From NCBI RefSeq assembly GCF_947495715.1, contig NZ_CANLZU010000010.1, forward strand, positions 1-64,000: DNA of 64,000 nucleotides, given 5' to 3'. The notes beneath the pieces are model-generated. The model saw only the letters and a program-made list of their open reading frames with translations. It was not told where the DNA came from and did not search any database. Origin of the DNA: an uncultured Oceanisphaera sp. GTDB lineage: Bacteria; Pseudomonadota; Gammaproteobacteria; Enterobacterales; Aeromonadaceae. Positions 1 to 64,000 of the stretch are shown one piece after another (the first letter of the stretch is position 1; every line of letters starts with the position of its first letter). Made by a program: the position numbers and the translations under genes.

Positions 1-380
1 TTCCACAGCAGCGGCGTGTTGCGTCCATGACTGGTCTGCATGCTCAGCACGATGCTGCTATGGTCGTCGGCATCGAATTCGGTCCAGTCCATCGAGACCA
101 CGATTTCCTTGCGTTCAGCTACCACGTAAGGCACCCAGTCATCGAACAGTGACCAGACATTCAGCTTGATGTTACTCAACAAACGATCCACTTGTTTAAT
201 GGCGTATTTACGCTCCAAACCATTTGCCTGAGCGAGGCCATTGCCGATGGCATGAATGGCCAGCGAGCTGGATTCAATGACGCCCTGAGTGGCATTGGCC
301 AATGAAAGTACCCGCTTGGCATGCATATCCTGGCCGAAGATGTCGTGGAGGTGTTCAGATATAGTATCGCGGGTGATCAT
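1..380 (-). CDS. IS4-type transposase, N-terminal part (runs off the left edge)
   Basis: The reading frame opens with ATG at 380 and stays open to the window edge, giving about 126 residues. It begins MITRDTISEHLHDIFGQDM and contains VVSMDWTEFDADDH, which looks like the first catalytic aspartate block (MDWTEFD) of DDE transposases of the IS4 group. The protein would cut and rejoin the ends of its own insertion sequence. The C-terminal catalytic residues and the far end of the element lie outside the window, so it is unknown whether the copy is intact. The near IS end probably lies between about 381 and 480, where the neighbouring BRCT gene loses its family resemblance. Family assignment is from motif recognition only. 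Confidence 0.75.
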   Translation of the reverse strand, partial: MITRDTISEHLHDIFGQDMHAKRVLSLANATQGVIESSSLAIHAIGNGLAQANGLERKYAIKQVDRLLSNIKLNVWSLFDDWVPYVVAERKEIVVSMDWTEFDADDHSSIVLSMQTSHGRNTPLLW

Positions 381-443
381 GAGCTGCCGTGTCGTCGAGT
401 TTGGTTCAAAGATGGGTAGTCTGCCCGCGAGGCCGCGCCAGCT

Positions 444-908
444 CTAGCTCATATGAGGGGATTGATAAGGGTTGGTACCCAAGATTAGAATACCCTTCTC
501 TCGTGACTTTTTTATCTTACTCGGGCCAGCTCGTTTTCCGCAGCAAAGTAGGTTTAGGTGTACGGTCACATCTTTACGGACAGTGAGCCCGACAGCTTCG
601 GCTTTCTGAGACAGTTCAGCTTTTTCGGCTTGAGTGTAACCAGTGAAACACACGTCAAAGGTTTCCCAAGGCCTAGGCTTGGGAACATAAGGAACGATTT
701 CGCCTTTCTCAATGAGATCAGCCATCGCTTCATCGGCTTCACTCAAGCTATCGAAGTAATCTATGACGCGGTCTTTACGAAAGGTTTTCAAGTCATCGCT
801 GCGTAAGCAAATACCCTGGATGTACTCTTCATCTTGACTGGGATCTTCGATTTCGTAAGTTTTTACAATGCCTTTGGTATTGCAGTATAAAAATACAGCA
901 ACTTCCAT
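444..908 (-). CDS. WYL-like plus BRCT domain protein, 3' end probably replaced by IS sequence
   Basis: A 154-residue protein. The first ~50 residues (EYIQGICLRSDDLKTFRKDR) resemble the small beta-fold of WYL-type domains, and residues ~83-143 (FDVCFTGYTQAEKAELSQKA, later CCGKRAGPSKIKKSREKG) form a BRCT domain like the one ending NAD-dependent DNA ligases. BRCT domains bind phosphopeptides or DNA ends, so a DNA-repair link is plausible but not shown. After GILIL (residue ~143) a BRCT fold should continue with a last strand and helix; instead the frame ends with an unrelated GTNPYQSPHMS tail. The neighbouring transposase suggests the real 3' end was cut off by IS insertion. I infer a truncated gene. 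Confidence 0.6.
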   Translation of the reverse strand: MEVAVFLYCNTKGIVKTYEIEDPSQDEEYIQGICLRSDDLKTFRKDRVIDYFDSLSEADEAMADLIEKGEIVPYVPKPRPWETFDVCFTGYTQAEKAELSQKAEAVGLTVRKDVTVHLNLLCCGKRAGPSKIKKSREKGILILGTNPYQSPHMS

Positions 909-988
909 ATTGTGTACTCCGTGCTCATATTATTTTTATAATTTTCAGGCTTTTAGCCTTTATCGCAGTTTATTAGGTAGCCACACCG

Positions 989-1354
989 TTAAATCTTTTT
1001 CCCTGTCCACTTGGCGATGATGCGTATGTCGTCGGGTTTATTGCTGGGCGATATGTGGATCTCGCGGTAGGCCGGGTTGTCGCTCTTGATGCAGAAGCCG
1101 CCCATCAGTTCGGGCTGCAGGCGCTTGACCAGCAGCACGCCGCACATCCACGCCAGTGCAATAAGCCGTTCAACATTGGGCGTCGAAGTGCCTGCACGGT
1201 ACTTTTTGATGGCCGTATCAGATAAACCACAGCTCCATCCAAACGAACGAGCCGACTCATCCCCCGGAATTTGCCCCATTCGTTCCGTAAAACCCTGCAA
1301 ATCGAACGAAACAGAACCCGAAACAGTCTCTTTAGTAGGTTCAAAGTTTGCCAT
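989..1354 (-). pseudogene. CI/S24-type phage repressor with internal in-frame deletion
   Basis: A 121-residue ORF. Residues ~38-73 (RSFGWSCGLSDTAIKKYRAG, ending WMCGV) are a helix-turn-helix of the lambda-repressor class. The sequence then jumps to LLVKRLQPELMGGFCIKSDN at ~74-93 and ends in a DDIRIIAKWTG tail, which is the closing part of an S24/LexA-type autoprotease domain. The linker and the first half of that domain, including the cleavage site and catalytic serine, are missing; K77 sits where the catalytic lysine is expected. The frame is uninterrupted, so the deletion is in-frame and the product could still be made. It faces the short Cox-like ORF at 1503, the usual divergent layout of a phage immunity region. 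This is a prophage remnant or a non-cleavable repressor. Confidence 0.65.
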
Positions 1355-1502
1355 GGATCACGCTTAGCGCCTCTGTGGTAACTATTTCGCTTTAAATGGT
1401 CCTGATGACCACACCAGATAATCTGATAACAATCTCAGTAACGAACAAATTAATTGAACTTCACGTCGTTTCAAGAGCATATAAACACAATAGGTGCCAA
1501 GT

Positions 1503-1628
1503 ATGACTCAAATAGCTATCCATTTCGACACACCGGTGGCCAGTGTCGACCGCTTTTGTGAACTCTCGGGCATGACCAAGGCCACGGTGCAGCGCCGAAT
1601 AGAAGAAGATCGCATTCCAAGAGCGTGA
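1503..1628 (+). CDS. Short Cox/excisionase-like phage regulator remnant (41 aa)
   Basis: ATG at 1503 opens a 41-codon frame starting MTQIAIHFDTPVASVDRFCE and containing LSGMTKATVQRRIEEDRIP, a short winged-helix pattern typical of Cox/excisionase-like proteins of temperate phages. Such proteins normally run to 70-90 residues, so this one is probably truncated: it stops at TGA just after the recognition-helix region. It is divergent from the deleted repressor at 989-1354, with ~150 bp between the starts. I cannot tell whether it is expressed. Alternative: a chance ORF, but the match to the phage regulator pattern and the divergent layout argue against that. Confidence 0.45.
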   Translation: MTQIAIHFDTPVASVDRFCELSGMTKATVQRRIEEDRIPRA

Positions 1629-1748
1629 CTGGTCACCCGGAACAAAACTGTTCATTTATGTACAAATAAACTAAAGTAGACCTAAGTTGACTAACACTAT
1701 AGCGCTCAAGGCTATCGCCTCGGGCGTTACACATAACAGGAGGGTGGT

Positions 1749-2153
1749 ATGATGTCACAAGTGTTACCAGCCCAATCAAAGCAAGGGCCAGACCTGAGCA
1801 AGGCGCTTCCGGTCGTGTTCAAGATTTTAGACAAATGGCACTGTTCCACCCAGGAGCAGCTGGCTCTACTGGGCATTCACTCCCGTTCAACATTGAACAA
1901 ATACAAGGCAAAACATGGCGGCATTCGTCTAAGCCCGGACACACTGGAGCGTATGAGCTACATCCTCAACATCCATAAGAGTCTGCGTATCCTGTTCACT
2001 GCCGAAGACAGTGTTTACGGATGGGTACGCAAGCCCAACCAGCACCCCTTCTTTGCAGGCAAGAGCGCGATGGAGGTGATGACTCATGGCCGGGTTGCCG
2101 ACCTGTATGAAGTGTCTAAAAGACTGAGTGCCTGGCGTGGAGGCATGGCTTGA
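1749..2153 (+). CDS. Xre/ParS-family antitoxin of a RES toxin-antitoxin pair (DUF2384 type)
   Basis: A 134-residue protein with an N-terminal HTH-like region (QLALLGIHSRSTLNKYK) and a C-terminal DUF2384 (Xre/MbcA/ParS toxin-binding) segment: DSVYGWVRKPNQHPFFAGKS, followed by AMEVMTHGRVADLYEVSKRL. Proteins of this family bind and block RES toxins and repress their own operon. A strong ribosome site (AGGAGGG, 1739-1745) precedes it. Two ATG codons stand in a row at 1749 and 1752; either could be used. Its TGA overlaps the TTG start of the next gene (TTGA), so the two proteins are translationally coupled. The promoter and operator should lie in 1629-1740, but no clear palindrome was identified. 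Confidence 0.85.
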   Translation: MMSQVLPAQSKQGPDLSKALPVVFKILDKWHCSTQEQLALLGIHSRSTLNKYKAKHGGIRLSPDTLERMSYILNIHKSLRILFTAEDSVYGWVRKPNQHPFFAGKSAMEVMTHGRVADLYEVSKRLSAWRGGMA

Positions 2154-2839
2154 GCGAAGAACCTCAGGTAGCACAACTTCAAGGACAGGAATGCTACCGG
2201 CTGATACCCAGCAAGTATCCGCCGATAGACCTTTATGAAGACGTGGCTACTGTCGACGAACTGGAAGCCGTGTATGCGGTTGAAGCCATGACCAATCCAC
2301 GGCTACAAGAAGAAGCCGGCGATCTTAATCTGGTGCCCAAAGGGGATTGGCTGGTTGGGATACCTCATGCCAGTTATGCCATGGCCGCGTTCACTCATAT
2401 CAATCCGGAAGGCGCTCGGTTTACCACGGGCGACTTTGGTGGCTACTACTGTGCCCCCTCGCTCGATACGGCGATTAAAGAGACCTTGTATCATCAAGAA
2501 CGGTTGTATGGGTATACCAATGAGCCGGCTCAACGCATTCAGATGCGATCTCTTTTCGCTCGGTTCAATGCCGGCCTGATAGACATTACCGATACGCAGC
2601 ATTTGTCTTCCAGCCTTTACCACCCAACCGATTACAGCCACAGCCAGGCGTTCGCGAACGAGCATCGTAGTAATGGTGCTGATGGATTAAAATACCGCTC
2701 GGTCAGGCATGCCGGGAATGACTGTTTTGTGCTTTTCAAGCCAAGGCTTATCAGCGAACTCTGCCAAGCCAAGCATTTTGAATACTGCTGGAATGGCAGT
2801 TCTATCACCAGCGTACTGGAGATGCAGCTCTATAGCTGA
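2150..2839 (+). CDS. RES-domain toxin (NAD-degrading type)
   Basis: A 229-residue RES protein. Toxins of this family consume cellular NAD+. The conserved polar residues that give the family its name are visible: R17 in CYRLIP, R90 in GARFT, the FGGYYCAPS tyrosines at 99-100, E111 in AIKETLYH, and S184 in KYRSVRH. The start is TTG at 2150, overlapping the antitoxin stop by four bases; no upstream ATG is in frame. Antitoxin-toxin order and overlap are typical of Xre-RES loci. Nothing suggests inactivation. The pair lies in the mobile strip beside tRNA-Leu. Confidence 0.85.
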   Translation: MSEEPQVAQLQGQECYRLIPSKYPPIDLYEDVATVDELEAVYAVEAMTNPRLQEEAGDLNLVPKGDWLVGIPHASYAMAAFTHINPEGARFTTGDFGGYYCAPSLDTAIKETLYHQERLYGYTNEPAQRIQMRSLFARFNAGLIDITDTQHLSSSLYHPTDYSHSQAFANEHRSNGADGLKYRSVRHAGNDCFVLFKPRLISELCQAKHFEYCWNGSSITSVLEMQLYS

Positions 2840-2915
2840 ATGATGACCGTCCCGAACGCTTGGCGCTGTGATACCAAACTAAATAAAAATATGATCTAGG
2901 TTAAACTGGATACTC

Positions 2916-3174
2916 GAGGAAACAGAGCCACCTCCCACGACACGCCATAAACTCATCCCTGAGGGCTCGGGAAATGCCGTCCATGGCATTTCACGGTCGT
3001 GGGAGCCGATCTCTGTTGCCTCTCCTTAAGCACCGAGTTGTCTGCAGGTCGCTCCCACAGGCGACGCCGCAGCAGAGGGGCGGATGAAGGGTTCTACTCT
3101 ACCGACCATCACATGACAGGACGTCATGTGCTGAGCGCCACATGGAGGTGCTTGCAGCGTGTCGGTGGAGTAGA
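2916..3174. repeat. Nested-palindrome intergenic repeat, copy A (two modules, head to head)
   Basis: Module A1 (2916-3022, read on the minus strand) has an outermost arm GAGGAAACAGAG pairing with CTCTGTTGCCTC and a second arm CTCCCACGAC pairing with GTCGTGGGAG. Inside lie two hairpins with GGA loops: AAATGCC-ATGGAC-GGCATTT and CTCA-GGGA-TGAG. Module A2 (3093-3174, plus strand) has the outer stem TCTACTCTACCGAC / GTCGGTGGAGTAGA around CACATGAC-AGGAC-GTCATGTG and CAC-ATGGAG-GTG. A ~70-bp linker (CACCGAGTTG and on to GCAGCAG) is shared with the other copies. It fills the space between the RES gene and the tRNA-Leu terminator. No gene is seen here; a 72-codon frame at 2999 merely runs through the repeat. 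Confidence 0.85.
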
Positions 3175-3273
3175 CCTTTCGTTCGACCTTTACAGGGCAG
3201 CTAAACAGATCAGTTAGTTTGACAGATTGGTATGACCGGCCACTCTGGGATGTCGAGCAAGAGTGTCGGCCAC

Positions 3274-3306
3274 AAAAAAGCCGTTCGCTGTTGGAACGGC
3301 TTTTTT
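3274..3306 (-). terminator. Rho-independent terminator after tRNA-Leu
   Basis: The stem AAAAAAGCCGTTC / GAACGGCTTTTTT closes on a short loop and gives a U run in both directions. It ends the pgsA-tRNA transcript on the minus strand and could also stop reading from the left. Confidence 0.9.
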
Positions 3307-3314
3307 GTTGAATA

Positions 3315-3401
3315 TGGTGCCCGGAGCCGGACTTGAACCGGCACGCCCTTACGAGCGAGGGATTTTAAATCCCTTGTGTCTACCGATTTCACCATCCGGG
3401 C
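3315..3401 (-). tRNA. leuZ: tRNA-Leu (anticodon UAA)
   Basis: An 87-nt tRNA read on the minus strand. The acceptor stem GCCCGGA pairs with TCCGGGC, the encoded CCA occupies 3315-3317, the anticodon loop TTTAAAA contains UAA, a long variable arm marks a class II tRNA, and the T arm has GGTTCAAGTCC. It is the last gene of the pgsA-cysT-leuZ order known from Escherichia coli. The strip beyond its 3' side is phage- and IS-like, consistent with use of the tRNA as an integration site, but no duplicated attachment sequence was found. Confidence 0.97.
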
Positions 3402-3425
3402 AGTAGATGCTTCTTGCAGAAGAAG

Positions 3426-3499
3426 TGGAGGCGCGTTCCGGAGTCGAACCGGACTGAACGGATTTGCAATCCGCTGCATAACCGCTTTGCTAACGCGCC
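3426..3499 (-). tRNA. cysT: tRNA-Cys (anticodon GCA)
   Basis: A 74-nt tRNA on the minus strand. The acceptor stem GGCGCGTT pairs with AACGCGCC, the anticodon loop TTGCAAA contains GCA, the T arm is GGTTCGACTCC, and the 3' CCA is encoded at 3426-3428. It lies 24 bp upstream of tRNA-Leu and downstream of pgsA, so it is probably processed from one transcript. The tRNA-Gly that precedes it in E. coli is absent here. Confidence 0.97.
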
Positions 3500-3677
3500 A
3501 TAAAAGAGGTCTTTCAGATGACTTTGCATTCTAATGATGGCCGTCGCTCAGTCAACTTTAATCTGTGTTTTTTGTTTCGTTCGCACATTTTTTATGCGCA
3601 GAACCCTGTTTTACCGCAGCTTTTGCTTATTCATCCTGCTGCCCTCGCCCATTCAGGCTCGGGCAGCGAATGCTGTT

Positions 3678-4226
3678 TCAGGCCGAGCGGGTCAGGTCGC
3701 CCCAGGCGGCTTTAAGATAATCGTACGCCGAATACAGGGTCAGGCCGGTGGCAACATACAAGAGCGCATAGCTGCCCCAAATCATGTACAGGCTCTGCTG
3801 CCAGATAAGGCCTATCAGCGCCAGCATCTGTATGGTGGTTTTCCATTTGCCAATCCAGCTCACCGCTACCTGGGAGCGCTGGCCAATTTCCGCCATCCAC
3901 TCGCGCAGGGCAGAAATGATGATCTCGCGCCCTATCATGATCATGGCCGGAATGGTCACCAGCGGGCTGCTGTAATCTTCGACGATAATCACCAATGCGG
4001 CGGCCACCATGACCTTGTCGGCCACCGGATCGAGAAAGGCACCAAAAGGGGTACTCTGTTCCAGCTTGCGGGCCAGAAAACCATCAAGCCAGTCGGTTAC
4101 GGCGGCAAAGGTAAATATCGCCGCCGCCCAAAAGTAAGCCCCTTCCACCGGCAGATAAAACAGCACTATGAATACCGGGATCAGCAGCAATCGGAAAAAA
4201 GTCAGGGAATTAGGTATATTTATCAT
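3678..4226 (-). CDS. pgsA: CDP-diacylglycerol--glycerol-3-phosphate 3-phosphatidyltransferase
   Basis: PgsA makes phosphatidylglycerol phosphate from CDP-diacylglycerol and glycerol-3-phosphate in the inner membrane, the committed step to phosphatidylglycerol and cardiolipin. The 182-residue length fits the family. The full CDP-alcohol phosphotransferase motif is present: D45xxDG(48-49)xxAR(52-53), then G62xxxD66xxxD70 in [11 protein letters not shown]. Hydrophobic stretches around residues 8-25, 32-44, 73-83 and near the C-terminus give the multi-span topology. It follows uvrC on the same strand, as in E. coli, and precedes tRNA-Cys and tRNA-Leu. The ~180 bp between its stop and tRNA-Cys holds no gene I can recognise. 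Confidence 0.97.
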
Positions 4227-4273
4227 TATTTTCAGGCCAGTGGATCATGCCGCTACATGGTGCATGATGCGGG

Positions 4274-6103
4274 TCAGTGATGCAACGCATCGTGAATTTT
4301 TTCTGCCAGTGCCTGGCTGATGCCCGGCACCTTGGCCAGCTCATCCACACTGGCCCGTTTTACTTCCTGAATACCGCCCAGATATTTCAGCAGTGACTGT
4401 CGCCGCTTGGCGCCGACGCCGGGAATGGTCTCCAGGGTGCTGGTGGTACGCGCCTTGCCTCGCTGCGCCCGGTGACCGGTAATGGCGAACCGGTGTGACT
4501 CATCGCGAATATGCTGAATAAGGTGCAGCGCCGGCATGTCTGCCGGCAAGTGCCGCTCTTCATGGCTGCCGCCCATCACCAATGTCTCCAGCCCGGCCTT
4601 TCGGGTGACGCCCTTGGCCACCCCTATCAGCAACGGCTGACGCGGGCTGTCGGCCAGCTCACGGGCGATGACCTCTTCGGCTTTGGCCAGTTGCCCCAGG
4701 CCGCCGTCGATAAACAGGATATCGGGTAACTTGTCGATATCGGCCTGATGAAAGCGTCGGCTCAGGGCCTGCTCCATGGCGGCATAGTCGTCGCCGGGAG
4801 TAATGCCGTTGATGTTGAAACGGCGATACTCGCTTTTCTGCGGCCCTTCCTGATTGAACACCACGCAGGAGGCGACGGTTTTCTCACCCATGGTGTGGGA
4901 AATATCAAAACATTCCATGCGAGTAATCGGCGGGCAGGACAGCGCTTCTTCCAGCTGCAGCAGCCGTTGCCGTTGAGTGCTCTTGTGCGCCAGCCGACTG
5001 GCCAGGGCGGTTTCTGCATTGGTGCTGGCCAGCTTGATAAAACGCGCCCGCTCGGAGCGGGTACGGCTGCGCAACTTGATACGGCGGCCATAATGCTGGC
5101 TCAGGGTCTCGCTCAGCACATCTTCATCCGGCAGGCTGTGGTCGAGCAGAATTTCGGCGGGCGCTTCTCGGCCACCAATGCCGGCCAGATAAAACTGCAG
5201 CACAAAGCTCTGCAGTATTTCTTCGGCGTCGGTGTCCGGCGGCATCTTGGGAAAATAGCTGCGGCTGCCCAGCACCTTGCCCTGGCGAATAAACAGCACC
5301 TGTACACAGGCCTGACTGCGGGATACCGCCAGCCCGATCACGTCGAGATCGTCCAGTACATTACCGCTGACAAACTGCTGCTCCTGCACTCGGCGCAGCG
5401 CCTGTAGCTGATCCCGAAACCGGGCCGCCTCTTCAAAGCGCAGCTCTGTACTCGCCTGCTCCATGCTGTCGGCCAGATTGGTCAGCACCTGCTGGTTCTT
5501 GCCCTGCAGAAACAGACGCGCCAGTTGCAGCTGATGCCTGTATTCCTCGTCGCTGACCAGGCCGCTGACACAGGGGCCGGCACAGCGCTTGAGCTGGTAC
5601 ATGAGGCAGGGGCGAGAGCGGTTGGCATAGACGCTGTCTTCACACTGGCGCACCGGAAACAGCTTTTGCATCAGGTGCAGGCTTTCACGCACCGCCGCCC
5701 CGTTGGGATAGGGCCCGAAATATTCGCCCTTTTTCTTGCGGGCCCCCCGATGCAGACCGATACGCGGATGGCGATGATCGGTAATGATGATGTAGGGGTA
5801 GGATTTGTCGTCGCGCAGCAGCACGTTGTAACGGGGCAGATGCTGCTTGATCAGGTTGTGCTCGAGGATCAGCGCTTCGGTTTCGGTGTGGGTCACCGTC
5901 ACCTGCACATCACAAATCTGGCGCACCAGGGAGCGGGTCTTCTCGCCGCTGACGTTGGTGCGGAAATAGGAAGACAACCGTTTTTTCAGGTTTTTGGCTT
6001 TGCCGACATAAATAATCACCCCGGCTTCATCAAACATCAGATAAACGCCGGGGTGATCCGTGACCGCCTTGAGAAAGGCCTTGGCATCAAAGGGCTGGCT
6101 CAT
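4274..6103 (-). CDS. uvrC: Excinuclease ABC subunit C
   Basis: UvrC makes both incisions around a lesion in nucleotide excision repair after UvrA-UvrB recognition. At 609 residues it is full length. In order: the GIY-YIG nuclease domain ([10 protein letters not shown] then [18 protein letters not shown], ~20-45) for the 3' cut; a cysteine cluster ([13 protein letters not shown], ~165-178) consistent with the iron-sulphur site; the UVR motif (~205-240); the RNase H-like endonuclease ([15 protein letters not shown] and [13 protein letters not shown]) for the 5' cut; and C-terminal helix-hairpin-helix repeats ([26 protein letters not shown]). It starts 6 bp after the uvrY stop, so both are probably cotranscribed, the classical uvrY-uvrC arrangement. 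Confidence 0.98.
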
Positions 6104-6109
6104 ACGCCA

Positions 6110-6751
6110 TTAAATCTTTTCTGCGTCCAGCATGCCGTAACGGATTGCCAGATGGGTCAACTCTACGTCACCGTTGATATCCAGTTTGCTGAACAAGCGA
6201 TAACGGTAACTGTTAACCGTTTTAGGGCTCAGATTAAGCTGCTCGGATATATCGGTAACCCGCTGGCCCCGAGTAATCATCAACATGATCTGCAGCTCTC
6301 GTTCGGATAACTGCTTGAACGGGTTTTCTTCGTTGGAAAACTGACTCAGCGCCATGCGCTGGGCAATTTCCGGCGAAATATAACGCTGGCCACTGTGCAC
6401 CAGGCGTATGGCGTTGATCATTTCTTCCGGCCCGGCCCCCTTGGTCAGATAACCGCTGGCTCCCGCCTGCATGACCTTGGTAGGAAACGGGTTTTCGGTG
6501 TGAATGGTCAGGACGATGATTTTTATATCCGGGTTGAAACGCAAAATCTTGCGGGTGGCTTCCAGGCCACCGATACCCGGCATGTTCATGTCCATCAATA
6601 CGACGTCCGGATGCTGCTCTCTACACCATTGCACGGCCTCTTCGCCGCTTTTGGCTTCACCCAGCACCTTCATTCCCTTGACGTCTTCTAATATGCGTCG
6701 GATCCCTGTGCGCACTAACTCATGGTCATCAACCAGGAATACGTTAATCAA
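6110..6751 (-). CDS. uvrY: UvrY/GacA response regulator (BarA-UvrY system)
   Basis: A LuxR/FixJ-type response regulator, 213 residues from a TTG start at 6751. The start was chosen because MINVFLVDDHELVRTGIRRI is the family N-terminus and a GGAGAG ribosome site sits just upstream; a longer ATG frame from 6799 has no such support. The receiver domain holds the acidic pair DD (8-9), phospho-acceptor D54 (VLMDMNMPG) and K in YLTKGAG; the C-terminal HTH is LSERELQIMLMITRGQ and LSPKTVNSYRYRLFSKL. In related bacteria UvrY/GacA, phosphorylated by BarA, activates CsrB-type RNAs that sequester CsrA. That role is relevant to the GGA-loop repeats in this window. Confidence 0.95.
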   Translation of the reverse strand: MINVFLVDDHELVRTGIRRILEDVKGMKVLGEAKSGEEAVQWCREQHPDVVLMDMNMPGIGGLEATRKILRFNPDIKIIVLTIHTENPFPTKVMQAGASGYLTKGAGPEEMINAIRLVHSGQRYISPEIAQRMALSQFSNEENPFKQLSERELQIMLMITRGQRVTDISEQLNLSPKTVNSYRYRLFSKLDINGDVELTHLAIRYGMLDAEKI

Positions 6752-6931
6752 AAGATACTCTCCGACTGCGTTAACATGCTTATCATATAACACTTTCACC
6801 CAAGCTTGGCATCATAGCGAAGATGCCAACGAAAATAAAACATTCGCCATCGTATGTATCTGCCATCTTTATTATCAAATCAAATAGATATTGGCAATAA
6901 AGAGGTGTAATACAGCGGCCGCGGTGAACGA

Positions 6932-6958
6932 AAAAAAAGGCGCCGAAGCGCCTTTTTT
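6932..6958 (-). terminator. Terminator after ppiD
   Basis: The palindrome AAAAAGGCGC-CGAA-GCGCCTTTTTT has U runs in both directions, 12 bp past the ppiD stop. It can also act on plus-strand transcripts. Confidence 0.9.
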
Positions 6959-6969
6959 ATTAAGCATTA

Positions 6970-8865
6970 TCAGAAGTTGTCATTCTGCAATGTGGGCTGA
7001 CGATACTCGATGTCGGCCGAGGCCTTGAGCGCACCAATCAGGCTCAAGTATTCACGCTGCCCCTGCAGGCCGCTCTGCCCCTGGCGAATTTGTGCCAGCA
7101 ACTCGGAGGGCGCTTCCGGAGTACTGACCGCATTCAGCTTGAGCACCACCTGGTCGCCACCGGCCAGCGCTACCCCATGCAGGCTGGGCTGGTCTGTCGG
7201 GGCCGGCATGGCAAACAGGGCGTCCAGCACCGCCGGATCCTGCTCGCTTTCGCGGGTCACATCCTCAAGCTCGATCACGGTCAGGCCATGCTGTTCCAGC
7301 CAGGCCTGCTGCCCGCCGGCCGCCCAGGCCTGCTGCAGTTCAACCGCCGCCTGCTCGGTCAGCTCAATGGCCTTGGCGGCCACCGCCTGCTCCCGCGCCA
7401 GTTCCTGCACCTCGTCAAAGTCGCGTACCGCCGCCGGGCGATAGTCGGTCACGTGAATCACCAGCGCCTTGTTGCTGCCCAGCTCTATCAGCTCGGAGTT
7501 CATGCCCTGTTCACGCAGTTCGGCGGAGAAAGCCTGAGTCAGCACCTTGGCGTCCTTGAGGTCGGTCGGCGCATCCACGGCAGAGAAGTAGTCGGTAGAG
7601 GTCACGTTCAGGTCCAGTTCCTGTGCCGCCATGTCCAGCGAGTCGGGAAACTCGAAGGCCAGCTCGGCCAGACGCTGCTCCTGCTCGTAGAAGGCATTTG
7701 CGGCCTGCTCCTGGGCCAGGCGCTCGGCAATGGCATCGCGCACCTCTGCCAGCGGCCTGGTCTTGCTCTCGCGTTTATCCAGCAGGGTGATCAGATGCAG
7801 GCCAAACTCGCTCTCGACCACCGGAGAAATGTCACCGATGTCGGTCAGGGCAAAAGCCGCCTGATCGAACGCCGGATCCAGGGTCCCCTGCTCCATCCAT
7901 TCCAGCTCGCCGCCCTTGGCGCCGGAGAAGACATCATCCGACTCGGCCTGGGCCAGTTCGGCAAAGGACTCACCGGCGGCAAGACGCTCGCCGATGGCCG
8001 TGATGGTCTGCTCGGCATCATCACCTTTGTTGATCATGATGTGGGCTACTTTGCGCTGCTCGGGCTGGCTGTAGTTGCTCAGGTTGGCCTGGTATTCGGC
8101 TTCGATGGTCTGCTCGTCGATATCGGAGGCATCAACCGCATTGGCATCCAGTAACAGGTAATTCACTTTCACCTGCTCGGGCCGTTGGAACTGCTGCGGT
8201 TGTTGCTGATAGTAGGCTTTCACCTCGTCATCGGTCAGCTCGACCCGGGCACTGAAGTCGGCCAGCGGCAAACGTACCAGTTCGGCATCCCGCTGCTGAC
8301 GGCTTAACCGGTCCAGCCAGCCGGCTTCGGCTTCCAGAGTAAAACCCGAGCCAACCAGCGCATTCAACAACAGCTGGCGGCTCAGATCCTGCCGCACGCT
8401 GTCACGCAGCTGTTCGGCACTCATGCCGCTGCGGGCCAGCAGTTGCTGGTAGCGTTCGTTATCGAAACGGCCGTCCTGCTGAAACTCCGGCAGAGCACGA
8501 ATGGCGTTGCGGACCTGGTCGTCGCTGGCGTACAGACCCAGCTCCTGCACCTTCTGGTCAATCAAACGCTGTTCCACCATTTGCTCCAGTACCGAACGGC
8601 GGATCTGCGCCACATACTGGGGGTCGCCCAGCAGTTGGCTGAACTGGGGACCAAGCTGGTTTTCCAGCCGGGTCCGCTCGTTGCGATAGGCATTTTCCAG
8701 TGCCTGAGCGCCAATCTCATCGCCGTTGACCACGGCGGCCACTTCCGCCGTAGGCTGAGTGACATAACTGCCTACCCCGGCCAGCGCAAAAGATAAAATA
8801 ATCAATATCAGAATGACTTTGGAGACGGTGCCCTGGGCACCCGCTCTTAATTTGTCAAAAAACAT
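6970..8865 (-). CDS. ppiD: Periplasmic folding chaperone / SurA-like peptidyl-prolyl isomerase PpiD
   Basis: A 631-residue inner-membrane-anchored periplasmic foldase near the Sec exit. The N-terminus is cytoplasmic (MFFDKLRAGAQGTVSKV), followed by one membrane span (~16-36, ILILIILSFALAGVGSYV). A SurA_N-type chaperone segment (~40-200) leads to a parvulin domain at ~265-360 (EQRKVAHIMINKG, GGELEWMEQGTLDPAFDQAA, SEFGLHLITLLDKRE). Parvulin residues of E. coli PpiD are partly degenerate and its activity is disputed, so a chaperone role is safest. It stands last in the conserved clpP-clpX-lon-hupB-ppiD order. Confidence 0.95.
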   Translation of the reverse strand: MFFDKLRAGAQGTVSKVILILIILSFALAGVGSYVTQPTAEVAAVVNGDEIGAQALENAYRNERTRLENQLGPQFSQLLGDPQYVAQIRRSVLEQMVEQRLIDQKVQELGLYASDDQVRNAIRALPEFQQDGRFDNERYQQLLARSGMSAEQLRDSVRQDLSRQLLLNALVGSGFTLEAEAGWLDRLSRQQRDAELVRLPLADFSARVELTDDEVKAYYQQQPQQFQRPEQVKVNYLLLDANAVDASDIDEQTIEAEYQANLSNYSQPEQRKVAHIMINKGDDAEQTITAIGERLAAGESFAELAQAESDDVFSGAKGGELEWMEQGTLDPAFDQAAFALTDIGDISPVVESEFGLHLITLLDKRESKTRPLAEVRDAIAERLAQEQAANAFYEQEQRLAELAFEFPDSLDMAAQELDLNVTSTDYFSAVDAPTDLKDAKVLTQAFSAELREQGMNSELIELGSNKALVIHVTDYRPAAVRDFDEVQELAREQAVAAKAIELTEQAAVELQQAWAAGGQQAWLEQHGLTVIELEDVTRESEQDPAVLDALFAMPAPTDQPSLHGVALAGGDQVVLKLNAVSTPEAPSELLAQIRQGQSGLQGQREYLSLIGALKASADIEYRQPTLQNDNF

Positions 8866-8908
8866 AAGCTGTCGTTACTCCCGATAGACGGAGGTGCCGT
8901 CTTACCCG

Positions 8909-8936
8909 AAAAAAAAGCGCACCCTTTGATGCGCCT
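8909..8936 (-). terminator. Terminator after hupB
   Basis: On the minus strand GGCGCA pairs with TGCGCT and is followed by eight T residues. It lies 47 bp past the hupB stop and upstream of ppiD. Confidence 0.75.
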
Positions 8937-8982
8937 TTCGAGCCATGACCTTTCGGACCCAAAAGTCCAGTAAAGGCGTCGC

Positions 8983-9255
8983 TTAATTAACCGCGTCTTT
9001 CAGCGCTTTACCCGCCTTGAAAGCCGGCGTCTTGGCGGCGGCGATTTCGATGGCAGCGCCGGTTTGCGGGTTACGGCCGGTACGGGCAGCACGTTCACGC
9101 ACGGCAAAGGTACCAAACCCAACCAGAGACACCTGATCGCCTTCTTGCAGTGACTCGGTCACCGCCTCAACAAAGGCGTCCAGCGCACGGCCGGCAGAGG
9201 CCTTGGTGATGTCGGCGCCGTCGGCAATCTTGTCGATCAGTTGAGATTTATTCAC
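8983..9255 (-). CDS. hupB: DNA-binding protein HU-beta
   Basis: HU is a small histone-like dimer that bends DNA and shapes the nucleoid. I place the start at GTG 9255, giving 90 residues beginning [20 protein letters not shown], the normal HU length. The AAGGGG ribosome site is 7 bases from this GTG but abuts the ATG at 9261, so the GTG is favoured; an ATG further out would give a 108-residue form unlike the family. The DNA-binding arm signature [20 protein letters not shown] is intact and the C-terminus is the typical [11 protein letters not shown]. It lies between lon and ppiD as in E. coli. Confidence 0.97.
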
Positions 9256-9374
9256 AGTCATTCCCCTTGTCGTTTTTACGTTGGCCGGCTGCCATTGAGC
9301 AGCCGACACAAGCTTAACTTCGATATTGTTATTGATGGATGACAGCGCTCATGAGCTTATCAAGCGCTGCGTTT

Positions 9375-9407
9375 CCGGCCACCGGCATCGTCCATGTCGG
9401 TGGCCGG
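9375..9407 (-). terminator. Perfect 10-bp inverted repeat between lon and hupB
   Basis: CCGGCCACCG pairs with CGGTGGCCGG across a 13-base loop, 77 bp past the lon stop. No strong T run follows, so it may be a weak terminator or an mRNA 3'-end stabiliser. Confidence 0.5.
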
Positions 9408-9483
9408 CCACATAATTTCATCCAAGGCTACTGCGAGTCAGGGCCGCTGACAAGCCTGAAACCGTGAGTTACGGCGAAAAAGC

Positions 9484-11835
9484 TCAGGCAGAGGCCACAG
9501 AAAAGCCTTCCGGAGGCTGTTCCAGCGCCAATTCCAGCACTTCCTCTATCCAGCGCACCGGATGGATGGACAGATGCTGCTTGATGTTGTCGGGAATTTC
9601 TTCCAGATCGCGCTCGTTTTCCTTCGGGATCAGCACCCGCTTGATACCGCCACGGCGCGCAGCCAGCAGCTTTTCCTTGAGGCCACCGATGGGCAGCACT
9701 TCGCCGCGCAGGGTGATCTCGCCGGTCATGGCCACATCGGCGCGCACCGGATTACCGGTGAGGCTGGACACCAGCGCCGTACACATGGCTACCCCCGCAC
9801 TGGGGCCGTCTTTCGGGGTCGCCCCTTCCGGCACGTGCACATGAATATCGCGCTTCTCATAGAAGTCGTTGTTGATACGCCACTTGTCGGCACGAGAGCG
9901 TACCACCGTCATCGCCGCCTGCACCGACTCTTTCATGACGTCGCCGAGGGAGCCGGTATAGGACAGCTTGCCCTTGCCGGGCACGTTGGCCACTTCGATG
10001 GTCAGCAGCTCACCGCCCACTTCGGTCCACGCCAGGCCGGTCACCTGACCTATCTGGTTGTGCTCTTCGGCCTTGCCGTAATCGAAGCGACGCACACCCA
10101 GGTAGTTTTTCAAGTTGTCCTGATTGATAACGACCTGCTTGACGTCTTTATTGAGCAGAATTTCCTTCACCGCCTTGCGGCACAACTTGGAGATATCGCG
10201 CTCCAGGCTACGCACCCCGGCTTCCCGGGTGTAATAGCGGATAATGCCGATAATCGCCGAGTCTTCCACCACGATTTCGCTTTCCTTCAGCCCGTTGCGG
10301 CTGATTTGCTTGGACAGCAGGTGGTTCTTGGCGATGTTGAGCTTTTCGTCTTCGGTATAACCGGACAGCCGAATCACTTCCATCCGGTCCAGCAGCGGCC
10401 CCGGAATGTGCATGGAGTTGGAGGTAGCCACGAACATCACGTCCGACAGGTCATAATCCACTTCCAGATAATGATCGTTGAAGCTGTGGTTCTGCTCCGG
10501 ATCCAGCACTTCCAGCAGCGCCGAGGCCGGATCGCCACGCATGTCGGACGACATTTTGTCGATTTCATCGAGCAGGAACAGCGGGTTGCGCACCCCGACC
10601 TTGGCCATTTTCTGAATCAGCTTGCCCGGCATGGAGCCGATATAGGTACGGCGATGGCCGCGAATTTCCGCCTCGTCCCGCACGCCGCCAAGCGCCATGC
10701 GCACGTATTTACGGCCGGTTGCCTTGGCGATGGACTGGCCAAGCGAGGTTTTACCCACGCCGGGCGGCCCCACCAGACACAGAATGGGCCCTTTGAGCTT
10801 GCTGGTGCGGCTCTGTACCGCCAGATACTCGATAATGCGTTCCTTGACCTTTTCCAGGCCATAGTGATCCGCATCCAGGGTCTCTTCCGCCTTGGCCAGA
10901 TCCTTCTTCACCTTGGACTTTTTCTTCCAGGGCACCGCGACCATCCAGTCGATGTAGCCACGCACCACCGTGGCTTCCGCCGACATCGGCGACATCATCT
11001 TCAGCTTGGCCAGCTCGGCGTCGGTTTTCTGCCGCGCCTCCTCGGTCATGCCGGCGTCTTCAACCTTCTGCTGCAGCGCCTCGAACTCGTCGGGCACGTC
11101 GTCCATCTCGCCCAGCTCTTTCTGAATCGCCTTCATCTGCTCGTTGAGATAGTACTCGCGCTGGCTCTTTTCCATCTGCTTCTTGACGCGGGCGCGAATA
11201 CGGCGCTCCACCTGCAGCACATCGATCTCCGACTCCATCATCGCCATCAGGTATTCGAGTCGCTCGCCGACCTCGGCAATTTCCAGCACCTTCTGCTTGT
11301 CTTCCAGCTTCAGCGGCATGTGGGCGGCCATGGTATCGGCCAGCCGTGCCGCGTCTTCGATGGCCGACAACGAGGTCAGTACTTCGGGCGGAATTTTCTT
11401 GTTGAGTTTGATGTAGCTTTCAAACTGGGTAATGGCCGAGCGAACCAGAACTTCCTGCTCGCGCTCTTCGAGCGCCGCGGTCTCCAGATACTGGGCATCG
11501 GCGACGAAGTAACCGTCCTGCTCGCGCAAGTCCTCCATGCGGGCACGCTGACCGCCTTCCACCAGCACCTTGACGGTGCCGTCAGGCAGTTTCAGCAGTT
11601 GCAGTATGTTGGCGATGGTACCGACCTGATAAAGGTCATCGGCCAGTGGATCGTCGGTGGCTGCTTCTTTCTGTGCGATCAGCAGTACCTTCTTGTCCTG
11701 CTCCATCGCTGCCTCAAGACAGCGGATGGACTTTTCCCGTCCCACAAACAGCGGAATAACCATATGAGGGTATACCACCACGTCACGGAGAGGCAGAACA
11801 GGGGTTTCGATGCGTTCGGAACGCTCTAGGGTCAT
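9484..11835 (-). CDS. lon: ATP-dependent protease Lon
   Basis: Lon is a cytoplasmic homo-hexameric AAA+ protease that degrades damaged and regulatory proteins. The start at 11835 gives 783 residues ([20 protein letters not shown]) and has an AGAGGA ribosome site; the open frame continues 23 codons upstream without family resemblance. Visible: the N-terminal substrate domain, Walker [14 protein letters not shown] (~355), Walker [10 protein letters not shown], and the serine-lysine protease domain with catalytic Ser in [12 protein letters not shown] and Lys in [14 protein letters not shown]. It follows clpX and precedes hupB. A heat-shock promoter lies upstream. Confidence 0.98.
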
Positions 11836-11877
11836 AGTGTCCTCTCGGCTTGATGCAATTATTAGCGCTTGGGCAGT

Positions 11878-11904
11878 ATATGGGGGCGAGATCATCAGAT
11901 TCAA
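11878..11904 (-). promoter_or_regulatory. Candidate sigma-32 (heat shock) promoter of lon
   Basis: Read on the minus strand, ATTGAA (-35 region, complement of 11900-11905) is followed after 14 bases by CCCCATAT (complement of 11878-11885). This is very close to the heat-shock consensus CTTGAA-N13-17-CCCCATNT. It is about 45 bp upstream of the lon ATG, in agreement with heat-shock control of lon in enterobacteria. Confidence 0.75.
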
Positions 11905-11927
11905 TCACCAGGCACGCAAAAACAGAA

Positions 11928-11948
11928 AAAGGGGCATAAAGCCCCTTT
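11928..11948 (-). terminator. Terminator between clpX and lon
   Basis: On the minus strand AAAGGGGC pairs with GCCCCTTT, followed by further T residues. It is ~70 bp past the clpX stop and upstream of the lon promoter, so lon is probably transcribed mainly on its own. Confidence 0.85.
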
Positions 11949-12020
11949 GATTCGGTCAAAAATAACGCACCTTGGCAAAGGGAGCCGTCATGACCTCCCT
12001 TCGATGGCTCATCGCCAATC

Positions 12021-13301
<1,281 letters not shown>

Positions 13302-13384
13302 TCAGTCACCTCGTATGCGTACAGGCTGAGGAGTGCCTACTTGCCTCTTGTTCAAAGAGTGTACAGCACCCCACCCCGCTTTGC

Positions 13385-14008
13385 TCAATCGCGCTTGAAC
13401 AGCACCTCGTCGACCAGACCATATTCTTTGGCCTGTTCGGCGGACATGAAGTTGTCACGGTCGGTATCGCGCTCGATAATCGACAGCTCCTGGCCGGTAT
13501 GTTCGGCCAGCAAACGATTGAGCTTTTCTTTGATATACAGAATTTCCTTGGCGTGGATCTGGATGTCCGACGCCTGACCTTGAAAGCCACCCAGCGGCTG
13601 ATGAATCATCACCCGGCTGTTGGGCAGTGCAAAGCGCTTGCCGGCGGCACCGCCGGCCAACAGGAAGGCCCCCATGGAAGCGGCTTGCCCCATGCAAACC
13701 GTGCTGACGTTCGGCTTGATAAACTGCATGGTGTCGTAAATCGACATGCCGGCCGTCACCGAGCCGCCCGGAGAGTTGATATACAGATAGATATCCTTCT
13801 CCGGGTTTTCCGACTCCAGAAACAGCAGCTGGGCGCAGATCAGGTTGGCCATGTGGTCTTCAACCTGACCGGTCAGAAAAATGACCCGCTCTTTCAACAG
13901 GCGAGAATAAATATCGTAGGAACGCTCACCCTTGGCGGTCTGCTCTACCACCATGGGGATAAGGGCAGCCAGGGGCCCGTCCATCATCGAATTATGATTA
14001 TTTGTCAT
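13385..14008 (-). CDS. clpP: ATP-dependent Clp protease proteolytic subunit ClpP
   Basis: ClpP forms the double-heptamer serine protease barrel that pairs with ClpX or ClpA. At 207 residues its length and numbering equal E. coli ClpP: the catalytic triad is S111 (GQAASMGAF), H136 (RVMIHQPLG) and D185 (ERDTDRDNF). An N-terminal propeptide of about 14 residues ending before [10 protein letters not shown] is expected to be removed. It lies between tig and clpX. A promoter with a perfect TATAAT lies upstream. Confidence 0.98.
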
Positions 14009-14029
14009 AAGATATTGTCCCCAAAATAA

Positions 14030-14061
14030 AATGGCCCAAGTGCACTCACACTGGGGCCATT
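14030..14061 (-). terminator. Hairpin between tig and clpP
   Basis: On the minus strand AATGGCCCcAGTG pairs with CACTtGGGCCATT, followed by TTATTTT. It reads as a terminator for tig but begins at the -10 box of the probable clpP promoter, so it would also sit at the very 5' end of the clpP message. Confidence 0.7.
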
Positions 14062-14089
14062 ATACGCAAGAGCTTGATGCTTAAGTCAA
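14059..14089 (-). promoter_or_regulatory. Candidate sigma-70 promoter for clpP-clpX
   Basis: On the minus strand TTGACT (complement of 14084-14089) and a perfect TATAAT (complement of 14059-14064) are separated by 19 bases, slightly long. It lies ~50 bp upstream of the clpP ATG. I see no clear heat-shock box here. Confidence 0.5.
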
Positions 14090-14096
14090 ATGGTTC

Positions 14097-15407
14097 TTAA
14101 GCGCCAGCGCCCGGCTTGTTCATCACGTCATCGAAGTTGACCTGCTTGTCAGACACCTTGGCCTGGCTCAGCACGAACTCGATAGCCTGATCTTCGATGG
14201 CCAGATTACGTACGTTTTCCAGCAGTTCCGGGTTTTCGTTGTAGTAGGCAACCACTTCGGACGGATCTTCGTAGGCAGCAGACATGGAGGCGATGATTTC
14301 CTGCACCTTGGCGTCGTCGGCCTTGATCTCGTTGGCTTTGATCACTTCACCCAGCAGCAGACCCACGCGTACGCGACGCTCGGCCTGTTCCTGGAACAGT
14401 TCGGCCGGCAGTTGCGGGGCATTGTTGGGATCCATGCCACCGAAACGCTGCAGCGCCTGCTTGCGCAGGGTTTCGATTTCGTTGTCGATCAGCGACTTGG
14501 GTACGTCAACCGGGTTCTGCTCCAGCAGACCGTCGATAACCTGCTCTTTCACGGACGCTTTCAGGGCCTGAGCCAGTTCGCGTTCCATGTTCTTGCGTAC
14601 TTCGGCCTTCAGACCGTCAACGTTGCCGTCGGCGATGCCGAAACGCTGTACGAATTCTTCGGTCAGCTCGGGCAGCTGCTGGGCTTCAACCTTGGTCACG
14701 GCAACGGCGAACTGGGCCGGCTTGCCTTTCAGGTTTTCGGCGTGATATTCCTCGGGGAAGGTCACTTCCAGGGTGAAGTCGTCACCGACTTTCTTGCCCA
14801 TCAGGCCTTCTTCGAAGCCCGGGATCATGCGGCCGGAGCCCAGTACCAGGACGAAGTCTTCGGCGGCGCCGCCTTCGAATTCTTCGCCGTCAACCGAGCC
14901 CACGAAGTTCATGGTCACGCGGTCGTCGGTGGTGGCTTCGCGCTCAACGGCAACCCAGTCGGCGTGCTGCTTGCGCAGGGTGTCGATCATCTTGTCCAGA
15001 TCGGCATCGTTCACTTCAGCCTGGGGCTTTTCAACGCTGACGGCGTCCAGACCCTTTACTTCCACTTCCGGATACACTTCGAACGTCGCGGTAAAGGTGA
15101 AGTCTTCACCGGCTTTCAGCGCGGAAGGCTCCATGGTCGGCATGCCGGCCGGGTTCAGTTTCTCGCTGATCACCGCTTCGAAGAAGTTACGCTGCATCAG
15201 GTCGCCGGCCACGTCGGCTTCAACGGAAGAGCCGAACATTTTCTTGATAACGGTCAGCGGCGCCTTGCCGGGACGGAAACCGTCGATGCGGCGGGTCTTG
15301 GCCAGTTGACGCAGGCGGCTGTTTACTTCGCCTTCTACCTTGTCGGCAGGTACGGTAATGGTCAGGCGGCGCTCCAGGCCTTGAGTCGTTTCTACAGAAA
15401 CTTGCAT
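14097..15407 (-). CDS. tig: Trigger factor, ribosome-associated chaperone
   Basis: Trigger factor binds ribosomal protein L23 at the exit tunnel and shields nascent chains. The 436 residues include the ribosome-binding signature GFRPGKAPL (~44-52), an FKBP-like isomerase domain at ~150-245 ([37 protein letters not shown]), and the long helical C-terminal chaperone cradle. It stands first in the tig-clpP-clpX-lon order, the usual gammaproteobacterial layout, and is probably transcribed from its own promoter in the 290-bp space upstream, where I could not pick a convincing -35/-10 pair. Confidence 0.98.
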
Positions 15408-15649
15408 TCTTCTACCTCAATTTTCTTCAGCACCGTGGTGCTGACCCTGTGATTGATTTAAAACAGCCTGGGCTGCTTCCTTGAATCCTGGTGAAGACAA
15501 ATGTCTTCTCGGCAAATTAGACGCGGCATTATAACGGGGCATCCCGGCAGCGTCGAGCGTCGCTACGACTCAGGTTAAGCAATATGGGGCCGAACTCGAG
15601 CTTTTCAATGAAAACGGCCGCACAAAATGTCGTTATCTGCCACGCCATG

Positions 15650-15678
15650 AAAAAGGCATGCCGCAGCATGCCTTTTTT
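15650..15678 (-). terminator. Terminator after maeA
   Basis: AAAAAGGCATG-CCGCAG-CATGCCTTTTTTT is a perfect palindromic stem with U runs in both directions, ~20 bp past the maeA stop. The rest of 15408-15649, between tig and maeA, shows no gene. Confidence 0.9.
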
Positions 15679-15699
15679 TACCCGTGACTGTCGCTCACA

Positions 15700-17397
15700 T
15701 TAGAACGAGACGCGACGGTATTTGCGGTATTCCGGCTGCCAGAAGTTGGCTTCAATCGCTTCATCCAGCGCGGCGTCGGAAATCTGCAACGCCTGGCCCT
15801 GCAACTGGGCGGTTTTGGCCACCATCTTGGCGATCTGGCGGCTCACCTGCTGGATGTCTTCCAGCGGCGGCAGCAAGGCGCCTTCGCCATCAATGGCCAG
15901 CGGCGAGCAGGCCGCCAGGGCACGGCTGGACGACATCAGCATGGCGTCGGTCACCCGCTTGGCGCCACAGGCCAGTACGCCCAGGCCGATACCGGGGAAG
16001 ATGTAGGAGTTGTTGCACTGGGCAATCTCGTACAGCTTGCCCTTGTGCTCCACCGGGGCGAAGGGGCTGCCGGTGGCAACCAGTGCCTTGCCGTCGGTCC
16101 AGTTGATGATGTCTTCCGGCGTGGCTTCTACCCGCGAGGTGGGGTTGGACAGCGGGAATACGATGGGTCGCTCGCAGTGGGCGTGCATGGTCTGAATCAC
16201 TTCCTTGGTGAACAGACCCGGCTGGCCGGATACCCCGATCAGAATATCGGGCTTGCCGTTCTGCATCACTTCCAGCAGCGAGATGTTATCGCCGGCCACG
16301 GTCCAGTCCTGCAGGTTTTCCAGCGACTGGGCCAGCGGACGCTGAAAGTCGACCAGGTTGGGCATGTTGTCGGTGATCAGACCGAAGCGGTCCACCATGA
16401 ACACCCGCTCGCGCGCCTTGGCATCGCTCAGGCCTTCGGCCTTCATCTGCGCCACGATTTGCTCGGCAATACCGCAACCGGCCGAGCCGGAGCCGAGGAA
16501 GGCCACTTTTTTCTCGGACAGCTTGCTGCCGCTGGCCTGACAGGCGGCAATCAGGGAGCCCAGGGTAACGGCGGCGGTGCCCTGAATGTCATCGTTGAAG
16601 CAGCACAGCTCGTCCTTGTAACGGTTGAGTACCGGCATGGCATTTTTCTGGGCGAAGTCTTCAAACTGCAGCAACACCTTGGGCCAGCGGCGCTTGACCG
16701 CCTCGATAAAGGCATCCACGAACTGCTCGTATTCTTCGCCGGTCACCCGCGGGTTGCGCCAGCCCATGTACATGGGATCTTTCAGCAGTTGCGGATTATT
16801 GGTGCCCGCATCCAGTACCACCGGCAGGGTATAAGCCGGAGAGATACCGCCACAGGCGGTGTACAGGGACAGCTTGCCGATGGGAATGCCCATGCCGCCG
16901 ATGCCCTGATCGCCCAGCCCCAGAATACGTTCGCCGTCGGTCACCACGATGACCTTGACGTTCTGCTTGGTGGCATTCTGAAGTATGTCGTCGATACGAT
17001 CCCGGTCCGGGTAGGAAATGAACAGCCCCCGGGCGCGACGATAGATATTGGAAAACTCTTCACACGCCTTGCCCACGGTCGGGGTGTAGATGATGGGCAT
17101 CATCTTGCTCAGGTGGTCGTGCACCAAACGGTAGAACAGGGTCTCGTTGGTGTCTTGAATGTTGCGCAGATAAATATGCTTGTCGAGATCGTTCTGAAAG
17201 GAGGTGTACTGTTTATATGCCCGCGACGCCTGCTCTTCGATGGTCTCGATATTGTGGGGCAACAGCCCTTCCAGATTGAACGAAATTCGCTCTTCCCTGG
17301 AGAAGGCGCCGCCTTTGTTCAACAGCGGGGTTTCCAGCAGGGCCGGGCCTGCATAGGGTACATAAAGGGCACGTTTTTCATGATGCTCTTGGGGCAT
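15700..17397 (-). CDS. maeA: NAD-dependent malic enzyme
   Basis: Oxidative decarboxylation of malate to pyruvate and CO2 with NAD+. At 565 residues it matches E. coli MaeA (SfcA). The substrate tyrosine lies in [20 protein letters not shown] (~110-130), the metal and catalytic region in [20 protein letters not shown], the dinucleotide fold in [18 protein letters not shown], and the malic-enzyme signature in [16 protein letters not shown]. It is a single-gene unit with a terminator behind it and a diguanylate cyclase gene upstream on the same strand, 128 bp away. Confidence 0.96.
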
Positions 17398-17525
17398 AAG
17401 ACATCTCGCTTAGTTATAAATCCCGAAGGGAAAGTTATGATTTGAATAATAGGGGGCTCGCCGGCCAGTATAAGCCAAGCCCCCTTCCCAAACCACCATC
17501 GGCGCGTGCTTATACGGCCAATAGA

Positions 17526-18611
17526 CTACCGATGTGCCACCACGCAATTGCGACCCTGGCTTTTGGCTTCATACAGCGCTTCATCGGCCTGATTCAGCAG
17601 CGCCTCGAGATCACTGTCCTTGTGCCCTGCCACCACACCGGCACTCAGGGTCACCATGACTTCACTCTCGTCCAGCGGATTTTCCACCGGCTGGGACTCC
17701 ACCGCCAGCCGCAGGGTTTCGGCCTGTCGTATACCCTGCTCCAGCTCGGTCTCGGGCAGCAGTACTATGAACTCCTCACCGCCATAGCGAGCGACCGTCG
17801 CGTCCTTACCGAAGATATCCATGATGGTGGTGGACACGCTGACCAGCACCTCGTCCCCCATCAGGTGACCATGTTCATCATTGATGCGTTTGAATTTGTC
17901 GAGATCGAACAGGATCAGGGTATAGGGTTGTTCGCGACGACTGTGCCGACGGGTATCCTCGAGTTGACGCATAAACAGGCGGCGGTTCATCAGCCGGGTC
18001 AGCGGATCCCGGGTCGACTCCCGGTACAAATCCAGCAACATGCGCAACTGCCCGGCCTGCACCCAGATCATCGACAGGCTGAAACACAGCAACAGCCAGA
18101 CCCGGTCGATCAGCTCGCCATTGTCCAGGGTGCGGGAGTCAAGCCAGTAATCGGTGGCCAGTATCGCCACTATCACCACCACCGCCGCGCGCAGGCCGGA
18201 GCGGACCGGCAGCGGCAGCACCGCCAGCAAGGCCAGCAGAAAATAGGGGAAGGCGATGTAGCCGACCGGAATGGGCACCCCGTCACGAAAGCTCCACAGG
18301 CTGACCAGATTGAACAGCAGCAGAATGCCCAACAGCGCAAAGAGCGACAACACCATCCAGCGACGATTGAGCTTGCACAGGTAACTGAGCGGCAGCAGCG
18401 GGGTAAGCATCACGCTGGTGATCAATCGCACCTTCCACAGCAGCTTGAAATGAGCCGGATCCAGTACCCACCAGTCGACGGCAATCCAGCCGGCAATGCC
18501 GATAATAAGCAGGGTCACCAACCAGCGAAAGCGAACGGCAACCACACCGATGCGGATGAGCTTAAAATCCCGAGAGTGATAGTTATCACTCCAGTATTCC
18601 TTGAGTTCCAA
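17526..18611 (-). CDS. Membrane-bound GGDEF diguanylate cyclase
   Basis: A 361-residue protein with an N-terminal membrane sensor of about six hydrophobic segments (~30-48, 61-78, 86-105, 116-135, 140-153, 170-187) and a C-terminal GGDEF domain (~198-360) that makes cyclic di-GMP from two GTP. The active-site motif is GGEEF at 277-281, preceded by FDLDKFKRINDEHGH for metal and nucleotide binding, so it should be active. The inhibitory RxxD site expected just upstream is missing (GKDATVARY), so product feedback is probably absent. The signal sensed is unknown. It is convergent with nothing and stands alone. Confidence 0.9.
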   Translation of the reverse strand: MELKEYWSDNYHSRDFKLIRIGVVAVRFRWLVTLLIIGIAGWIAVDWWVLDPAHFKLLWKVRLITSVMLTPLLPLSYLCKLNRRWMVLSLFALLGILLLFNLVSLWSFRDGVPIPVGYIAFPYFLLALLAVLPLPVRSGLRAAVVVIVAILATDYWLDSRTLDNGELIDRVWLLLCFSLSMIWVQAGQLRMLLDLYRESTRDPLTRLMNRRLFMRQLEDTRRHSRREQPYTLILFDLDKFKRINDEHGHLMGDEVLVSVSTTIMDIFGKDATVARYGGEEFIVLLPETELEQGIRQAETLRLAVESQPVENPLDESEVMVTLSAGVVAGHKDSDLEALLNQADEALYEAKSQGRNCVVAHR

Positions 18612-18904
18612 CCCCTTCCCCTTTTCTTTGTTTAATGATTAAACGGCAAACAAGCAGAATAACGCGTTCCATGCCGCTCTGGCCGATGGTAACGCCGATG
18701 GTCGCGCGAGCACGGCAGCGGCATCACGACGACAGAAATGGCAAAAAACGCAAACAGTACCCAAAGCTCGCACCGGGCGCCAGTTTATATTGCCGATGGT
18801 TAAAAATCATTGAGCCGGTTGAAGTTTTGTTCTTTCCCGGTGGCGTGTTGCAGGGCGCGGGCTTAAGTGACAAAATTCCGCCCATGCCCCAACAGGACTT
18901 CATC

Positions 18905-19255
18905 ATGACCATCAAACTCTACGGCATCAAAAACTGTGACACCGTCAAGAAGGCCCGCAAGTGGCTGGATCAACACGGCATCGAATATCGCTTCGTCGAT
19001 CACAGAGCCGACGGTCTGGACCCGGCCGAGCTGCAACACTGGCTGGAACAACTCGGCTGGGAGCAGGTGCTCAACAAAAGAGGCACCACCTATCGCGCCC
19101 TGTCGGACGCCGACAAGGCCAGCCTGGGCCCGGACACCGCCGCCGCCCTGCTACAGGCGCAGCCGGCGATGATCAAACGACCGCTGCTGGTGCTGGACGA
19201 CGAGCTGCACCTGGGCTTCAAACCCGAACTGTATTCCCGCCTCTTCAATAAGTAA
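18905..19255 (+). CDS. yffB: ArsC/Spx-family reductase-like protein YffB
   Basis: A 116-residue thioredoxin-fold protein of the ArsC/Spx group, starting MTIKLYGIKNCDTVKKARKW. It has a single active-site-type cysteine (C11), as in YffB, which is related to glutathione-dependent arsenate reductases but whose substrate is not established. The start at 18905 has an AGGA 8 bases upstream; the open frame runs further 5' without resemblance. It lies 23 bp before dapE on the same strand, the same neighbour as in E. coli. The 293 bp between this gene and the diguanylate cyclase start, a divergent intergenic space, shows no other gene. Confidence 0.92.
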   Translation: MTIKLYGIKNCDTVKKARKWLDQHGIEYRFVDHRADGLDPAELQHWLEQLGWEQVLNKRGTTYRALSDADKASLGPDTAAALLQAQPAMIKRPLLVLDDELHLGFKPELYSRLFNK

Positions 19256-19278
19256 CCGATAAGTAATCAAGGATTAGA

Positions 19279-20412
19279 ATGACTGACTCTGCCGTGCTGG
19301 CCCTGACCCGGGACCTGATTAACCGCCCCTCCGTCACCCCCGAAGACGAAGGCTGCCAGGAGCTGATGGGCGCCCGCCTCAAGGCGCTGGGCTTTGAACT
19401 GGAAACCATGGTGTTTGAAGACACCACCAATCTGTGGGCCCGCCGGGGCAGCGAAGGGCCGCTGTTCTGTTTCGCCGGTCATACCGATGTGGTGCCGCCC
19501 GGCCCGCTGGATCAGTGGCACACACCGCCATTTGAAGCCACCGACATCGACGGTTACCTGCACGGCCGGGGCGCCGCCGACATGAAAGGGTCGCTGGCGG
19601 CCATGATCGTCGCCACCGAACGCTTTGTTGCCGCGAACCCGGATCACCAGGGCTCCATCGCCTTTCTGATCACCAGCGATGAGGAAGGCCCCTTCATCAA
19701 CGGCACTACCCGGGTCATCGACACCCTGGAAGCCCGCAACGAAAAAATCACCTGGTGTCTGGTGGGCGAGCCCTCCTCCACCCATGAGGTGGGTGACGTG
19801 GTCAAGAACGGCCGTCGTGGCTCCCTTACCGGTGATCTGGTGGTCAAGGGTACCCAGGGCCATGTGGCTTATCCGCATCTGGCCGACAACCCGGTGCACA
19901 AGGCGGCCCCGGCCCTGACCGAGCTGGCCAATACGGTATGGGATCACGGCAACGACTATTTCCCGCCCACCAGCTTCCAGATTGCCAACGTGCAGGCCGG
20001 CACCGGGGCCTCCAACGTGATTCCGGGCGAGTTCAAGGTACAGTTCAACTTCCGCTTCAGCACCGAGCTGAACGAAGACACCATCAAGGCCCGGGTGCAC
20101 AGCCTGCTCGACGCCCACGGCCTGGACTACCACATCGACTGGCTGCTCAACGGCAAGCCCTTCCTCACCGACAAGGGGAATCTGGTGCAGGCCACCGTGG
20201 AGGCCATCAAGGCGGTCAAGCATCAGGAGCCGGCCCTGCTCACCACCGGCGGCACCTCCGACGGTCGCTTCATCGCCCAGACCGGCGCCCAGGTAGTGGA
20301 ACTCGGCCCGGTCAATGCCACCATTCACAAGCTCAACGAATGTGTGAAAATTGCCGATCTGGAACTGCTTACCGACATGTACGAAGGCATTCTGGACCGT
20401 CTGCTGGCATGA
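19279..20412 (+). CDS. dapE: Succinyl-diaminopimelate desuccinylase
   Basis: DapE removes succinate from N-succinyl-LL-diaminopimelate, making LL-DAP for lysine and peptidoglycan. The 377-residue M20-family dizinc hydrolase shows H68 and D70 in [12 protein letters not shown], the bridging aspartate in [10 protein letters not shown], the catalytic and metal glutamates in SDEEGPF, and a late histidine in [11 protein letters not shown]. Its TGA overlaps the ATG of the M15 peptidase gene (ATGA). The window also carries dapA and dapB, so three steps of the DAP pathway are present at separate loci. Confidence 0.97.
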
Positions 20413-21080
20413 ACCCGCTCTGCCTGCTGGGGCTGAACGACGCTCATCTGGTGGCGCTGAACGAGCCGGGCCACCGGCTGCAGGCTGAAGCCAGAGACGC
20501 CTTTATGGCCATGCAGGCGGCGGCGACCGAGGCCGGTTTTCAGCTGATGCCGGCCTCGAGCTTTCGCAGCTTCGAGCGCCAGCTGGCCATCTGGAACGGC
20601 AAGTTCGAGGGCAAGCGACCGCTGCTGGATGCCGACAGCCAACCGCTGAATGCGCTGGCTTTGAGCGAGCCCGAGCGTATACTCGCCATTCTGCACTGGA
20701 GCGCCCTGCCCGGCACCAGCCGTCATCACTGGGGCACGGATCTGGATATTTACGACCCGACTCTGCTGCCCGCGGATAAAAAGCTGCAGCTTGAGCCCTG
20801 GGAGTATGAGCCGGACGGGTATTTTTATCCGCTCAGCCAGTGGCTGGCCGCCAACATGGGCCGCTTCGGCTTTTACCGGCCCTTTGCCCAGAACCGCGGC
20901 GGCGTGGCCATGGAGCCCTGGCACCTCAGCTACCGCCCGCTGGCCGAAGGCTGCGCCAGCCAGCTGACCCCCTCATTGGTGGCCGAGGCCTTGCGGCTGC
21001 AGCCAGTGGCGGGAAAAAAGCATATCCTTAAACAACTGAACGAGATTTTCGCCCGTTACATCACCACTACCGAGGATTAA
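20409..21080 (+). CDS. M15-family D-alanyl-D-alanine carboxypeptidase (VanY/LdcB-like)
   Basis: A 223-residue cytoplasmic or non-classically located protein (no signal peptide) of the M15B zinc peptidase fold. Visible: SSFRSFERQ (the substrate-binding SxxR region, ~56-64), [13 protein letters not shown] with the zinc-binding H and D (~106-118), and EPWHLSYRP with catalytic Glu and third zinc His (~178). Such enzymes trim D-Ala or LD bonds of peptidoglycan peptides. The ATGA overlap with dapE ties it to diaminopimelate metabolism by expression. The start is fixed by the overlap. Confidence 0.88.
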
Positions 21081-21083
21081 GCC

Positions 21084-21317
21084 ATGAGCACCTGGCTCTG
21101 GATTGCCCTGCCGTTATTGTTTGTCGTCGGCCTTTTTGTCGGCGCGCTCAAGGACACCAAGCAGATTGAAAAGTCGGTCAAGAAAAACCGCGACAAGATG
21201 AACCTGAAAGACTGGGACACCGAAGAAAGCAAGAAAGACGACTGGGGTGTGCCCCCCGGCAGCTACCACCCGAATGATGAAAACAAGAAGAAAGAAGACG
21301 ACACGAGCAAGGATTAA
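21084..21317 (+). CDS. Small single-span membrane protein, YpfN-like
   Basis: A 77-residue protein with one N-terminal membrane helix (~4-23, LWIALPLLFVVGLFVGALKD) and a highly charged lysine/aspartate-rich cytoplasmic tail including DWDTEESKKDDWGVPP. In E. coli the gene after dapE is ypfN (UPF0370), a protein of the same size, topology and acidic tryptophan-containing tail, so I call it YpfN-like from position and architecture. Function unknown. It begins 3 bp after the peptidase stop and ends the yffB-dapE-M15 transcription unit. Confidence 0.7.
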   Translation: MSTWLWIALPLLFVVGLFVGALKDTKQIEKSVKKNRDKMNLKDWDTEESKKDDWGVPPGSYHPNDENKKKEDDTSKD

Positions 21318-21415
21318 TATGTTCGCCTGTCATGTAGGATCGATTTCAATCGACCAACGGGCTATCAGGTAATATCAATCCCAGTAATGATTTGGTCATA
21401 TTGAGGCCCCAGACC

Positions 21416-21765
21416 AGAGGCAACACAGCCGCCTCCCACGACACGCTACGGAAAATGACACTCATTGTTTCTGCCTGCTGCAAACATTCACTGGATGTTC
21501 GGTCAGTCAGAAACAATTCGTCTCGGCGAGACGAGCTCGCCCCATGTAAGCTCGGACATGCCATCCCTGGCATGTCACGGTCGTGGGAGCCGTTCTCTGT
21601 TACCTCTACTTGAACACCGAGTTGCCCGAAGACGGTGCCAACAGGTGACTCTGCAGCATCAAGGAGGATAAAGGGATCTGCTCAGCCGACCTTCTGTTTC
21701 AGGGATGAAACAGAGAGCGTACATGGATGTATTCACAGCGTGTCGGCGGAGCGGGCCCTTTGTCC
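21416..21765. repeat. Nested-palindrome intergenic repeat, copy B (two modules)
   Basis: This fills the gap between two convergent genes. Module B1 (21416-21607, minus strand) has outer arms AGAGGCAACA/CTCTGTTACCTCT and CTCCCACGAC/GTCGTGGGAG and the inner hairpin GACATGCCA-GGGA-TGGCATGTC. Its second hairpin is interrupted after TTACATGG by a ~90-bp sub-element (21449-21541) also present in copy F. Module B2 (21665-21765, plus strand) has the outer stem AGGATAAAGGG/CCCTTTGTCCT and GCCGAC/GTCGGC around CTGTTTCA-GGGA-TGAAACAG and TACA-TGGA-TGTA. The linker ACACCGAGTTGCCCG through GCAGCATCAAGGAGGA is the family linker. Confidence 0.9.
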
Positions 21766-21793
21766 TACATGCTGACGTTTAGCCAACAACCAA

Positions 21794-24142
21794 TCAAAAC
21801 AACCCGAGTTGCTGGCCAATCAAGGCATCGAAACTCAGGCCTGCGAAAGGCAGTATGGCGTCGGCCACCGGCTTGAGCTGGCGGTCGACGTAATGCTGAT
21901 AATCGATGGCCGACGTCCGGTATTCCAGCGGCTCGGGGCCATTCACCGTGATCAGATAACGGATCACCCCCTTCTGCTGATAACGTAACGGCACGCCTCG
22001 CCGGGCATTGTGCTCGTCCGCCAGCCGTGCCGCCCGCACCTGGGGTGGCTGTGACTTCACATACTGGGCCAATGGCCGACGCAGGCGCTTGCGATACACC
22101 AGCTCGGCATCCCGTTCTCCGGCCAGGGTCTGTGCCAGGGTCTGGCGAATGAAATCGCTCGGATCCAGATCGTCGAATACCAGCCGGTACAGCTCGGTCT
22201 GAAACTGCTGCGCCAGCGGCGTCCAGTCGGAACGCACCGTCTCCAGCCCCTTGAACACCAGCTCGCTTTCACCCTTTTTGATGCTCAAGCCCGCATAACG
22301 CTTCTTGGAGCCCTGCTCCTGGCCGCGAATGGTCGGCATCAGAAAACGGGCAAAATAGCGTTCGAACTGCAATTCGAGGCAGCTGTCCAGCTGCAGCTCC
22401 GTGGCCAGTTGCTGCCGCCACCGGTCGGTCATCAGGGTCGCCAGCCGCTGGCCTTCCCCGCTGGCGGTGTCTTCATCGTGATGGCCGGTCAACAGTACAA
22501 ACACCGAGTCGGTATCGCCGTAGATCACCTCGTGGCCCTCGGCTTCGATCCAGCGGGCGGTCTGCTGCATGATCTCGTGGCCGCGCAGGGTAATGGACGA
22601 CGCCAGCCGGGTATCGTAAAAGCGACAACCGCCGGAGCCCAGCACGCCGTAAAAGGAGTTCATCAGTATCTTGATCGCCTGGGAGCGCGGTGCATCCCGC
22701 TCGCGCTTGGCCTGATCCCGCTCTTGCCACAATCGCTCGATAATGGCCGGCAGAAAGTGCCGCCGGCGGGAAAATCGCGCCCCGCGAAATCCGGGAATGG
22801 CGTCGTCTTCTTTCAGCCCCAGTACCAGCCCCAGCGGATCGATTCTGAAGGTGCGAATAATGGCCGGATACAGGCTCTTGAAGTCCAGTACCAGCACATG
22901 ACGGTAGAGCCCGGGCCGGGAGTCCATCACATAACCGCCGGGGCTGGCCAGGCCGCCACCGGCGGGCAGATTGGGCGCCACAAAGCCGGCCCGATGCAGG
23001 TGCGGCAGATAGACCTGAGTAAAGGCCGCCGCCGAGCCGCCGACCCGATCCAGCTCCAGCCCGGTGAGCTGGCTGCGCAGCCGCAGAAAGTCGAGCAACC
23101 GGGTGTGTTCGAAAATGTCCCACACCAGGCGGCAGTCTTCCAGGTTGTAGGCGGCAAGCTTCGGCTTGTTGTGGCGAAAGTCCCGGGTGATGGCCGCCAG
23201 CCGGTGCTCCACGTCTTCGGTCTGTTTGCCCCGTCCCAGCAACTGGCGAGACACCGACTCCAGGCTGAAGCTGTCGAACTGGTAACAGGCGGTCTTGAGC
23301 GCCTCGATGCCGTCTATCGCCACCCGCCCCGGCAGGGTCAGAAACACCTGTCCGGTATAGCTCGACTCCCGCAGAAACGCCGCCTCGCCACCCCGCCCCA
23401 AGCGCAGCCTGAGCCCGTGCAGCGCCGCCCGCTGCAGCAACAATCTAAAGTCAAAACCGACCAGATTCCAGCCGATGATAATATCCGGATCGTGACGGCT
23501 CAGCGCCTGCTCCAGGGCTTTCAACAGCGCCGGTTCGTCCGCCACCCACTGCATATCGGTCTCTGCGGGCTCGGGTTTGCCTATCATCAACACTCGCGCC
23601 AGCCCCTCGCCGTAGAGACCGATGGAATAGAGCTCGCCCCGGCCCGAGCATTCGATGTCGAGCGACAACACTCGAAAGCGAGGGCTCCAGTCGCCGGGTT
23701 TGAGCCTGGCCCGGCTGAACTGGCGATAACCGACGGCCGCTTGAGGTTGCCCGATAAAGTCGACCGAGCCACGGATGAAGCGGCTGAGCAGAAAACGCTC
23801 GTGCAGCCGCAGATCGTCTTCAAACACGCCGATGCCGTCACGGCGCAAGCACTCAGCGGCGGCCCTGTGTTCGGCCATGGTGGCAAAATAGAGCACCGCC
23901 ACCGGTTGATACTCCAGGGTCTGCAAACCGGGCTCGGCCCATTGATAGCCGATGCCGGCCTGCGCCAGACTCTGTGCCACCGCCTCCCGCCGCTCGGTCG
24001 GCACCATCAACAGCGGCCGTTCGCCGGACAGCAGCAAGCGCACCGGCCCCTGTCCGGTACAGAGCCAGTAGATGATTTCGGTGCTGCCGGCCCGATCACG
24101 GCTGTGCCGGGTCAGGATAAAGCCCTGCTCGATGTCGGTCAT
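21794..24142 (-). CDS. polB: DNA polymerase II (family B)
   Basis: An SOS-associated repair polymerase with proofreading, 782 residues. Exonuclease motifs: Exo I LSLDIECSG, Exo II GWNLVGFDFRLLLQ, Exo III YNLEDCRLVWD. Polymerase motifs: A in LDFKSLYPAIIRTF (DxxSLYP), B in KILMNSFYGVLGS, C in YGDTDSVFV. All catalytic acids are present, so it should be active. In E. coli polB is LexA-controlled; I searched the ~130 bp upstream by eye for a CTGT-N8-ACAG palindrome and saw none. A GTGAGGG tandem array lies 27 bp upstream of its start. Confidence 0.97.
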   Translation of the reverse strand: MTDIEQGFILTRHSRDRAGSTEIIYWLCTGQGPVRLLLSGERPLLMVPTERREAVAQSLAQAGIGYQWAEPGLQTLEYQPVAVLYFATMAEHRAAAECLRRDGIGVFEDDLRLHERFLLSRFIRGSVDFIGQPQAAVGYRQFSRARLKPGDWSPRFRVLSLDIECSGRGELYSIGLYGEGLARVLMIGKPEPAETDMQWVADEPALLKALEQALSRHDPDIIIGWNLVGFDFRLLLQRAALHGLRLRLGRGGEAAFLRESSYTGQVFLTLPGRVAIDGIEALKTACYQFDSFSLESVSRQLLGRGKQTEDVEHRLAAITRDFRHNKPKLAAYNLEDCRLVWDIFEHTRLLDFLRLRSQLTGLELDRVGGSAAAFTQVYLPHLHRAGFVAPNLPAGGGLASPGGYVMDSRPGLYRHVLVLDFKSLYPAIIRTFRIDPLGLVLGLKEDDAIPGFRGARFSRRRHFLPAIIERLWQERDQAKRERDAPRSQAIKILMNSFYGVLGSGGCRFYDTRLASSITLRGHEIMQQTARWIEAEGHEVIYGDTDSVFVLLTGHHDEDTASGEGQRLATLMTDRWRQQLATELQLDSCLELQFERYFARFLMPTIRGQEQGSKKRYAGLSIKKGESELVFKGLETVRSDWTPLAQQFQTELYRLVFDDLDPSDFIRQTLAQTLAGERDAELVYRKRLRRPLAQYVKSQPPQVRAARLADEHNARRGVPLRYQQKGVIRYLITVNGPEPLEYRTSAIDYQHYVDRQLKPVADAILPFAGLSFDALIGQQLGLF

Positions 24143-24168
24143 GGCGGCATTATACCCATTAAGGGAAC

Positions 24169-24202
24169 GTGAGGGGTGAGGGGTGAGGGGTGAGGAGTGA
24201 GG
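24169..24202. repeat. Heptamer tandem array (GTGAGGG), ~4.9 units
   Basis: Units GTGAGGG x3, then GTGAGGA and GTGAGG, directly head to tail, between the bamC 3' end and the polB start. It belongs to the same family as arrays after ruvX, purU and yfbR, but no inverted partner array is seen nearby. Confidence 0.9.
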
Positions 24203-24215
24203 TATTTAGTTAAAC

Positions 24216-24247
24216 ATGACAGGCCCCGTCGATACGGGGCCTGTCAT
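24216..24247 (-). terminator. 14-bp perfect hairpin after bamC
   Basis: ATGACAGGCCCCGT pairs perfectly with ACGGGGCCTGTCAT over a CGAT loop, 24 bp past the bamC stop. There is no T run on the minus strand, so it may be a weak terminator or an RNA 3'-end stabiliser. Confidence 0.65.
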
Positions 24248-24270
24248 ATTGGAGCAAAGCCGGTCAGGGC

Positions 24271-25284
24271 TTAGCGGATCAGGTCGGTGCGCTGAAAGGC
24301 ATCGCCCAGGGTGCGCGCCAGCTGGCTCAGAATGTCGGCAGACACCGGCGTCTTGTTCTTGTCGCTCAGGGTGATGCTGCTTTGCTCGCCCAGATCGCCG
24401 AGCTGAATACGATATTGCTGCTCGGGAATATCCAGTGCCGGCAGCCCCAGATCGCGCCACTTGCCCTTGCTCAGGCCGTCGAATTCCACATCGACATAGC
24501 CCAATGCCTGCTGGCGGTTGGTCAGATCGAAGCCAAGCTTGGGCAGCAGGGTAACCAGTCGTTTCCAGCTTCTGTCGTAGCCTTCATCGGTCAGCAAGCG
24601 GCCTTCCGCTTGATCCAGTGTTAGCTGAATCGGGCTGCGATCCAGCAGATCCTGCTGCTTGGTCAGCGCACGCTGATACGACAGCGAGAAGGCATTCAGC
24701 ATGGCCGCTTCCGCCCGTTGCCGATCCTGCGTCAGCTGGGCATCGGCCCCCTCGGCGCTCACCTGCACGGCCACCGCGCGGCGCACCGCATCCGGCACCA
24801 GCTGCCAGCTGAATTGCTGCTGTGCGTTGCCGATGGCCCGACCATCGCTGCGCCAGCCCTGAGCGGTCTGGCTGAATTCGGCTTTCTGCCCCTTGAAGAA
24901 GGCGGCCAGCGCCTGGCTCAGCTCTTGTTCCAGAGGCTGATCCAGCCGTTGCTGATAAAACCAGAGACCACTACCGATGTCGCTGTCCATCGCTTCGGTA
25001 CCACGTACCAGTGGCAGCACCTGGGTCGGCGGGCGCACGTCTACCGCCTTGCCGGTCACGCCGCCAATAACGCCCTGGGTCGGAGCCGGAATCACATATT
25101 CGCTGTTGAATTCCGGTGCTTCCAGTCCGGCCGGGATCAGCAAGGGCGTGGTTCTGAGCTTGGCATCCTGGTAGTCAAACCCCCGGTTTGCCTGCGCTCG
25201 GGTTTCGGGATTGCTGCAGCCGGCCAGTACACTCATGGCCAGCAGGCTTAATACTATTTTTTTTGAATTCAACGTTTTATCCAC
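24271..25284 (-). CDS. bamC: Outer membrane protein assembly factor BamC (lipoprotein)
   Basis: A lipoprotein of the BAM complex that inserts beta-barrel proteins. The N-terminal signal ([20 protein letters not shown]) ends in a lipobox with C23 in LAGC. The mature region starts with an unstructured BamD-binding stretch ([28 protein letters not shown]) and continues into two helix-grip domains. The 337 residues are normal for the family. The start overlaps the dapA stop by 8 bp, so they form an operon, as in E. coli dapA-bamC. Confidence 0.93.
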
Positions 25285-26164
25285 GCCCTGTTAACTCCGC
25301 TTTAAGTAACGCTTCCCTTACCTGTTCCTTCCCCGACGCATTCAGGGGGATCAAGGGCAAACGCGGCATTGAGGTGTCGATGAGCCCGAGTTCGGCACAG
25401 GCCCACTTCACCGGTATGGGATTGGTATCACAAAACAAATGCTGATGCAGCGGCAACAGACGTTGGTTGATCACTTCAGCCTGCGCCCAGTCGCCGACCA
25501 GCGCGGCCCTAAACAGGGCAGCCATGTCGGCCGCCGCCACATTGGCGGTGACCGAAATCACGCCATGACCGCCCAGACGAACAAAATCCAGCGCCAGATG
25601 ATCATCGCCGCTGAACAACAGAAAATCGTCACCACAACAATGTTTGAGCTCGCTGACCCGATCGAGACGTCCGCTGGCATCCTTGATGCCGATTACCGGC
25701 CCCAGTTCCGCCAGTCGTCCCGCCGTTTCCGGCAACAGATCGCAACCGGTACGACCGGGCACATTGTAAAGCAGCTGCGGCAAATCACAGGCCTCGGTAA
25801 TGGCGGAGTAATGCGCCAGCAAACCGGCCTGTGACGGTTTGTTGTAATAGGGCGTCACCGACAGCCCTGCCGATACGCCCATATCTGCCATGGCCTGGCT
25901 CAGCCGAATAGCCTGGCGGGTATTGTTGGAGCCACAGCCGCCAATCACCGGAATGCGGCCATTGGCAAATTCGATCACCCGACGCACCACCTCAAGGTGT
26001 TCGTCGGTACTCAGGGTCGGCGACTCGCCGGTGGTGCCCATGGCGGCGATGGCCGCCGTACCGCTGGCCACATGATAATCCACCAGTCGCTTCAGGCTGT
26101 CGTTATCGACCTCGCCCGCCGCCGTCATCGGCGTAATCAGTGCCACTATGCTACCGCTGAACAT
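25277..26164 (-). CDS. dapA: 4-hydroxy-tetrahydrodipicolinate synthase
   Basis: DapA condenses pyruvate with aspartate semialdehyde, the first committed step to lysine and DAP. The 295-residue TIM barrel has the substrate motif GTTGESPTL (~44-52), the catalytic tyrosine in [16 protein letters not shown], and the Schiff-base lysine in VIGIKDASG. It is divergent from gcvR-bcp across ~130 bp and is followed by bamC, reproducing the E. coli arrangement. Confidence 0.97.
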
Positions 26165-26295
26165 AGTAAATTCCGTTAAGGATCAAGAGCGGCTATGGTA
26201 GTGGCGCCCCCTTCGGAATACAAGAGAGGCGCTGGAGCCCCTTGCTATTTGTGCTACCATGGCGCCCTCTTCCACCGACCTTTTCGGATAGCCAG

Positions 26296-26823
26296 ATGAC
26301 GCATCATCTTGTGGTCACCGCCATTGGTGAAAACAGAGCCGGCATCGTGAACGAAGTGGCGCGCCAGGTCACCGACTGCGGCTGCAATATCGTCGACAGC
26401 CGTCTCGGCATCTTCGGCAACGAGTTCACCTTTATCCTGTTGCTGTCCGGCAGCTGGAACCAGATCACCCGACTCGAGACCACACTGCCACTGTTTGGCC
26501 AGAGTCAGGCCCTGATCACCATGATGAAGCGCACCCAGGTGCTGAGCCAGCCGAGCTATGCCCTCAGCGCCGACGTGGAGCTGGTGGTGGCCGACCGTCC
26601 CGGCATCGTTAACCGCTGCACCCAGTTTTTCAGCGACCGGGGCTGGGATATTCAGGCGATGCAGAGCCAGACCCTCACCGGCGCCGAGTCCGGTCAGTTT
26701 CAGGCGCATTTTCAGCTTAACCTGCCCGAGCAGCTGATCGACAGCGAAGCCGAAGACGCCGTCGATTGCCTGTGCCGCGAGCTGGAATGCGAACGACACA
26801 GCCTTCGCCTCAAACGCAAATAA
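26296..26823 (+). CDS. gcvR: Glycine cleavage system transcriptional repressor GcvR
   Basis: A 175-residue protein made of two ACT domains (~4-75, ITAIGENRAGIVNEVARQV; ~92-165, VVADRPGIVNRCTQFFSDRG). In E. coli GcvR binds GcvA and represses gcvTHP when glycine is low. The start at 26296 (MTHHLVVTAIGENRAG) was chosen because the family begins here; an open frame extends 18 codons further with no resemblance. It lies 17 bp before bcp and divergent from dapA. Confidence 0.93.
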   Translation: MTHHLVVTAIGENRAGIVNEVARQVTDCGCNIVDSRLGIFGNEFTFILLLSGSWNQITRLETTLPLFGQSQALITMMKRTQVLSQPSYALSADVELVVADRPGIVNRCTQFFSDRGWDIQAMQSQTLTGAESGQFQAHFQLNLPEQLIDSEAEDAVDCLCRELECERHSLRLKRK

Positions 26824-26840
26824 TTTCAAGGAGTTCGTCG

Positions 26841-27305
26841 ATGACCTATTTACCCGCAGGCAGCCCCGCCCCTTCTTTTACCCTGCATGATCAGAACGAC
26901 AAACCGGTCAGCCTGGCCGACTTCAGCGGCAAAAAAGTACTGGTGTATTTTTATCCCAAGGCGATGACCCCGGGCTGCAAGGTACAGGCCTGCGGCCTGC
27001 GTGACAGCCAGGCCGAACTTGAGCAGAAAAATGTAGTGGTGCTGGGCATCAGCCCGGATCCGGTGGCCCGGCTGAAGAAATTCGAGGAAAAAGACGCGCT
27101 CAACTTCACCCTGTTGTCCGACGAAGACCACGCCGTGGCCGACGCCTTCGGGGTATGGGGTCTGAAAAAATTCATGGGCAAGGAATACGACGGTATTCAC
27201 CGCATCAGCTTTCTGATCGACGAGTCCGGCACCGTGACCAAGGTGTTCGACAAGTTCAAGACCAAGGATCACCATCAGGTGGTGATGGATTACCTGGAAA
27301 GCTAA
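26841..27305 (+). CDS. bcp: Thioredoxin-dependent peroxiredoxin Bcp (PrxQ)
   Basis: A 154-residue peroxiredoxin reducing H2O2 and organic peroxides with thioredoxin. The active-site stretch FYPKAMTPGCKVQACGLRD holds the peroxidatic and resolving cysteines five residues apart, the 2-Cys atypical Bcp pattern. The residue after the first cysteine is Lys where Thr is usual in E. coli-type Bcp. An AAGGAG ribosome site precedes the ATG. It is cotranscribed with gcvR, as in enterobacteria. Confidence 0.96.
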   Translation: MTYLPAGSPAPSFTLHDQNDKPVSLADFSGKKVLVYFYPKAMTPGCKVQACGLRDSQAELEQKNVVVLGISPDPVARLKKFEEKDALNFTLLSDEDHAVADAFGVWGLKKFMGKEYDGIHRISFLIDESGTVTKVFDKFKTKDHHQVVMDYLES

Positions 27306-27349
27306 TCAGCTGTAAGCCTGTCTTTGGTCACCCATCGGCTTGCGGAATA

Positions 27350-27530
27350 AAGAGGCAACCCTGTTGCCTCTTCTTGACGTCCGAGTTAGCTGTTGGCATC
27401 ACCAGCAGCCGACGCCAAAGCTTCAAGGAGGACCAAGGGATCTGCTCGGCCGATCATCCGCGCCACGGATGGCGCGGTTGAGCCTACAAGGATGTATTCA
27501 CGGCGAGTCGGCGGAGCTGGCCCTTGGTCC
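27350..27530. repeat. Nested-palindrome intergenic repeat, copy C (minimal module 1 plus full module 2)
   Basis: Module C1 (27350-27372) is reduced to the outermost arm only, AAGAGGCAAC-CCT-GTTGCCTCTT, as if the inside had been deleted. Module C2 (27430-27530, plus strand) is complete: outer GGACCAAGGG/CCCTTGGTCC and GCCGA/TCGGC, inner CCGCGCCA-CGGA-TGGCGCGG and TACA-AGGA-TGTA. The last hairpin matches the CsrA selection consensus RUACARGGAUGU except for its first base. It lies between convergent bcp and the YeeE pair. Confidence 0.9.
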
Positions 27531-27596
27531 GATATGTAAACATGAGCCACAAAACACAGCTGTTTACCTGCTCTGGATTTATAACCAAGAAACCAC

Positions 27597-28016
27597 TTAA
27601 AGCCGTATTTTCACTTTCCCCACCAGCCAGAAACCGGTAATCATGGCAGCGATGAAAACGCCGGCCTGCCATTGCAGGCTGGCACCCAGCGCCAGGGCGG
27701 GCCCCGGACAGATACCCGCCAGCCCCCAGCCAATGCCAAACAACAGAGCCCCCACCACCAGGCGCTTATCGATAAGCGGCGCCGGCACCCTGGGCAGTTC
27801 GGTGCCCAGCGCACACTGGCTGCGCCCTGTTCGGCGCCACAGCCAGTAGCCGGGGGCAAACACCGCCAGCGCCCCGCCCATCACCAGCGCCAGGCTGGGG
27901 TCCCAGTCGCCAAACAGATTAAGAAATCCCTGTACCTTGGTGGGATCGACCATACCGGAGACAACCAGGCCCAGCCCGAACAAGCCGCCCGACAGCAGTG
28001 CAATCAATAGCAACAT
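27597..28016 (-). CDS. YeeE/YedE half-transporter, second component
   Basis: A 139-residue membrane protein with about four helices (MLLLIALLSGGLFGLGLVVS, then ALVMGGALAVFAPGYWLW, then GALLFGIGWGLAGICPGPAL, then GVFIAAMITGFWLVGKV). The GIGWGLAGICPGPA stretch is the conserved cysteine signature of YeeE/YedE proteins, which carry thiosulfate or related sulphur compounds. The start at 28016 is just 2 bp after the stop of the upstream half; the frame runs on 34 codons upstream without resemblance. The two halves together equal one full-length YeeE-type protein. Confidence 0.88.
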   Translation of the reverse strand: MLLLIALLSGGLFGLGLVVSGMVDPTKVQGFLNLFGDWDPSLALVMGGALAVFAPGYWLWRRTGRSQCALGTELPRVPAPLIDKRLVVGALLFGIGWGLAGICPGPALALGASLQWQAGVFIAAMITGFWLVGKVKIRL

Positions 28017-28018
28017 GG

Positions 28019-28441
28019 TTATGCTCCCAATCCAAACAGTGTCACTGTCATGATGCCCGCCGCCATAAACACCAGCGTCGCCACCACCGAACGCCACGAC
28101 AGCCGCCCCATGCCACAAATGCCGTGGCCGCTGGTACAGCCGTTACCCAGCCGGGCACCGATGCCGACCAGCAAGCCGGCCAGCACCAGCCTGATGACGG
28201 AAAAACGTTCCAGTGACGGGGCGGTAAAACCGTCACTGTCGAACAGAAAAAACGCCATCAGCATCAATCCCGCCACAAACGCGATGCGCCAGCGTTTATC
28301 CGGCATACTGCCAATTCCCGCAATGATTCCACTAATTCCGGCGATGCGGCCGGCAGCAAGCAGCAACAACAGGGCACTGCTGCCGATGAATATGCCGCCC
28401 AGCAATGCAGTCCAGGGGGTGAAGTTCACTATGGTCATCAC
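28019..28441 (-). CDS. YeeE/YedE half-transporter, first component
   Basis: A 140-residue membrane protein with about four helices and the signature GIGARLGNGCTSGHGICGMG near residue 95-115, where the conserved cysteines are thought to handle thiosulfate in the YeeE family. It is transcribed immediately before its partner half. Two ATG codons in a row open the gene. No regulator (BigR/ArsR) or rhodanese is adjacent, unlike many such pairs, so the substrate is inferred from family only. Confidence 0.88.
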   Translation of the reverse strand: MMTIVNFTPWTALLGGIFIGSSALLLLLAAGRIAGISGIIAGIGSMPDKRWRIAFVAGLMLMAFFLFDSDGFTAPSLERFSVIRLVLAGLLVGIGARLGNGCTSGHGICGMGRLSWRSVVATLVFMAAGIMTVTLFGLGA

Positions 28442-28609
28442 ACCACTCCATTTAAATTAGATAATGCTAATGATACCGTACGCTTTTAGTTTAGCAATGA
28501 CTTATGTATCCATAGTGGCGAATCGGTGTCCTGTTATTTACAAGACGGCGATCAGTCGGCAAGATGGGCGCCATTCGGCAAGTGTGTACTCACAAGGAAC
28601 ATCAGCACC

Positions 28610-31555
28610 ATGCAGTTACCTGCATTGAATCGCCCCCATCATCATCTGTGTTTTTTCAGGTTGGATCCGCAGTTTTGCCTGGCGCCGTTAACCGCGCTGC
28701 CCGCCGATGATATTCGCCTGCCCGATGCCGATCGCTCGCTGCTCTGTCAGCTTGATGATAACGACCGTCGCCAGCTGGAACAGCTGTGCGCCACAGAGCA
28801 AGCCGCCAGCATCGGCCTGACCATCGCCGGCCGTCGCTGGCAATGCCACCTGGCCCCTACCGAAAACCGCCACTGGCTGCTTAGTGCCGAGATGGGCAAG
28901 GTTCAACGGGACGACGAACTGGGTCTGATGGAATGGCAGCTACAGCAAGGCTGGGAGCAAGCGCCCTCGTCGCTGGCAGCCCAGATGCCGATGCTGATGG
29001 ACACCCTGATCGGTCAGCAGAACGCCGACCGGGTGATATTGTGGCGCCACTATGCGGCAGAAGAAGTGCTGCGCCCCTTGTACAGCCAGGGATTGCCCTT
29101 TTCATTGCAACCGGTCAAGGCCGAACGCCGTTATCTGCGTACCCTGCAACAAAGAGGTGGCTTGAGTTACAGCCACTGTGCCGAGCAGCCACTATTGAGT
29201 GCCTTCGGCTACCTGTCAGCCGACGGTATTCAGCATCGGCTCGATGTGCCCCTGCTGGTCGATAAGGCGATAGTCGGGCTGGTGAGTCTGGAATACCGGC
29301 GGCAACGCGCGCCGGTCACCGCCGCAGACATGCAGTTTGTTGCGGTCATCGCCGCCCGCCTGGCCGGACTCATTGCCGCACCTGCCATGCCTGCCCCCAT
29401 CGCCGATATTCATATCGGCCAGCTGACCCCGGTGCTGTCGCACCATACCGGGCAGGACTTTTTCAATCAGTTGATGCAACAACTGGCCACCCTGTGCGGC
29501 GCCGATATCGCCCTGGTGGGGTTGCAACATGCTCGAAAAGACAAGGTACGGGTGCTGTCCTGCTATACCGACAATCAGCTGCAGCCCCCGTTCAGCTATC
29601 ATCTGGCCGGAACTCCCTGTCATTTCAGCCTTCAGCCTTCAGCCAACATCTGTGTTCACCATAACCATACCGCCGAACGGTTTCCCGACGACCGGGTACT
29701 GAAGGAAAAAGGCATTCAGGCCTATATCGGCTTGTCGATAAAAGATCAGCATCAGCAGCCCATCGGCATTCTGGCCCTGCTGTTCAGGCAACCACTGACC
29801 CAGACCACCGCCCTGCAGAGTCTGTTGGATCAACTGGAAAACAGGGTAAGAGACGAACTGCTGCGCCGCCGGGATCAGGAAGCATTAATGGTGGCGGCGG
29901 CGGCCTTTGATGCCCAGGAAGGACTCTTTATCACCGATAGCCACATGCAGATACAGCGCGCCAACCAGGCCTTTGCCAACATCAGTGGCTATGAGAGCGA
30001 CCAGCTGACCGGTCGCTCGGCGTTGAACCTGCGCGCCGAGGATCCGCACAGCACCACGATAGACGCCATTGTGCACGCCATGGAGCAGCAGCATAGATGG
30101 CAGGGTGAGCAACGTCTGCTGCGCGCCGACGGTCGCGAGTTGCCGGTCAGCATTCGCATCAGCCAGGTGCGGGATGGCCTGGGCATCATGCACTATGTGT
30201 GCTGTGTTGAAGATCTCTCCGAGCAGAAGGCCGACAAGCAGCGCATCGAGCAGATGGCCTATTTCGATGAACTGACCGGCCTGCACAATCGCCGCTTCAT
30301 GGTGGAGCATATCGCCCATACGGTGGCGCTGGCCGAACATGAATCGACGCGCGGCGCCCTGTTGCTGCTCGATCTTGATGACTTCAAGAACATCAACGAC
30401 TCGCTCGGCTATGCCACCGGCGACGACCTGCTGGTGCAGGTTGCCGAACGGCTGCATGGCTTTGCCGGCCAAACGGAAGGTATCAGCCTGGCGCGCATTT
30501 CCAGCGACGAGTTCGTGCTGCTGTGTCCCGAGCTGAGCCACGGTTACACCGGTGCCAAAACCCGGGCCGAACAGCTGGCTCTGGGCCTGCGTGAACAGTT
30601 TCTGTTACCGTTTCAGCTCGGTAGCCTGCGCCTGCATCTCAGCGCCAGCATCGGCATCAGCCTGTTTCCGGTGACCGGCATGGGGCTGGAAGAATACCTG
30701 CGTCAGGCCGATACCGCCAACCACATCGCCAAGCGGGTCGCCCCCGGCAGCCATGTGTTCTTCAGCCAGGAAATGGCCGACGAGGTTCAGGAGCGGGTGC
30801 GCATATCCAATGCCCTGCAACAGGCGCTTATCAACGATGAACTGGAGCTGTATTTTCAGCCCCAGCAGCAGGTGAATGACAACCGGCCGCTGGGCGTCGA
30901 GGCACTGCTGCGCTGGCACCCGCCGGGCAAGAAGCCGATTCCGCCCGGCCACTTCATTCCGATAGCGGAAGAAACCTCGCTCATCTGCGATATCGGAGAC
31001 TGGGTGCTGCAGCAGGCCTGCAGCCGTATTCAGCGCTGGCAGAGCGAGGGCCATCAGCCGGGCCGGGTATCGGTCAACATCAGTGCCCGCCATTTTCACA
31101 GCGCCAACTTTGTTTCCCGGCTGGCGTTGCTGCTGCAACAATACCCGGCCTGTCAACACCGGCTGACGCTGGAGGTAACCGAAGGGGTGATACTGGACAA
31201 CCTACAGGAAAGCCGCACGCGCATGGCGCAAATCAAGGCGCAGGGGGTGAACCTGTCCATCGACGATTTCGGTACCGGCTATTCTTCTTTCGCCTACCTG
31301 CGGGAGCTGCCGGTGGATGAACTGAAGCTGGATCGCTCCTTTATTCAGCATATCGACAAACGGCCACAAGACAGGGCCATCATCGCCTGCCTGCTGGATC
31401 TGGCCCGTACCCTGGAAATGAGCGTGGTGGCGGAAGGCGTGGAAACCGAGCCGCAGCTGGCCACCCTGGCCGAGCTGCACTGTCCGGCCTATCAGGGCTA
31501 CCTGCGGGCGAGGCCCATGCCGGAAGCCAAGCTGCTGCGCTGGCTGGTAGAGTAA
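28610..31555 (+). CDS. GAF-PAS-GGDEF-EAL protein, probable c-di-GMP phosphodiesterase
   Basis: A 981-residue soluble signalling protein with no membrane span. After an N-terminal unknown stretch come GAF-like regions (~150-270 and ~275-420), a PAS domain (~425-545, FITDSHMQIQRANQAFANIS), a GGDEF domain (~550-710) and an EAL domain (~725-981). The GGDEF signature is degenerate (SSDEF, 631-635), so cyclase activity is unlikely; it may bind GTP. The EAL domain is complete: E764-A-L, SVNISARHF, LEVTEG, DDFGTGYSS, ELKLDRSF and VVAEGVE, so it should cleave c-di-GMP. The start at 28610 has AAGGA upstream. It is divergent from the YeeE pair. Confidence 0.9.
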   Translation: MQLPALNRPHHHLCFFRLDPQFCLAPLTALPADDIRLPDADRSLLCQLDDNDRRQLEQLCATEQAASIGLTIAGRRWQCHLAPTENRHWLLSAEMGKVQRDDELGLMEWQLQQGWEQAPSSLAAQMPMLMDTLIGQQNADRVILWRHYAAEEVLRPLYSQGLPFSLQPVKAERRYLRTLQQRGGLSYSHCAEQPLLSAFGYLSADGIQHRLDVPLLVDKAIVGLVSLEYRRQRAPVTAADMQFVAVIAARLAGLIAAPAMPAPIADIHIGQLTPVLSHHTGQDFFNQLMQQLATLCGADIALVGLQHARKDKVRVLSCYTDNQLQPPFSYHLAGTPCHFSLQPSANICVHHNHTAERFPDDRVLKEKGIQAYIGLSIKDQHQQPIGILALLFRQPLTQTTALQSLLDQLENRVRDELLRRRDQEALMVAAAAFDAQEGLFITDSHMQIQRANQAFANISGYESDQLTGRSALNLRAEDPHSTTIDAIVHAMEQQHRWQGEQRLLRADGRELPVSIRISQVRDGLGIMHYVCCVEDLSEQKADKQRIEQMAYFDELTGLHNRRFMVEHIAHTVALAEHESTRGALLLLDLDDFKNINDSLGYATGDDLLVQVAERLHGFAGQTEGISLARISSDEFVLLCPELSHGYTGAKTRAEQLALGLREQFLLPFQLGSLRLHLSASIGISLFPVTGMGLEEYLRQADTANHIAKRVAPGSHVFFSQEMADEVQERVRISNALQQALINDELELYFQPQQQVNDNRPLGVEALLRWHPPGKKPIPPGHFIPIAEETSLICDIGDWVLQQACSRIQRWQSEGHQPGRVSVNISARHFHSANFVSRLALLLQQYPACQHRLTLEVTEGVILDNLQESRTRMAQIKAQGVNLSIDDFGTGYSSFAYLRELPVDELKLDRSFIQHIDKRPQDRAIIACLLDLARTLEMSVVAEGVETEPQLATLAELHCPAYQGYLRARPMPEAKLLRWLVE

Positions 31556-31586
31556 TAACGGCAGGCCCTCATCGGATCTGCCGTTA
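31556..31586 (+). terminator. Inverted repeat after the EAL gene
   Basis: TAACGGCAG pairs with CTGCCGTTA over a 13-base loop, beginning right at the stop codon. It lacks a T run, so termination strength is uncertain. Confidence 0.5.
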
Positions 31587-31624
31587 TGGCCAGCTTGTTG
31601 CGGTCACGAGTATTCCGGCGGTCG

Positions 31625-32098
31625 TTACTTCAATACCGCCTCGATGGCCGCCTCGGCACAGGCCTGATCCAGATGGCCGCCCGGGGCGCCGCCAATCCCG
31701 ATACCGCCCACCAGTTGCTCACCCACGCGTACCGGCAGTCCGCCACCCAGCATCAGAATGTCCGGATGCATGTCGCGCAATCCGGCCAGGCCCGGTTTTT
31801 CGGCGATGAGGTTGGCATATTCGGCGGTAGACTTGCCCAGAGAAGCAGCGGTATAGGCTTTCTTGCGTGCACTTTCTATGGTGTGCGGCCCTGCCAGCTC
31901 ATCACGCGCCAGCGCCTTGAGCACACCGGAGCGATCCACCACCGCCACCGTTACATGGTAACCGTCTTTGGCACAGTGCTTGAGACCCTCGGTCACCAGC
32001 TGCTGGGCGGTGTCGGTGCCGAGCACGGCGGTGTTCACGGTCTGCGCCTGAACACCCAGGCTGGCCAGGGCCAGTAACGCCAGATATTTTTTCATCAT
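31625..32098 (-). CDS. Exported GlcG/HbpS-like (DUF336) protein
   Basis: A 157-residue protein beginning with a signal peptide (MMKKYLALLALASLGVQAQ, cleavage after ~18). The mature part is the GlcG/HbpS fold: HVTVAVVDRSGVLKALARDE, ESARKKAYTAASLGKST, GGLPVRVGEQLVGGIGIGGA. Some relatives bind haem or cob(I)alamin; most exported forms have no known role. The start at 32098 has a GGAGAGAAG ribosome site; the open frame extends 19 codons upstream without resemblance. It is convergent with the EAL gene. Confidence 0.85.
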   Translation of the reverse strand: MMKKYLALLALASLGVQAQTVNTAVLGTDTAQQLVTEGLKHCAKDGYHVTVAVVDRSGVLKALARDELAGPHTIESARKKAYTAASLGKSTAEYANLIAEKPGLAGLRDMHPDILMLGGGLPVRVGEQLVGGIGIGGAPGGHLDQACAEAAIEAVLK

Positions 32099-32208
32099 TC
32101 TTCTCTCCGTGGTCAATGTTCCGGTCACTATAACCATTCCCCTGTGCCGCTGCATTGCCGCTTTACACCAACCTAAGTAAAAATATGATCTATTTTAAAG
32201 CTGGCCAC

Positions 32209-32445
32209 GAGAGGCAACAGAGTCACCTTCCGCGACACGCCATAAACCATCCATGGGGGCTCGGGAAATGCCTTCCTTGGCATTTCACGGTCGCGGGAGC
32301 CGATCTCTGTTGCCTCTCCTTAAGCACCGCGTTGTCTGCAGGGCGTTCCCGCAGGCGACGCGGCAGCATAGGGGCGGATGAAGAGTTCTCCTTGATGCTG
32401 CAGAGTCGCCTGTGGGTACCGTCTGCGGAATATTCGGCGTTCAAG
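32209..32445. repeat. Nested-palindrome intergenic repeat, copy D (module 1 plus an inverted linker)
   Basis: Module D1 (32209-32318, minus strand) has the outer arm GAGAGGCAACAGAG/CTCTGTTGCCTCTC and a second stem CCGCGAC/GTCGCGG, with inner hairpins AAATGCC-AAGGAA-GGCATTT and CCA-TGGA-TGG. The family linker follows to ~32373. Then 32387-32445 is a second copy of the linker in reverse orientation (its complement reads GACTCTGCAGCATCAAGGAG), so the right half comes from another element by inversion or recombination. It lies between two divergent genes, unlike most copies. Confidence 0.85.
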
Positions 32446-32544
32446 AAAAAGTGTCAACATGATCAGATGCTTAACGGGGTTGGTGTTACCTCGGCAAGCA
32501 TCGAGTGATAGAATGCAAACATCTCAACATCAGCAGGATAAGTA

Positions 32545-33015
32545 ATGAAATTTTTCATTTTGGCGGTCGTCATTCTGGTCGTGGGCTTTTACATCATCAG
32601 AAATTCAAATCATAAAAAGGCGGCGGTTGAGAACATCGCGGCAGCAAACGAGTTTTTAGCCCAGAACAAAACCAATGATGATGTGCAGGAAACCGCCTCC
32701 GGTTTGCAGTATCAAATACTGACCAAAGGCGACGGCGATGTTCACCCCAGTGCCAAGTCAACGGTCACCGTGCATTACCACGGCACCCTGTTGGACGGCA
32801 CCGTATTCGACAGTTCGGTGGATCGTGGCGAACCGATCAGCTTCCCGTTAAATCGCGTCATAAGAGGCTGGACCGAAGGTGTGCAATTGATGGTCGTGGG
32901 TGACAAATTCAAGTTTTTCATCCCCTCCAAACTGGCCTACGGCAACAGCCCCGCCGGAACAATAAAACCGGGATCCTTGCTGATTTTTGAAGTGGAACTC
33001 TTGGGAATAGAGTAA
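32545..33015 (+). CDS. Membrane-anchored FKBP-type peptidyl-prolyl isomerase
   Basis: A 156-residue protein with an N-terminal hydrophobic anchor (~3-19, FFILAVVILVVGFYIIR) without a cleavage site, a short linker, and one FKBP domain (~52-156). FKBP features: VTVHYHGTLLDGTVFDSSVD, GEPISFPLNRVIRGWTEGVQ, the FIPSKLAYG loop and the C-terminal LIFEVELLGIE. Domain order resembles the catalytic half of Mip/FklB proteins without the dimerisation helices. It is probably anchored in the inner membrane facing the periplasm. Confidence 0.92.
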   Translation: MKFFILAVVILVVGFYIIRNSNHKKAAVENIAAANEFLAQNKTNDDVQETASGLQYQILTKGDGDVHPSAKSTVTVHYHGTLLDGTVFDSSVDRGEPISFPLNRVIRGWTEGVQLMVVGDKFKFFIPSKLAYGNSPAGTIKPGSLLIFEVELLGIE

Positions 33016-33024
33016 TTTCAATAG

Positions 33025-33065
33025 CGCCCTTCTTACAGTGCGCCTAGCGCAACAGTAAAAGGGCG
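33025..33065 (+). terminator. Two-part hairpin after the FKBP gene
   Basis: CGCCCTT pairs with AAGGGCG, enclosing an inner stem TGCGC-CTA-GCGCA. It lies 10 bp past the stop. There is no T run, so it may be a weak terminator. Confidence 0.5.
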
Positions 33066-33140
33066 TATGGCACTTCGGTTTTATTAGATCGAGGTGTCTG
33101 CTCAAACGGGGGAACTACACAGTCCAGCCTGCTTAACTTG

Positions 33141-33806
33141 TTATATTTTACATTGTTCATTTAATTCATAGAGCCTTTTATATTCATCAAGGCCAATAAC
33201 TAATGACTCTTTAATCTTAGCAATATCGCCGCCACCTACATTCCGTGAAGCAGCTTTCTCTACTGATTCATTATCTAGAGCCGTTATTGTAAGTTCTTGC
33301 GGAGTAGGAATAGTTCCACGGGGAAACTTACTTGATACATTATCACTGTTTTGAGCGATGCTATGAAGCTGACCGCCCAATAGAACATCAGTTACTGATT
33401 TTATGTTCTCTCTTAGTTCTAACTCACACCCAAACTCAACAATTTGATCATACAACAACCAAAAGTCTGAAAGTCTAGAATCAACGGTTCCGCCACTACC
33501 AAAACCACCAGGAAACCTCATCGCAAGCTTTAACAAGAATCGAAAATTATCTGTTCTGGCTTTCTTTAGCCCAGATATAGATTCTTCGGCTTCTTTCTTC
33601 ACTTCCTTGAGTTTTACAATATTTCCAGCCACAGAAAACTCTTGAACTTCAGAGGAAAATGAAATGATTAGTCCGATTATTGAAAACGCAACAACTAGGG
33701 AAACAAACTCACCTCCAGTTATTTGTTTTTCCTCTAGTAGGTTCATGCCAATGCAGATAATAATTATTGCAATTACTAGACCTAAGAGAGAAAGGAATAT
33801 CTTCAA
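33141..33806 (-). CDS. Orphan two-span membrane protein, AT-rich
   Basis: I do not recognise this protein. From a TTG start at 33806 (GGAG 8 bases upstream) it has 221 residues; a longer frame from 33899 lacks a ribosome site. Two hydrophobic segments lie near the N-terminus (KIFLSLLGLVIAIIIICIG; then FVSLVVAFSIIGLIISF), followed by a probable coiled coil (EVKKEAEESISGLKKARTD) and a soluble C-terminal domain with no motif I can name. Base composition is visibly AT-richer than the neighbours, with codons such as ATA, TTA and AGA common. It is flanked by repeat copies D and E. Acquisition by transfer is likely. Confidence 0.65.
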   Translation of the reverse strand: MKIFLSLLGLVIAIIIICIGMNLLEEKQITGGEFVSLVVAFSIIGLIISFSSEVQEFSVAGNIVKLKEVKKEAEESISGLKKARTDNFRFLLKLAMRFPGGFGSGGTVDSRLSDFWLLYDQIVEFGCELELRENIKSVTDVLLGGQLHSIAQNSDNVSSKFPRGTIPTPQELTITALDNESVEKAASRNVGGGDIAKIKESLVIGLDEYKRLYELNEQCKI

Positions 33807-34105
33807 TGTGTGATCTCCAAATAAATATAAAATTTTTAATACTACACATACGCATGTACGTTCATGCTCAAATTGACCCTTGATTATGCTCGGTGTCAAC
33901 GGATAAACCAGCTACAACTCATTGATTATTACTACCTTTTAAAACATCAAGTTTTCAGGCCTGCCTACTCATTCATTGTCATGACAAGTGAATTTCAAAT
34001 GAGACCATATTGGACGGAGTGACGGCGAAGTGCAATTAAAAAGCCTTGGAAAACATCGCCGTAAGCGGCGGCTTCTGCCAACAGGTCATTCCGGAGCATC
34101 TGGGA
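33807..34105. other. Intergenic stretch with no recognised feature
   Basis: About 300 bp upstream of the orphan membrane gene. The first half is AT-rich and probably holds that gene's promoter, though I cannot pick one box pair. The second half becomes GC-rich and leads into repeat copy E. Confidence 0.5.
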
Positions 34106-34494
34106 GGACAAAGGGATCTGCTCCGCCGACCTTCTGACCGCCATGGATGGCGGGAATGCCTGGACGGCAGGAGCATTTCCCGGCCGCGCCAGGGATGGCG
34201 CGGCGGAGCCTCCAGGTAGGATTGACGGCGTGTCGGCGGAGCGGGTCCTTTGTCCAACGTTTACGCCGAGATGAAAGAGCTCATTTATTTAGTTCTGCTG
34301 CGCAGAACCGGCCGGCTGAAGCGGCCTCTACAAGTCGGTTCCACTCTGCCCGCAGACTGTGCCAACAGGCGGCTCCGATACTATAAAGAGGCAACAGAGA
34401 ACGGCTCCCACGACCGTGACATGCCATGGATGGCATGTCCGAGCTTACATGGATGTACTCGTAGCATGTCGTGGGAGACGGCTGTGTTGTCTCT
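34106..34494. repeat. Nested-palindrome intergenic repeat, copy E (two modules, same orientation)
   Basis: Module E1 (34106-34255, plus strand) has the outer stem GGACAAAGG/CCTTTGTCC and TGCTCCGCCGAC/GTCGGCGGAGC. It is larger than usual, with CCGCCA-TGGA-TGGCGG, GCC-TGGAC-GGC and CCGCGCCA-GGGA-TGGCGCGG, and a decayed last hairpin. Module E2 (34387-34494, plus strand) is the cleanest copy: CTCCCACGAC/GTCGTGGGAG around GACATGCCA-TGGA-TGGCATGTC and TACA-TGGA-TGTA. The family linker lies between them (CTGTGCCAACAGGCGGCTCC). Confidence 0.9.
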
Positions 34495-34607
34495 GCACTC
34501 AAGTTGAACCGACCGGCTGAAGGTAATCAAAAGACGAGATCCTGACTTGCGTCAGGAAGACGGCTTAAAACGTAGCTGTCGATTTAGCTACCCTGCCCTT
34601 TAGCCAC

Positions 34608-34633
34608 AAAAAAACCGGCCGCAGCCGGTTTTT
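34608..34633 (-). terminator. Terminator after tkt
   Basis: AAAAACCGGC-CGCA-GCCGGTTTTT has U runs in both directions and lies ~45 bp past the tkt stop. Confidence 0.9.
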
Positions 34634-34677
34634 CATAAAGATTAACGCTCAAACTTAGGTCAGTTTACTTGCCTAAC

Positions 34678-36684
34678 TTACTTGTCTAACAGGGCGTTCG
34701 CCTTTTCTACCACGTTGTCGACGGTGAAGCCGAACAGCTTGAACAGATCACCGGCGGGAGCCGACTCACCGAAGGTAGTCATGCCGATGATGTCGCCACC
34801 GAAGCCCACATACTTGTACCAGTAGTCGGCAATGCCGGCTTCCACCGCCAGACGCTTGGTCACGGCGGCGGGCAGCACGCTTTCTTTATAGTCGGCAGAC
34901 TGAGCGTCAAACACGTCGGTACAGGGCAGAGACACTACGCGTACCTGCTTGCCGTCGGCACTCAACTGCTCTTGCGCCGCCATGGCCAGCTCGATTTCGG
35001 AGCCGGTGGCAATGATGATCAGCTCGGGCGTACCGGCACAATCTTTCAGCACATAGCCGCCCTTGGCCACGTCGGCCAGCTGGGCGTCGGTGCGATCGAT
35101 CTGACCCAGACCCTGACGAGAGAAAATCAGCGAAGTCGGGCCGTCTTTGCGCTCGATAGCCGCTTTCCAGGCCACGGCAGACTCAACCTGATCACAGGGG
35201 CGCCAGGTGCTCATGTTCGGGGTCAGACGCAGCGCAGCAATCTGCTCAACCGGCTGGTGGGTCGGGCCGTCTTCGCCCAGACCGATAGAGTCGTGGGTAT
35301 AAACGAAGAGGGAGCGCTGCTTCATCAGGGCCGCCATACGCAGGGCATTACGGGCATATTCCGTAAACATCAGGAAGGTGCCGCCGTAAGGCACAAAACC
35401 ACCGTGCAGGGCGATACCGTTCATGATGGCGCTCATGCCGAACTCGCGCACACCGTAGTGCAGGTAGTTGCCGCTGGCGTCTTCGGCGCTGATGGGCTGA
35501 GAGCCCTTGTGCATGGTCAGGTTGCTGGGGGCCAGATCGGCACTGCCGCCAAGCAGCTCGGGCAGAATGGCACCAAAAGCGTCCAGTGCGTTCTGGGACG
35601 CCTTGCGGGTGGCAATCTTGGCCGGGTTGGCCTGCAGCGTCTTGATGAAATCGGCACTTTGCGCGGCCCAGTCGGCCGGCAGCTCGCCGTTGACACGACG
35701 CTTGAACTCAGCAGCCAGCTCGGGGTGAGCGGCAGCGTAGGCGGCAAACTGCTCGTTCCACTGTGCTTCTGCAGCGTTGCCTTTTTCTTTGGCATCCCAC
35801 TCGGCATAGATGTCGGCAGGGATTTCAAACGGCGCATGGCTCCAGCCCAACTGCTCGCGGGTAGCGGCAATTTCAGCTTCGCCCAGCGGTGCACCGTGAC
35901 AGTCGTGGCTGCCGCCCTTGTTGGGCGAGCCAAAACCGATCACGGTTTTGCAGCAAATCAGGGTCGGGCGTGACGTGTCGGCACGGGCGGCGTCGATGGC
36001 GGCGGTCAGGGCGGCACTGTCGTGGCCGTCCACGTCGGCGATTACCTGCCAGCCGTAGGCTTCAAAGCGCTTGGGGGTATCGTCGCTGAACCAGCCGTCT
36101 ACTTCACCGTCAATGGAGATGCCGTTGTCATCCCAGAAGGCAATCAGCTTGCCCAGACCCAGCGTACCCGCCAGGGAGCAGGCTTCGTGGGAGATGCCTT
36201 CCATCAGACAGCCGTCACCCAGGAAGGTGTAGGTGTGGTGGTCTACCACGTCATGGCCGGGGCGGTTGAACTGGGCGGCCAGGGATTTTTCGGCGATGGC
36301 CATGCCCACGGCATTGGTGATGCCCTGACCCAGGGGGCCGGTGGTGGTTTCGATGCCCGGTGCGTAACCGTACTCCGGGTGACCCGGGGTCTTGGAGTGC
36401 AGCTGGCGGAACTGTTTGAGATCGTCGATGGACAGCTCATAGCCGGTCAGGTGCAGCAAAGAGTACAGCAGCATGGAGCCGTGACCGTTAGACAGAATGA
36501 AGCGGTCGCGGTCGGCCCAGTCGGGGTTGCCGGGGTTGTGCTTGAGGTAGTGGCGCCACAACACCTCGGCGATATCCGCCATGCCCATGGGGGCGCCGGG
36601 GTGACCGGAATTGGCTTTCTGTACCGCATCCATACTGAGTGCGCGCACGGCATTGGCCAGCACTTGACGAGAAGGCATCGACAT
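34678..36684 (-). CDS. tkt: Transketolase
   Basis: A thiamine-diphosphate enzyme that moves two-carbon units between sugar phosphates in the pentose phosphate pathway. The 668 residues fit the family. Visible: substrate histidine in [12 protein letters not shown] (~28), the TPP motif [15 protein letters not shown] through [19 protein letters not shown]-type contacts ([10 protein letters not shown]), the pyrimidine domain with the catalytic glutamate in [13 protein letters not shown], and the [19 protein letters not shown] loop. It is divergent from metK across ~250 bp, as in several gammaproteobacteria. Confidence 0.98.
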
Positions 36685-36815
36685 CTCCTGAGAACATTAA
36701 CTTGAAAGGGGTGAAGAAAACGGCGGTATTGTCCCAAAGACGGCCTGAGGGCGCAAATCTAATCTCCCAGCTCAAACGGATAGTCTAACGGATGGCCAAA
36801 CGGAGTGGGCAAACC

Positions 36816-36831
36816 AGACAGCCAGACGACT
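36816..36831 (+). promoter_or_regulatory. Weak candidate MetJ operator upstream of metK
   Basis: AGACAGCC followed directly by AGACGACT resembles two tandem 8-bp Met boxes (consensus AGACGTCT), 110 bp upstream of the metK start. metK is a MetJ target in enterobacteria. Only the second box is close to consensus, so this is tentative. Confidence 0.25.
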
Positions 36832-36940
36832 TTTTACTGGCAATCGGGCCGACGCCTCTCTAGAATAGCCATCCAGATGTTAATACCGCCGTATTCGGTG
36901 CGTCATTACACCCCAGATTAATTCAAGTTAGGAATGTATC

Positions 36941-38101
36941 ATGGCCAGACTGTTTACCTCCGAGTCCGTATCCGAAGGTCATCCGGACAAAATTGCCGAT
37001 CAGATCTCCGATGCGGTACTGGACGCCATCATCGAGCAGGATCCCAAGGCGCGCGTGGCCTGCGAAAGCTTCGTCAAAACCGGCATGGTGATCGTGGGCG
37101 GTGAAATCTCCACCAGCGCCTGGGTCGATATCGAAGAGCTGGTACGCCGTACCGTGCGTGACATCGGCTACACCAGCTCCGACATGGGTTTTGACGGCGA
37201 AAGCTGCGCCGTGCTCAACGCCATCGGTAAACAGTCTCCGGATATCGCCATGGGCGTGGATCGGGTAGATGAAGACCCCTACGCCCAGGGTGCCGGCGAT
37301 CAGGGCCTGATGTTCGGTTATGCGTCCAACGAAACCGACGTGCTGATGCCCGCCCCCGTTACCTACGCTCATCGTCTGGTCAAGCGCCAGGCCCATGTGC
37401 GCAAGGCCCGCGAGCTGCCCTGGTTGCGCCCGGACGCCAAGTCTCAGGTGACTTTCGTCTACGACGACAACGGCAAGCCGGTGGGCATCGACACCGTGGT
37501 GCTGTCTACCCAGCACAGCCCGGACATTGACCAGCCCACCCTGCGTGAAGCGGTGATGGAGATGATCATCAAGCCGGTGCTGCCCGCCGAATGGCTGACC
37601 AGGAACACCAAGTTCCACATCAACCCGACCGGCCAGTTCATTATCGGTGGCCCCATGGGTGACTGTGGCCTGACCGGGCGCAAGATCATCGTCGACACCT
37701 ACGGCGGCATGGCCCGTCACGGTGGCGGTGCTTTCTCCGGTAAAGATCCATCGAAAGTCGACCGCTCCGCCGCCTATGCCGCGCGTTATGTTGCCAAGAA
37801 CATAGTGGCCGCCGGCCTGGCCGACCGCTGTGAGATTCAGGTTTCCTACGCCATCGGCGTGGCCGAGCCCACTTCCATCAGCGTGGAAACCTTCGGCACC
37901 GGCAAGGTGTCGGAAGAGTTGCTCGACGCCCTGGTACGCGAGCACTTCGATCTGCGCCCCTACGGCCTGATCCAGATGCTGGACCTGAATCGTCCCATCT
38001 ATCAGTCTACCGCCGCCTACGGCCACTTCGGTCGGGACGAATTCCCCTGGGAAGCGACCGACAAGGCAGAGCTACTGCGCGACGCCGCCGGCCTGAAATA
38101 A
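36941..38101 (+). CDS. metK: S-adenosylmethionine synthetase
   Basis: MetK makes SAM from methionine and ATP. The 386 residues show the ATP-binding [13 protein letters not shown] (~14-26), the signature [12 protein letters not shown] (~116-127) and the P-loop-like [20 protein letters not shown]. It supplies methyl donor for the window's RsmE and CFA-like methyltransferases. A terminator follows directly, then repeat copy F. Confidence 0.98.
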
Positions 38102-38106
38102 GTGAT

Positions 38107-38135
38107 AAAGGGGAAGCAAACGCTTCCCCTTTTTA
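38107..38135 (+). terminator. Terminator after metK
   Basis: AAAGGGGAAG-CAAACG-CTTCCCCTTTTT lies 5 bp past the metK stop. Confidence 0.9.
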
Positions 38136-38160
38136 TATGCTGAATGTCAGTTCGTCATGC

Positions 38161-38517
38161 GAGGCAGCAGTGCGGTTGCGCTCCGCCGACGCGCTTCGAG
38201 CCCATCCCTGGGACGCTCGGCAAATGTCGTCCCTGACATTTGACGGTCGGCTACGGCAATCCCCACTGCTGCTTCGTGAAACTGGGGAGTTGCCTGTCAA
38301 AAGCTAACAGGCACCTCGGTGCTGACCAAGGAAGGCAAAGGGTGTCTGCTTCGCCGCGCCCTCTGCGCCATGGATGGCGCAGCGGAGCCCCCATGGGGCG
38401 AGCTTGCTCGCCGTGACGAAATGTTTAAACCCGACCGAACATTCAGTATGTTCGCAGCGGTTTGAAACATTGAGTGGCATGTCATTACGGCGGGCCGGAG
38501 AAGCAGTGCGCTTTGCC
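38161..38517. repeat. Nested-palindrome intergenic repeat, copy F (two modules, divergent form)
   Basis: Module F1 (38161-38275, minus strand) has the outer arm GAGGCAGCAGTG/CACTGCTGCTTC, different from the GAGGCAACAGAG arm of other copies but still paired, and inner hairpins AAATGTC-AGGGAC-GACATTT and CCCA-GGGA-TGGG inside GCCGAC/GTCGGC. Module F2 (38334-38517, plus strand) has GGCAAAG/CTTTGCC and TGCGCCA-TGGA-TGGCGCA; its second hairpin is interrupted after CCCATGG by the same ~90-bp sub-element as in copy B (38397-38490). The right edge comes within 71 bp of the sprT start. Confidence 0.85.
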
Positions 38518-38587
38518 TGACGAAAGCGCACGGTACAGCAAACGGCAAGAACCTGTGACTAAGAGGCAAGCCTACAGCTTTACAAAC

Positions 38588-39103
38588 ATGAAACCTGATG
38601 ACGCCCTTTTCCAGCGCGTGCACGCACGGGTAACCGACTGTATGACGCTCGCCGCCCAAAAACTGGGTAGAGAGTTTGCGCCTCCTGCCGTCAGTTTCAA
38701 CCAGCGCGGTCGCATCGCAGGCTCAGCCTGGCTGGAACGCTGGGAGCTGCGCTTCAATCCGGTACTGCTGGCCGACAACGAGGCCGAATTCATGGCCGAG
38801 ATCATTCCCCATGAAGTTGCTCATCTGGTGGCCTTTGCCTGCTTCGGCAAGGTCAAACCGCACGGCCGGGAATGGCAGAGCATCATGCGGTCGGTGTTCG
38901 GGCTCGCGCCGCGTACCCGGCATCGGCTGAACACCGCCAAAGTAGCCCCCACCTTTGCATACGACTGCGGTTGTCGCCGGCATCAACTGAGTTTACGTCG
39001 TCATAACAGCATTCAACGCGGCAAACGGCGCTATCAATGCCTGCATTGTAATAAACTGTTGTTGTTATCCACCGCAGATACACCCAAAAGGAAAGTCCCA
39101 TGA
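38588..39103 (+). CDS. sprT: SprT-family zinc metalloprotease-like protein
   Basis: A 171-residue protein with the HExxH zinc motif in IPHEVAHLVAFA (~77-88) and a C-terminal zinc-ribbon pair (YDCGCRRHQ and YQCLHCNK). SprT resembles the Spartan protease fold; its role in bacteria is not settled. The ATG at 38588 is the family start; the ribosome site is weak and a GTG at 38555 is an alternative. Its TGA overlaps the next ATG (ATGA). It stands upstream of endA as in E. coli, with one gene inserted between. Confidence 0.93.
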   Translation: MKPDDALFQRVHARVTDCMTLAAQKLGREFAPPAVSFNQRGRIAGSAWLERWELRFNPVLLADNEAEFMAEIIPHEVAHLVAFACFGKVKPHGREWQSIMRSVFGLAPRTRHRLNTAKVAPTFAYDCGCRRHQLSLRRHNSIQRGKRRYQCLHCNKLLLLSTADTPKRKVP

Positions 39104-39570
39104 TCAAGATTGGCGATCAACTGCCCGAACAGAGCTTCAGCTTTATCACCGAGTCCGGCAAGAGCAGCGCCGACAGCACAGCGCTCTTCGGCGGCAAGAA
39201 GGTGGTTATCTTCGCCGTACCCGGCGCCTTTACCCCCACCTGCTCCAACGCTCACCTGCCCGGCTTTGTGGCCCTGGCCGACCGGTTCAGGGCCAAAGGC
39301 GTGGATCTCTACTGTCTGTCGGTCAACGATGCCTTCGTGATGCGCGCCTGGCAGCAGGCGCAGAATGCCGGAGCCATTACCATGCTGGCCGACGGCAACG
39401 GCGCCTTTACCCAGGCGCTGGGTCTGGCCAAGGACACCGGTGACTTCGGTGGCCTGCGCGCCCAGCGTTTTGCGCTGGTGGCAGAAAATGGCGTGGTCAC
39501 CGCCTTGCAGGTGGAGGCACCGGGCAAGTTTGAAGTGTCTTCTGCCGACGCCATGCTGGCTTTGCTGTAA
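39100..39570 (+). CDS. Prx5-type peroxiredoxin
   Basis: A 156-residue thiol peroxidase of the AhpC/TSA superfamily, Prx5/hybrid Prx type, using the PGAFTPTCSNAHLPGF active-site loop with peroxidatic C48. It normally takes electrons from glutathione/glutaredoxin or thioredoxin. A second cysteine occurs in LYCLSVNDAF (~73). It is joined to sprT by an ATGA overlap, so the two are translated together; in E. coli sprT is followed directly by endA. No glutaredoxin domain is fused. Confidence 0.93.
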   Translation: MIKIGDQLPEQSFSFITESGKSSADSTALFGGKKVVIFAVPGAFTPTCSNAHLPGFVALADRFRAKGVDLYCLSVNDAFVMRAWQQAQNAGAITMLADGNGAFTQALGLAKDTGDFGGLRAQRFALVAENGVVTALQVEAPGKFEVSSADAMLALL

Positions 39571-39703
39571 CCGCGTATCAACGGCGGGGAGCAACATCAT
39601 TCCGCTTGTTCCCCGCCGTTAATCCCCCGACTGCCCGCCCTTTCCCCGCCCCTGCTGCGGGTGGTAAACTGCCCCATTACAAAACCATAAAAAATAACGA
39701 GTC

Positions 39704-40408
39704 GTGCGCTATTTCATTTTACTTTTGGGCTTCAGCTCCTGGCTGGCCTATGGCGAAGCCTTGTCTTTTCGTCAGGCCAAGCGGGCGGCGCCCGCTATTT
39801 ATAACGATCATCCGATCACCTTTTACTGCGGCTGCCCTATCGGTGCCAATGGCAAGAAACTGGTGCCGGATCTCGCACGCTGTGGCTATCAGGTGCGTAA
39901 ACAACAAAAACGGGCCAGCCGTATCGAGTGGGAACATGTGGTTCCGGCATGGGAGTTGGGTCATCAGCGCCAGTGTTGGCAGCAGGGAGGCCGCAAGAAC
40001 TGCACCCGCAACGATACGCTGTTCAAACAGATGGAAGGGGACTTGCACAACCTGGTGCCGGCGGTGGGTGAGGTCAACGGCGACCGCTCCAACTATCGCT
40101 TTTCAGAATGGAACGGCAGGCCGAATCAATATGGTCGTTGTCAGATGCTGGTCGACTTCAAGGGCCGAAAAGTCCAGCCGCCCACGGCCAGCCGGGGGGC
40201 CATCGCACGCACCTATCTGTATATGCAACGGCAATACAAACTGAAGATCGCCTCGCAGCAACTGAAACTGTTTGAAGTCTGGAACCGGCAATATCCGGCC
40301 AGCAAATGGGAATGCGAACGAGATCGTCGCATCAGCGCCATTCAGGGCAACAGCAACCCCTTTGTAAAGGAACAGTGCAAACATTATGCGTATACCCAGA
40401 ATCCATGA
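39704..40408 (+). CDS. endA: Endonuclease I (periplasmic/secreted DNase, Dns-type)
   Basis: A 234-residue exported nuclease. GTG start at 39704, signal peptide [19 protein letters not shown], then the mature protein. The active site is [14 protein letters not shown] with the catalytic histidine and [19 protein letters not shown] with the metal ligand region; cysteines (CGCPIG, CGYQ, CW, CT, CQ, CE, CK) fit the disulphide pattern of Vibrio/Aeromonas Dns. It degrades external DNA. It is followed by rsmE with a 23-bp overlap. Confidence 0.95.
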
Positions 40409-41117
40409 ACCCGCAGCCCTGTCTTGCGGCGTAGAACTGGCACTGTCTGAAGATGGGGCCAATCATGTGGGCCGGGTGCTGAGAATGCAGCCCGGTCAGC
40501 AACTGGTGCTGTTCAACGGCCAGGGTGGCCAGTATCAGGCCGAGATCCTGCAGGCCGATAAAAAATCGGTGCGGGTGCGCGTCGGCGACTTCGACGATGC
40601 CGACTGCGAATCACCGCTGCATTTTCATCTGGGGCAGGTGATCAGCCGCGGCGACAAGATGGAGTTCACCATTCAGAAGTCGGTCGAACTGGGCGTCAAT
40701 GTGATCACCCCGCTGTTCTCCAGCCGCTGCGGCGTCAAGCTGAGCGGCGAGCGACTGGAGAAGAAGCTGCAGCAATGGCAGAACATCGCCATCGCCGCCT
40801 GCGAGCAATGTGGCCGCAACCGTATTCCGGAGATCCGCCCGGCCATGACGCTGGAACACTGGCTGGCCGAAGACACCACCGACCTCAAACTCAACCTGCA
40901 CCCCAGAGCCGACTACAGCGTGGGTACCCTGCCCGCCCCCGACGCCGGCCTCAGGCTGCTGGTCGGTCCCGAGGGCGGCCTGTCCGATGACGAAATCATC
41001 CAGGCCCGCACCCGCGGCTTTATTGATATACTGCTTGGCCCCAGGGTGCTGAGAACAGAAACCGCGGCCCTGACCGCCATTACCGCCCTGCAATGCCGCT
41101 TTGGAGATCTTGCATGA
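40386..41117 (+). CDS. rsmE: 16S rRNA m3U1498 methyltransferase
   Basis: RsmE methylates N3 of U1498 in 16S rRNA. The 243 residues carry an N-terminal PUA-like RNA domain (~1-70, [20 protein letters not shown]) and the C-terminal SPOUT knot ([34 protein letters not shown]). The gene overlaps endA at its start and gshB by ATGA at its end, so endA-rsmE-gshB are coupled. This is the E. coli order. Confidence 0.97.
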
Positions 41118-42061
41118 CCATTAAACTGGGAATCGTGATGGACCCCATTCAGTCCATCAATATCAAGAAAGACACCAGCTTCGCCATGCTGCTGGAGGCC
41201 CAGCATCGGGGCTATGAGCTGTGGTACATGGAAATGAGCGATCTCAGCCTGCGCGACGGCGAGGCCTTCGGCCACATGGCGCGGCTGACCGTCAAGGAAG
41301 ACGCCAACCAGTGGTTTACCCTGGAAGAAGCCGAACGCCAGCCGTTGAGCTCGCTCGACGTGATTCTGATGCGCAAGGATCCCCCCTTCGACACCGAATT
41401 CATTTACGCCACCTACCTGCTGGAACGGGCCGAAAGCGAAGGCACCCTGATCGTCAACAAGCCCCAGAGTCTGCGTGACGCCAACGAAAAACTGTACACC
41501 GCCTGGTTTTCCGAGTTCACACCGCCCACCCTGGTCAGCCGCAAGGGCAGTGATATTCGCGCCTTTCATCAGGAGCATCAGGACATCATCATCAAGCCGC
41601 TCGACGGCATGGGTGGCGCCTCGATTTTTCGAGTGAAGCAGGATGATGCCAACCTGGGCGTGATCATCGAAACCCTGACCGAGCACGGCAGCCGCTATTG
41701 CATGGTGCAGGCGTATATTCCCGCCATTACCGACGGCGACAAGCGGGTGCTGGTGGTGGATGGCGAGCCGGTGCCCTACTGCCTGGCCCGTATTCCCCAG
41801 GGCGGTGAAACCCGGGGTAACCTGGCCGCCGGTGGCCGGGGCGAAGCCCGCCCCCTGAGCGACAGCGATCGCCGCATTGCCGAGGCCCTGGGTCCGGTAC
41901 TGAAGGAAAAGGGACTGATCTTCGTGGGGCTGGATATTATCGGCGACAAACTGACCGAAGTGAATGTGACCAGCCCGACCTGTGTGCGGGAAATTGAAGC
42001 CGCCTTTCCGGTCAACATCACCGGCATGCTGATGGACGCCATCGAAAAGCGTCTATCCTGA
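41114..42061 (+). CDS. gshB: Glutathione synthetase
   Basis: Joins gamma-glutamylcysteine and glycine. The 315-residue ATP-grasp enzyme starts [20 protein letters not shown] and shows [33 protein letters not shown] (ATP loop), [20 protein letters not shown] and [15 protein letters not shown]. The start at 41114 is fixed by the ATGA overlap with rsmE; an upstream ATG in frame would lie within rsmE. It supplies glutathione that may serve the nearby Prx5-type peroxiredoxin. Confidence 0.98.
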
Positions 42062-42131
42062 CAATAATGCCCGACCCGAATCCCGCCGGCGTTGCGCCGG
42101 CGGGGCCATTCCCGACCCAAGACGAGATGAC

Positions 42132-42686
42132 ATGGACTCACTGCAACATCATTTTCTTATTGCCATGCCCAGCCTCAAGGATCCCTTCTTCGCCGGCTCC
42201 GTGACTTATATCTGTGAGCACAACGACGAAGGTGCCATGGGGCTGGTGATCAATATTCCCATCGATATGCCGCTGCATGAGCTGTTGCATCAGCTGGAAA
42301 TGGAGCCGGACGATGTGCCCGAGATGGACACGCCGGTGCTGCAGGGTGGGCCGGTAGCCGCCGATCGGGGCTTTGTACTGCACAGCCCGGTGGAAGGATT
42401 CAGTTCCAGCCAGTTACTGAGCGATAATCTGATGATTACCACCTCGCCGGATGTCCTGGAAACCCTGGGCACCGACCTGGCACCCGAGCATTATCTGGTG
42501 GCGCTGGGTTATGCGGGCTGGACCCCGGGACAACTGGAGCAGGAGCTGACGGAAAACAGCTGGCTGACCATTCCGGCCGACACGGCGCTTATCTTCGACA
42601 CCCCCCTCGCCCAGCGCTGGCATCAGGCCATCGCCCGGTTAGGCATAGACGCCCGTCACCTCTCGTCTCAGGTAGGTCATGCATGA
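42132..42686 (+). CDS. yqgE: YqgE/AlgH family protein (UPF0301)
   Basis: A 184-residue cytoplasmic protein of the UPF0301 family: [53 protein letters not shown]. Its biochemical role is unknown; AlgH has been linked to alginate regulation in Pseudomonas. The ATGA overlap with ruvX is the conserved yqgE-yqgF pair. An AAGACGAGATGAC stretch before the ATG provides the ribosome site. Confidence 0.95.
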
Positions 42687-43102
42687 GCCTGACCTTGCTG
42701 GGTTTCGACTATGGCACCAAGAGCATCGGCGTGGCGGTCGGTCAGCAGATCACCGGCTCTGCCCGCCCGCTGCTGGCACTGAAAGCCAACGAGGGCGTGC
42801 CCAACTGGGATCAGATTGAAGCCCTACTGAAGGAGTGGCAACCGGGCCTGCTGGTGGTCGGCCTGCCACTCAACATGGATGGCACCGAGCAGGACATCAG
42901 CCGCCGCGCCCGCAAGTTCGCCAACCGGCTGCACGGTCGCTTCGGCATCAAGGTCGAACTGCAGGACGAGCGCCTGACCACCACCGATGCCCGCGCCCGC
43001 CTGTTCGAGGCCGGTGGCTACAAGGCGCTGGGCAAAGACGCGGTGGATGCGGTGTCGGCTCAGTTGATCCTGGAGTCCTGGATGGAAAGTAATTACTTGT
43101 GA
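42683..43102 (+). CDS. ruvX: Putative Holliday-junction resolvase / pre-16S rRNA nuclease YqgF
   Basis: A 139-residue RNase H-like nuclease. The motifs [15 protein letters not shown] (first Asp), [14 protein letters not shown], and [10 protein letters not shown] with [16 protein letters not shown] carry the catalytic acids. In E. coli YqgF is essential and implicated in 16S rRNA 5' maturation. The stop codon TGA (43100-43102) is itself inside the first unit of a GTGAGGC tandem array, so the array grew from the gene's own end. Confidence 0.95.
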
Positions 43103-43224
43103 GGCGTGAGGCGTGAGGCGTGAGGCGTGAGGCGTGAGGCGTGAGGCGTGAAAATACCTGACATCAGAAAACCGAGCTACTTTCTTTATCTTTTTCTCCT
43201 CACTCCTCACCTCTTTCCCCTCAC
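43099..43224. repeat. Heptamer array GTGAGGC x7 with inverted partner
   Basis: Seven perfect GTGAGGC units run 43099-43147. From 43197 to 43211 and 43216 to 43224 lie complementary units (TCCTCACTCCTCACC, CCCCTCACC). The two arms can pair into a long imperfect hairpin between convergent ruvX and the cold-shock gene. Unit length and purity suggest recent expansion by slippage. Confidence 0.92.
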
Positions 43225-43232
43225 CAAAACAC

Positions 43233-43259
43233 AAAAAACCCGCCGAAGCGGGTTTTTTT
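43233..43259 (-). terminator. Terminator after the cold-shock gene
   Basis: AAAAAACCCGC-CGAA-GCGGGTTTTTTT has U runs in both directions and lies 24 bp past the csp stop. It can serve both convergent genes. Confidence 0.92.
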
Positions 43260-43282
43260 GGTCTTGAATTACCGAAGGGTAA

Positions 43283-43486
43283 TTACAGAACCTGAATCTG
43301 TGAAGCCTGCGGACCCTTGGCACCTTCAGTAGCGGTGTAGGATACAGCCTGGCCTTCTGCCAGAGTTTTGAAGCCACTACCGACGATTTCGGAGAAGTGG
43401 GCGAACAAGTCTTTGCTGCCATCAGCCGGAGTGATGAAACCAAAACCTTTTGCTTCGTTAAACCATTTTACGGTACCGTTAGCCAT
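43283..43486 (-). CDS. CspA-family cold shock protein
   Basis: A 67-residue single-stranded nucleic-acid binding protein. RNP1 is KGFGFI and RNP2 is DLFAHFS; the start is [18 protein letters not shown]. CspA-type proteins melt mRNA structure at low temperature; some paralogues are constitutive or stress-linked, so I give no paralogue letter. The ribosome site is GGTAAG. A leader of roughly 150 bases with a 14-bp palindrome lies upstream, as is usual for cold-induced members. Confidence 0.95.
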
Positions 43487-43510
43487 TTTATCTTACCTTT
43501 ATTTTAGTGA

Positions 43511-43524
43511 CGAGCACGTGCTCG
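43511..43524 (-). promoter_or_regulatory. Perfect palindrome in the csp leader
   Basis: CGAGCACGTGCTCG is fully self-complementary and lies 25-38 bp upstream of the csp ATG. It may be an mRNA hairpin of the cold-shock leader or a protein site; the sequence alone does not decide. Confidence 0.5.
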
Positions 43525-43698
43525 GAAAATGCAACAAAATCAAATAAGGGAAGCTTGGTGATGACTGTAGTGCCGTAAGGAACGAACAATATACAAAGGC
43601 CGCGCTAACTTGAAACTCTTGCTGACGTGCACTCTACGGAAGTAAGGGGGTGGCGTCAAACATTATCGTGAATATTTATTGTGTGATATTTAAGCAAT

Positions 43699-43724
43699 AA
43701 AAAGGCGCCTTTCGGCGCCTTTTT
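43699..43724 (-). terminator. Terminator after carB
   Basis: AAAAAGGCGCC-TTTC-GGCGCCTTTTT lies ~30 bp past the carB stop. The rest of 43525-43698 is the probable csp promoter region. Confidence 0.92.
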
Positions 43725-43754
43725 CTATTCATGCTCTATCTATCGCGATAGTGC

Positions 43755-46700
43755 TTATTCGCCCTTGGCGATACGAGCATGCATTTCCTGCACCGATATC
43801 ACGGAGGCGGTGGCGTCGTGCGCCATCGCCATCACGGTGGCGAAGGCACCGTTCAGCGTGGTGGTGTAGGCCAGTTTCTGGGCCAGAGCACCGCGACGCA
43901 GCTGACGCGAGTCTTCGATGGCCTGGCGACCCTCGGCGGTGTTCACGATGTAGGTGTACTCGTTGTTCTTGATGCGATCCAGAATATGAGGACGACCTTC
44001 GTGCACCTTGTTGACCAGACGCGGGTTGATGTTGGCCTCACCCAGCACCACGGCAGTACCGTGAGTGGCATCCAGCTGATAGCCGGCTTCCAGCAGGCTG
44101 GCGGCCAGGTCGACCACCCGCTGCTTGTCGCTGTGGCGAACCGACAGCAGAGCACGGCCTTCTTTCGGTACGCCCTTGCCGGCACCCAGATGGGCCTTGC
44201 CGAAGGCTTCGGCGAAGGTTTCACCCACGCCCATGACTTCACCGGTTGAACGCATTTCCGGGCCGAGCAGCGGATCGACACCCGGGAACTTGTTGAACGG
44301 CAGCACCACTTCCTTGACGGAGTAGTAAGGCGGAATGATTTCCTTGGTCACGCCCAGCTCGGCCAGTGACTTGCCCGCCATGACCCGGGCGGCCACCTTG
44401 GCCAGCGGAATACCGGTGGCCTTGGATACGAAGGGCACGGTACGAGCGGCACGCGGGTTGACTTCGATAAGATAGATATCGCTGCCCTTGACCGCAAACT
44501 GAATATTCATCAGACCGACGACACCCAGCTCCAGGGCCAGTTTGCGCACCTGTTCGCGCATCTCGTCCTGAATCGCCTTGCTCAGGGTATAGGGAGGCAG
44601 AGAACAGCCGGAGTCACCGGAGTGAACGCCCGCCTGCTCGATGTGCTCCATGATACCGCCGATGACTACGTCCTTGCCGTCACAGATGGCATCAACGTCC
44701 ACTTCGGTGGCGTCATCGAGGAAGCGATCCAGCAGTACCGGAGATTCGTTGGACACGGTAACCGCTTCGTTGAAGTAACGACGCAGATCCTGCTCGTCGT
44801 AAACGATTTCCATCGCCCGGCCGCCCAGTACGTAAGACGGACGTACCACCAGCGGGTAACCGATTTTCTCGGCCAGAGACACCGCCTGCTCCATGGCTGT
44901 CACGGTGGCATTCTGCGGCTGTTTCAGCCCCAGGCGCTCTACCGCCTGCTGGAAGCGCTCACGGTCTTCGGCACGGTCGATGGCGTCCGGGCTGGTACCA
45001 ATGATGGGTACACCGGCAGCTTCGAGGTCGCGCGCCAGTTTCAGCGGCGTCTGGCCGCCGTACTGCACGATCACGCCCTTGGGCTGCTCGATGCGCACGA
45101 TTTCCAGCACGTCTTCCAGGGTCACCGGCTCGAAGTAGAGACGGTCGGAGGTGTCATAGTCGGTGGACACGGTTTCCGGGTTACAGTTGACCATGATGGT
45201 CTCGAAACCGTCTTCCCGCAGCGCCAGCGAGGCATGCACACAACAATAGTCGAATTCGATGCCCTGACCGATACGGTTGGGGCCGCCACCCAGTACGATA
45301 ATCTTGTCTTTATCGGACGGCTTGGCTTCACATTCCTCATCATAGGATGAGTACATGTAGGCGGTGTCGGTAGAAAATTCGGCGGCGCAGGTGTCCACTC
45401 GCTTGTAAACCGGGAATATATCAAAGCGGTGACGCAGCTTGCGTACTTCACCTTCCGACACACCCAGCAGTTTACCCAGGCGCACATCGGCAAAGCCCTT
45501 GCGCTTCAGGCTGCGCAGCAGCTCCGGAGACAGGTCGGCCATGCCGAGTTCTTTTACCTGTTCTTCCAGCTTGACCAGATCTTCAATCTGTACCAGGAAC
45601 CAGCGGTCCACATTGGTCAGCTTGAACACGCCATCGACGCTCATGCCGGCACGGAAGGCATCGGCAATGTACCAGATACGCTCGGGGCCCGGCTCCTGCA
45701 GCTCGTGGCGAATGCGCGCCAGGCTGTCCGAGTCGTTGAGGTCAACGATGGGGTCGAAACCATACTGTCCGGTTTCCAGGCTGCGCAATGCTTTCTGCAT
45801 GGACTCCTGGAAATTACGGCCAATGGCCATGACTTCACCGACCGACTTCATCTGGGTGGTCAGACGGTCGTTGGAGCCGGCAAATTTCTCGAAGTTGAAG
45901 CGCGGAATCTTGGTCACGACATAGTCGATAGCCGGTTCGAACGACGCCGGGGTCAGACCACCGGTAATGTCGTTCTGCAGCTCGTCCAGGGTGTAACCGA
46001 CGGCCAGCTTGGCCGCTACCTTGGCAATCGGGAAACCGGTTGCCTTGGACGCCAGGGCGGAAGAACGGGATACCCGCGGGTTCATCTCGATGATAACCAT
46101 GCGACCGGTCTTTGGGTCGATACCGAACTGCACGTTGGAGCCGCCGGTTTCCACGCCGATTTCGCGCAGAACCGCCAGCGAAGCATTACGCATCAGCTGG
46201 TATTCTTTGTCGGTCAGGGTCTGGGCGGGTGCCACCGTGATGGAATCACCGGTGTGCACGCCCATGGCATCGAAGTTTTCGATGGCACAGACGATGATGC
46301 AGTTATCGTTACGATCCCGCACCACTTCCATCTCGTATTCTTTCCAGCCGATCAGAGATTCGTCGATCAGCAACTCGTTGGTCGGCGACAGATCCAGACC
46401 ACGGGTACAGATTTCTTCAAATTCTTCCCGGTTATAGGCGATGCCGCCACCGGTGCCGCCCATGGTGAAGGAAGGACGGATGATGCAGGGGAAACCCACC
46501 TCTTCCTGTACCTTGTAGGCTTCTTCCATGCTGCGGGCGATGCCGGCACGCGGACAGGCCAGACCGATGCTCTTCATCGCCGTGTCGAAACGGCTGCGAT
46601 CTTCGGCCTTGTCGATGGCATCGGCGGTAGCACCAATCATCTCGACGCCGAATTCGGCCAGTACGCCGTGCTTTTCCAGCTCCAGCGCACAGTTCAGTGC

Positions 46701-46982
46701 GGTCTGGCCACCCATGGTGGGCAGAATCGCGTCCGGACGTTCTTTTTCGATGATCTTGCGCACCACTTCCCAGTGGATGGGCTCGATATAGGTGGCATCG
46801 GCCATCTCCGGATCGGTCATGATGGTGGCCGGGTTGGAGTTCACCAGAATGACCCGGTAACCTTCTTCACGCAGGGCCTTGCAGGCCTGAGCGCCGGAGT
46901 AGTCGAATTCACAGGCCTGACCAATCACTATCGGGCCTGCGCCCAGGATCAGAATGCTCTGTATGTCTGTACGTTTTGGCAT
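43755..46982 (-). CDS. carB: Carbamoyl-phosphate synthase large subunit
   Basis: The ammonia-using synthetase subunit: two homologous ATP-grasp halves, an oligomerisation domain and a C-terminal MGS-like allosteric domain. The 1075 residues are full length. Visible: [20 protein letters not shown] (first half), [33 protein letters not shown], the second-half start [40 protein letters not shown], and the C-terminal domain with [20 protein letters not shown] that binds UMP/ornithine. It lies 16 bp after carA on the same strand. Feeds both arginine and pyrimidines. Confidence 0.99.
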
Positions 46983-46998
46983 GACTCTTCCCTACTCC

Positions 46999-48135
46999 TT
47001 ACGCGCGGTACTGCTTAATCAAATCAATAAAGTGGTCGAACAGGTCGGCCGCTTCATGCGGACCCGGGCTCGCCTCGGGGTGCCCCTGGAAGCTGAACGC
47101 CGGCTTGTCGGTGCGATGAATACCCTGCAGAGAGCCGTCGAACAGCGACTTGTGAGTCACCCGCACGTTGGCCGGCAGGGTCGCCTCGTCTACCGCAAAA
47201 CCGTGGTTCTGGCTGGTGATCATCACCACGCCTTTATCCAGGTCTTTCACCGGGTGGTTGGCACCGTGGTGACCAAACTTCATTTTGACGGTATTGGCAC
47301 CGCTGGCAAGACCCAGCAACTGGTGACCCAGGCAGATGCCGAATACCGGAATATCGGTTTCCAGGAAGCGTTTGATGGCTTCAATGGCATAGTCACAGGG
47401 CTCGGGATCACCGGGGCCGTTGGACAGGAAGATACCGTCCGGATTCAGCGCCAGTACTTCGGCGGCCGGGGTCTGGGCCGGTACCACAGTGAGGCGACAA
47501 CCCCGATCCACCAGCATGCGCAGAATGTTGCGCTTCACGCCGTAGTCATAGGCCACTACATGATAGGGCAGCTCGGTCGCGGCCGGCTGGCTGTGGCCTT
47601 CGCCCAGGGTCCAGCTGCCTTCGGTCCAGGCATAGGTCTGGGCGGTGGTGACTTCTTTTGCCAAATCCATACCCTTGAGACCCGGGAAGCCTTTGGCTTC
47701 GGCCAGGGCTGCCGCTTCGTCCAGGTTTTCACCGGCGATGATGCAACCGGCCTGTGCGCCTTTTTCGCGCAGGAGTCGGGTCAGCTTGCGGGTATCGATA
47801 TCGGCAATACCCACTATGTTATGGGCTTTCAGGTAATCGGACAGGGAGCGCTGATTGCGAAAGTTAGAGGCGACAATGGGGAGATCACGAATGATCAGAC
47901 CCTGGGCATGAACCCGATCGGACTCTTCATCTTCAGCATTAGTGCCGGTATTGCCTATATGAGGATAAGTAAGCGTAACGATTTGACGGGAATAAGACGG
48001 GTCGGTGAGGATTTCCTGGTATCCCGTCATCGACGTATTGAATACCACTTCACCGACGGAACAACCGTCGGCACCAATGGCTGTACCGCGAAAGACAGAA
48101 CCGTCTTCCAATACAAGCAGCGCTGAGTGAGTCAA
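46999..48135 (-). CDS. carA: Carbamoyl-phosphate synthase small (glutaminase) subunit
   Basis: Releases ammonia from glutamine for CarB. I place the start at TTG 48135 (378 residues, [19 protein letters not shown]) because a GGAGG ribosome site lies 6 bases upstream; the TTG at 48147 would include that ribosome site in the coding region. The class I amidotransferase domain has the nucleophile Cys in [13 protein letters not shown] and the His/Glu in [13 protein letters not shown] ~400-bp AT-rich leader separates it from dapB. Operon carA-carB. Confidence 0.97.
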
Positions 48136-48547
48136 GACAACCTCCAAGTTAATTCTTATAAATCAACAATTTACCTGGCTGTCCCGAGGTGCAGACAAAA
48201 AAAATATTACTGCATCTCGGCTAATACTGGGCAAATTCTGCGTATTTTATATAAAAGCGGCGTTTTCGACAAACTTTTTCGTGAAAAACCTTTCGTTTCA
48301 CCTGAAGCCAGGAAAAATCGAAGTAAAAATCGACAAAAAACGCATAAAAACAAAAAAGGAAGGAAATAACGCGGAGAAAAAACGAATTGAAATGAAATTT
48401 CACACTTTAATGCTAAAAATAAAAAGTAAAGAAATAAACCTTTTAAAATCAATATCATATAAATAAGTTAAAGCGATAAACCCAGCCTGGAAAACCCGTT
48501 ATCCTGCTCAATGACATCAGGTTAAGGCCGAGTTCATCGCATAAATA
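48136..48547 (-). promoter_or_regulatory. AT-rich carA leader with a T8-loop hairpin
   Basis: About 410 bp between dapB and carA, strikingly AT-rich for this genome. Near the gene an 11-bp stem (48184-48220; minus strand CCGAGATGCAG / CTGCACCTCGG with one G-T pair) carries a loop containing eight T residues. Further up, TGAAATGAAATTTCA (48388-48402) loosely resembles an arginine operator half-palindrome. In E. coli carAB has separate pyrimidine- and arginine-controlled promoters; the size of this leader fits such control, but no box is convincing. Short frames here (e.g. 48281-48466) look like AT-rich chance ORFs. Confidence 0.5.
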
Positions 48548-49381
<834 letters not shown>

Positions 49382-49440
49382 CTAAACCAAGGGTAAACCG
49401 GAAGTTTGCCAGATAAAAGCGGCCTTTAAAACGAAAAAGC

Positions 49441-49500
49441 CCTGAAGAGCAAGGCGCGAGCAGTCATGTTGTTCTCACGCCTTGCTCTTCGGGTTTTCCT
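49441..49500 (-). terminator. Long hairpin between fklB and dapB
   Basis: On the minus strand CCCGAAGAGCAAGGCGTGAG pairs with CTCGCGCCTTGCTCTTCAGG, a 20-bp stem with two mismatches or wobbles over a 13-base loop, followed by GCTTTTTCG. It is the second of two terminators in a row. Confidence 0.7.
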
Positions 49501-49514
49501 GTCTTTCAGGACAT

Positions 49515-49541
49515 AAAAAAACCGGCGGCTGCCGGTTTTTT
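49515..49541 (-). terminator. Terminator after fklB
   Basis: AAAAAACCGGC-GGCT-GCCGGTTTTTT lies 6 bp past the fklB stop. Confidence 0.92.
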
Positions 49542-49546
49542 CAGAA

Positions 49547-50158
49547 TCAGACGATTTCGAGCAGTTCAACTTCGAACACCAGGGTCGCGCACGGCGGAAT
49601 GGAGCCGGCACCCTGTTCACCGTAGGCCAGATCGTGCGGCACATACAGCTTCCACTTGGAGCCAGCCGACATCAGTTGCAGGGCTTCAACCCAGCCTTTG
49701 ATCACGCCGTTCACCGGGAACTGAGCCGGTTCGCCGCGCATGACGGAGCTGTCGAACACGGAGCCGTCGATGAAGGTGCCGTGGTAGTGCACGCGTACGG
49801 TATCGGTCGCGGCAGGCTTGGCGCCCTCGCCTTCGGCCAGTACTTCATACTGCAGGCCGGACTCGGTCTGCTGTACTTCGGCACGCTCACCGTTGGCAGC
49901 GAAGAAGGCAACTTCTGCTTCTTTGGCTTCGGCAGACTGGGCAGCCTGCTGCTCCTGCATGCGCTGGGTGATCACCTGAAAGGCACCGTTGATGTCTTCG
50001 CGAGAAACGGCGAAGTCCACACCGGCAAGGGCGTCGGCCAGGCCCTGCTGTACGGCCGATACTTCCAGACCTTCAAAGGATTGCTGGCTCAGCTGATCAC
50101 CGATTTGACGACCAACACCGTAGCTGGCTTTTTGCTCTACTGTCTCATATGACGACAT
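49547..50158 (-). CDS. fklB: FKBP-type peptidyl-prolyl isomerase FklB
   Basis: A 203-residue Mip-like protein: N-terminal helical dimerisation domain (~1-95, SYGVGRQIGDQLSQQSFEGL) and C-terminal FKBP domain (~100-203, VRVHYHGTFIDGSVFDSSVM, GVIKGWVEALQLM, LYVPHDLAYGEQG, LVFEVELLEIV). No signal peptide from the start at 50158, so it is cytoplasmic like E. coli FklB. The frame runs on 11 codons upstream without resemblance. It is the window's second FKBP beside the membrane form at 32545. Confidence 0.94.
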   Translation of the reverse strand: MSSYETVEQKASYGVGRQIGDQLSQQSFEGLEVSAVQQGLADALAGVDFAVSREDINGAFQVITQRMQEQQAAQSAEAKEAEVAFFAANGERAEVQQTESGLQYEVLAEGEGAKPAATDTVRVHYHGTFIDGSVFDSSVMRGEPAQFPVNGVIKGWVEALQLMSAGSKWKLYVPHDLAYGEQGAGSIPPCATLVFEVELLEIV

Positions 50159-50209
50159 GACATTCCCTTCGTTTGGGTATAAAAAAGGCATGCTAACAAA
50201 ATAACTCGG

Positions 50210-51130
50210 TCAGCTAAATGGCAAGGCGGCACGCATGGCCAATAATGCAGCACCTCGTACCCCGCCGCTGCCACCAAACACCGGCGGCCGCACCGGCGCC
50301 GGTTCCACATTGTTCATCAGGTATTCGGGCAAGCGACTACTCAGTTCCCGATATAGCCAGGCCTGCTCGCTGAGACCGCCGCCCAGCACCACCACATCCG
50401 GGTCCAGCTGGGTCATCAAGCTACCCAGCCCCGCCGCCAGAATATCCAGATAAAGCGACAGACAATCGTTGGCTACTTGCTCTCCCTGTTGCCAGGCACC
50501 GATAATGGCCGGGCCCGACAGCGGCTCGCCGCCGACATGGCGATAAAGCCGGATCAAGCCGGTGCCGGAGACATAGGTTTCCAGACAACCATGCAGCCCA
50601 CATCCACAGGGAAACAAAGGCAATCCCGGATAACGCGCAAGCAGGCCGGCATTGACGCCCCCGTGCCCGAATTCGGCACTGCCACCACGACCACTGTTTA
50701 CCAGTTGTCCTCGGTGTAACAAGGCGCCGCCAACCCCGGTACCCAGCGTCAGTGCCAGCGCCAGTTCAGCCCCGGCCGCCGCCCCCTGGTGATATTCCGA
50801 TAGTAGAAAGCAGTTGGCGTCGTTGTCGGCATATACCGGTCTTGCCAGCCGGTGCTGTAAGTCGCCTTTAAGATCATGGCCATGAATCGCCGGCACATTG
50901 GGCGCCAGCATCAGGCCGTTACTGTCCAGCACACCGGGAAAGCCGATGCCGACATGACCGGCCGTCTGCCAACGACCATCGGCCGCCGTCACCAGCTCAC
51001 CCAGCATCTGAACAAAGGCAGAATAACGGGTCGTCGGCGTCTGGAGCACCAAACGCTCACGCTCTACGCCCTGCGCATCAAACACGGCAAAGGCTATCTT
51101 GCTGCCGCCGATATCAACACCGTAATACAT
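50210..51130 (-). CDS. nagK: N-acetylglucosamine kinase (ROK family)
   Basis: A 306-residue sugar kinase. N-terminal phosphate loop MYYGVDIGGSKIAFAVFD, the ADNDANCFLLSEY active-site aspartate, LTLGTGVGGALLHRG, and the ROK zinc signature CGCGLHGCLETYVSG (cysteines ~175-182). The close match to NagK points to recycling of cell-wall N-acetylglucosamine; other ROK sugar kinases cannot be fully excluded. It lies 51 bp upstream of fklB on the same strand. Confidence 0.92.
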   Translation of the reverse strand: MYYGVDIGGSKIAFAVFDAQGVERERLVLQTPTTRYSAFVQMLGELVTAADGRWQTAGHVGIGFPGVLDSNGLMLAPNVPAIHGHDLKGDLQHRLARPVYADNDANCFLLSEYHQGAAAGAELALALTLGTGVGGALLHRGQLVNSGRGGSAEFGHGGVNAGLLARYPGLPLFPCGCGLHGCLETYVSGTGLIRLYRHVGGEPLSGPAIIGAWQQGEQVANDCLSLYLDILAAGLGSLMTQLDPDVVVLGGGLSEQAWLYRELSSRLPEYLMNNVEPAPVRPPVFGGSGGVRGAALLAMRAALPFS

Positions 51131-51280
51131 TGAAAACCTCTGAAGAAAACAGCACGGACTATGGCTTTGAAGATAACATCCGCCAACAGATACCGCGAAG
51201 CAGCTGCCAACATCACGGTATGGGAGCTTTAGGTACGAGGGCTTGATATAAAGAAGAAGACAATCCCTTGTCTTTTTCTA

Positions 51281-51544
51281 TCATTCGGCAATCTGCTCCG
51301 GACTTATCTGACCGACACTTTCTATGGTCTGATCAGACAACAACCAGAGGGTGAATCTGTGCAGCTCGGGGTGCTGCGCCAGAGCCACCAGAAAAGCACC
51401 ACCCACTTCCCGGTATCCCAGCTCATAGTTTTTCAAGGTGGTGGGGGGAACTTGAAGCAGTTCGGCAAATTTGGGCCGACTAAGACCCATTGCCTCACGG
51501 ATTTGCCGGATCTTTTTTCCGACCAAGCTGGTATCTGGATTCAT
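51281..51544 (-). CDS. Small Xre-family transcriptional regulator
   Basis: An 87-residue HTH protein from ATG 51544 (AAGG and AGGAG upstream). The HTH is VGKKIRQIREAMGLSRPKFA with AELLQVPPTTLKNYELGYRE. The rest resembles NadS/HigA-like single-domain regulators, which often pair with a toxin, but no toxin gene is adjacent on either side: nagK lies downstream and a 450-bp empty region lies upstream. The target is unknown. Confidence 0.8.
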   Translation of the reverse strand: MNPDTSLVGKKIRQIREAMGLSRPKFAELLQVPPTTLKNYELGYREVGGAFLVALAQHPELHRFTLWLLSDQTIESVGQISPEQIAE

Positions 51545-51996
51545 AACCTTGCTACTCCTATCGAAGAATTCCGATAACCACTGGTATCGCTGTCTTATTA
51601 GTTTAACACCGCTAAAGAGACTCGTTATGCTCTGCTCCTGTTTTACCGAAAAAAATTCCAATTTAGACTCAGTTAGCGCCTAACTACACTATATAACTCC
51701 GATTTCTCCGCAAACTGCAGCGTTGCATTGCAAAAACCCGCGCAAACTGCATCAGCATCTTGAGTCAGTTGCGACAAATTTGGCCTTTCTCACTCGCCGC
51801 CTGCTTGTGGGCCTCAATGAAAACCGTTAGTCTGCAATCGTGCGGATGTACAAACACAGGATGAACCTGTTCCATATGGTTCTTCCTCTGAACAATAAAA
51901 ATATCAAACGGACATTCCGCACTACACTGCCCTCAGTGTGTGCTGATATATCCATTTCGGCCTCGGCCGAATGCAAATAAAATGAGGAAGACGATG
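51545..51996. other. Intergenic region upstream of the OmpA gene, no gene seen
   Basis: This divergent 450-bp space must hold promoters for the Xre gene and the OmpA-type gene. There is a stem ACAGG-ATGAA-CCTGT near 51857 inside a likely ompA leader, and a GAACCATATGG-type short palindrome after it. I see no coding frame with ribosome site and no RNA gene. Confidence 0.4.
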
Positions 51997-52950
51997 ATGA
52001 AAAAAACAGTGGCTCCTTCCCTGATTGCAATCGCTATCGCAGCCGCCGGTATCTCTACCAGCGTGCAGGCCAATGACTGGTACCTGGGTGCCGGTGCCGG
52101 TTACGCTCAGTATGAAGATATCGATGAAAACAACGCCAACCTCGACAAGGATGCTGAAGCCGTCAGCATGTTCGGTGGTTACAACTTCAACCAGTATTTC
52201 GGTGCCGAGCTGGGCTTCAACAACTTTGGCGAAGATGCCGACACCAAGGCACTGAACCTGTCTGCCATTGGTCGTCTGCCGCTGAGCGAGCGCGTTTCCC
52301 TGTTCGGCGAGCTGGGTGCCCTGGGCTGGGATACCGACACCGGCGCCGGTGACGAAGGTGTTTCTCCGCTGGCCGGTCTGGGTCTGGCCTACCGTGCCTC
52401 CGATCTGGTCGACGTACAGGCCCGCTATCGCCGTGTCGAAGACATGGGTGATCTGGTCAACAACGGTTTCGAAACCGATGTAAACAACTTCATGCTGGAA
52501 GTGGTGCTGCACCCGAACCGTGGCGTGGCTACCCCGCCGCCGGTTGCCCCGGTAGCGCCTCAGCCGGCTCCCGAAGTGACCTATGAAACCCGTACCGTCA
52601 CTGCCGATGGCTCCATCTACTTCGCCTTCGACAAGTCCGACCTGTCTGGCGACTCTCGTGCCACTCTGGACGAAGTGGCCCGCTTTGCTCAAGAGAACCC
52701 GGATCACCAGGTTGAACTGGCCGGTTATGCCGACCGTCTGGGTAGCGCCGAGTACAACCGCAAGTTGTCCGAGCGTCGTGCCCTGGCCGCCAAGGACTAC
52801 CTGGTTCAGCGTGGCGTTGCCGCCCAGAACATCCAGACTGCCTGGTACGGCAGTGAACTGGCCGAAGGCGTAACCGAAGCCGAACGTCAGCGCGACCGTC
52901 GCGTAGATGCCAAGGCCCAGGCCACTATTCAGGTTGAAATCATCGAATAA
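51997..52950 (+). CDS. ompA: OmpA-family outer membrane porin
   Basis: A 317-residue protein. Signal peptide MKKTVAPSLIAIAIAAAGIS ending in VQA, an eight-strand type beta-barrel (~25-185, many aromatic alternations such as DWYLGAGAGYAQYE), a proline-rich hinge (PPPVAPVAPQPAPE), and the C-terminal peptidoglycan-binding OmpA domain (YFAFDKSDLSGDSRATLDEV, GYADRLGSAEYNRKLSERRA). Codon use is strongly biased, as expected for an abundant protein. Start chosen at 51997 with AGGAAG six bases upstream; ATG 51994 is equally possible. An OprF/OmpA-type structural role is likely. Confidence 0.92.
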   Translation: MKKTVAPSLIAIAIAAAGISTSVQANDWYLGAGAGYAQYEDIDENNANLDKDAEAVSMFGGYNFNQYFGAELGFNNFGEDADTKALNLSAIGRLPLSERVSLFGELGALGWDTDTGAGDEGVSPLAGLGLAYRASDLVDVQARYRRVEDMGDLVNNGFETDVNNFMLEVVLHPNRGVATPPPVAPVAPQPAPEVTYETRTVTADGSIYFAFDKSDLSGDSRATLDEVARFAQENPDHQVELAGYADRLGSAEYNRKLSERRALAAKDYLVQRGVAAQNIQTAWYGSELAEGVTEAERQRDRRVDAKAQATIQVEIIE

Positions 52951-52972
52951 CAGCGATTGAATTCCTGACCGC

Positions 52973-52999
52973 AAAAACGGCTCCCCGGAGCCGTTTTTT
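52973..52999 (+). terminator. Terminator after ompA
   Basis: AAAAACGGCTC-CCCG-GAGCCGTTTTTT lies ~22 bp past the ompA stop. Confidence 0.92.
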
Positions 53000-53060
53000 A
53001 TTTTTACCTTACTGCGGTCATGGCATACTGTTTTTCTTTTTATCCCGGACTTTCCTTCCC

Positions 53061-53522
53061 ATGCGTTGCCATTGCCACAGCCAGCAGCCCTTCGAGCTTT
53101 GCTGCCAGCCCTATCTGCAGGGTGCTTCTGCCGCACCGACGCCCCTGGCCCTGATGCGCTCACGCTACACGGCGTTTGTGCTGGGCCTGGGCGACTACCT
53201 GCTGCAAAGCTGGCACCCGGATACTCGAGGGGCACTGACCGCGGCTGAGTTGTCACAAACCGGGCTCGACACCGACTGGCTTGATCTGACCATCGTCTTC
53301 GCTCGCGGTACGCCTGCCGACACAGAGGGAGAAGTGGAATTCAAGGTTCGCTACCGGGAAAACAACCGGGTAGTGACGCTGCACGAGCGCTCCCGTTTTA
53401 TCTCGGCAGCAGGCCATTGGCTGTACCATTCCGGTCAGCTCAATCCGCCCAAAATCGGTGCCAATCAGCCCTGCCCCTGCAACAGTGGAAAAAAATACAA
53501 ACAGTGCTGCGCCAGACACTGA
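53061..53522 (+). CDS. ychJ: YchJ-family SEC-C protein
   Basis: A 153-residue protein with a cysteine cluster at each end: CHCHSQQPFELCC (~3-15) and the zinc-binding SEC-C motif PCPCNSGKKYKQCC (~137-150). The middle is the NTF2-like YchJ core (LMRSRYTAFVLGLGDYLLQS, WLDLTIVFARG, VTLHERSRFI). Function unknown; SEC-C motifs bind zinc and sometimes SecB or ribosomes. It sits 35 bp before purU on the same strand. Confidence 0.93.
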   Translation: MRCHCHSQQPFELCCQPYLQGASAAPTPLALMRSRYTAFVLGLGDYLLQSWHPDTRGALTAAELSQTGLDTDWLDLTIVFARGTPADTEGEVEFKVRYRENNRVVTLHERSRFISAAGHWLYHSGQLNPPKIGANQPCPCNSGKKYKQCCARH

Positions 53523-53557
53523 GCCCCTTCATTCAACTAGCCGACAGACGCCTTATC

Positions 53558-54394
53558 ATGGAACGAAAAATACTGCTGACTCACTGCCCCGATGCCAAGG
53601 GGCTGATCTCGAAGATCACCAACATCTGTTACAAGCACCAGCTCAACATCATGCGCAATGACGAATTCGTGGACTACGACAACGGTCATTTCTTCATGCG
53701 TACCGAGCTGGAAGGCTATTTCAACGATCATACCCTGCTTGCCGATCTGGACGATGCCCTGCCCAACGGCAGTCAGCGTCGGCTGGTGCCTGCCGGTAAC
53801 AAGCGGGTGGTCATCATGGTGACCAAGGAAGCCCATTGCCTGGGTGACATTCTGATGAAACGTTTCGCCGGGGCCATGAACATCGATATTCAGGCCGTGA
53901 TCGGCAACTACGACACCCTGGCCGGGCTGACCGAAAAGTTCGATATTCCCTACCACACGGTGTCACACGAAGAGATGAACCGGGCCGAGCACGAGCTGCA
54001 ACTGGCCGAGATCATCGACCGCTATCAACCCGATTATGTGGTACTGGCCAAGTACATGCGTATTCTCAGCCCCGAATTCGTGGCCCGCTATCGCCAGCGG
54101 CTGATCAATATTCACCACTCCTTCCTGCCCGCCTTTGTCGGCGCCAGTCCCTACCGGCAGGCCTTTGAGCGCGGTGTGAAAATGATCGGCGCCACCGCTC
54201 ATTTCGTGACCGACGATCTGGACGAGGGCCCCATCATCGAGCAGGACGTGACCCACGTAAACCACACCTTCAACGCCCAGGAAATGGCCAAGGCCGGTCG
54301 CGACGTGGAAAAATCGGTGCTGAGTCGGGCGCTCAACCTGGTGCTGGAAGAAAAGGTGTTCGTCTACGGCAACAAGACGGTGGTGTTCAAATAA
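53558..54394 (+). CDS. purU: Formyltetrahydrofolate deformylase
   Basis: Hydrolyses 10-formyl-THF to formate and THF, balancing one-carbon pools and supplying formate for PurT. The 278 residues have an N-terminal ACT regulatory domain (~1-80, THCPDAKGLISKITNICYKH) and a formyltransferase-fold catalytic domain with LINIHHSFLPAFVGASPYRQ (catalytic His) and GATAHFVTDDLDEGPIIEQD (catalytic Asp). The start at 53558 matches the family; a longer frame overlaps ychJ in another reading frame. Confidence 0.97.
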   Translation: MERKILLTHCPDAKGLISKITNICYKHQLNIMRNDEFVDYDNGHFFMRTELEGYFNDHTLLADLDDALPNGSQRRLVPAGNKRVVIMVTKEAHCLGDILMKRFAGAMNIDIQAVIGNYDTLAGLTEKFDIPYHTVSHEEMNRAEHELQLAEIIDRYQPDYVVLAKYMRILSPEFVARYRQRLINIHHSFLPAFVGASPYRQAFERGVKMIGATAHFVTDDLDEGPIIEQDVTHVNHTFNAQEMAKAGRDVEKSVLSRALNLVLEEKVFVYGNKTVVFK

Positions 54395-54397
54395 AAC

Positions 54398-54467
54398 GTG
54401 AGGGGTGAGGGGGGTGAGGAATAAAATCCATATCCGCAGATCGGGTGTTTTGCTCCTCACTCCTCAC
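54398..54467. repeat. Heptamer-type array pair after purU
   Basis: GTGAGGGGTGAGGGGGGTGAGG (two slightly irregular units plus one, 54398-54419) is followed 32 bp on by the complement CTCCTCACTCCTCAC (54453-54467). The arms can pair. It lies between convergent purU and the DUF1244 gene, in place of an ordinary terminator. Confidence 0.85.
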
Positions 54468-54486
54468 TATTTACCCTTTACGACTG

Positions 54487-54777
54487 TTACTTGTGGCTTT
54501 TCTCGAAGGCCGCCTTTTGCTCGGGCGTCGCTTCCTGCTGGTATTTCGCCTTCCACTCGTCGTAGGGCATGCCGTACACCCGCTCCCGCGCCTGGTCGTA
54601 ATTCATCTCGACACCCTGTTCTTCGGCGGCGGCCAGATACCACTTGCTCAGACAGTTGCGGCAGAAGCCGGCCAGGTTCATCAGATCGATATTCTGTGCA
54701 TCCTTGCGCTTGTCCAGGTGCGCCAGCAGGGTACGAAAGGCGGCGGCTTCCAGTTCAATCTGGGTTTGCTTGTCCAT
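54487..54777 (-). CDS. DUF1244 family small protein
   Basis: A 96-residue protein from ATG 54777 (GGAGAAG upstream), MDKQTQIELEAAAFRTLLAH, with the conserved core NIDLMNLAGFCRNCLSKWYL and MPYDEWKAKYQQEATPEQK. It matches the DUF1244 family of helical proteins. Two close cysteines in CRNC are conserved and could bind metal. Function unknown. Its 5' end is 69 bp from yfbR, which runs the other way. Confidence 0.9.
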   Translation of the reverse strand: MDKQTQIELEAAAFRTLLAHLDKRKDAQNIDLMNLAGFCRNCLSKWYLAAAEEQGVEMNYDQARERVYGMPYDEWKAKYQQEATPEQKAAFEKSHK

Positions 54778-54846
54778 GTTGTCTTCTCCATTGGGGTCGG
54801 TTAGTGCCATTATAACGATATCGCCCTTCACAACACAGGCACGCCC

Positions 54847-55440
54847 ATGAAACGCAGTCACTTCTTCGCCCACATGGCCCGCATGAAACTCATTCAGCGC
54901 TGGCCGCTGATGCGCAGCATAGAGCAGGAAAACGTCGCCGAGCACAGCCTGCAGGTGGCCATGGTGGCTCACGCGCTGGCGGTGATCAGAAACACCAATT
55001 TCAACGGCACCCTGGATCCGGCCCAGGCGGCCATGCAGGCGCTGTTTCACGATGCCAGCGAAGTGCTGACCGGCGACCTGCCCACCCCGGTCAAGTACTT
55101 CAACGAAGACATCGCCCGGGCCTACAAGGACATCGAGCGCAACGCCGAGCAAAGCCTGCTCAGAATGCTGCCCCCCGAACTGCAGGCAACCTATGCGCCC
55201 CTGCTCTGTGGCCATGCGCAGGACGATTACAGCCGACTGGTAAAGTCGGCGGACATTCTCTGTGCCTATCTGAAATGCGAGGAAGAAATCAGCGCCGGCA
55301 ACCGGGAGTTTGCCCAGGCCAAGCAACGGCTCACCGATATGCTGGAAGCACGCATGAACGATGAAATCCGCTATTTTCTCGAAGTGTTCGTGCCCAGCTT
55401 TTCCCTGTCGCTGGACGAAATTTCCAGCCCGGAGTTTTAG
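54847..55440 (+). CDS. yfbR: 5'-deoxynucleotidase YfbR
   Basis: Removes phosphate from deoxyribonucleoside 5'-monophosphates, part of dUMP salvage. The 197-residue HD-domain protein has [17 protein letters not shown] (first metal His), [20 protein letters not shown] (HD) and [17 protein letters not shown] (last Asp). Cytoplasmic. It is followed by another GTGAGGG array. Confidence 0.96.
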
Positions 55441-55443
55441 CTC

Positions 55444-55524
55444 GTGAGGGGTGAGGGGAAAGCTGCCCGCCTCACCCTTTACCCCTCACTCCTCACCCCT
55501 CACTCCTCACTCCTCACCCCTCAC
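55444..55524. repeat. Heptamer-type array pair after yfbR, overlapping the DUF3833 stop
   Basis: GTGAGGGGTGAGGGG (55444-55458) faces a longer array of CCTCACCCC/CCTCACT units (55470-55524). The second array reaches into the DUF3833 coding sequence, whose last codons and TGA stop (GTGAGGGGTGA on the minus strand) are array units. Confidence 0.9.
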
Positions 55525-56053
55525 TGTTTTTACGTTCTATCCACAGGGTCACTTCACCGACCTTGAAGCCCCATTTGGTCATTTCGGCCCGGTTGAGCAC
55601 CCGGTTTTCGTCGAGCAGATACATCCAGTCGTTGAAGTCGATATTCCAGATCTTGCCGTCGACCGGCACCGCCAGGGTATAACGCCAGTTCAGGGCGAAA
55701 CCTCGAGTCTGGCCGGTGGCCGGCACCACCACATCATCGGCACTACCGCTATACCGGCCGTCCGGGCCTTTTTCCAGCCGCCAGACTCTCCGCTGCTGCT
55801 CGCCGTCGTCATAGACGAAGTCTTCTTCCAGTACGCCCTTGTTGCCGTCCCAGCGGCCGATCATCTCGACCGAAAAGCGGCGCAGCACTCGGCCGGATCT
55901 GTCCTGTACCATGCCGTGAGCCACCAGCTCGCCGTTGAAGAAGCGATCCAGCTCGAACGCCGGTTGAGTATCCGCATAATCATGAATATTGCTGCTGCAC
56001 GACATCAGCAGCAAACCGGTGCAAAGAGACAGACTCAGTAACAGAATTCGCAT
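55514..56053 (-). CDS. DUF3833 lipoprotein (last gene of the photolyase operon)
   Basis: A 179-residue lipoprotein with a lipobox at SLCTGLLLMSCSS (Cys ~19) and a lipocalin-like beta-rich mature part: FELDRFFNGELVAHGMVQDR, EDFVYDDGEQQRRVWRLEKG, WRYTLAVPVDGKIWNIDFND. The family is DUF3833, usually found with SDR, FAD oxidoreductase and CFA-like genes. It may carry a lipid product or intermediate. The gap to the upstream gene is 1 bp. Its last four residues NSEG and stop lie in a heptamer array, so the C-terminus may vary. Confidence 0.85.
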   Translation of the reverse strand: MRILLLSLSLCTGLLLMSCSSNIHDYADTQPAFELDRFFNGELVAHGMVQDRSGRVLRRFSVEMIGRWDGNKGVLEEDFVYDDGEQQRRVWRLEKGPDGRYSGSADDVVVPATGQTRGFALNWRYTLAVPVDGKIWNIDFNDWMYLLDENRVLNRAEMTKWGFKVGEVTLWIERKNSEG

Positions 56054-56054
56054 A

Positions 56055-56546
56055 TCAGTTTCCTTTCAGTTGTCGGGTCAAACCGGGATCCCGGCTGTTG
56101 GGCGACAGCCAGATGGCCAGAAAAGCGGGGCCAAAGGCGGGATCGGATACTTCCCCCAGTGACTGCCAGTTGAAGTAAAAGCGGCTGACGCCCGTTGCCT
56201 CCACCCGCACGACCAGCTCATCGCCATTGCTGACCGAAGGCCAGAGTGCATCCAGCTGGTTGCGCCATTGGGGTTTCCAGTCGATGCCGAGCCGCTGCCA
56301 CTCGGTTACGGTGGCATCGAGCAAGTCTTCCTTGTCGATATTGCGCCGATAACGCAGGGCCAGCGCCTGAGGAAAGTCACCGGCACGGTATTGCCCGTCC
56401 GCGCTGTAAAAACGGGCCTGATACAGCTCCCAGAACAGCCAGCGCATGCTGCCCTGACCGATCTGATTCAAGTCGGACGTCGGGGTCGCCCACAATGGCA
56501 GCGGCATGGCCATCAGCCACAGTATCAACAGAACTTTTTTCATCAT
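56055..56546 (-). CDS. Exported chalcone-isomerase-fold protein
   Basis: A 163-residue protein with a signal peptide (MMKKVLLILWLMAMPLPLWA) and a mature domain resembling the chalcone isomerase-like family: GQGSMRWLFWELYQARFYSA, FPQALALRYRRNIDKEDLLD, RVEATGVSRFYFNWQSLGEV. In plants and bacteria this fold can bind fatty acids without catalysis, which fits a lipid-handling operon. It overlaps the DUF2878 gene by 4 bp. Confidence 0.8.
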   Translation of the reverse strand: MMKKVLLILWLMAMPLPLWATPTSDLNQIGQGSMRWLFWELYQARFYSADGQYRAGDFPQALALRYRRNIDKEDLLDATVTEWQRLGIDWKPQWRNQLDALWPSVSNGDELVVRVEATGVSRFYFNWQSLGEVSDPAFGPAFLAIWLSPNSRDPGLTRQLKGN

Positions 56547-57028
56547 GCTTCCCTCCGTAAACGCTGATCGAGCCGTACCAACAGCGGTAACAGGGCCGAC
56601 CACAACAACGCCAATATCATCGCGCTGGGCCAGAATCCCAGCGGCAGGCTCACCGCCCCCAGTTGCCAGCCGGCCAGGTAGGATCCGGCACCGGCCAGTG
56701 CGCCGGTTATCATCAACAGCCAGAGCGAAAAGCGCCGCATCCAGTGCAGGCTGTGCCCCAGGGTCAACACAAAACCGACCCACAGCAGCCCCAGCCACAG
56801 CGGCCAGTGATCGAAAGCAAACACTCCCGTCAGGGTCAGCAGCAGGTCGACCGCCATACCCAGCAGCGCCAGCCACAGCACCCGCACATCGGCCCGGCGA
56901 CTGGGAGTAAACATGAAATGCACTCCCAGCAGTAACGCAGTCAGTCCGCTCCAGCTATTTTGTCCCGCCACCGCCAGCAGCCAGAAGCCTTCAAAGGCTA
57001 GCAGTTGAGTCCATTGCCATTTAGACAT
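56543..57028 (-). CDS. DUF2878 membrane protein
   Basis: A 161-residue integral membrane protein with about five hydrophobic segments (LLAFEGFWLLAVAG, LTALLLGVHFMF, VLWLALLGMAVDLLLTLTGV, LWLGLLWVGFVLTLGHSLHW, LWLLMITGALAGAGSYLAGW). It matches DUF2878, which recurs next to CFA-like genes. Function unknown. Its start overlaps the methyltransferase 3' end by 31 bp. Confidence 0.8.
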   Translation of the reverse strand: MSKWQWTQLLAFEGFWLLAVAGQNSWSGLTALLLGVHFMFTPSRRADVRVLWLALLGMAVDLLLTLTGVFAFDHWPLWLGLLWVGFVLTLGHSLHWMRRFSLWLLMITGALAGAGSYLAGWQLGAVSLPLGFWPSAMILALLWSALLPLLVRLDQRLRREA

Positions 57029-58251
57029 CTGCGTGCTCCCGGCTTGGCCGCCTCAAAATGCACCAGCCCTATGGTGCCCTCGCGAAAACCGCCCTCGCAG
57101 TAGGCGAAATAAAACGCCCACAGCCGATGAAAATCCTGGCTGTAACCCAGGCGCTTCAACGCCGGCTCCAGCTGATGAAAACGCTCGGCCCAAATCTTGA
57201 GGGTCTCGGCGTAATGATGGCCATAATCCTGTAGTCGGGTCAGGGTCATGTCGGTCTGCTCTTTCAGATGCCGGCACATTTCGCTGACCGAGGGCAGACA
57301 GCCACCGGGAAAGATATAGCGCTGAATAAAATCCACGCCCTTGCGATAGGGTTCATAACGCTGATCGGTCATGGTAATGGCCTGGATCAGCAGCTTGCCT
57401 TCGGGCTTGAGCAGACGATTGAGGGACTCGAAGTAGGTTGGCAGGTATTCATGGCCTACCGCCTCTATCATCTCCACCGACACCAGTTTGTCGTACTGCC
57501 CCTCGAGATCACGATAGTCTTTCAGCAGAAGCGTCACCCTATCGCCCAGCCCTTCCTGCTCGACCCGTTGGCGGGCATGCTTGAGCTGTTCGGCCGACAA
57601 GGTGGTGGTGGTCACCCGGCAGCCGTAATGACGGGCGGCAAAACAGGCCAGCCCGCCCCAGCCGGTGCCGATTTCCAGCAGGTGATCGCCGGGCTTGAGC
57701 TCGAGCCGGTCACAAATCAGCCGCAGTTTATGCTGCTGTGCTGCTTCCAGGCTGGCATCCGTGGACGGAAACACCGCCGAGGAATACTGCATCAGGGGAT
57801 CGAGAAACAGCCGGTACATGTCGTTGCCCAGATCGTAGTGAGCGGCAATATTGGCCCGGCTGCCGGTCAGCGAATTACGATTGAAGCGATGCTTGAGCTT
57901 GTGCCAGGGCGAGGTCAACCAGCCCAGGCGTCGCTCCAGCCGGTCGAGCACCGGAATGTTGCGGGCAAATAATTGCACCACCGCCGTCAGATCCGGACTG
58001 TGCCAGCAGCCATCGACCCAGGCTTCGGCCGCCCCTATGCTGCCGCCGAACATCAAGCGCCGATAGGCACCGGGATCGAGTACCCGCACCCGGGCCTGCA
58101 AAGACGCATCCCGGTCACCAAATTGAAAGGTTTCCTGGCCTTCCTCTATGGTCAGCCCCGCGTCTTTCAGCCCGGCCAGCAGGGAAAATGCCAGACTGCG
58201 CGTCCAGCGTTCCAGCAGCCTGGGTTCCGACCTGTTGAACGTCGTTTCCAT
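56998..58251 (-). CDS. CFA-family SAM-dependent fatty-acyl methyltransferase
   Basis: A 417-residue member of the cyclopropane fatty acid synthase family, with N-terminal lipid-binding part (~1-130) and a Rossmann methyltransferase (LLEIGTGWGGLACFAARHYG, ~191-210). Against E. coli Cfa, the bicarbonate ligands Cys139 and His266 correspond to S158 (MQYSS) and Q290 (LIQAIT), while Glu239 and Tyr317 are kept as E263 and Y347. This makes cyclopropane formation uncertain and a methylated unsaturated product more likely. The start at 58251 has AAGGAAG upstream. Neighbours are lipid-modifying genes. Confidence 0.88.
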   Translation of the reverse strand: METTFNRSEPRLLERWTRSLAFSLLAGLKDAGLTIEEGQETFQFGDRDASLQARVRVLDPGAYRRLMFGGSIGAAEAWVDGCWHSPDLTAVVQLFARNIPVLDRLERRLGWLTSPWHKLKHRFNRNSLTGSRANIAAHYDLGNDMYRLFLDPLMQYSSAVFPSTDASLEAAQQHKLRLICDRLELKPGDHLLEIGTGWGGLACFAARHYGCRVTTTTLSAEQLKHARQRVEQEGLGDRVTLLLKDYRDLEGQYDKLVSVEMIEAVGHEYLPTYFESLNRLLKPEGKLLIQAITMTDQRYEPYRKGVDFIQRYIFPGGCLPSVSEMCRHLKEQTDMTLTRLQDYGHHYAETLKIWAERFHQLEPALKRLGYSQDFHRLWAFYFAYCEGGFREGTIGLVHFEAAKPGARRCLNGNGLNC

Positions 58252-58262
58252 CTTGGCTTCCT

Positions 58263-58982
58263 TCAATAATGTGAATGGTAGGGAATGCGTTTTAAAAACA
58301 GCCGTATCGCCTGCCAGTAAATGCCACGCACTATGGTCAGGGTCATCATCGGCCATTGCAGCAAGGCCGCTTTCAACACGGCCCGGTCAAAGGGATGGCG
58401 TCGCAAACTCAGGGTGGCATCAAACAGCAGCGTCGGATCCCGGTTTTCGATGTGTACCAGCGCCCGCTGTGCCGGTGGTTTTATTCGCCAGTGATATTGC
58501 ATATCCAGGCTCATGAAGGGCGAGACATGAAAATCTTTGTCGGTGGGGGTCGTGCTTTCCAGATCCACCAGGTAACAGTGCCGCTGATTCCAGGGCGTAT
58601 TGTGTACCTCCGCCAGCAGGTAGCGAGCCTGCTCACCGCGATAACAGAAAAACAGGTTCACCGGGCTGAAATAGAGCCCGAAGCAACGCACCTGCCCCAG
58701 CAGCAGCACCCGGTTCAGCCCGCCGGTGTCGCCACCCAGATGTTCGACCTCCTGCAGCACCGCCGTTTTCAACGGCAGGGCCGGGTCACCCAGATAATCG
58801 CTGCGGCGAAAGCTCAGGGGCGCAAAGCGTTCGCAGGCGAATAACCGGCTGCGGCTCGCCAATTGCTCCAGCTCATCCAGATCCAGCGCCAGCACATAGA
58901 GGCCGTAGCTGAAGCGATGCTCGCGCGGGGCATAACGACGATGGCGTACCTGACCCTGATAGATGGCGCTGTGCGAGGTCAT
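58263..58982 (-). CDS. DUF1365 family protein
   Basis: A 239-residue cytoplasmic protein of DUF1365: YQGQVRHRRYAPREHRFSYG, GLNRVLLLGQVRCFGLYFSP, NLFFCYRGEQARYLLAEVHN, FHVSPFMSLDMQYHWRI. The family nearly always lies between an FAD amine-oxidase-like gene and a CFA-like gene and probably assists the same lipid chemistry. No catalytic motif is known. Overlaps the FAD gene by 4 bp. Confidence 0.88.
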   Translation of the reverse strand: MTSHSAIYQGQVRHRRYAPREHRFSYGLYVLALDLDELEQLASRSRLFACERFAPLSFRRSDYLGDPALPLKTAVLQEVEHLGGDTGGLNRVLLLGQVRCFGLYFSPVNLFFCYRGEQARYLLAEVHNTPWNQRHCYLVDLESTTPTDKDFHVSPFMSLDMQYHWRIKPPAQRALVHIENRDPTLLFDATLSLRRHPFDRAVLKAALLQWPMMTLTIVRGIYWQAIRLFLKRIPYHSHY

Positions 58983-60226
58983 AGGCTGACTCCGAAACGG
59001 GCACAGACATCGAGCGCACTCCTGACACCGTCTTCATGGAAACCGTTGTACCAATAGGCGCCGCAGAAGTGAGTGTGCTGTTGTCCGCAAATGTCGCCGC
59101 GGCGGTGCTGGGCGGTGATGGCCTCGCGGTTATACACCGGATGGGCATAGGTGAAACGACGCAGTATCTTGTCCGGAGCTATGGCGTGGCTGCGATTGAG
59201 GGTGACACAGAAGGTCTGTTGCGCGTCCAGCCCCTGCAGAATGTTCATGTTGTAGGTCACCGCCGGCAGCGCGTCCTCGCCGCCGTCCAGCCAGTAGTTC
59301 CAGCTGGCCCAGGCCCGGGGCTCGCGCGGCAGCAGCCGGGTGTCGGTATGCAACACCACCTCGTTATCGCGATACGCCAGCCCGCCCAGCACCTGTTGCT
59401 CGGTCTCGGTGGCATCACTCAGCAGTCTCAACACCTGATCTGAATGGCAGGCAAAGATCACCTCGTCGAAATGCTCGACGCCATCGGCGGTTTCGATGCT
59501 TACCCCGTTCGAATGCCGACGCACAGACAGCACCGGCGTGTTGAGCCGAATATCCCTGAGCGGTGCGGTCAGCGCCGGAATATAGCTGCGCGAGCCGCCC
59601 TGCACCACGTACCACTGGGGTCTGTCCACCAGATTGAGCAGGCCGTGATGATTGAAAAAGCGCAGAAAAAAGGCCAGCGGAAAATCCCGGCTGTCGGCCA
59701 GCGACGAAGACCAGATGGCCGCCACCATCGGCAGTATGTAGTGCCCGCTGAAGAAGTCGGAGAAGCCGTAGCGATCCAGAAAACCGCCCAGGGTCTCGCT
59801 ATCACTCAGGGTACCGTCCTTGATCATCTTCTTGCACAGCAAATTGAAGCGCACTATTTCGGCCAGAAAACCGTAGAAACGCGGCCGCCACAGGTTGGCG
59901 CGCTGGGCAAACATGGAGCCAAGGGTATGACCGTTGTATTCAAGCCCGGTCCGGGCCTGATGCACGCTGAAGCTCATCTCGGTGGCCTGGGCCTCGATGC
60001 CGATACGAGCCAGCAGCCGCCGGAAGTTTGGATAGGTTCTGTCGTTGAACACGATAAAGCCGGTGTCGATCGCCCGCGATATGCCACCCAGCTGCACATC
60101 GACGGTGGCGGTATGACCGCCGAGATAATCGTTGGCTTCAAACAGGCTGATTTCGTGCTGCTCACTCAGCAACCAGGCGCTGGTCAGGCCGGAAATACCG
60201 CTGCCAATCACGGCAATGCTGCTCAT
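58979..60226 (-). CDS. FAD-dependent amine-oxidase-fold oxidoreductase
   Basis: A 415-residue flavoprotein. The dinucleotide loop is IAVIGSGISGLTSAWLLSEQ at the N-terminus, followed by FEANDYLGGHTATVDVQ, typical of NAD(P)-binding Rossmann flavin oxidases such as desaturases and phytoene-type enzymes. In this operon type it is thought to oxidise or desaturate the acyl chain methylated by the CFA-like enzyme; that assignment is inference. It overlaps both neighbours by ATGA-type junctions. Confidence 0.88.
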   Translation of the reverse strand: MSSIAVIGSGISGLTSAWLLSEQHEISLFEANDYLGGHTATVDVQLGGISRAIDTGFIVFNDRTYPNFRRLLARIGIEAQATEMSFSVHQARTGLEYNGHTLGSMFAQRANLWRPRFYGFLAEIVRFNLLCKKMIKDGTLSDSETLGGFLDRYGFSDFFSGHYILPMVAAIWSSSLADSRDFPLAFFLRFFNHHGLLNLVDRPQWYVVQGGSRSYIPALTAPLRDIRLNTPVLSVRRHSNGVSIETADGVEHFDEVIFACHSDQVLRLLSDATETEQQVLGGLAYRDNEVVLHTDTRLLPREPRAWASWNYWLDGGEDALPAVTYNMNILQGLDAQQTFCVTLNRSHAIAPDKILRRFTYAHPVYNREAITAQHRRGDICGQQHTHFCGAYWYNGFHEDGVRSALDVCARFGVSL

Positions 60227-60951
60227 GGTTCACTCCTTACCGTGCGTCGTGCCAGCCGGGTCCAGAGCCGGTGTGGCAACCAGGACAGCAGACGCAGTAC
60301 CGTGATGAAAGCAAAGGGAAAACAGATCTCGGCCTTGCCCTTGGCAAGCCCTTTGCGAATGGCCGCGCTGGCCTGCTCGGGTGACACCCGGCCGGGCATG
60401 GGGAAGTCGTTTTTACGGGTCAGCGGGGTGTCGACGAAACCGGGGCGGATCAGGCTGACTTTGACATGATGCGGCGCCAGATCAATCCCTAAGGTGCGCA
60501 CCAGATAATCCAGCCCGGCCTTGGACGCGCCGTAGGCCTCGGCCCGGGTCAGCGGCAGAAAAGTCACCGAAGAGCTGACCACCGCTATCCGCCCGCCCCG
60601 CTTGACCCTGGGTATCATCGCAGACAGGCAATTGGCGGTACCGATCAGATTGGCATTCACCACCCGGGCGAAGAGCTCGGCATCAAAGCGACTGGCATCG
60701 TCGATGTATTCGCAATTGCCCGCATTGAGGATAATCAGATCCAGTGGCGCCAGCTCGCTCACCGCCTGCTGCATGGACTCGAACTCGAGCATGTCGAACA
60801 CGCAGAATTCGGCATCGATGCCCGCCAGTGCCTGTTCCAGTTTTTCCCGGTTGCGGCCACAGGCCACTACCTGCCAGCCATCGGCGCGATAATCCCGGGC
60901 CAGCTGCAGCCCGATGCCGGAGTTGGCCCCGGTAATCAATACCCGTTTCAT
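60223..60951 (-). CDS. Short-chain dehydrogenase/reductase
   Basis: A 242-residue SDR with the cofactor motif VLITGANSGIGLQLARDY, NAGN at ~80, and the catalytic SSS and YGASK (Tyr/Lys ~152-156). Classic SDR size. The substrate is unknown; it always sits in this operon type and may act on the same lipid. Starts within the NTF2-like gene stop (4-bp overlap). Confidence 0.9.
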   Translation of the reverse strand: MKRVLITGANSGIGLQLARDYRADGWQVVACGRNREKLEQALAGIDAEFCVFDMLEFESMQQAVSELAPLDLIILNAGNCEYIDDASRFDAELFARVVNANLIGTANCLSAMIPRVKRGGRIAVVSSSVTFLPLTRAEAYGASKAGLDYLVRTLGIDLAPHHVKVSLIRPGFVDTPLTRKNDFPMPGRVSPEQASAAIRKGLAKGKAEICFPFAFITVLRLLSWLPHRLWTRLARRTVRSEP

Positions 60952-61370
60952 TGGTTAAGCCTCCGTTTCAATGCGCGGATCACGCCACCCAGCAGTGGCA
61001 ACTGCTCATACAGCATGGCGCCCATATCGAAATAATCGGTGTGCTCATAAACCTGTTCGGTAAAGCGCAGATGGCTGACGCCGGGCACCTGAACTTCCTT
61101 GCCGCCGTTCAGGCGCGGATGACAAAACACCATTCGCCAGCGCACCAAGGCCTCGCCGTCCTGCTCCATCACCTGCTCGATATCGAAACGGCACGCCGTC
61201 ACCTGCGTAAACAGCGTGTCGAAATACGCCACCAGCGAGGCGATGCCCTGAATTTCGTGGGCCGGATCGCAAAACCGAATGTCGGGCGCATAAATGTCGT
61301 ACAGCCCCTCAAGATGATTCGGCGACAAGCGCTGGTACTCGCGGCAGAACACCGTCAGCGCCGGGCTCAT
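60948..61370 (-). CDS. NTF2-like (SnoaL-type) protein
   Basis: A 140-residue small alpha+beta barrel, NTF2 fold: YQRLSPNHLEGLYDIYAPDI, RFCDPAHEIQGIASLVAYFD, WRMVFCHPRLNGGKEVQVPG, SHLRFTEQVYEHTDYFDMGA. The family includes isomerases and cyclases as well as non-catalytic carriers. No function assigned. It overlaps the phrB stop and SDR start by 4 bp each. Confidence 0.85.
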   Translation of the reverse strand: MSPALTVFCREYQRLSPNHLEGLYDIYAPDIRFCDPAHEIQGIASLVAYFDTLFTQVTACRFDIEQVMEQDGEALVRWRMVFCHPRLNGGKEVQVPGVSHLRFTEQVYEHTDYFDMGAMLYEQLPLLGGVIRALKRRLNQ

Positions 61371-62776
61371 ACCGCCTCCCGGTCTTTCAGTGCATCGAAC
61401 ATGGCGATGGCATGCAGCCGGGCTCTGGCATGATCGACTATCGGTTTAGGGTAACCGTGCCCTGGATGATGCGTATCCAGCCAGTCGTGCGGGGCATGAA
61501 TCACCTTGGCCGGCACTCCGGCCAGTTCCGGCACCCAGCGGCGAATAAAGTCGCCGTTGGTATCGAAACGCTCCCCCTGGGTGCCGGGATTGAATACTCG
61601 AAAATAGGGCGCGGCATCGGCGCCGGTGCCGGCGGCCCATTGCCAGCCGCCGTTATTGGCCGCCAGTTCACCGTCAATCAGCGTCGACATGAACCAGGCT
61701 TCGCCCCGTCGCCAGTCGATATGCAGATCCTTGGTCAGAAAGCTGGCCACTATCATCCGCAGCCGGTTGTGCATCCAGCCGGTCTGCGCCAGGCAGCGCA
61801 TGGCCGCATCGACGATGGGATAGCCGGTCTGCCCCTCGCACCAAGCCCGGAATCCTTGGTCGTCCCGGCTCCACTGCAACGCTTCGGTGTCCGGCTTGAA
61901 GGCCCGCTCCATCGACAATCGCGGAAACGCCACTAGCAGGTGGCGATAAAACTCTCGCCAGATCAATTCATTGAGCCAGACAAAGCCCGGCTCGCCCCGA
62001 CTGAACGGCAACTGTTCAAGCTCGTATTCCATCGCCGCCAGACATTGGTTGGGCGACAGAACACCCAGCGCCAGATAAGGCGACAGACTGCTGGTGCCGT
62101 TTTCGGCCGGAAAATCCCGTTGCTCGCCATAGTCCCGCAACGACGACTGACAAAACTGCGCCAGCCGCTCGGCGGCGGCGGCTTCTCCCGCCGGCCACTC
62201 TTCACTCGATATTCGCTCGCCACTCAGACCGAGCGGCGTGCAGGACTGCGGCTCGCCCTGCGCCGCCGGCACCGGCAAAAATCGATAGCCGCTGGCACGC
62301 ACCCGCGCCAACCAGCTTTTGGCGAAAGGGGTAAACACCTTGTACATGTCGCCGCTGCGCGTGGTCAGACTACCGTGATCGACCACGCAATCGCCGTTAT
62401 ATACACGACAGGGAATCGTCAGTGCCTGCTGCACCGCCTTGTCGCGACGACGCTCGTCGATGCCGAGTTCCCGGTTGGCATACAGGGCATCGAACTGTCT
62501 TTCTTCCAGCCACTCGGCCAGCAGCGCCGGGACCTCGGCAAAGCGATCAACGGTCAACACCGTCAGTGAAATACCCAGGTGCGCCAGCTGCTCGTTCAGT
62601 GCCTGCAGGTTGCGGGACAAAAAATCACGCTGTATCGGCGCCCTGCCGTGCTGTTGCCACTGGCCCGGGCAGTCGATATAGATGGCCTCAACCTCGGCGC
62701 CACCGGCGGTCGCTTCGTATAGGGCGGGGTTATCCGCCACCCGGAGATCAGCTCTGAACCAGACTAAATGACGCAT
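61367..62776 (-). CDS. phrB: Deoxyribodipyrimidine photolyase
   Basis: A light-driven flavoenzyme that splits cyclobutane pyrimidine dimers. From ATG 62776 it has 469 residues, MRHLVWFRADLRVADNPALY; an adjacent ATG at 62779 is an alternative. The FAD domain carries GYPIVDAAMRCLAQTGWMHN, RLRMIVASFLTKDLHIDW and GELAANNGGWQWAAGTG, all class I signatures; an antenna-binding N-terminal domain precedes it. Its 5' end overlaps merR by ~29 bp. Cotranscription with ybgA repeats the E. coli ybgA-phr pair. Confidence 0.97.
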   Translation of the reverse strand: MRHLVWFRADLRVADNPALYEATAGGAEVEAIYIDCPGQWQQHGRAPIQRDFLSRNLQALNEQLAHLGISLTVLTVDRFAEVPALLAEWLEERQFDALYANRELGIDERRRDKAVQQALTIPCRVYNGDCVVDHGSLTTRSGDMYKVFTPFAKSWLARVRASGYRFLPVPAAQGEPQSCTPLGLSGERISSEEWPAGEAAAAERLAQFCQSSLRDYGEQRDFPAENGTSSLSPYLALGVLSPNQCLAAMEYELEQLPFSRGEPGFVWLNELIWREFYRHLLVAFPRLSMERAFKPDTEALQWSRDDQGFRAWCEGQTGYPIVDAAMRCLAQTGWMHNRLRMIVASFLTKDLHIDWRRGEAWFMSTLIDGELAANNGGWQWAAGTGADAAPYFRVFNPGTQGERFDTNGDFIRRWVPELAGVPAKVIHAPHDWLDTHHPGHGYPKPIVDHARARLHAIAMFDALKDREAV

Positions 62777-63593
62777 CATGCTCCCTCTCAATCTCGCTGA
62801 CCGTGACGGCAAAGGGCCGGTTCAACCAGCCTTGCTGCTGATAAAGCGTGCCCAGTTCACCGGTAAAAAAGCTGTGCTGTGGAAAGGCCGCGTCCATGTC
62901 GTTGAACCAGCTCTGACTCAGGCCCGCGCCCAGTATTACCACCAGAGTGTCAAATTTGAGTCTTCCCTCTGCCAGCGGTAACGTCAGCGGATCGAGCACC
63001 CCCAGATCCAGGCTGCGACATTCCAGTCCCTGCAGCTCATACTGGGTCAACACCGCCTGCTGCTCTCTCACCTGCCCCACCCGGGCTACCGCTATCACGG
63101 GTCCGGTTTTAATGGTCAGCAACTGGTGCATCAGCCGTTTCAGCAAAGACAGGGCACTCTGTTCGATAAGCTGGGCATCCGGGCGCTGCAGACGCGCCAG
63201 CGCCAGCAACCAGGGCTCGACCACCCGGCGTAACACCAGCTCGGCCGGATAGAGGCTGGTCAACTCCAGCAGTTCGGCTTCCAGGCGGCCAAGGTTGAGC
63301 TGCTGCGCGGCCGTCATCAGTCGCTCGCGGGCCTGCTCCCAGTTGGAGCCGGTGACCTCCGGGGCGGGCTCGGCCAGCAGGCCTTTTACCTGACCGATAC
63401 TGACCCCCTGATCCAGCCAATGCAGTATCTGGCGGATCAGCGCGATGTCATCATCGGAGTACAAGCGATGGCCTTTCTCGGTACGGGCCGGCTTGAGCAA
63501 ACCATAACGACGCTGCCAGGCACGCAGGGTGACCGGGTTGATGCCGGTCAGTCGGGAAACGTCCCGAATCGGGTACAGGGGTTCAGATGCCAT
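62748..63593 (-). CDS. MerR-family light/oxidative-stress regulator lacking B12 motifs
   Basis: A 281-residue protein. The N-terminal MerR HTH (YPIRDVSRLTGINPVTLRAW, QRRYGLLKPARTEKGHRLYS, ~7-46) is followed by a C-terminal domain with the fold of cobalamin-binding regulators (CarH/LitR). The B12 signatures E/DxHxxG and W-x9-EH are absent: residues ~170-182 read ARVGQVREQQAVL. Thus the photoreceptor chemistry of CarH/LitR is not expected. It probably controls this operon, possibly by another ligand or together with a sigma factor elsewhere. Confidence 0.88.
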   Translation of the reverse strand: MASEPLYPIRDVSRLTGINPVTLRAWQRRYGLLKPARTEKGHRLYSDDDIALIRQILHWLDQGVSIGQVKGLLAEPAPEVTGSNWEQARERLMTAAQQLNLGRLEAELLELTSLYPAELVLRRVVEPWLLALARLQRPDAQLIEQSALSLLKRLMHQLLTIKTGPVIAVARVGQVREQQAVLTQYELQGLECRSLDLGVLDPLTLPLAEGRLKFDTLVVILGAGLSQSWFNDMDAAFPQHSFFTGELGTLYQQQGWLNRPFAVTVSEIEREHDASFSLVQS

Positions 63594-64000
63594 AACGCAG
63601 TCGCAATGCCTCGGGGTGGGGATTGAGATAAACCTGCTGGTGCAGGTAGTCGTTGGGGTGCTCTTCCAGGTAGTGACGCAATAAGGTTATGGGCGCCAGC
63701 AGGGGGAGGATGCCTTCCCGATATTGATGAATGGTGCGGGCCAGCTCCTGACGTTGCCGTGGGCTGAGCTCCCGCTTGAAGTAGCCCTGCAGGTGCTGCA
63801 GCACATTGGTGTGATTCTTGCGGCTGACGTTGTTGCTCAGTGCCTGCATCATGCCTTCGATATAGGCATTCGCCGTTTGTTCGACATCGACCGACAAATC
63901 GGACAGCAAGTTGCCAAGTCGCTGGTAGCTGTCACGATGATGGGCCATCAGCAGGTACTTGTAACGACTGTGAAAGGCGATGAGACGGGCCGCGGTAATG
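63583..64000 (-). CDS. ybgA: YbgA/DUF1722 family protein, C-terminal part (runs off the right edge)
   Basis: The open frame continues from the right edge to a stop at 63583, giving the last ~138 residues. It shows the DUF1722 pattern FHSRYKYLLMAHHRDSYQRL, then ANAYIEGMMQALSNNVSRKN and TNVLQHLQGYFKRELSPRQR. An internal ATG at 63948 is not the real start, because the family continues upstream. In E. coli ybgA precedes phr; here merR stands between. Function unknown, often fused to DUF523. It overlaps merR by 11 bp. Confidence 0.9.
   Translation of the reverse strand, partial: ITAARLIAFHSRYKYLLMAHHRDSYQRLGNLLSDLSVDVEQTANAYIEGMMQALSNNVSRKNHTNVLQHLQGYFKRELSPRQRQELARTIHQYREGILPLLAPITLLRHYLEEHPNDYLHQQVYLNPHPEALRLRYGI

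Follow-up and report, generated by a model that had tools for sequence, protein, structure and literature searches.

The palindromic intergenic modules in a 64-kb stretch of DNA from an uncultured Oceanisphaera sp. (the window, which was analysed over its full 64,000 nucleotides) belong to a repeat family with a covarying fold, a strand-specific pairing bias, constrained hairpin loops and an occupancy that differs between species. Our best reading, and a fairly probable one, is that they are a TwoAYGGAY-type CsrA-binding RNA element lying inside a dispersed repeat. Binding of CsrA by the modules is likely. It is more weakly suggested that the modules jointly affect the level of free CsrA or locally protect or control the mRNAs in which they lie. 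New are the high-copy dispersal, the divergent pairs, mostly 50-51 nt apart, the loop test and the finding that sister species have gained and lost copies.

Modules of the window and their fold

Modules had originally been predicted in six intergenic regions of the window, and both sequence and fold, together with matches to a covariance model (R1) derived from 81 modules in other genomes (alignment A1), confirmed all six. At E values up to 1, R1 matched the window 10 times, always inside these regions or at most 8 nt beyond them.

Three of the six sites carried a minus/plus pair. At the site starting at 2916, the left half of the divergent pair (2919-3026, minus strand, R1 62.5 bits) was separated by a gap of 50 nt from the right half (3077-3182, plus strand, 50.7 bits). 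At the site starting at 21416, a minus-strand module at 21416-21615, recognised by sequence and fold, had the outer stem, hairpin 1 and an expanded hairpin 2, with a partial R1 match at 21511-21579 (22.1 bits), and was accompanied by a complete plus-strand module at 21661-21763 (83.9 bits) with the hairpins CTGTTTCA-GGGA-TGAAACAG and TACA-TGGA-TGTA. At the site starting at 38161, the left half of the pair was found at 38168-38275 on the minus strand (43.4 bits), and a plus-strand module at 38330-38517, recognised by its sequence, had an expanded hairpin 2 without its GGA loop (26.6 bits for 38330-38428). The sites starting at 27350 and 32209 carried one module each, a complete one at 27425-27528 on the plus strand with the highest score in the window (86.5 bits) and one at 32214-32320 on the minus strand (55.4 bits). 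Two plus-strand modules were present at the site starting at 34106. The first, at 34099-34262, had its inner hairpins replaced, as comparison with locus L353 of a sister species showed (partial R1 match at 34179-34232, 32.2 bits; Rfam RF01731 24.2 bits, below the cut-off), and the second, at 34385-34489, was complete (76.7 bits) and gave a weak Ysr224 match (17.2 bits) on the opposite strand. Inner hairpins were replaced or expanded in the three damaged modules (21416-21615, 34099-34262 and 38330-38517), and the GGA loop of hairpin 2 was lost in two of these, a point that speaks against a CsrA-binding role.

A further palindromic block (GGGGCGAGCTTGCTCGCC...) at 38396-38517, directly after CATGG, expanded hairpin 2 and abolished its GGA loop. 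The block recurred at the identical point in two loci of one sister species (L347 and L358, genome G567), and a similar block was seen at 21440-21535 of the window.

The motif CANGGAYG occurred 30 times in the window, where 23.7 matches are expected per 64 kb, and 10 of 100 shuffled sequences contained 30 or more; the motif is therefore not enriched window-wide, and the striking part is its clustering in the modules, with half of the matches falling inside the six regions (about 1.8 kb, about 0.7 expected). The predicted total of about 18 small hairpins was reached only when variants such as ANGGAG were counted, and fell to 15 in the six regions for CANGGAYG itself.

Read along the GGA strand in the 5' to 3' direction, a module of about 105 nt consists of an outer arm, CC-N-T, hairpin 1, N'-GAGC, N, hairpin 2, YTYRC, N', GCG and the second outer arm. 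In an ungapped parse of 111 modules, the outer stem was 21-33 bp long in 67 and shorter in 31, and 13 were left unparsed. The sequence of the outer arms differed freely between genera and partly within genomes, yet the arms paired. In a covariation analysis of 81 sequences, 86.0% of the cells were paired (56.5% when shuffled), and the covariation score was 0.711, compared with 0.185 for shuffled and at most 0.205 for slid alignments. All 23 outer pairs changed on both sides, but this count proves nothing, because 477 of 500 shuffles reached it; the proof is carried by the paired cells and the score. Covariation extended to the junction among 118 stretches collected with a search pattern, in which the base after GAGC covaried with the base before GCG (C-G 53, G.A 36, T-A 18, G-C 7) and the two bulge positions covaried with each other (T-A 88, C-G 25).

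Pairing also differed between the strands. Counted over the 84 of 112 modules that had a good 24-pair outer stem, anchored on Watson-Crick pairs alone, the GGA strand contained 86 G.T and 17 A.C oppositions and 43 G.A and 8 C.T oppositions, and 41 modules favoured G.T compared with 10 that favoured A.C (p 1.5e-5), whereas slid-register controls were level (246 vs 251 for G.T and A.C, 260 vs 231 for G.A and C.T). This asymmetry shows that the GGA strand is the one that stays foldable, which fits an RNA; single-stranded DNA or strand-biased mutation would fit as well.

Loop constraint and known relatives

Since the search pattern itself fixed hairpin 2 in the 118-stretch set, the loops were examined separately with a second covariance model (R2), built from 30 of the 81 A1 modules after the eight letters CANGGATG had been masked with N in each hairpin. 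R2 found at least 86 matches in the window's own genome (150 of 445 candidates scored), all 86 of which were fetched, and hairpin 2 was located by its flanks with the GGA not consulted. The 12-nt form of hairpin 2, present in 82 of the 86, had C in 80, A in 80, G in 81, G in 81, A in 81 and G in 82 copies, that is, CANGGANG, with the N before GGA (T 32, G 34, C 11, A 5) and the N after it (G 38, T 37, A 4, C 3) variable and with at least three forms of the stem under the loop (TAC/GTA, TCC/GGA and CCC/GGG). An alignment of 104 copies agreed with this reading of hairpin 2, and in the same alignment hairpin 1 had C in 97%, A in 93%, a free N, G in 96%, G in 100%, A in 98% and G in 100%, with T at the second N in 83 copies (80%). 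Recovery of CANGGANG by the masked search strongly supports the original prediction that the loops match the CsrA/RsmA motif, and the accompanying claim that the loop is constant while the arms vary withstood the same test, in which loops as free as the arms did not appear.

According to an excerpt of PMC6849547, CANGGANG is the published Rsm/CsrA motif and the Rsm consensus is 5'-A/UCANGGANGU/A-3', and the consulted part of PMC7652899 describes an ANGGAN hexaloop and the SELEX consensus RUACARGGAUGU for CsrA. The fixed loop positions of the modules are those of all three descriptions; the outer A/U of the Rsm consensus is not retained, and C-G stands there in many copies. Modules thus show what characterises a CsrA/RsmA site, CANGGANG placed so that ANGGAN lies in the loop of a hairpin. 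The two GGA of a module were spaced 19-24 nt apart, with 20 nt in 93 of 118 stretches (the pattern permitted 16-24), which lies within the 10-63 nt that one CsrA dimer can bridge (optimum above 18 nt; PMC7652899, in excerpt), and one CsrA/RsmA dimer might therefore grip both loops. Two features argue in the opposite direction. Hairpin 1 has long stems, and CsrA may be disfavoured by stems of very high stability (same excerpt). The junction (CC-N-T, GAGC, GCG) equalled the loops in invariance, a constraint that CsrA by itself would not impose, although the junction letters, unlike the loops, were present in the model.

No published family could at first be named for the modules, but a relative exists in the Rfam family TwoAYGGAY (RF01731), which coincides with modules in genome G186. 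Of 12 RF01731 matches there, 11 lay above the cut-off, and all 11 were R1 modules at the same place and on the same strand (R1 67 to 73.5 bits). Across four genomes (G186, G205, G089 and G250), all 16 RF01731 matches fetched, 11 above and 5 below the cut-off, overlapped R1 modules on the same strand. The two families resemble each other in having an outer stem that encloses two same-strand hairpins ending in A-N-GGA-N loops of the AYGGAY type. They differ in that nearly all modules described here escape the Rfam model: with a cut-off of 43 bits, RF01731 reached at most 24.2 bits for the window copies and 28.3 bits for the best own-genome match. Of the 18 own-genome matches with E values up to 10, 15 coincided with modules in place and strand (the exceptions were C19:36934, C1:153687 and C13:102986). 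A search with Rfam at its cut-offs found no module in the window, and in 18 named loci it found Ysr224 alone (L079) and no RF01731. TwoAYGGAY RNA is listed in PMC2864571 and was proposed in 2014 as a CsrA-binding RNA, then untested (PMC4333381, both in excerpt); RF01731 shares Rfam clan CL00106 with E. coli CsrB. No description of TwoAYGGAY as a high-copy interspersed repeat was found in the excerpts of PMC4333381, PMC2864571, PMC11661157 and PMC11701678 (the name also occurs in PMC7657543), and dispersal in such numbers was not encountered in the portions of the open PubMed Central literature that were consulted.

The modules resemble CsrB/RsmB, RsmY and RsmZ, of which CsrB belongs to the same clan, in their multiple GGA hairpins. 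Those RNAs come from one or a few dedicated genes with many loops, the CsrB loops being CAGGA(U/A/C)G (PMC7652899, in excerpt), whereas the modules are scattered and have two six-nt ANGGAN loops each. Ysr224 (RF02770) matched a module in Pectobacterium (L079) with 73.3 bits, above its cut-off of 70, and matched others below it, at L327 of G186 (51.3 bits), at L163 and in the window. Its Rfam strand is the antisense, UCC-loop strand of the modules, which counts against the CsrA reading. Ysr224 is reported to have several copies of differing expression in Yersinia ruckeri (excerpt of PMC12112432), which suggests transcription, but the strand that Rfam assigns to it lacks the GGA loops. Three reported RNAs were considered as relatives and set aside. 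RsmU of Xanthomonas is derived from a 3'-UTR and binds RsmA (PMC7694677, in excerpt), and no link is claimed. CsrR1/R2 of Alcanivorax and Aln1 of Alteromonas are reported, in the excerpts available, as sponge-type RNAs, and no link with them was shown.

Copy number and behaviour as a repeat

The covariance-model search over related genomes that had been proposed as a check revealed a genome-wide family. In the own genome (3.65 Mb in 82 contigs), R1 scored 150 of 1318 candidates and gave at least 149 matches with an E value of 0.01 or less. At least 164 matches, a few of them partial or weak, were mapped by combining R1, R2 and the window hits, a lower bound, since further copies appeared in an alignment of own-genome copies. 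Allowing no more than one mismatch, the pattern TACANGGATGTAYTC was found 65 times compared with once for the reversed-pattern control, and chance origin was rejected on this ground and on the genome-wide R1 and R2 matches. Among 274 sampled genomes of the class, 49 were R1-positive, representing 44 of 222 genera (up to 14 candidates scored per genome), and a draw of 299 genomes from the phylum gave 17 positives, all in the window's class, the share of the 299 outside that class not being broken down. The pattern GGATG-N(4-12)-GAGCNTACANGGATGTA matched at least 118 stretches in named genomes, including Rheinheimera, Marinobacter, Microbulbifer, Xanthomonas, Shewanella and Pectobacterium; of 80 listed titles, 78 name a taxon that we take to be gammaproteobacterial and two name just Proteobacteria. 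The flanks of the window were 82-89% identical to loci of O. arctica and O. psychrotolerans.

Like BIMEs, the modules are intergenic palindromes that occur in head-to-head dimers, in high copy number and with a patchy distribution. The same likeness extends to the GTAG/CGTC REPs, which differ in being 20-40 bp long with a GTAG or CGTC tag, the GTAG ones flanking a RAYT gene (PMC3733652, in excerpt), whereas modules are about 105 nt long, with constant loops and free stems. An association with RAYT genes was ruled out at the two Y1 transposase (Y1_Tnp) loci of the own genome, neither of which contained a module.

The DNA-level, REP- or MITE-like alternative that the original prediction had named was supported too as regards the repeat nature of the modules. 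The 164 own-genome matches were split evenly between the strands, with 82 on either; among 21 close neighbours, 20 were divergent pairs, 14 of the 20 with a gap of 50-51 nt. In two pairs of G186 the members lay 60 nt apart, and G454 contained six modules in tandem with a period of about 228 bp, the last match partial. At the metK-sprT site of 12 sister species, R1 matched in four (one at 28 bits) and in none of the other eight, two of which (L359 and L360) showed stem-like remnants by eye. At the tkt 3' site, three of 12 sister species had a match (L353, L354 and L362), and the inner hairpins of the window copy differed from those of the L353 copy, which has standard ones. This differing occupancy indicates that copies come and go and that single sites are not under strong selection.

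It is possible, though we think it doubtful, that the modules are purely a DNA-level mobile repeat of the REP, BIME or MITE type, in which a strand-specific enzyme acting on single-stranded DNA reads the junction and loops and the CsrA likeness is coincidental or of no cellular use. The pairing, the variable occupancy with remnants, the tandem array, the patchy distribution and the strand asymmetry are all compatible with such an explanation, as are flanks beyond the stem that, by eye, were common to the copies of one genome in G083, G065 and G249. On the other side, both hairpins keep CANGGANG and vary where Rsm sites are free, fully for hairpin 2 and partly for hairpin 1, and the outer stems, unlike terminal inverted repeats, are free between genera. 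No consistent case of terminal inverted repeats with duplications was found in the G083, G065 and G249 flanks, read by eye, or at the metK site, where no clean target-site duplication was seen; a 9-bp repeat was noted by eye at L221 and in none of three other G249 copies examined. The lack of modules at both Y1 transposase loci weighs against this explanation, as does a viral collection in which a single stretch, on one contig, matched the module pattern. Phage or plasmid cargo as an origin was set aside on the result from this viral collection, to which the search was confined. The RNA and DNA-level readings do not exclude each other.

The spacers of the G454 tandem array (L336) contained a TCGCGGCTGAAGCCGCTCCTACA palindrome, which presumably resembles a GTAG-tagged Pseudomonas REP, and a similar palindrome was present at 34309-34334 of the window.

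The Csr system and neighbouring genes

The own genome encodes a CsrA that is identical to PDB 1y00 at 54 of 57 residues and related to PDB chain 2jpp and seven sister entries, which we take to be RsmE complexes. It also contains two CsrB-type RNAs above the cut-off and a third match below it. In keeping with the original prediction, a uvrY-like response-regulator gene lies in the window (6110-6799, minus strand), encoding Response_reg and GerE domains and adjoining uvrC. A csrA match was obtained in 45 of 49 module-positive and 190 of 225 module-negative genomes, figures so similar that co-occurrence is uninformative. Of the four positive genomes that gave no csrA match, G196 is 98% complete and has 10 modules, which argues against the CsrA reading, and the other three (G008, G069 and G100) are at most 88% complete. 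These four genomes, the covarying bulge positions and the equally invariant GAGC/GCG junction would suit a module that binds another RNA-binding protein or ligand reading the ANGGAN loops and junction. Such a partner in place of CsrA is improbable given the incompleteness of three of the genomes, the identity of the loop with the known CsrA consensus and the place of TwoAYGGAY in the CsrB clan.

Neighbouring genes were examined in two sets of 63 cases. For the own genome, 82 of the 86 R2 matches were taken, and 11 that overlapped a called ORF and 8 that lacked a gene on one side were set aside; the clean cases comprised 34 between convergent genes, 13 tandem sense, 10 tandem antisense and 6 between divergent genes. 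In the other set, with noisy gene calls and 40 of 103 modules set aside for overlap with a called ORF, the counts were 20 convergent, 14 tandem sense, 21 tandem antisense and 8 divergent. No bias towards the sense strand of neighbouring genes beyond location was found in either set, and sense orientation was accordingly dropped as proof of a 3'-UTR role. The 34 convergent cases in the own genome would suit bidirectional transcription-end or mRNA-stabilising hairpins acting without CsrA, as proposed for classical REPs, but this explanation is highly improbable, leaving the constant loops and the strand asymmetry unexplained. A gene that, from its protein, is presumably aroA was flanked by modules in two genomes (L066 and L163), one immediately past the 3' end and the other immediately ahead of the 5' end, with the same divergent arrangement in both genomes.

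In the reading that we favour, of a TwoAYGGAY-type element inside a dispersed repeat, the module would be a three-way-junction RNA with two hairpins, each ending in an ANGGAN hexaloop on a closing C-G pair and separated by about 20 nt, so that one CsrA/RsmA dimer could grip both loops of a single module. As DNA repeats, modules would spread or be copied singly, in divergent pairs or as a tandem array. They would settle in intergenic regions, chiefly those that lie between convergent genes, where read-through that transcribes the GGA strand would produce RNA able to bind CsrA. A bolder proposal, which we offer tentatively and consider rather unlikely, is that the modules form a mobile genome-wide CsrA sponge, a repeat that spread to tens or hundreds of copies in many gammaproteobacterial genera because it carries an RNA gripped by the CsrA dimer. 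Copy number and read-through would then set free CsrA, so that the repeats, and not CsrB alone, would tune the global regulator, and divergent pairing would offer a sense module to transcripts from either side.

Should CsrA bind the modules, models of the Csr system in these bacteria would have to include hundreds of sites beyond CsrB and mRNA leaders, and a defined protein partner would be known for a repeat family. TwoAYGGAY, for which we found no tested function, gains a test bed of more than 160 natural variants in one genome.

Both CsrB-type genes of the own genome (G000:C17:12656-13127 and G000:C3:153749-154577, both minus strand) had a plus-strand module past the 3' end, at 74 and 417 nt, respectively, which is unexpected at a density of about one module per 22 kb. 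Elsewhere in the window, an Xre-like antitoxin gene followed by a RES-domain gene at 1749-2839 is a likely toxin-antitoxin pair, and a cspA thermoregulator leader (Rfam RF01766, 89.1 bits) lies at 43230-43626 on the minus strand. Short arrays of GTGAGGG/GTGAGGC heptamers and their CCTCAC complements were observed at 24166-24204, 43099-43151, 54395-54419 and 55441-55524.
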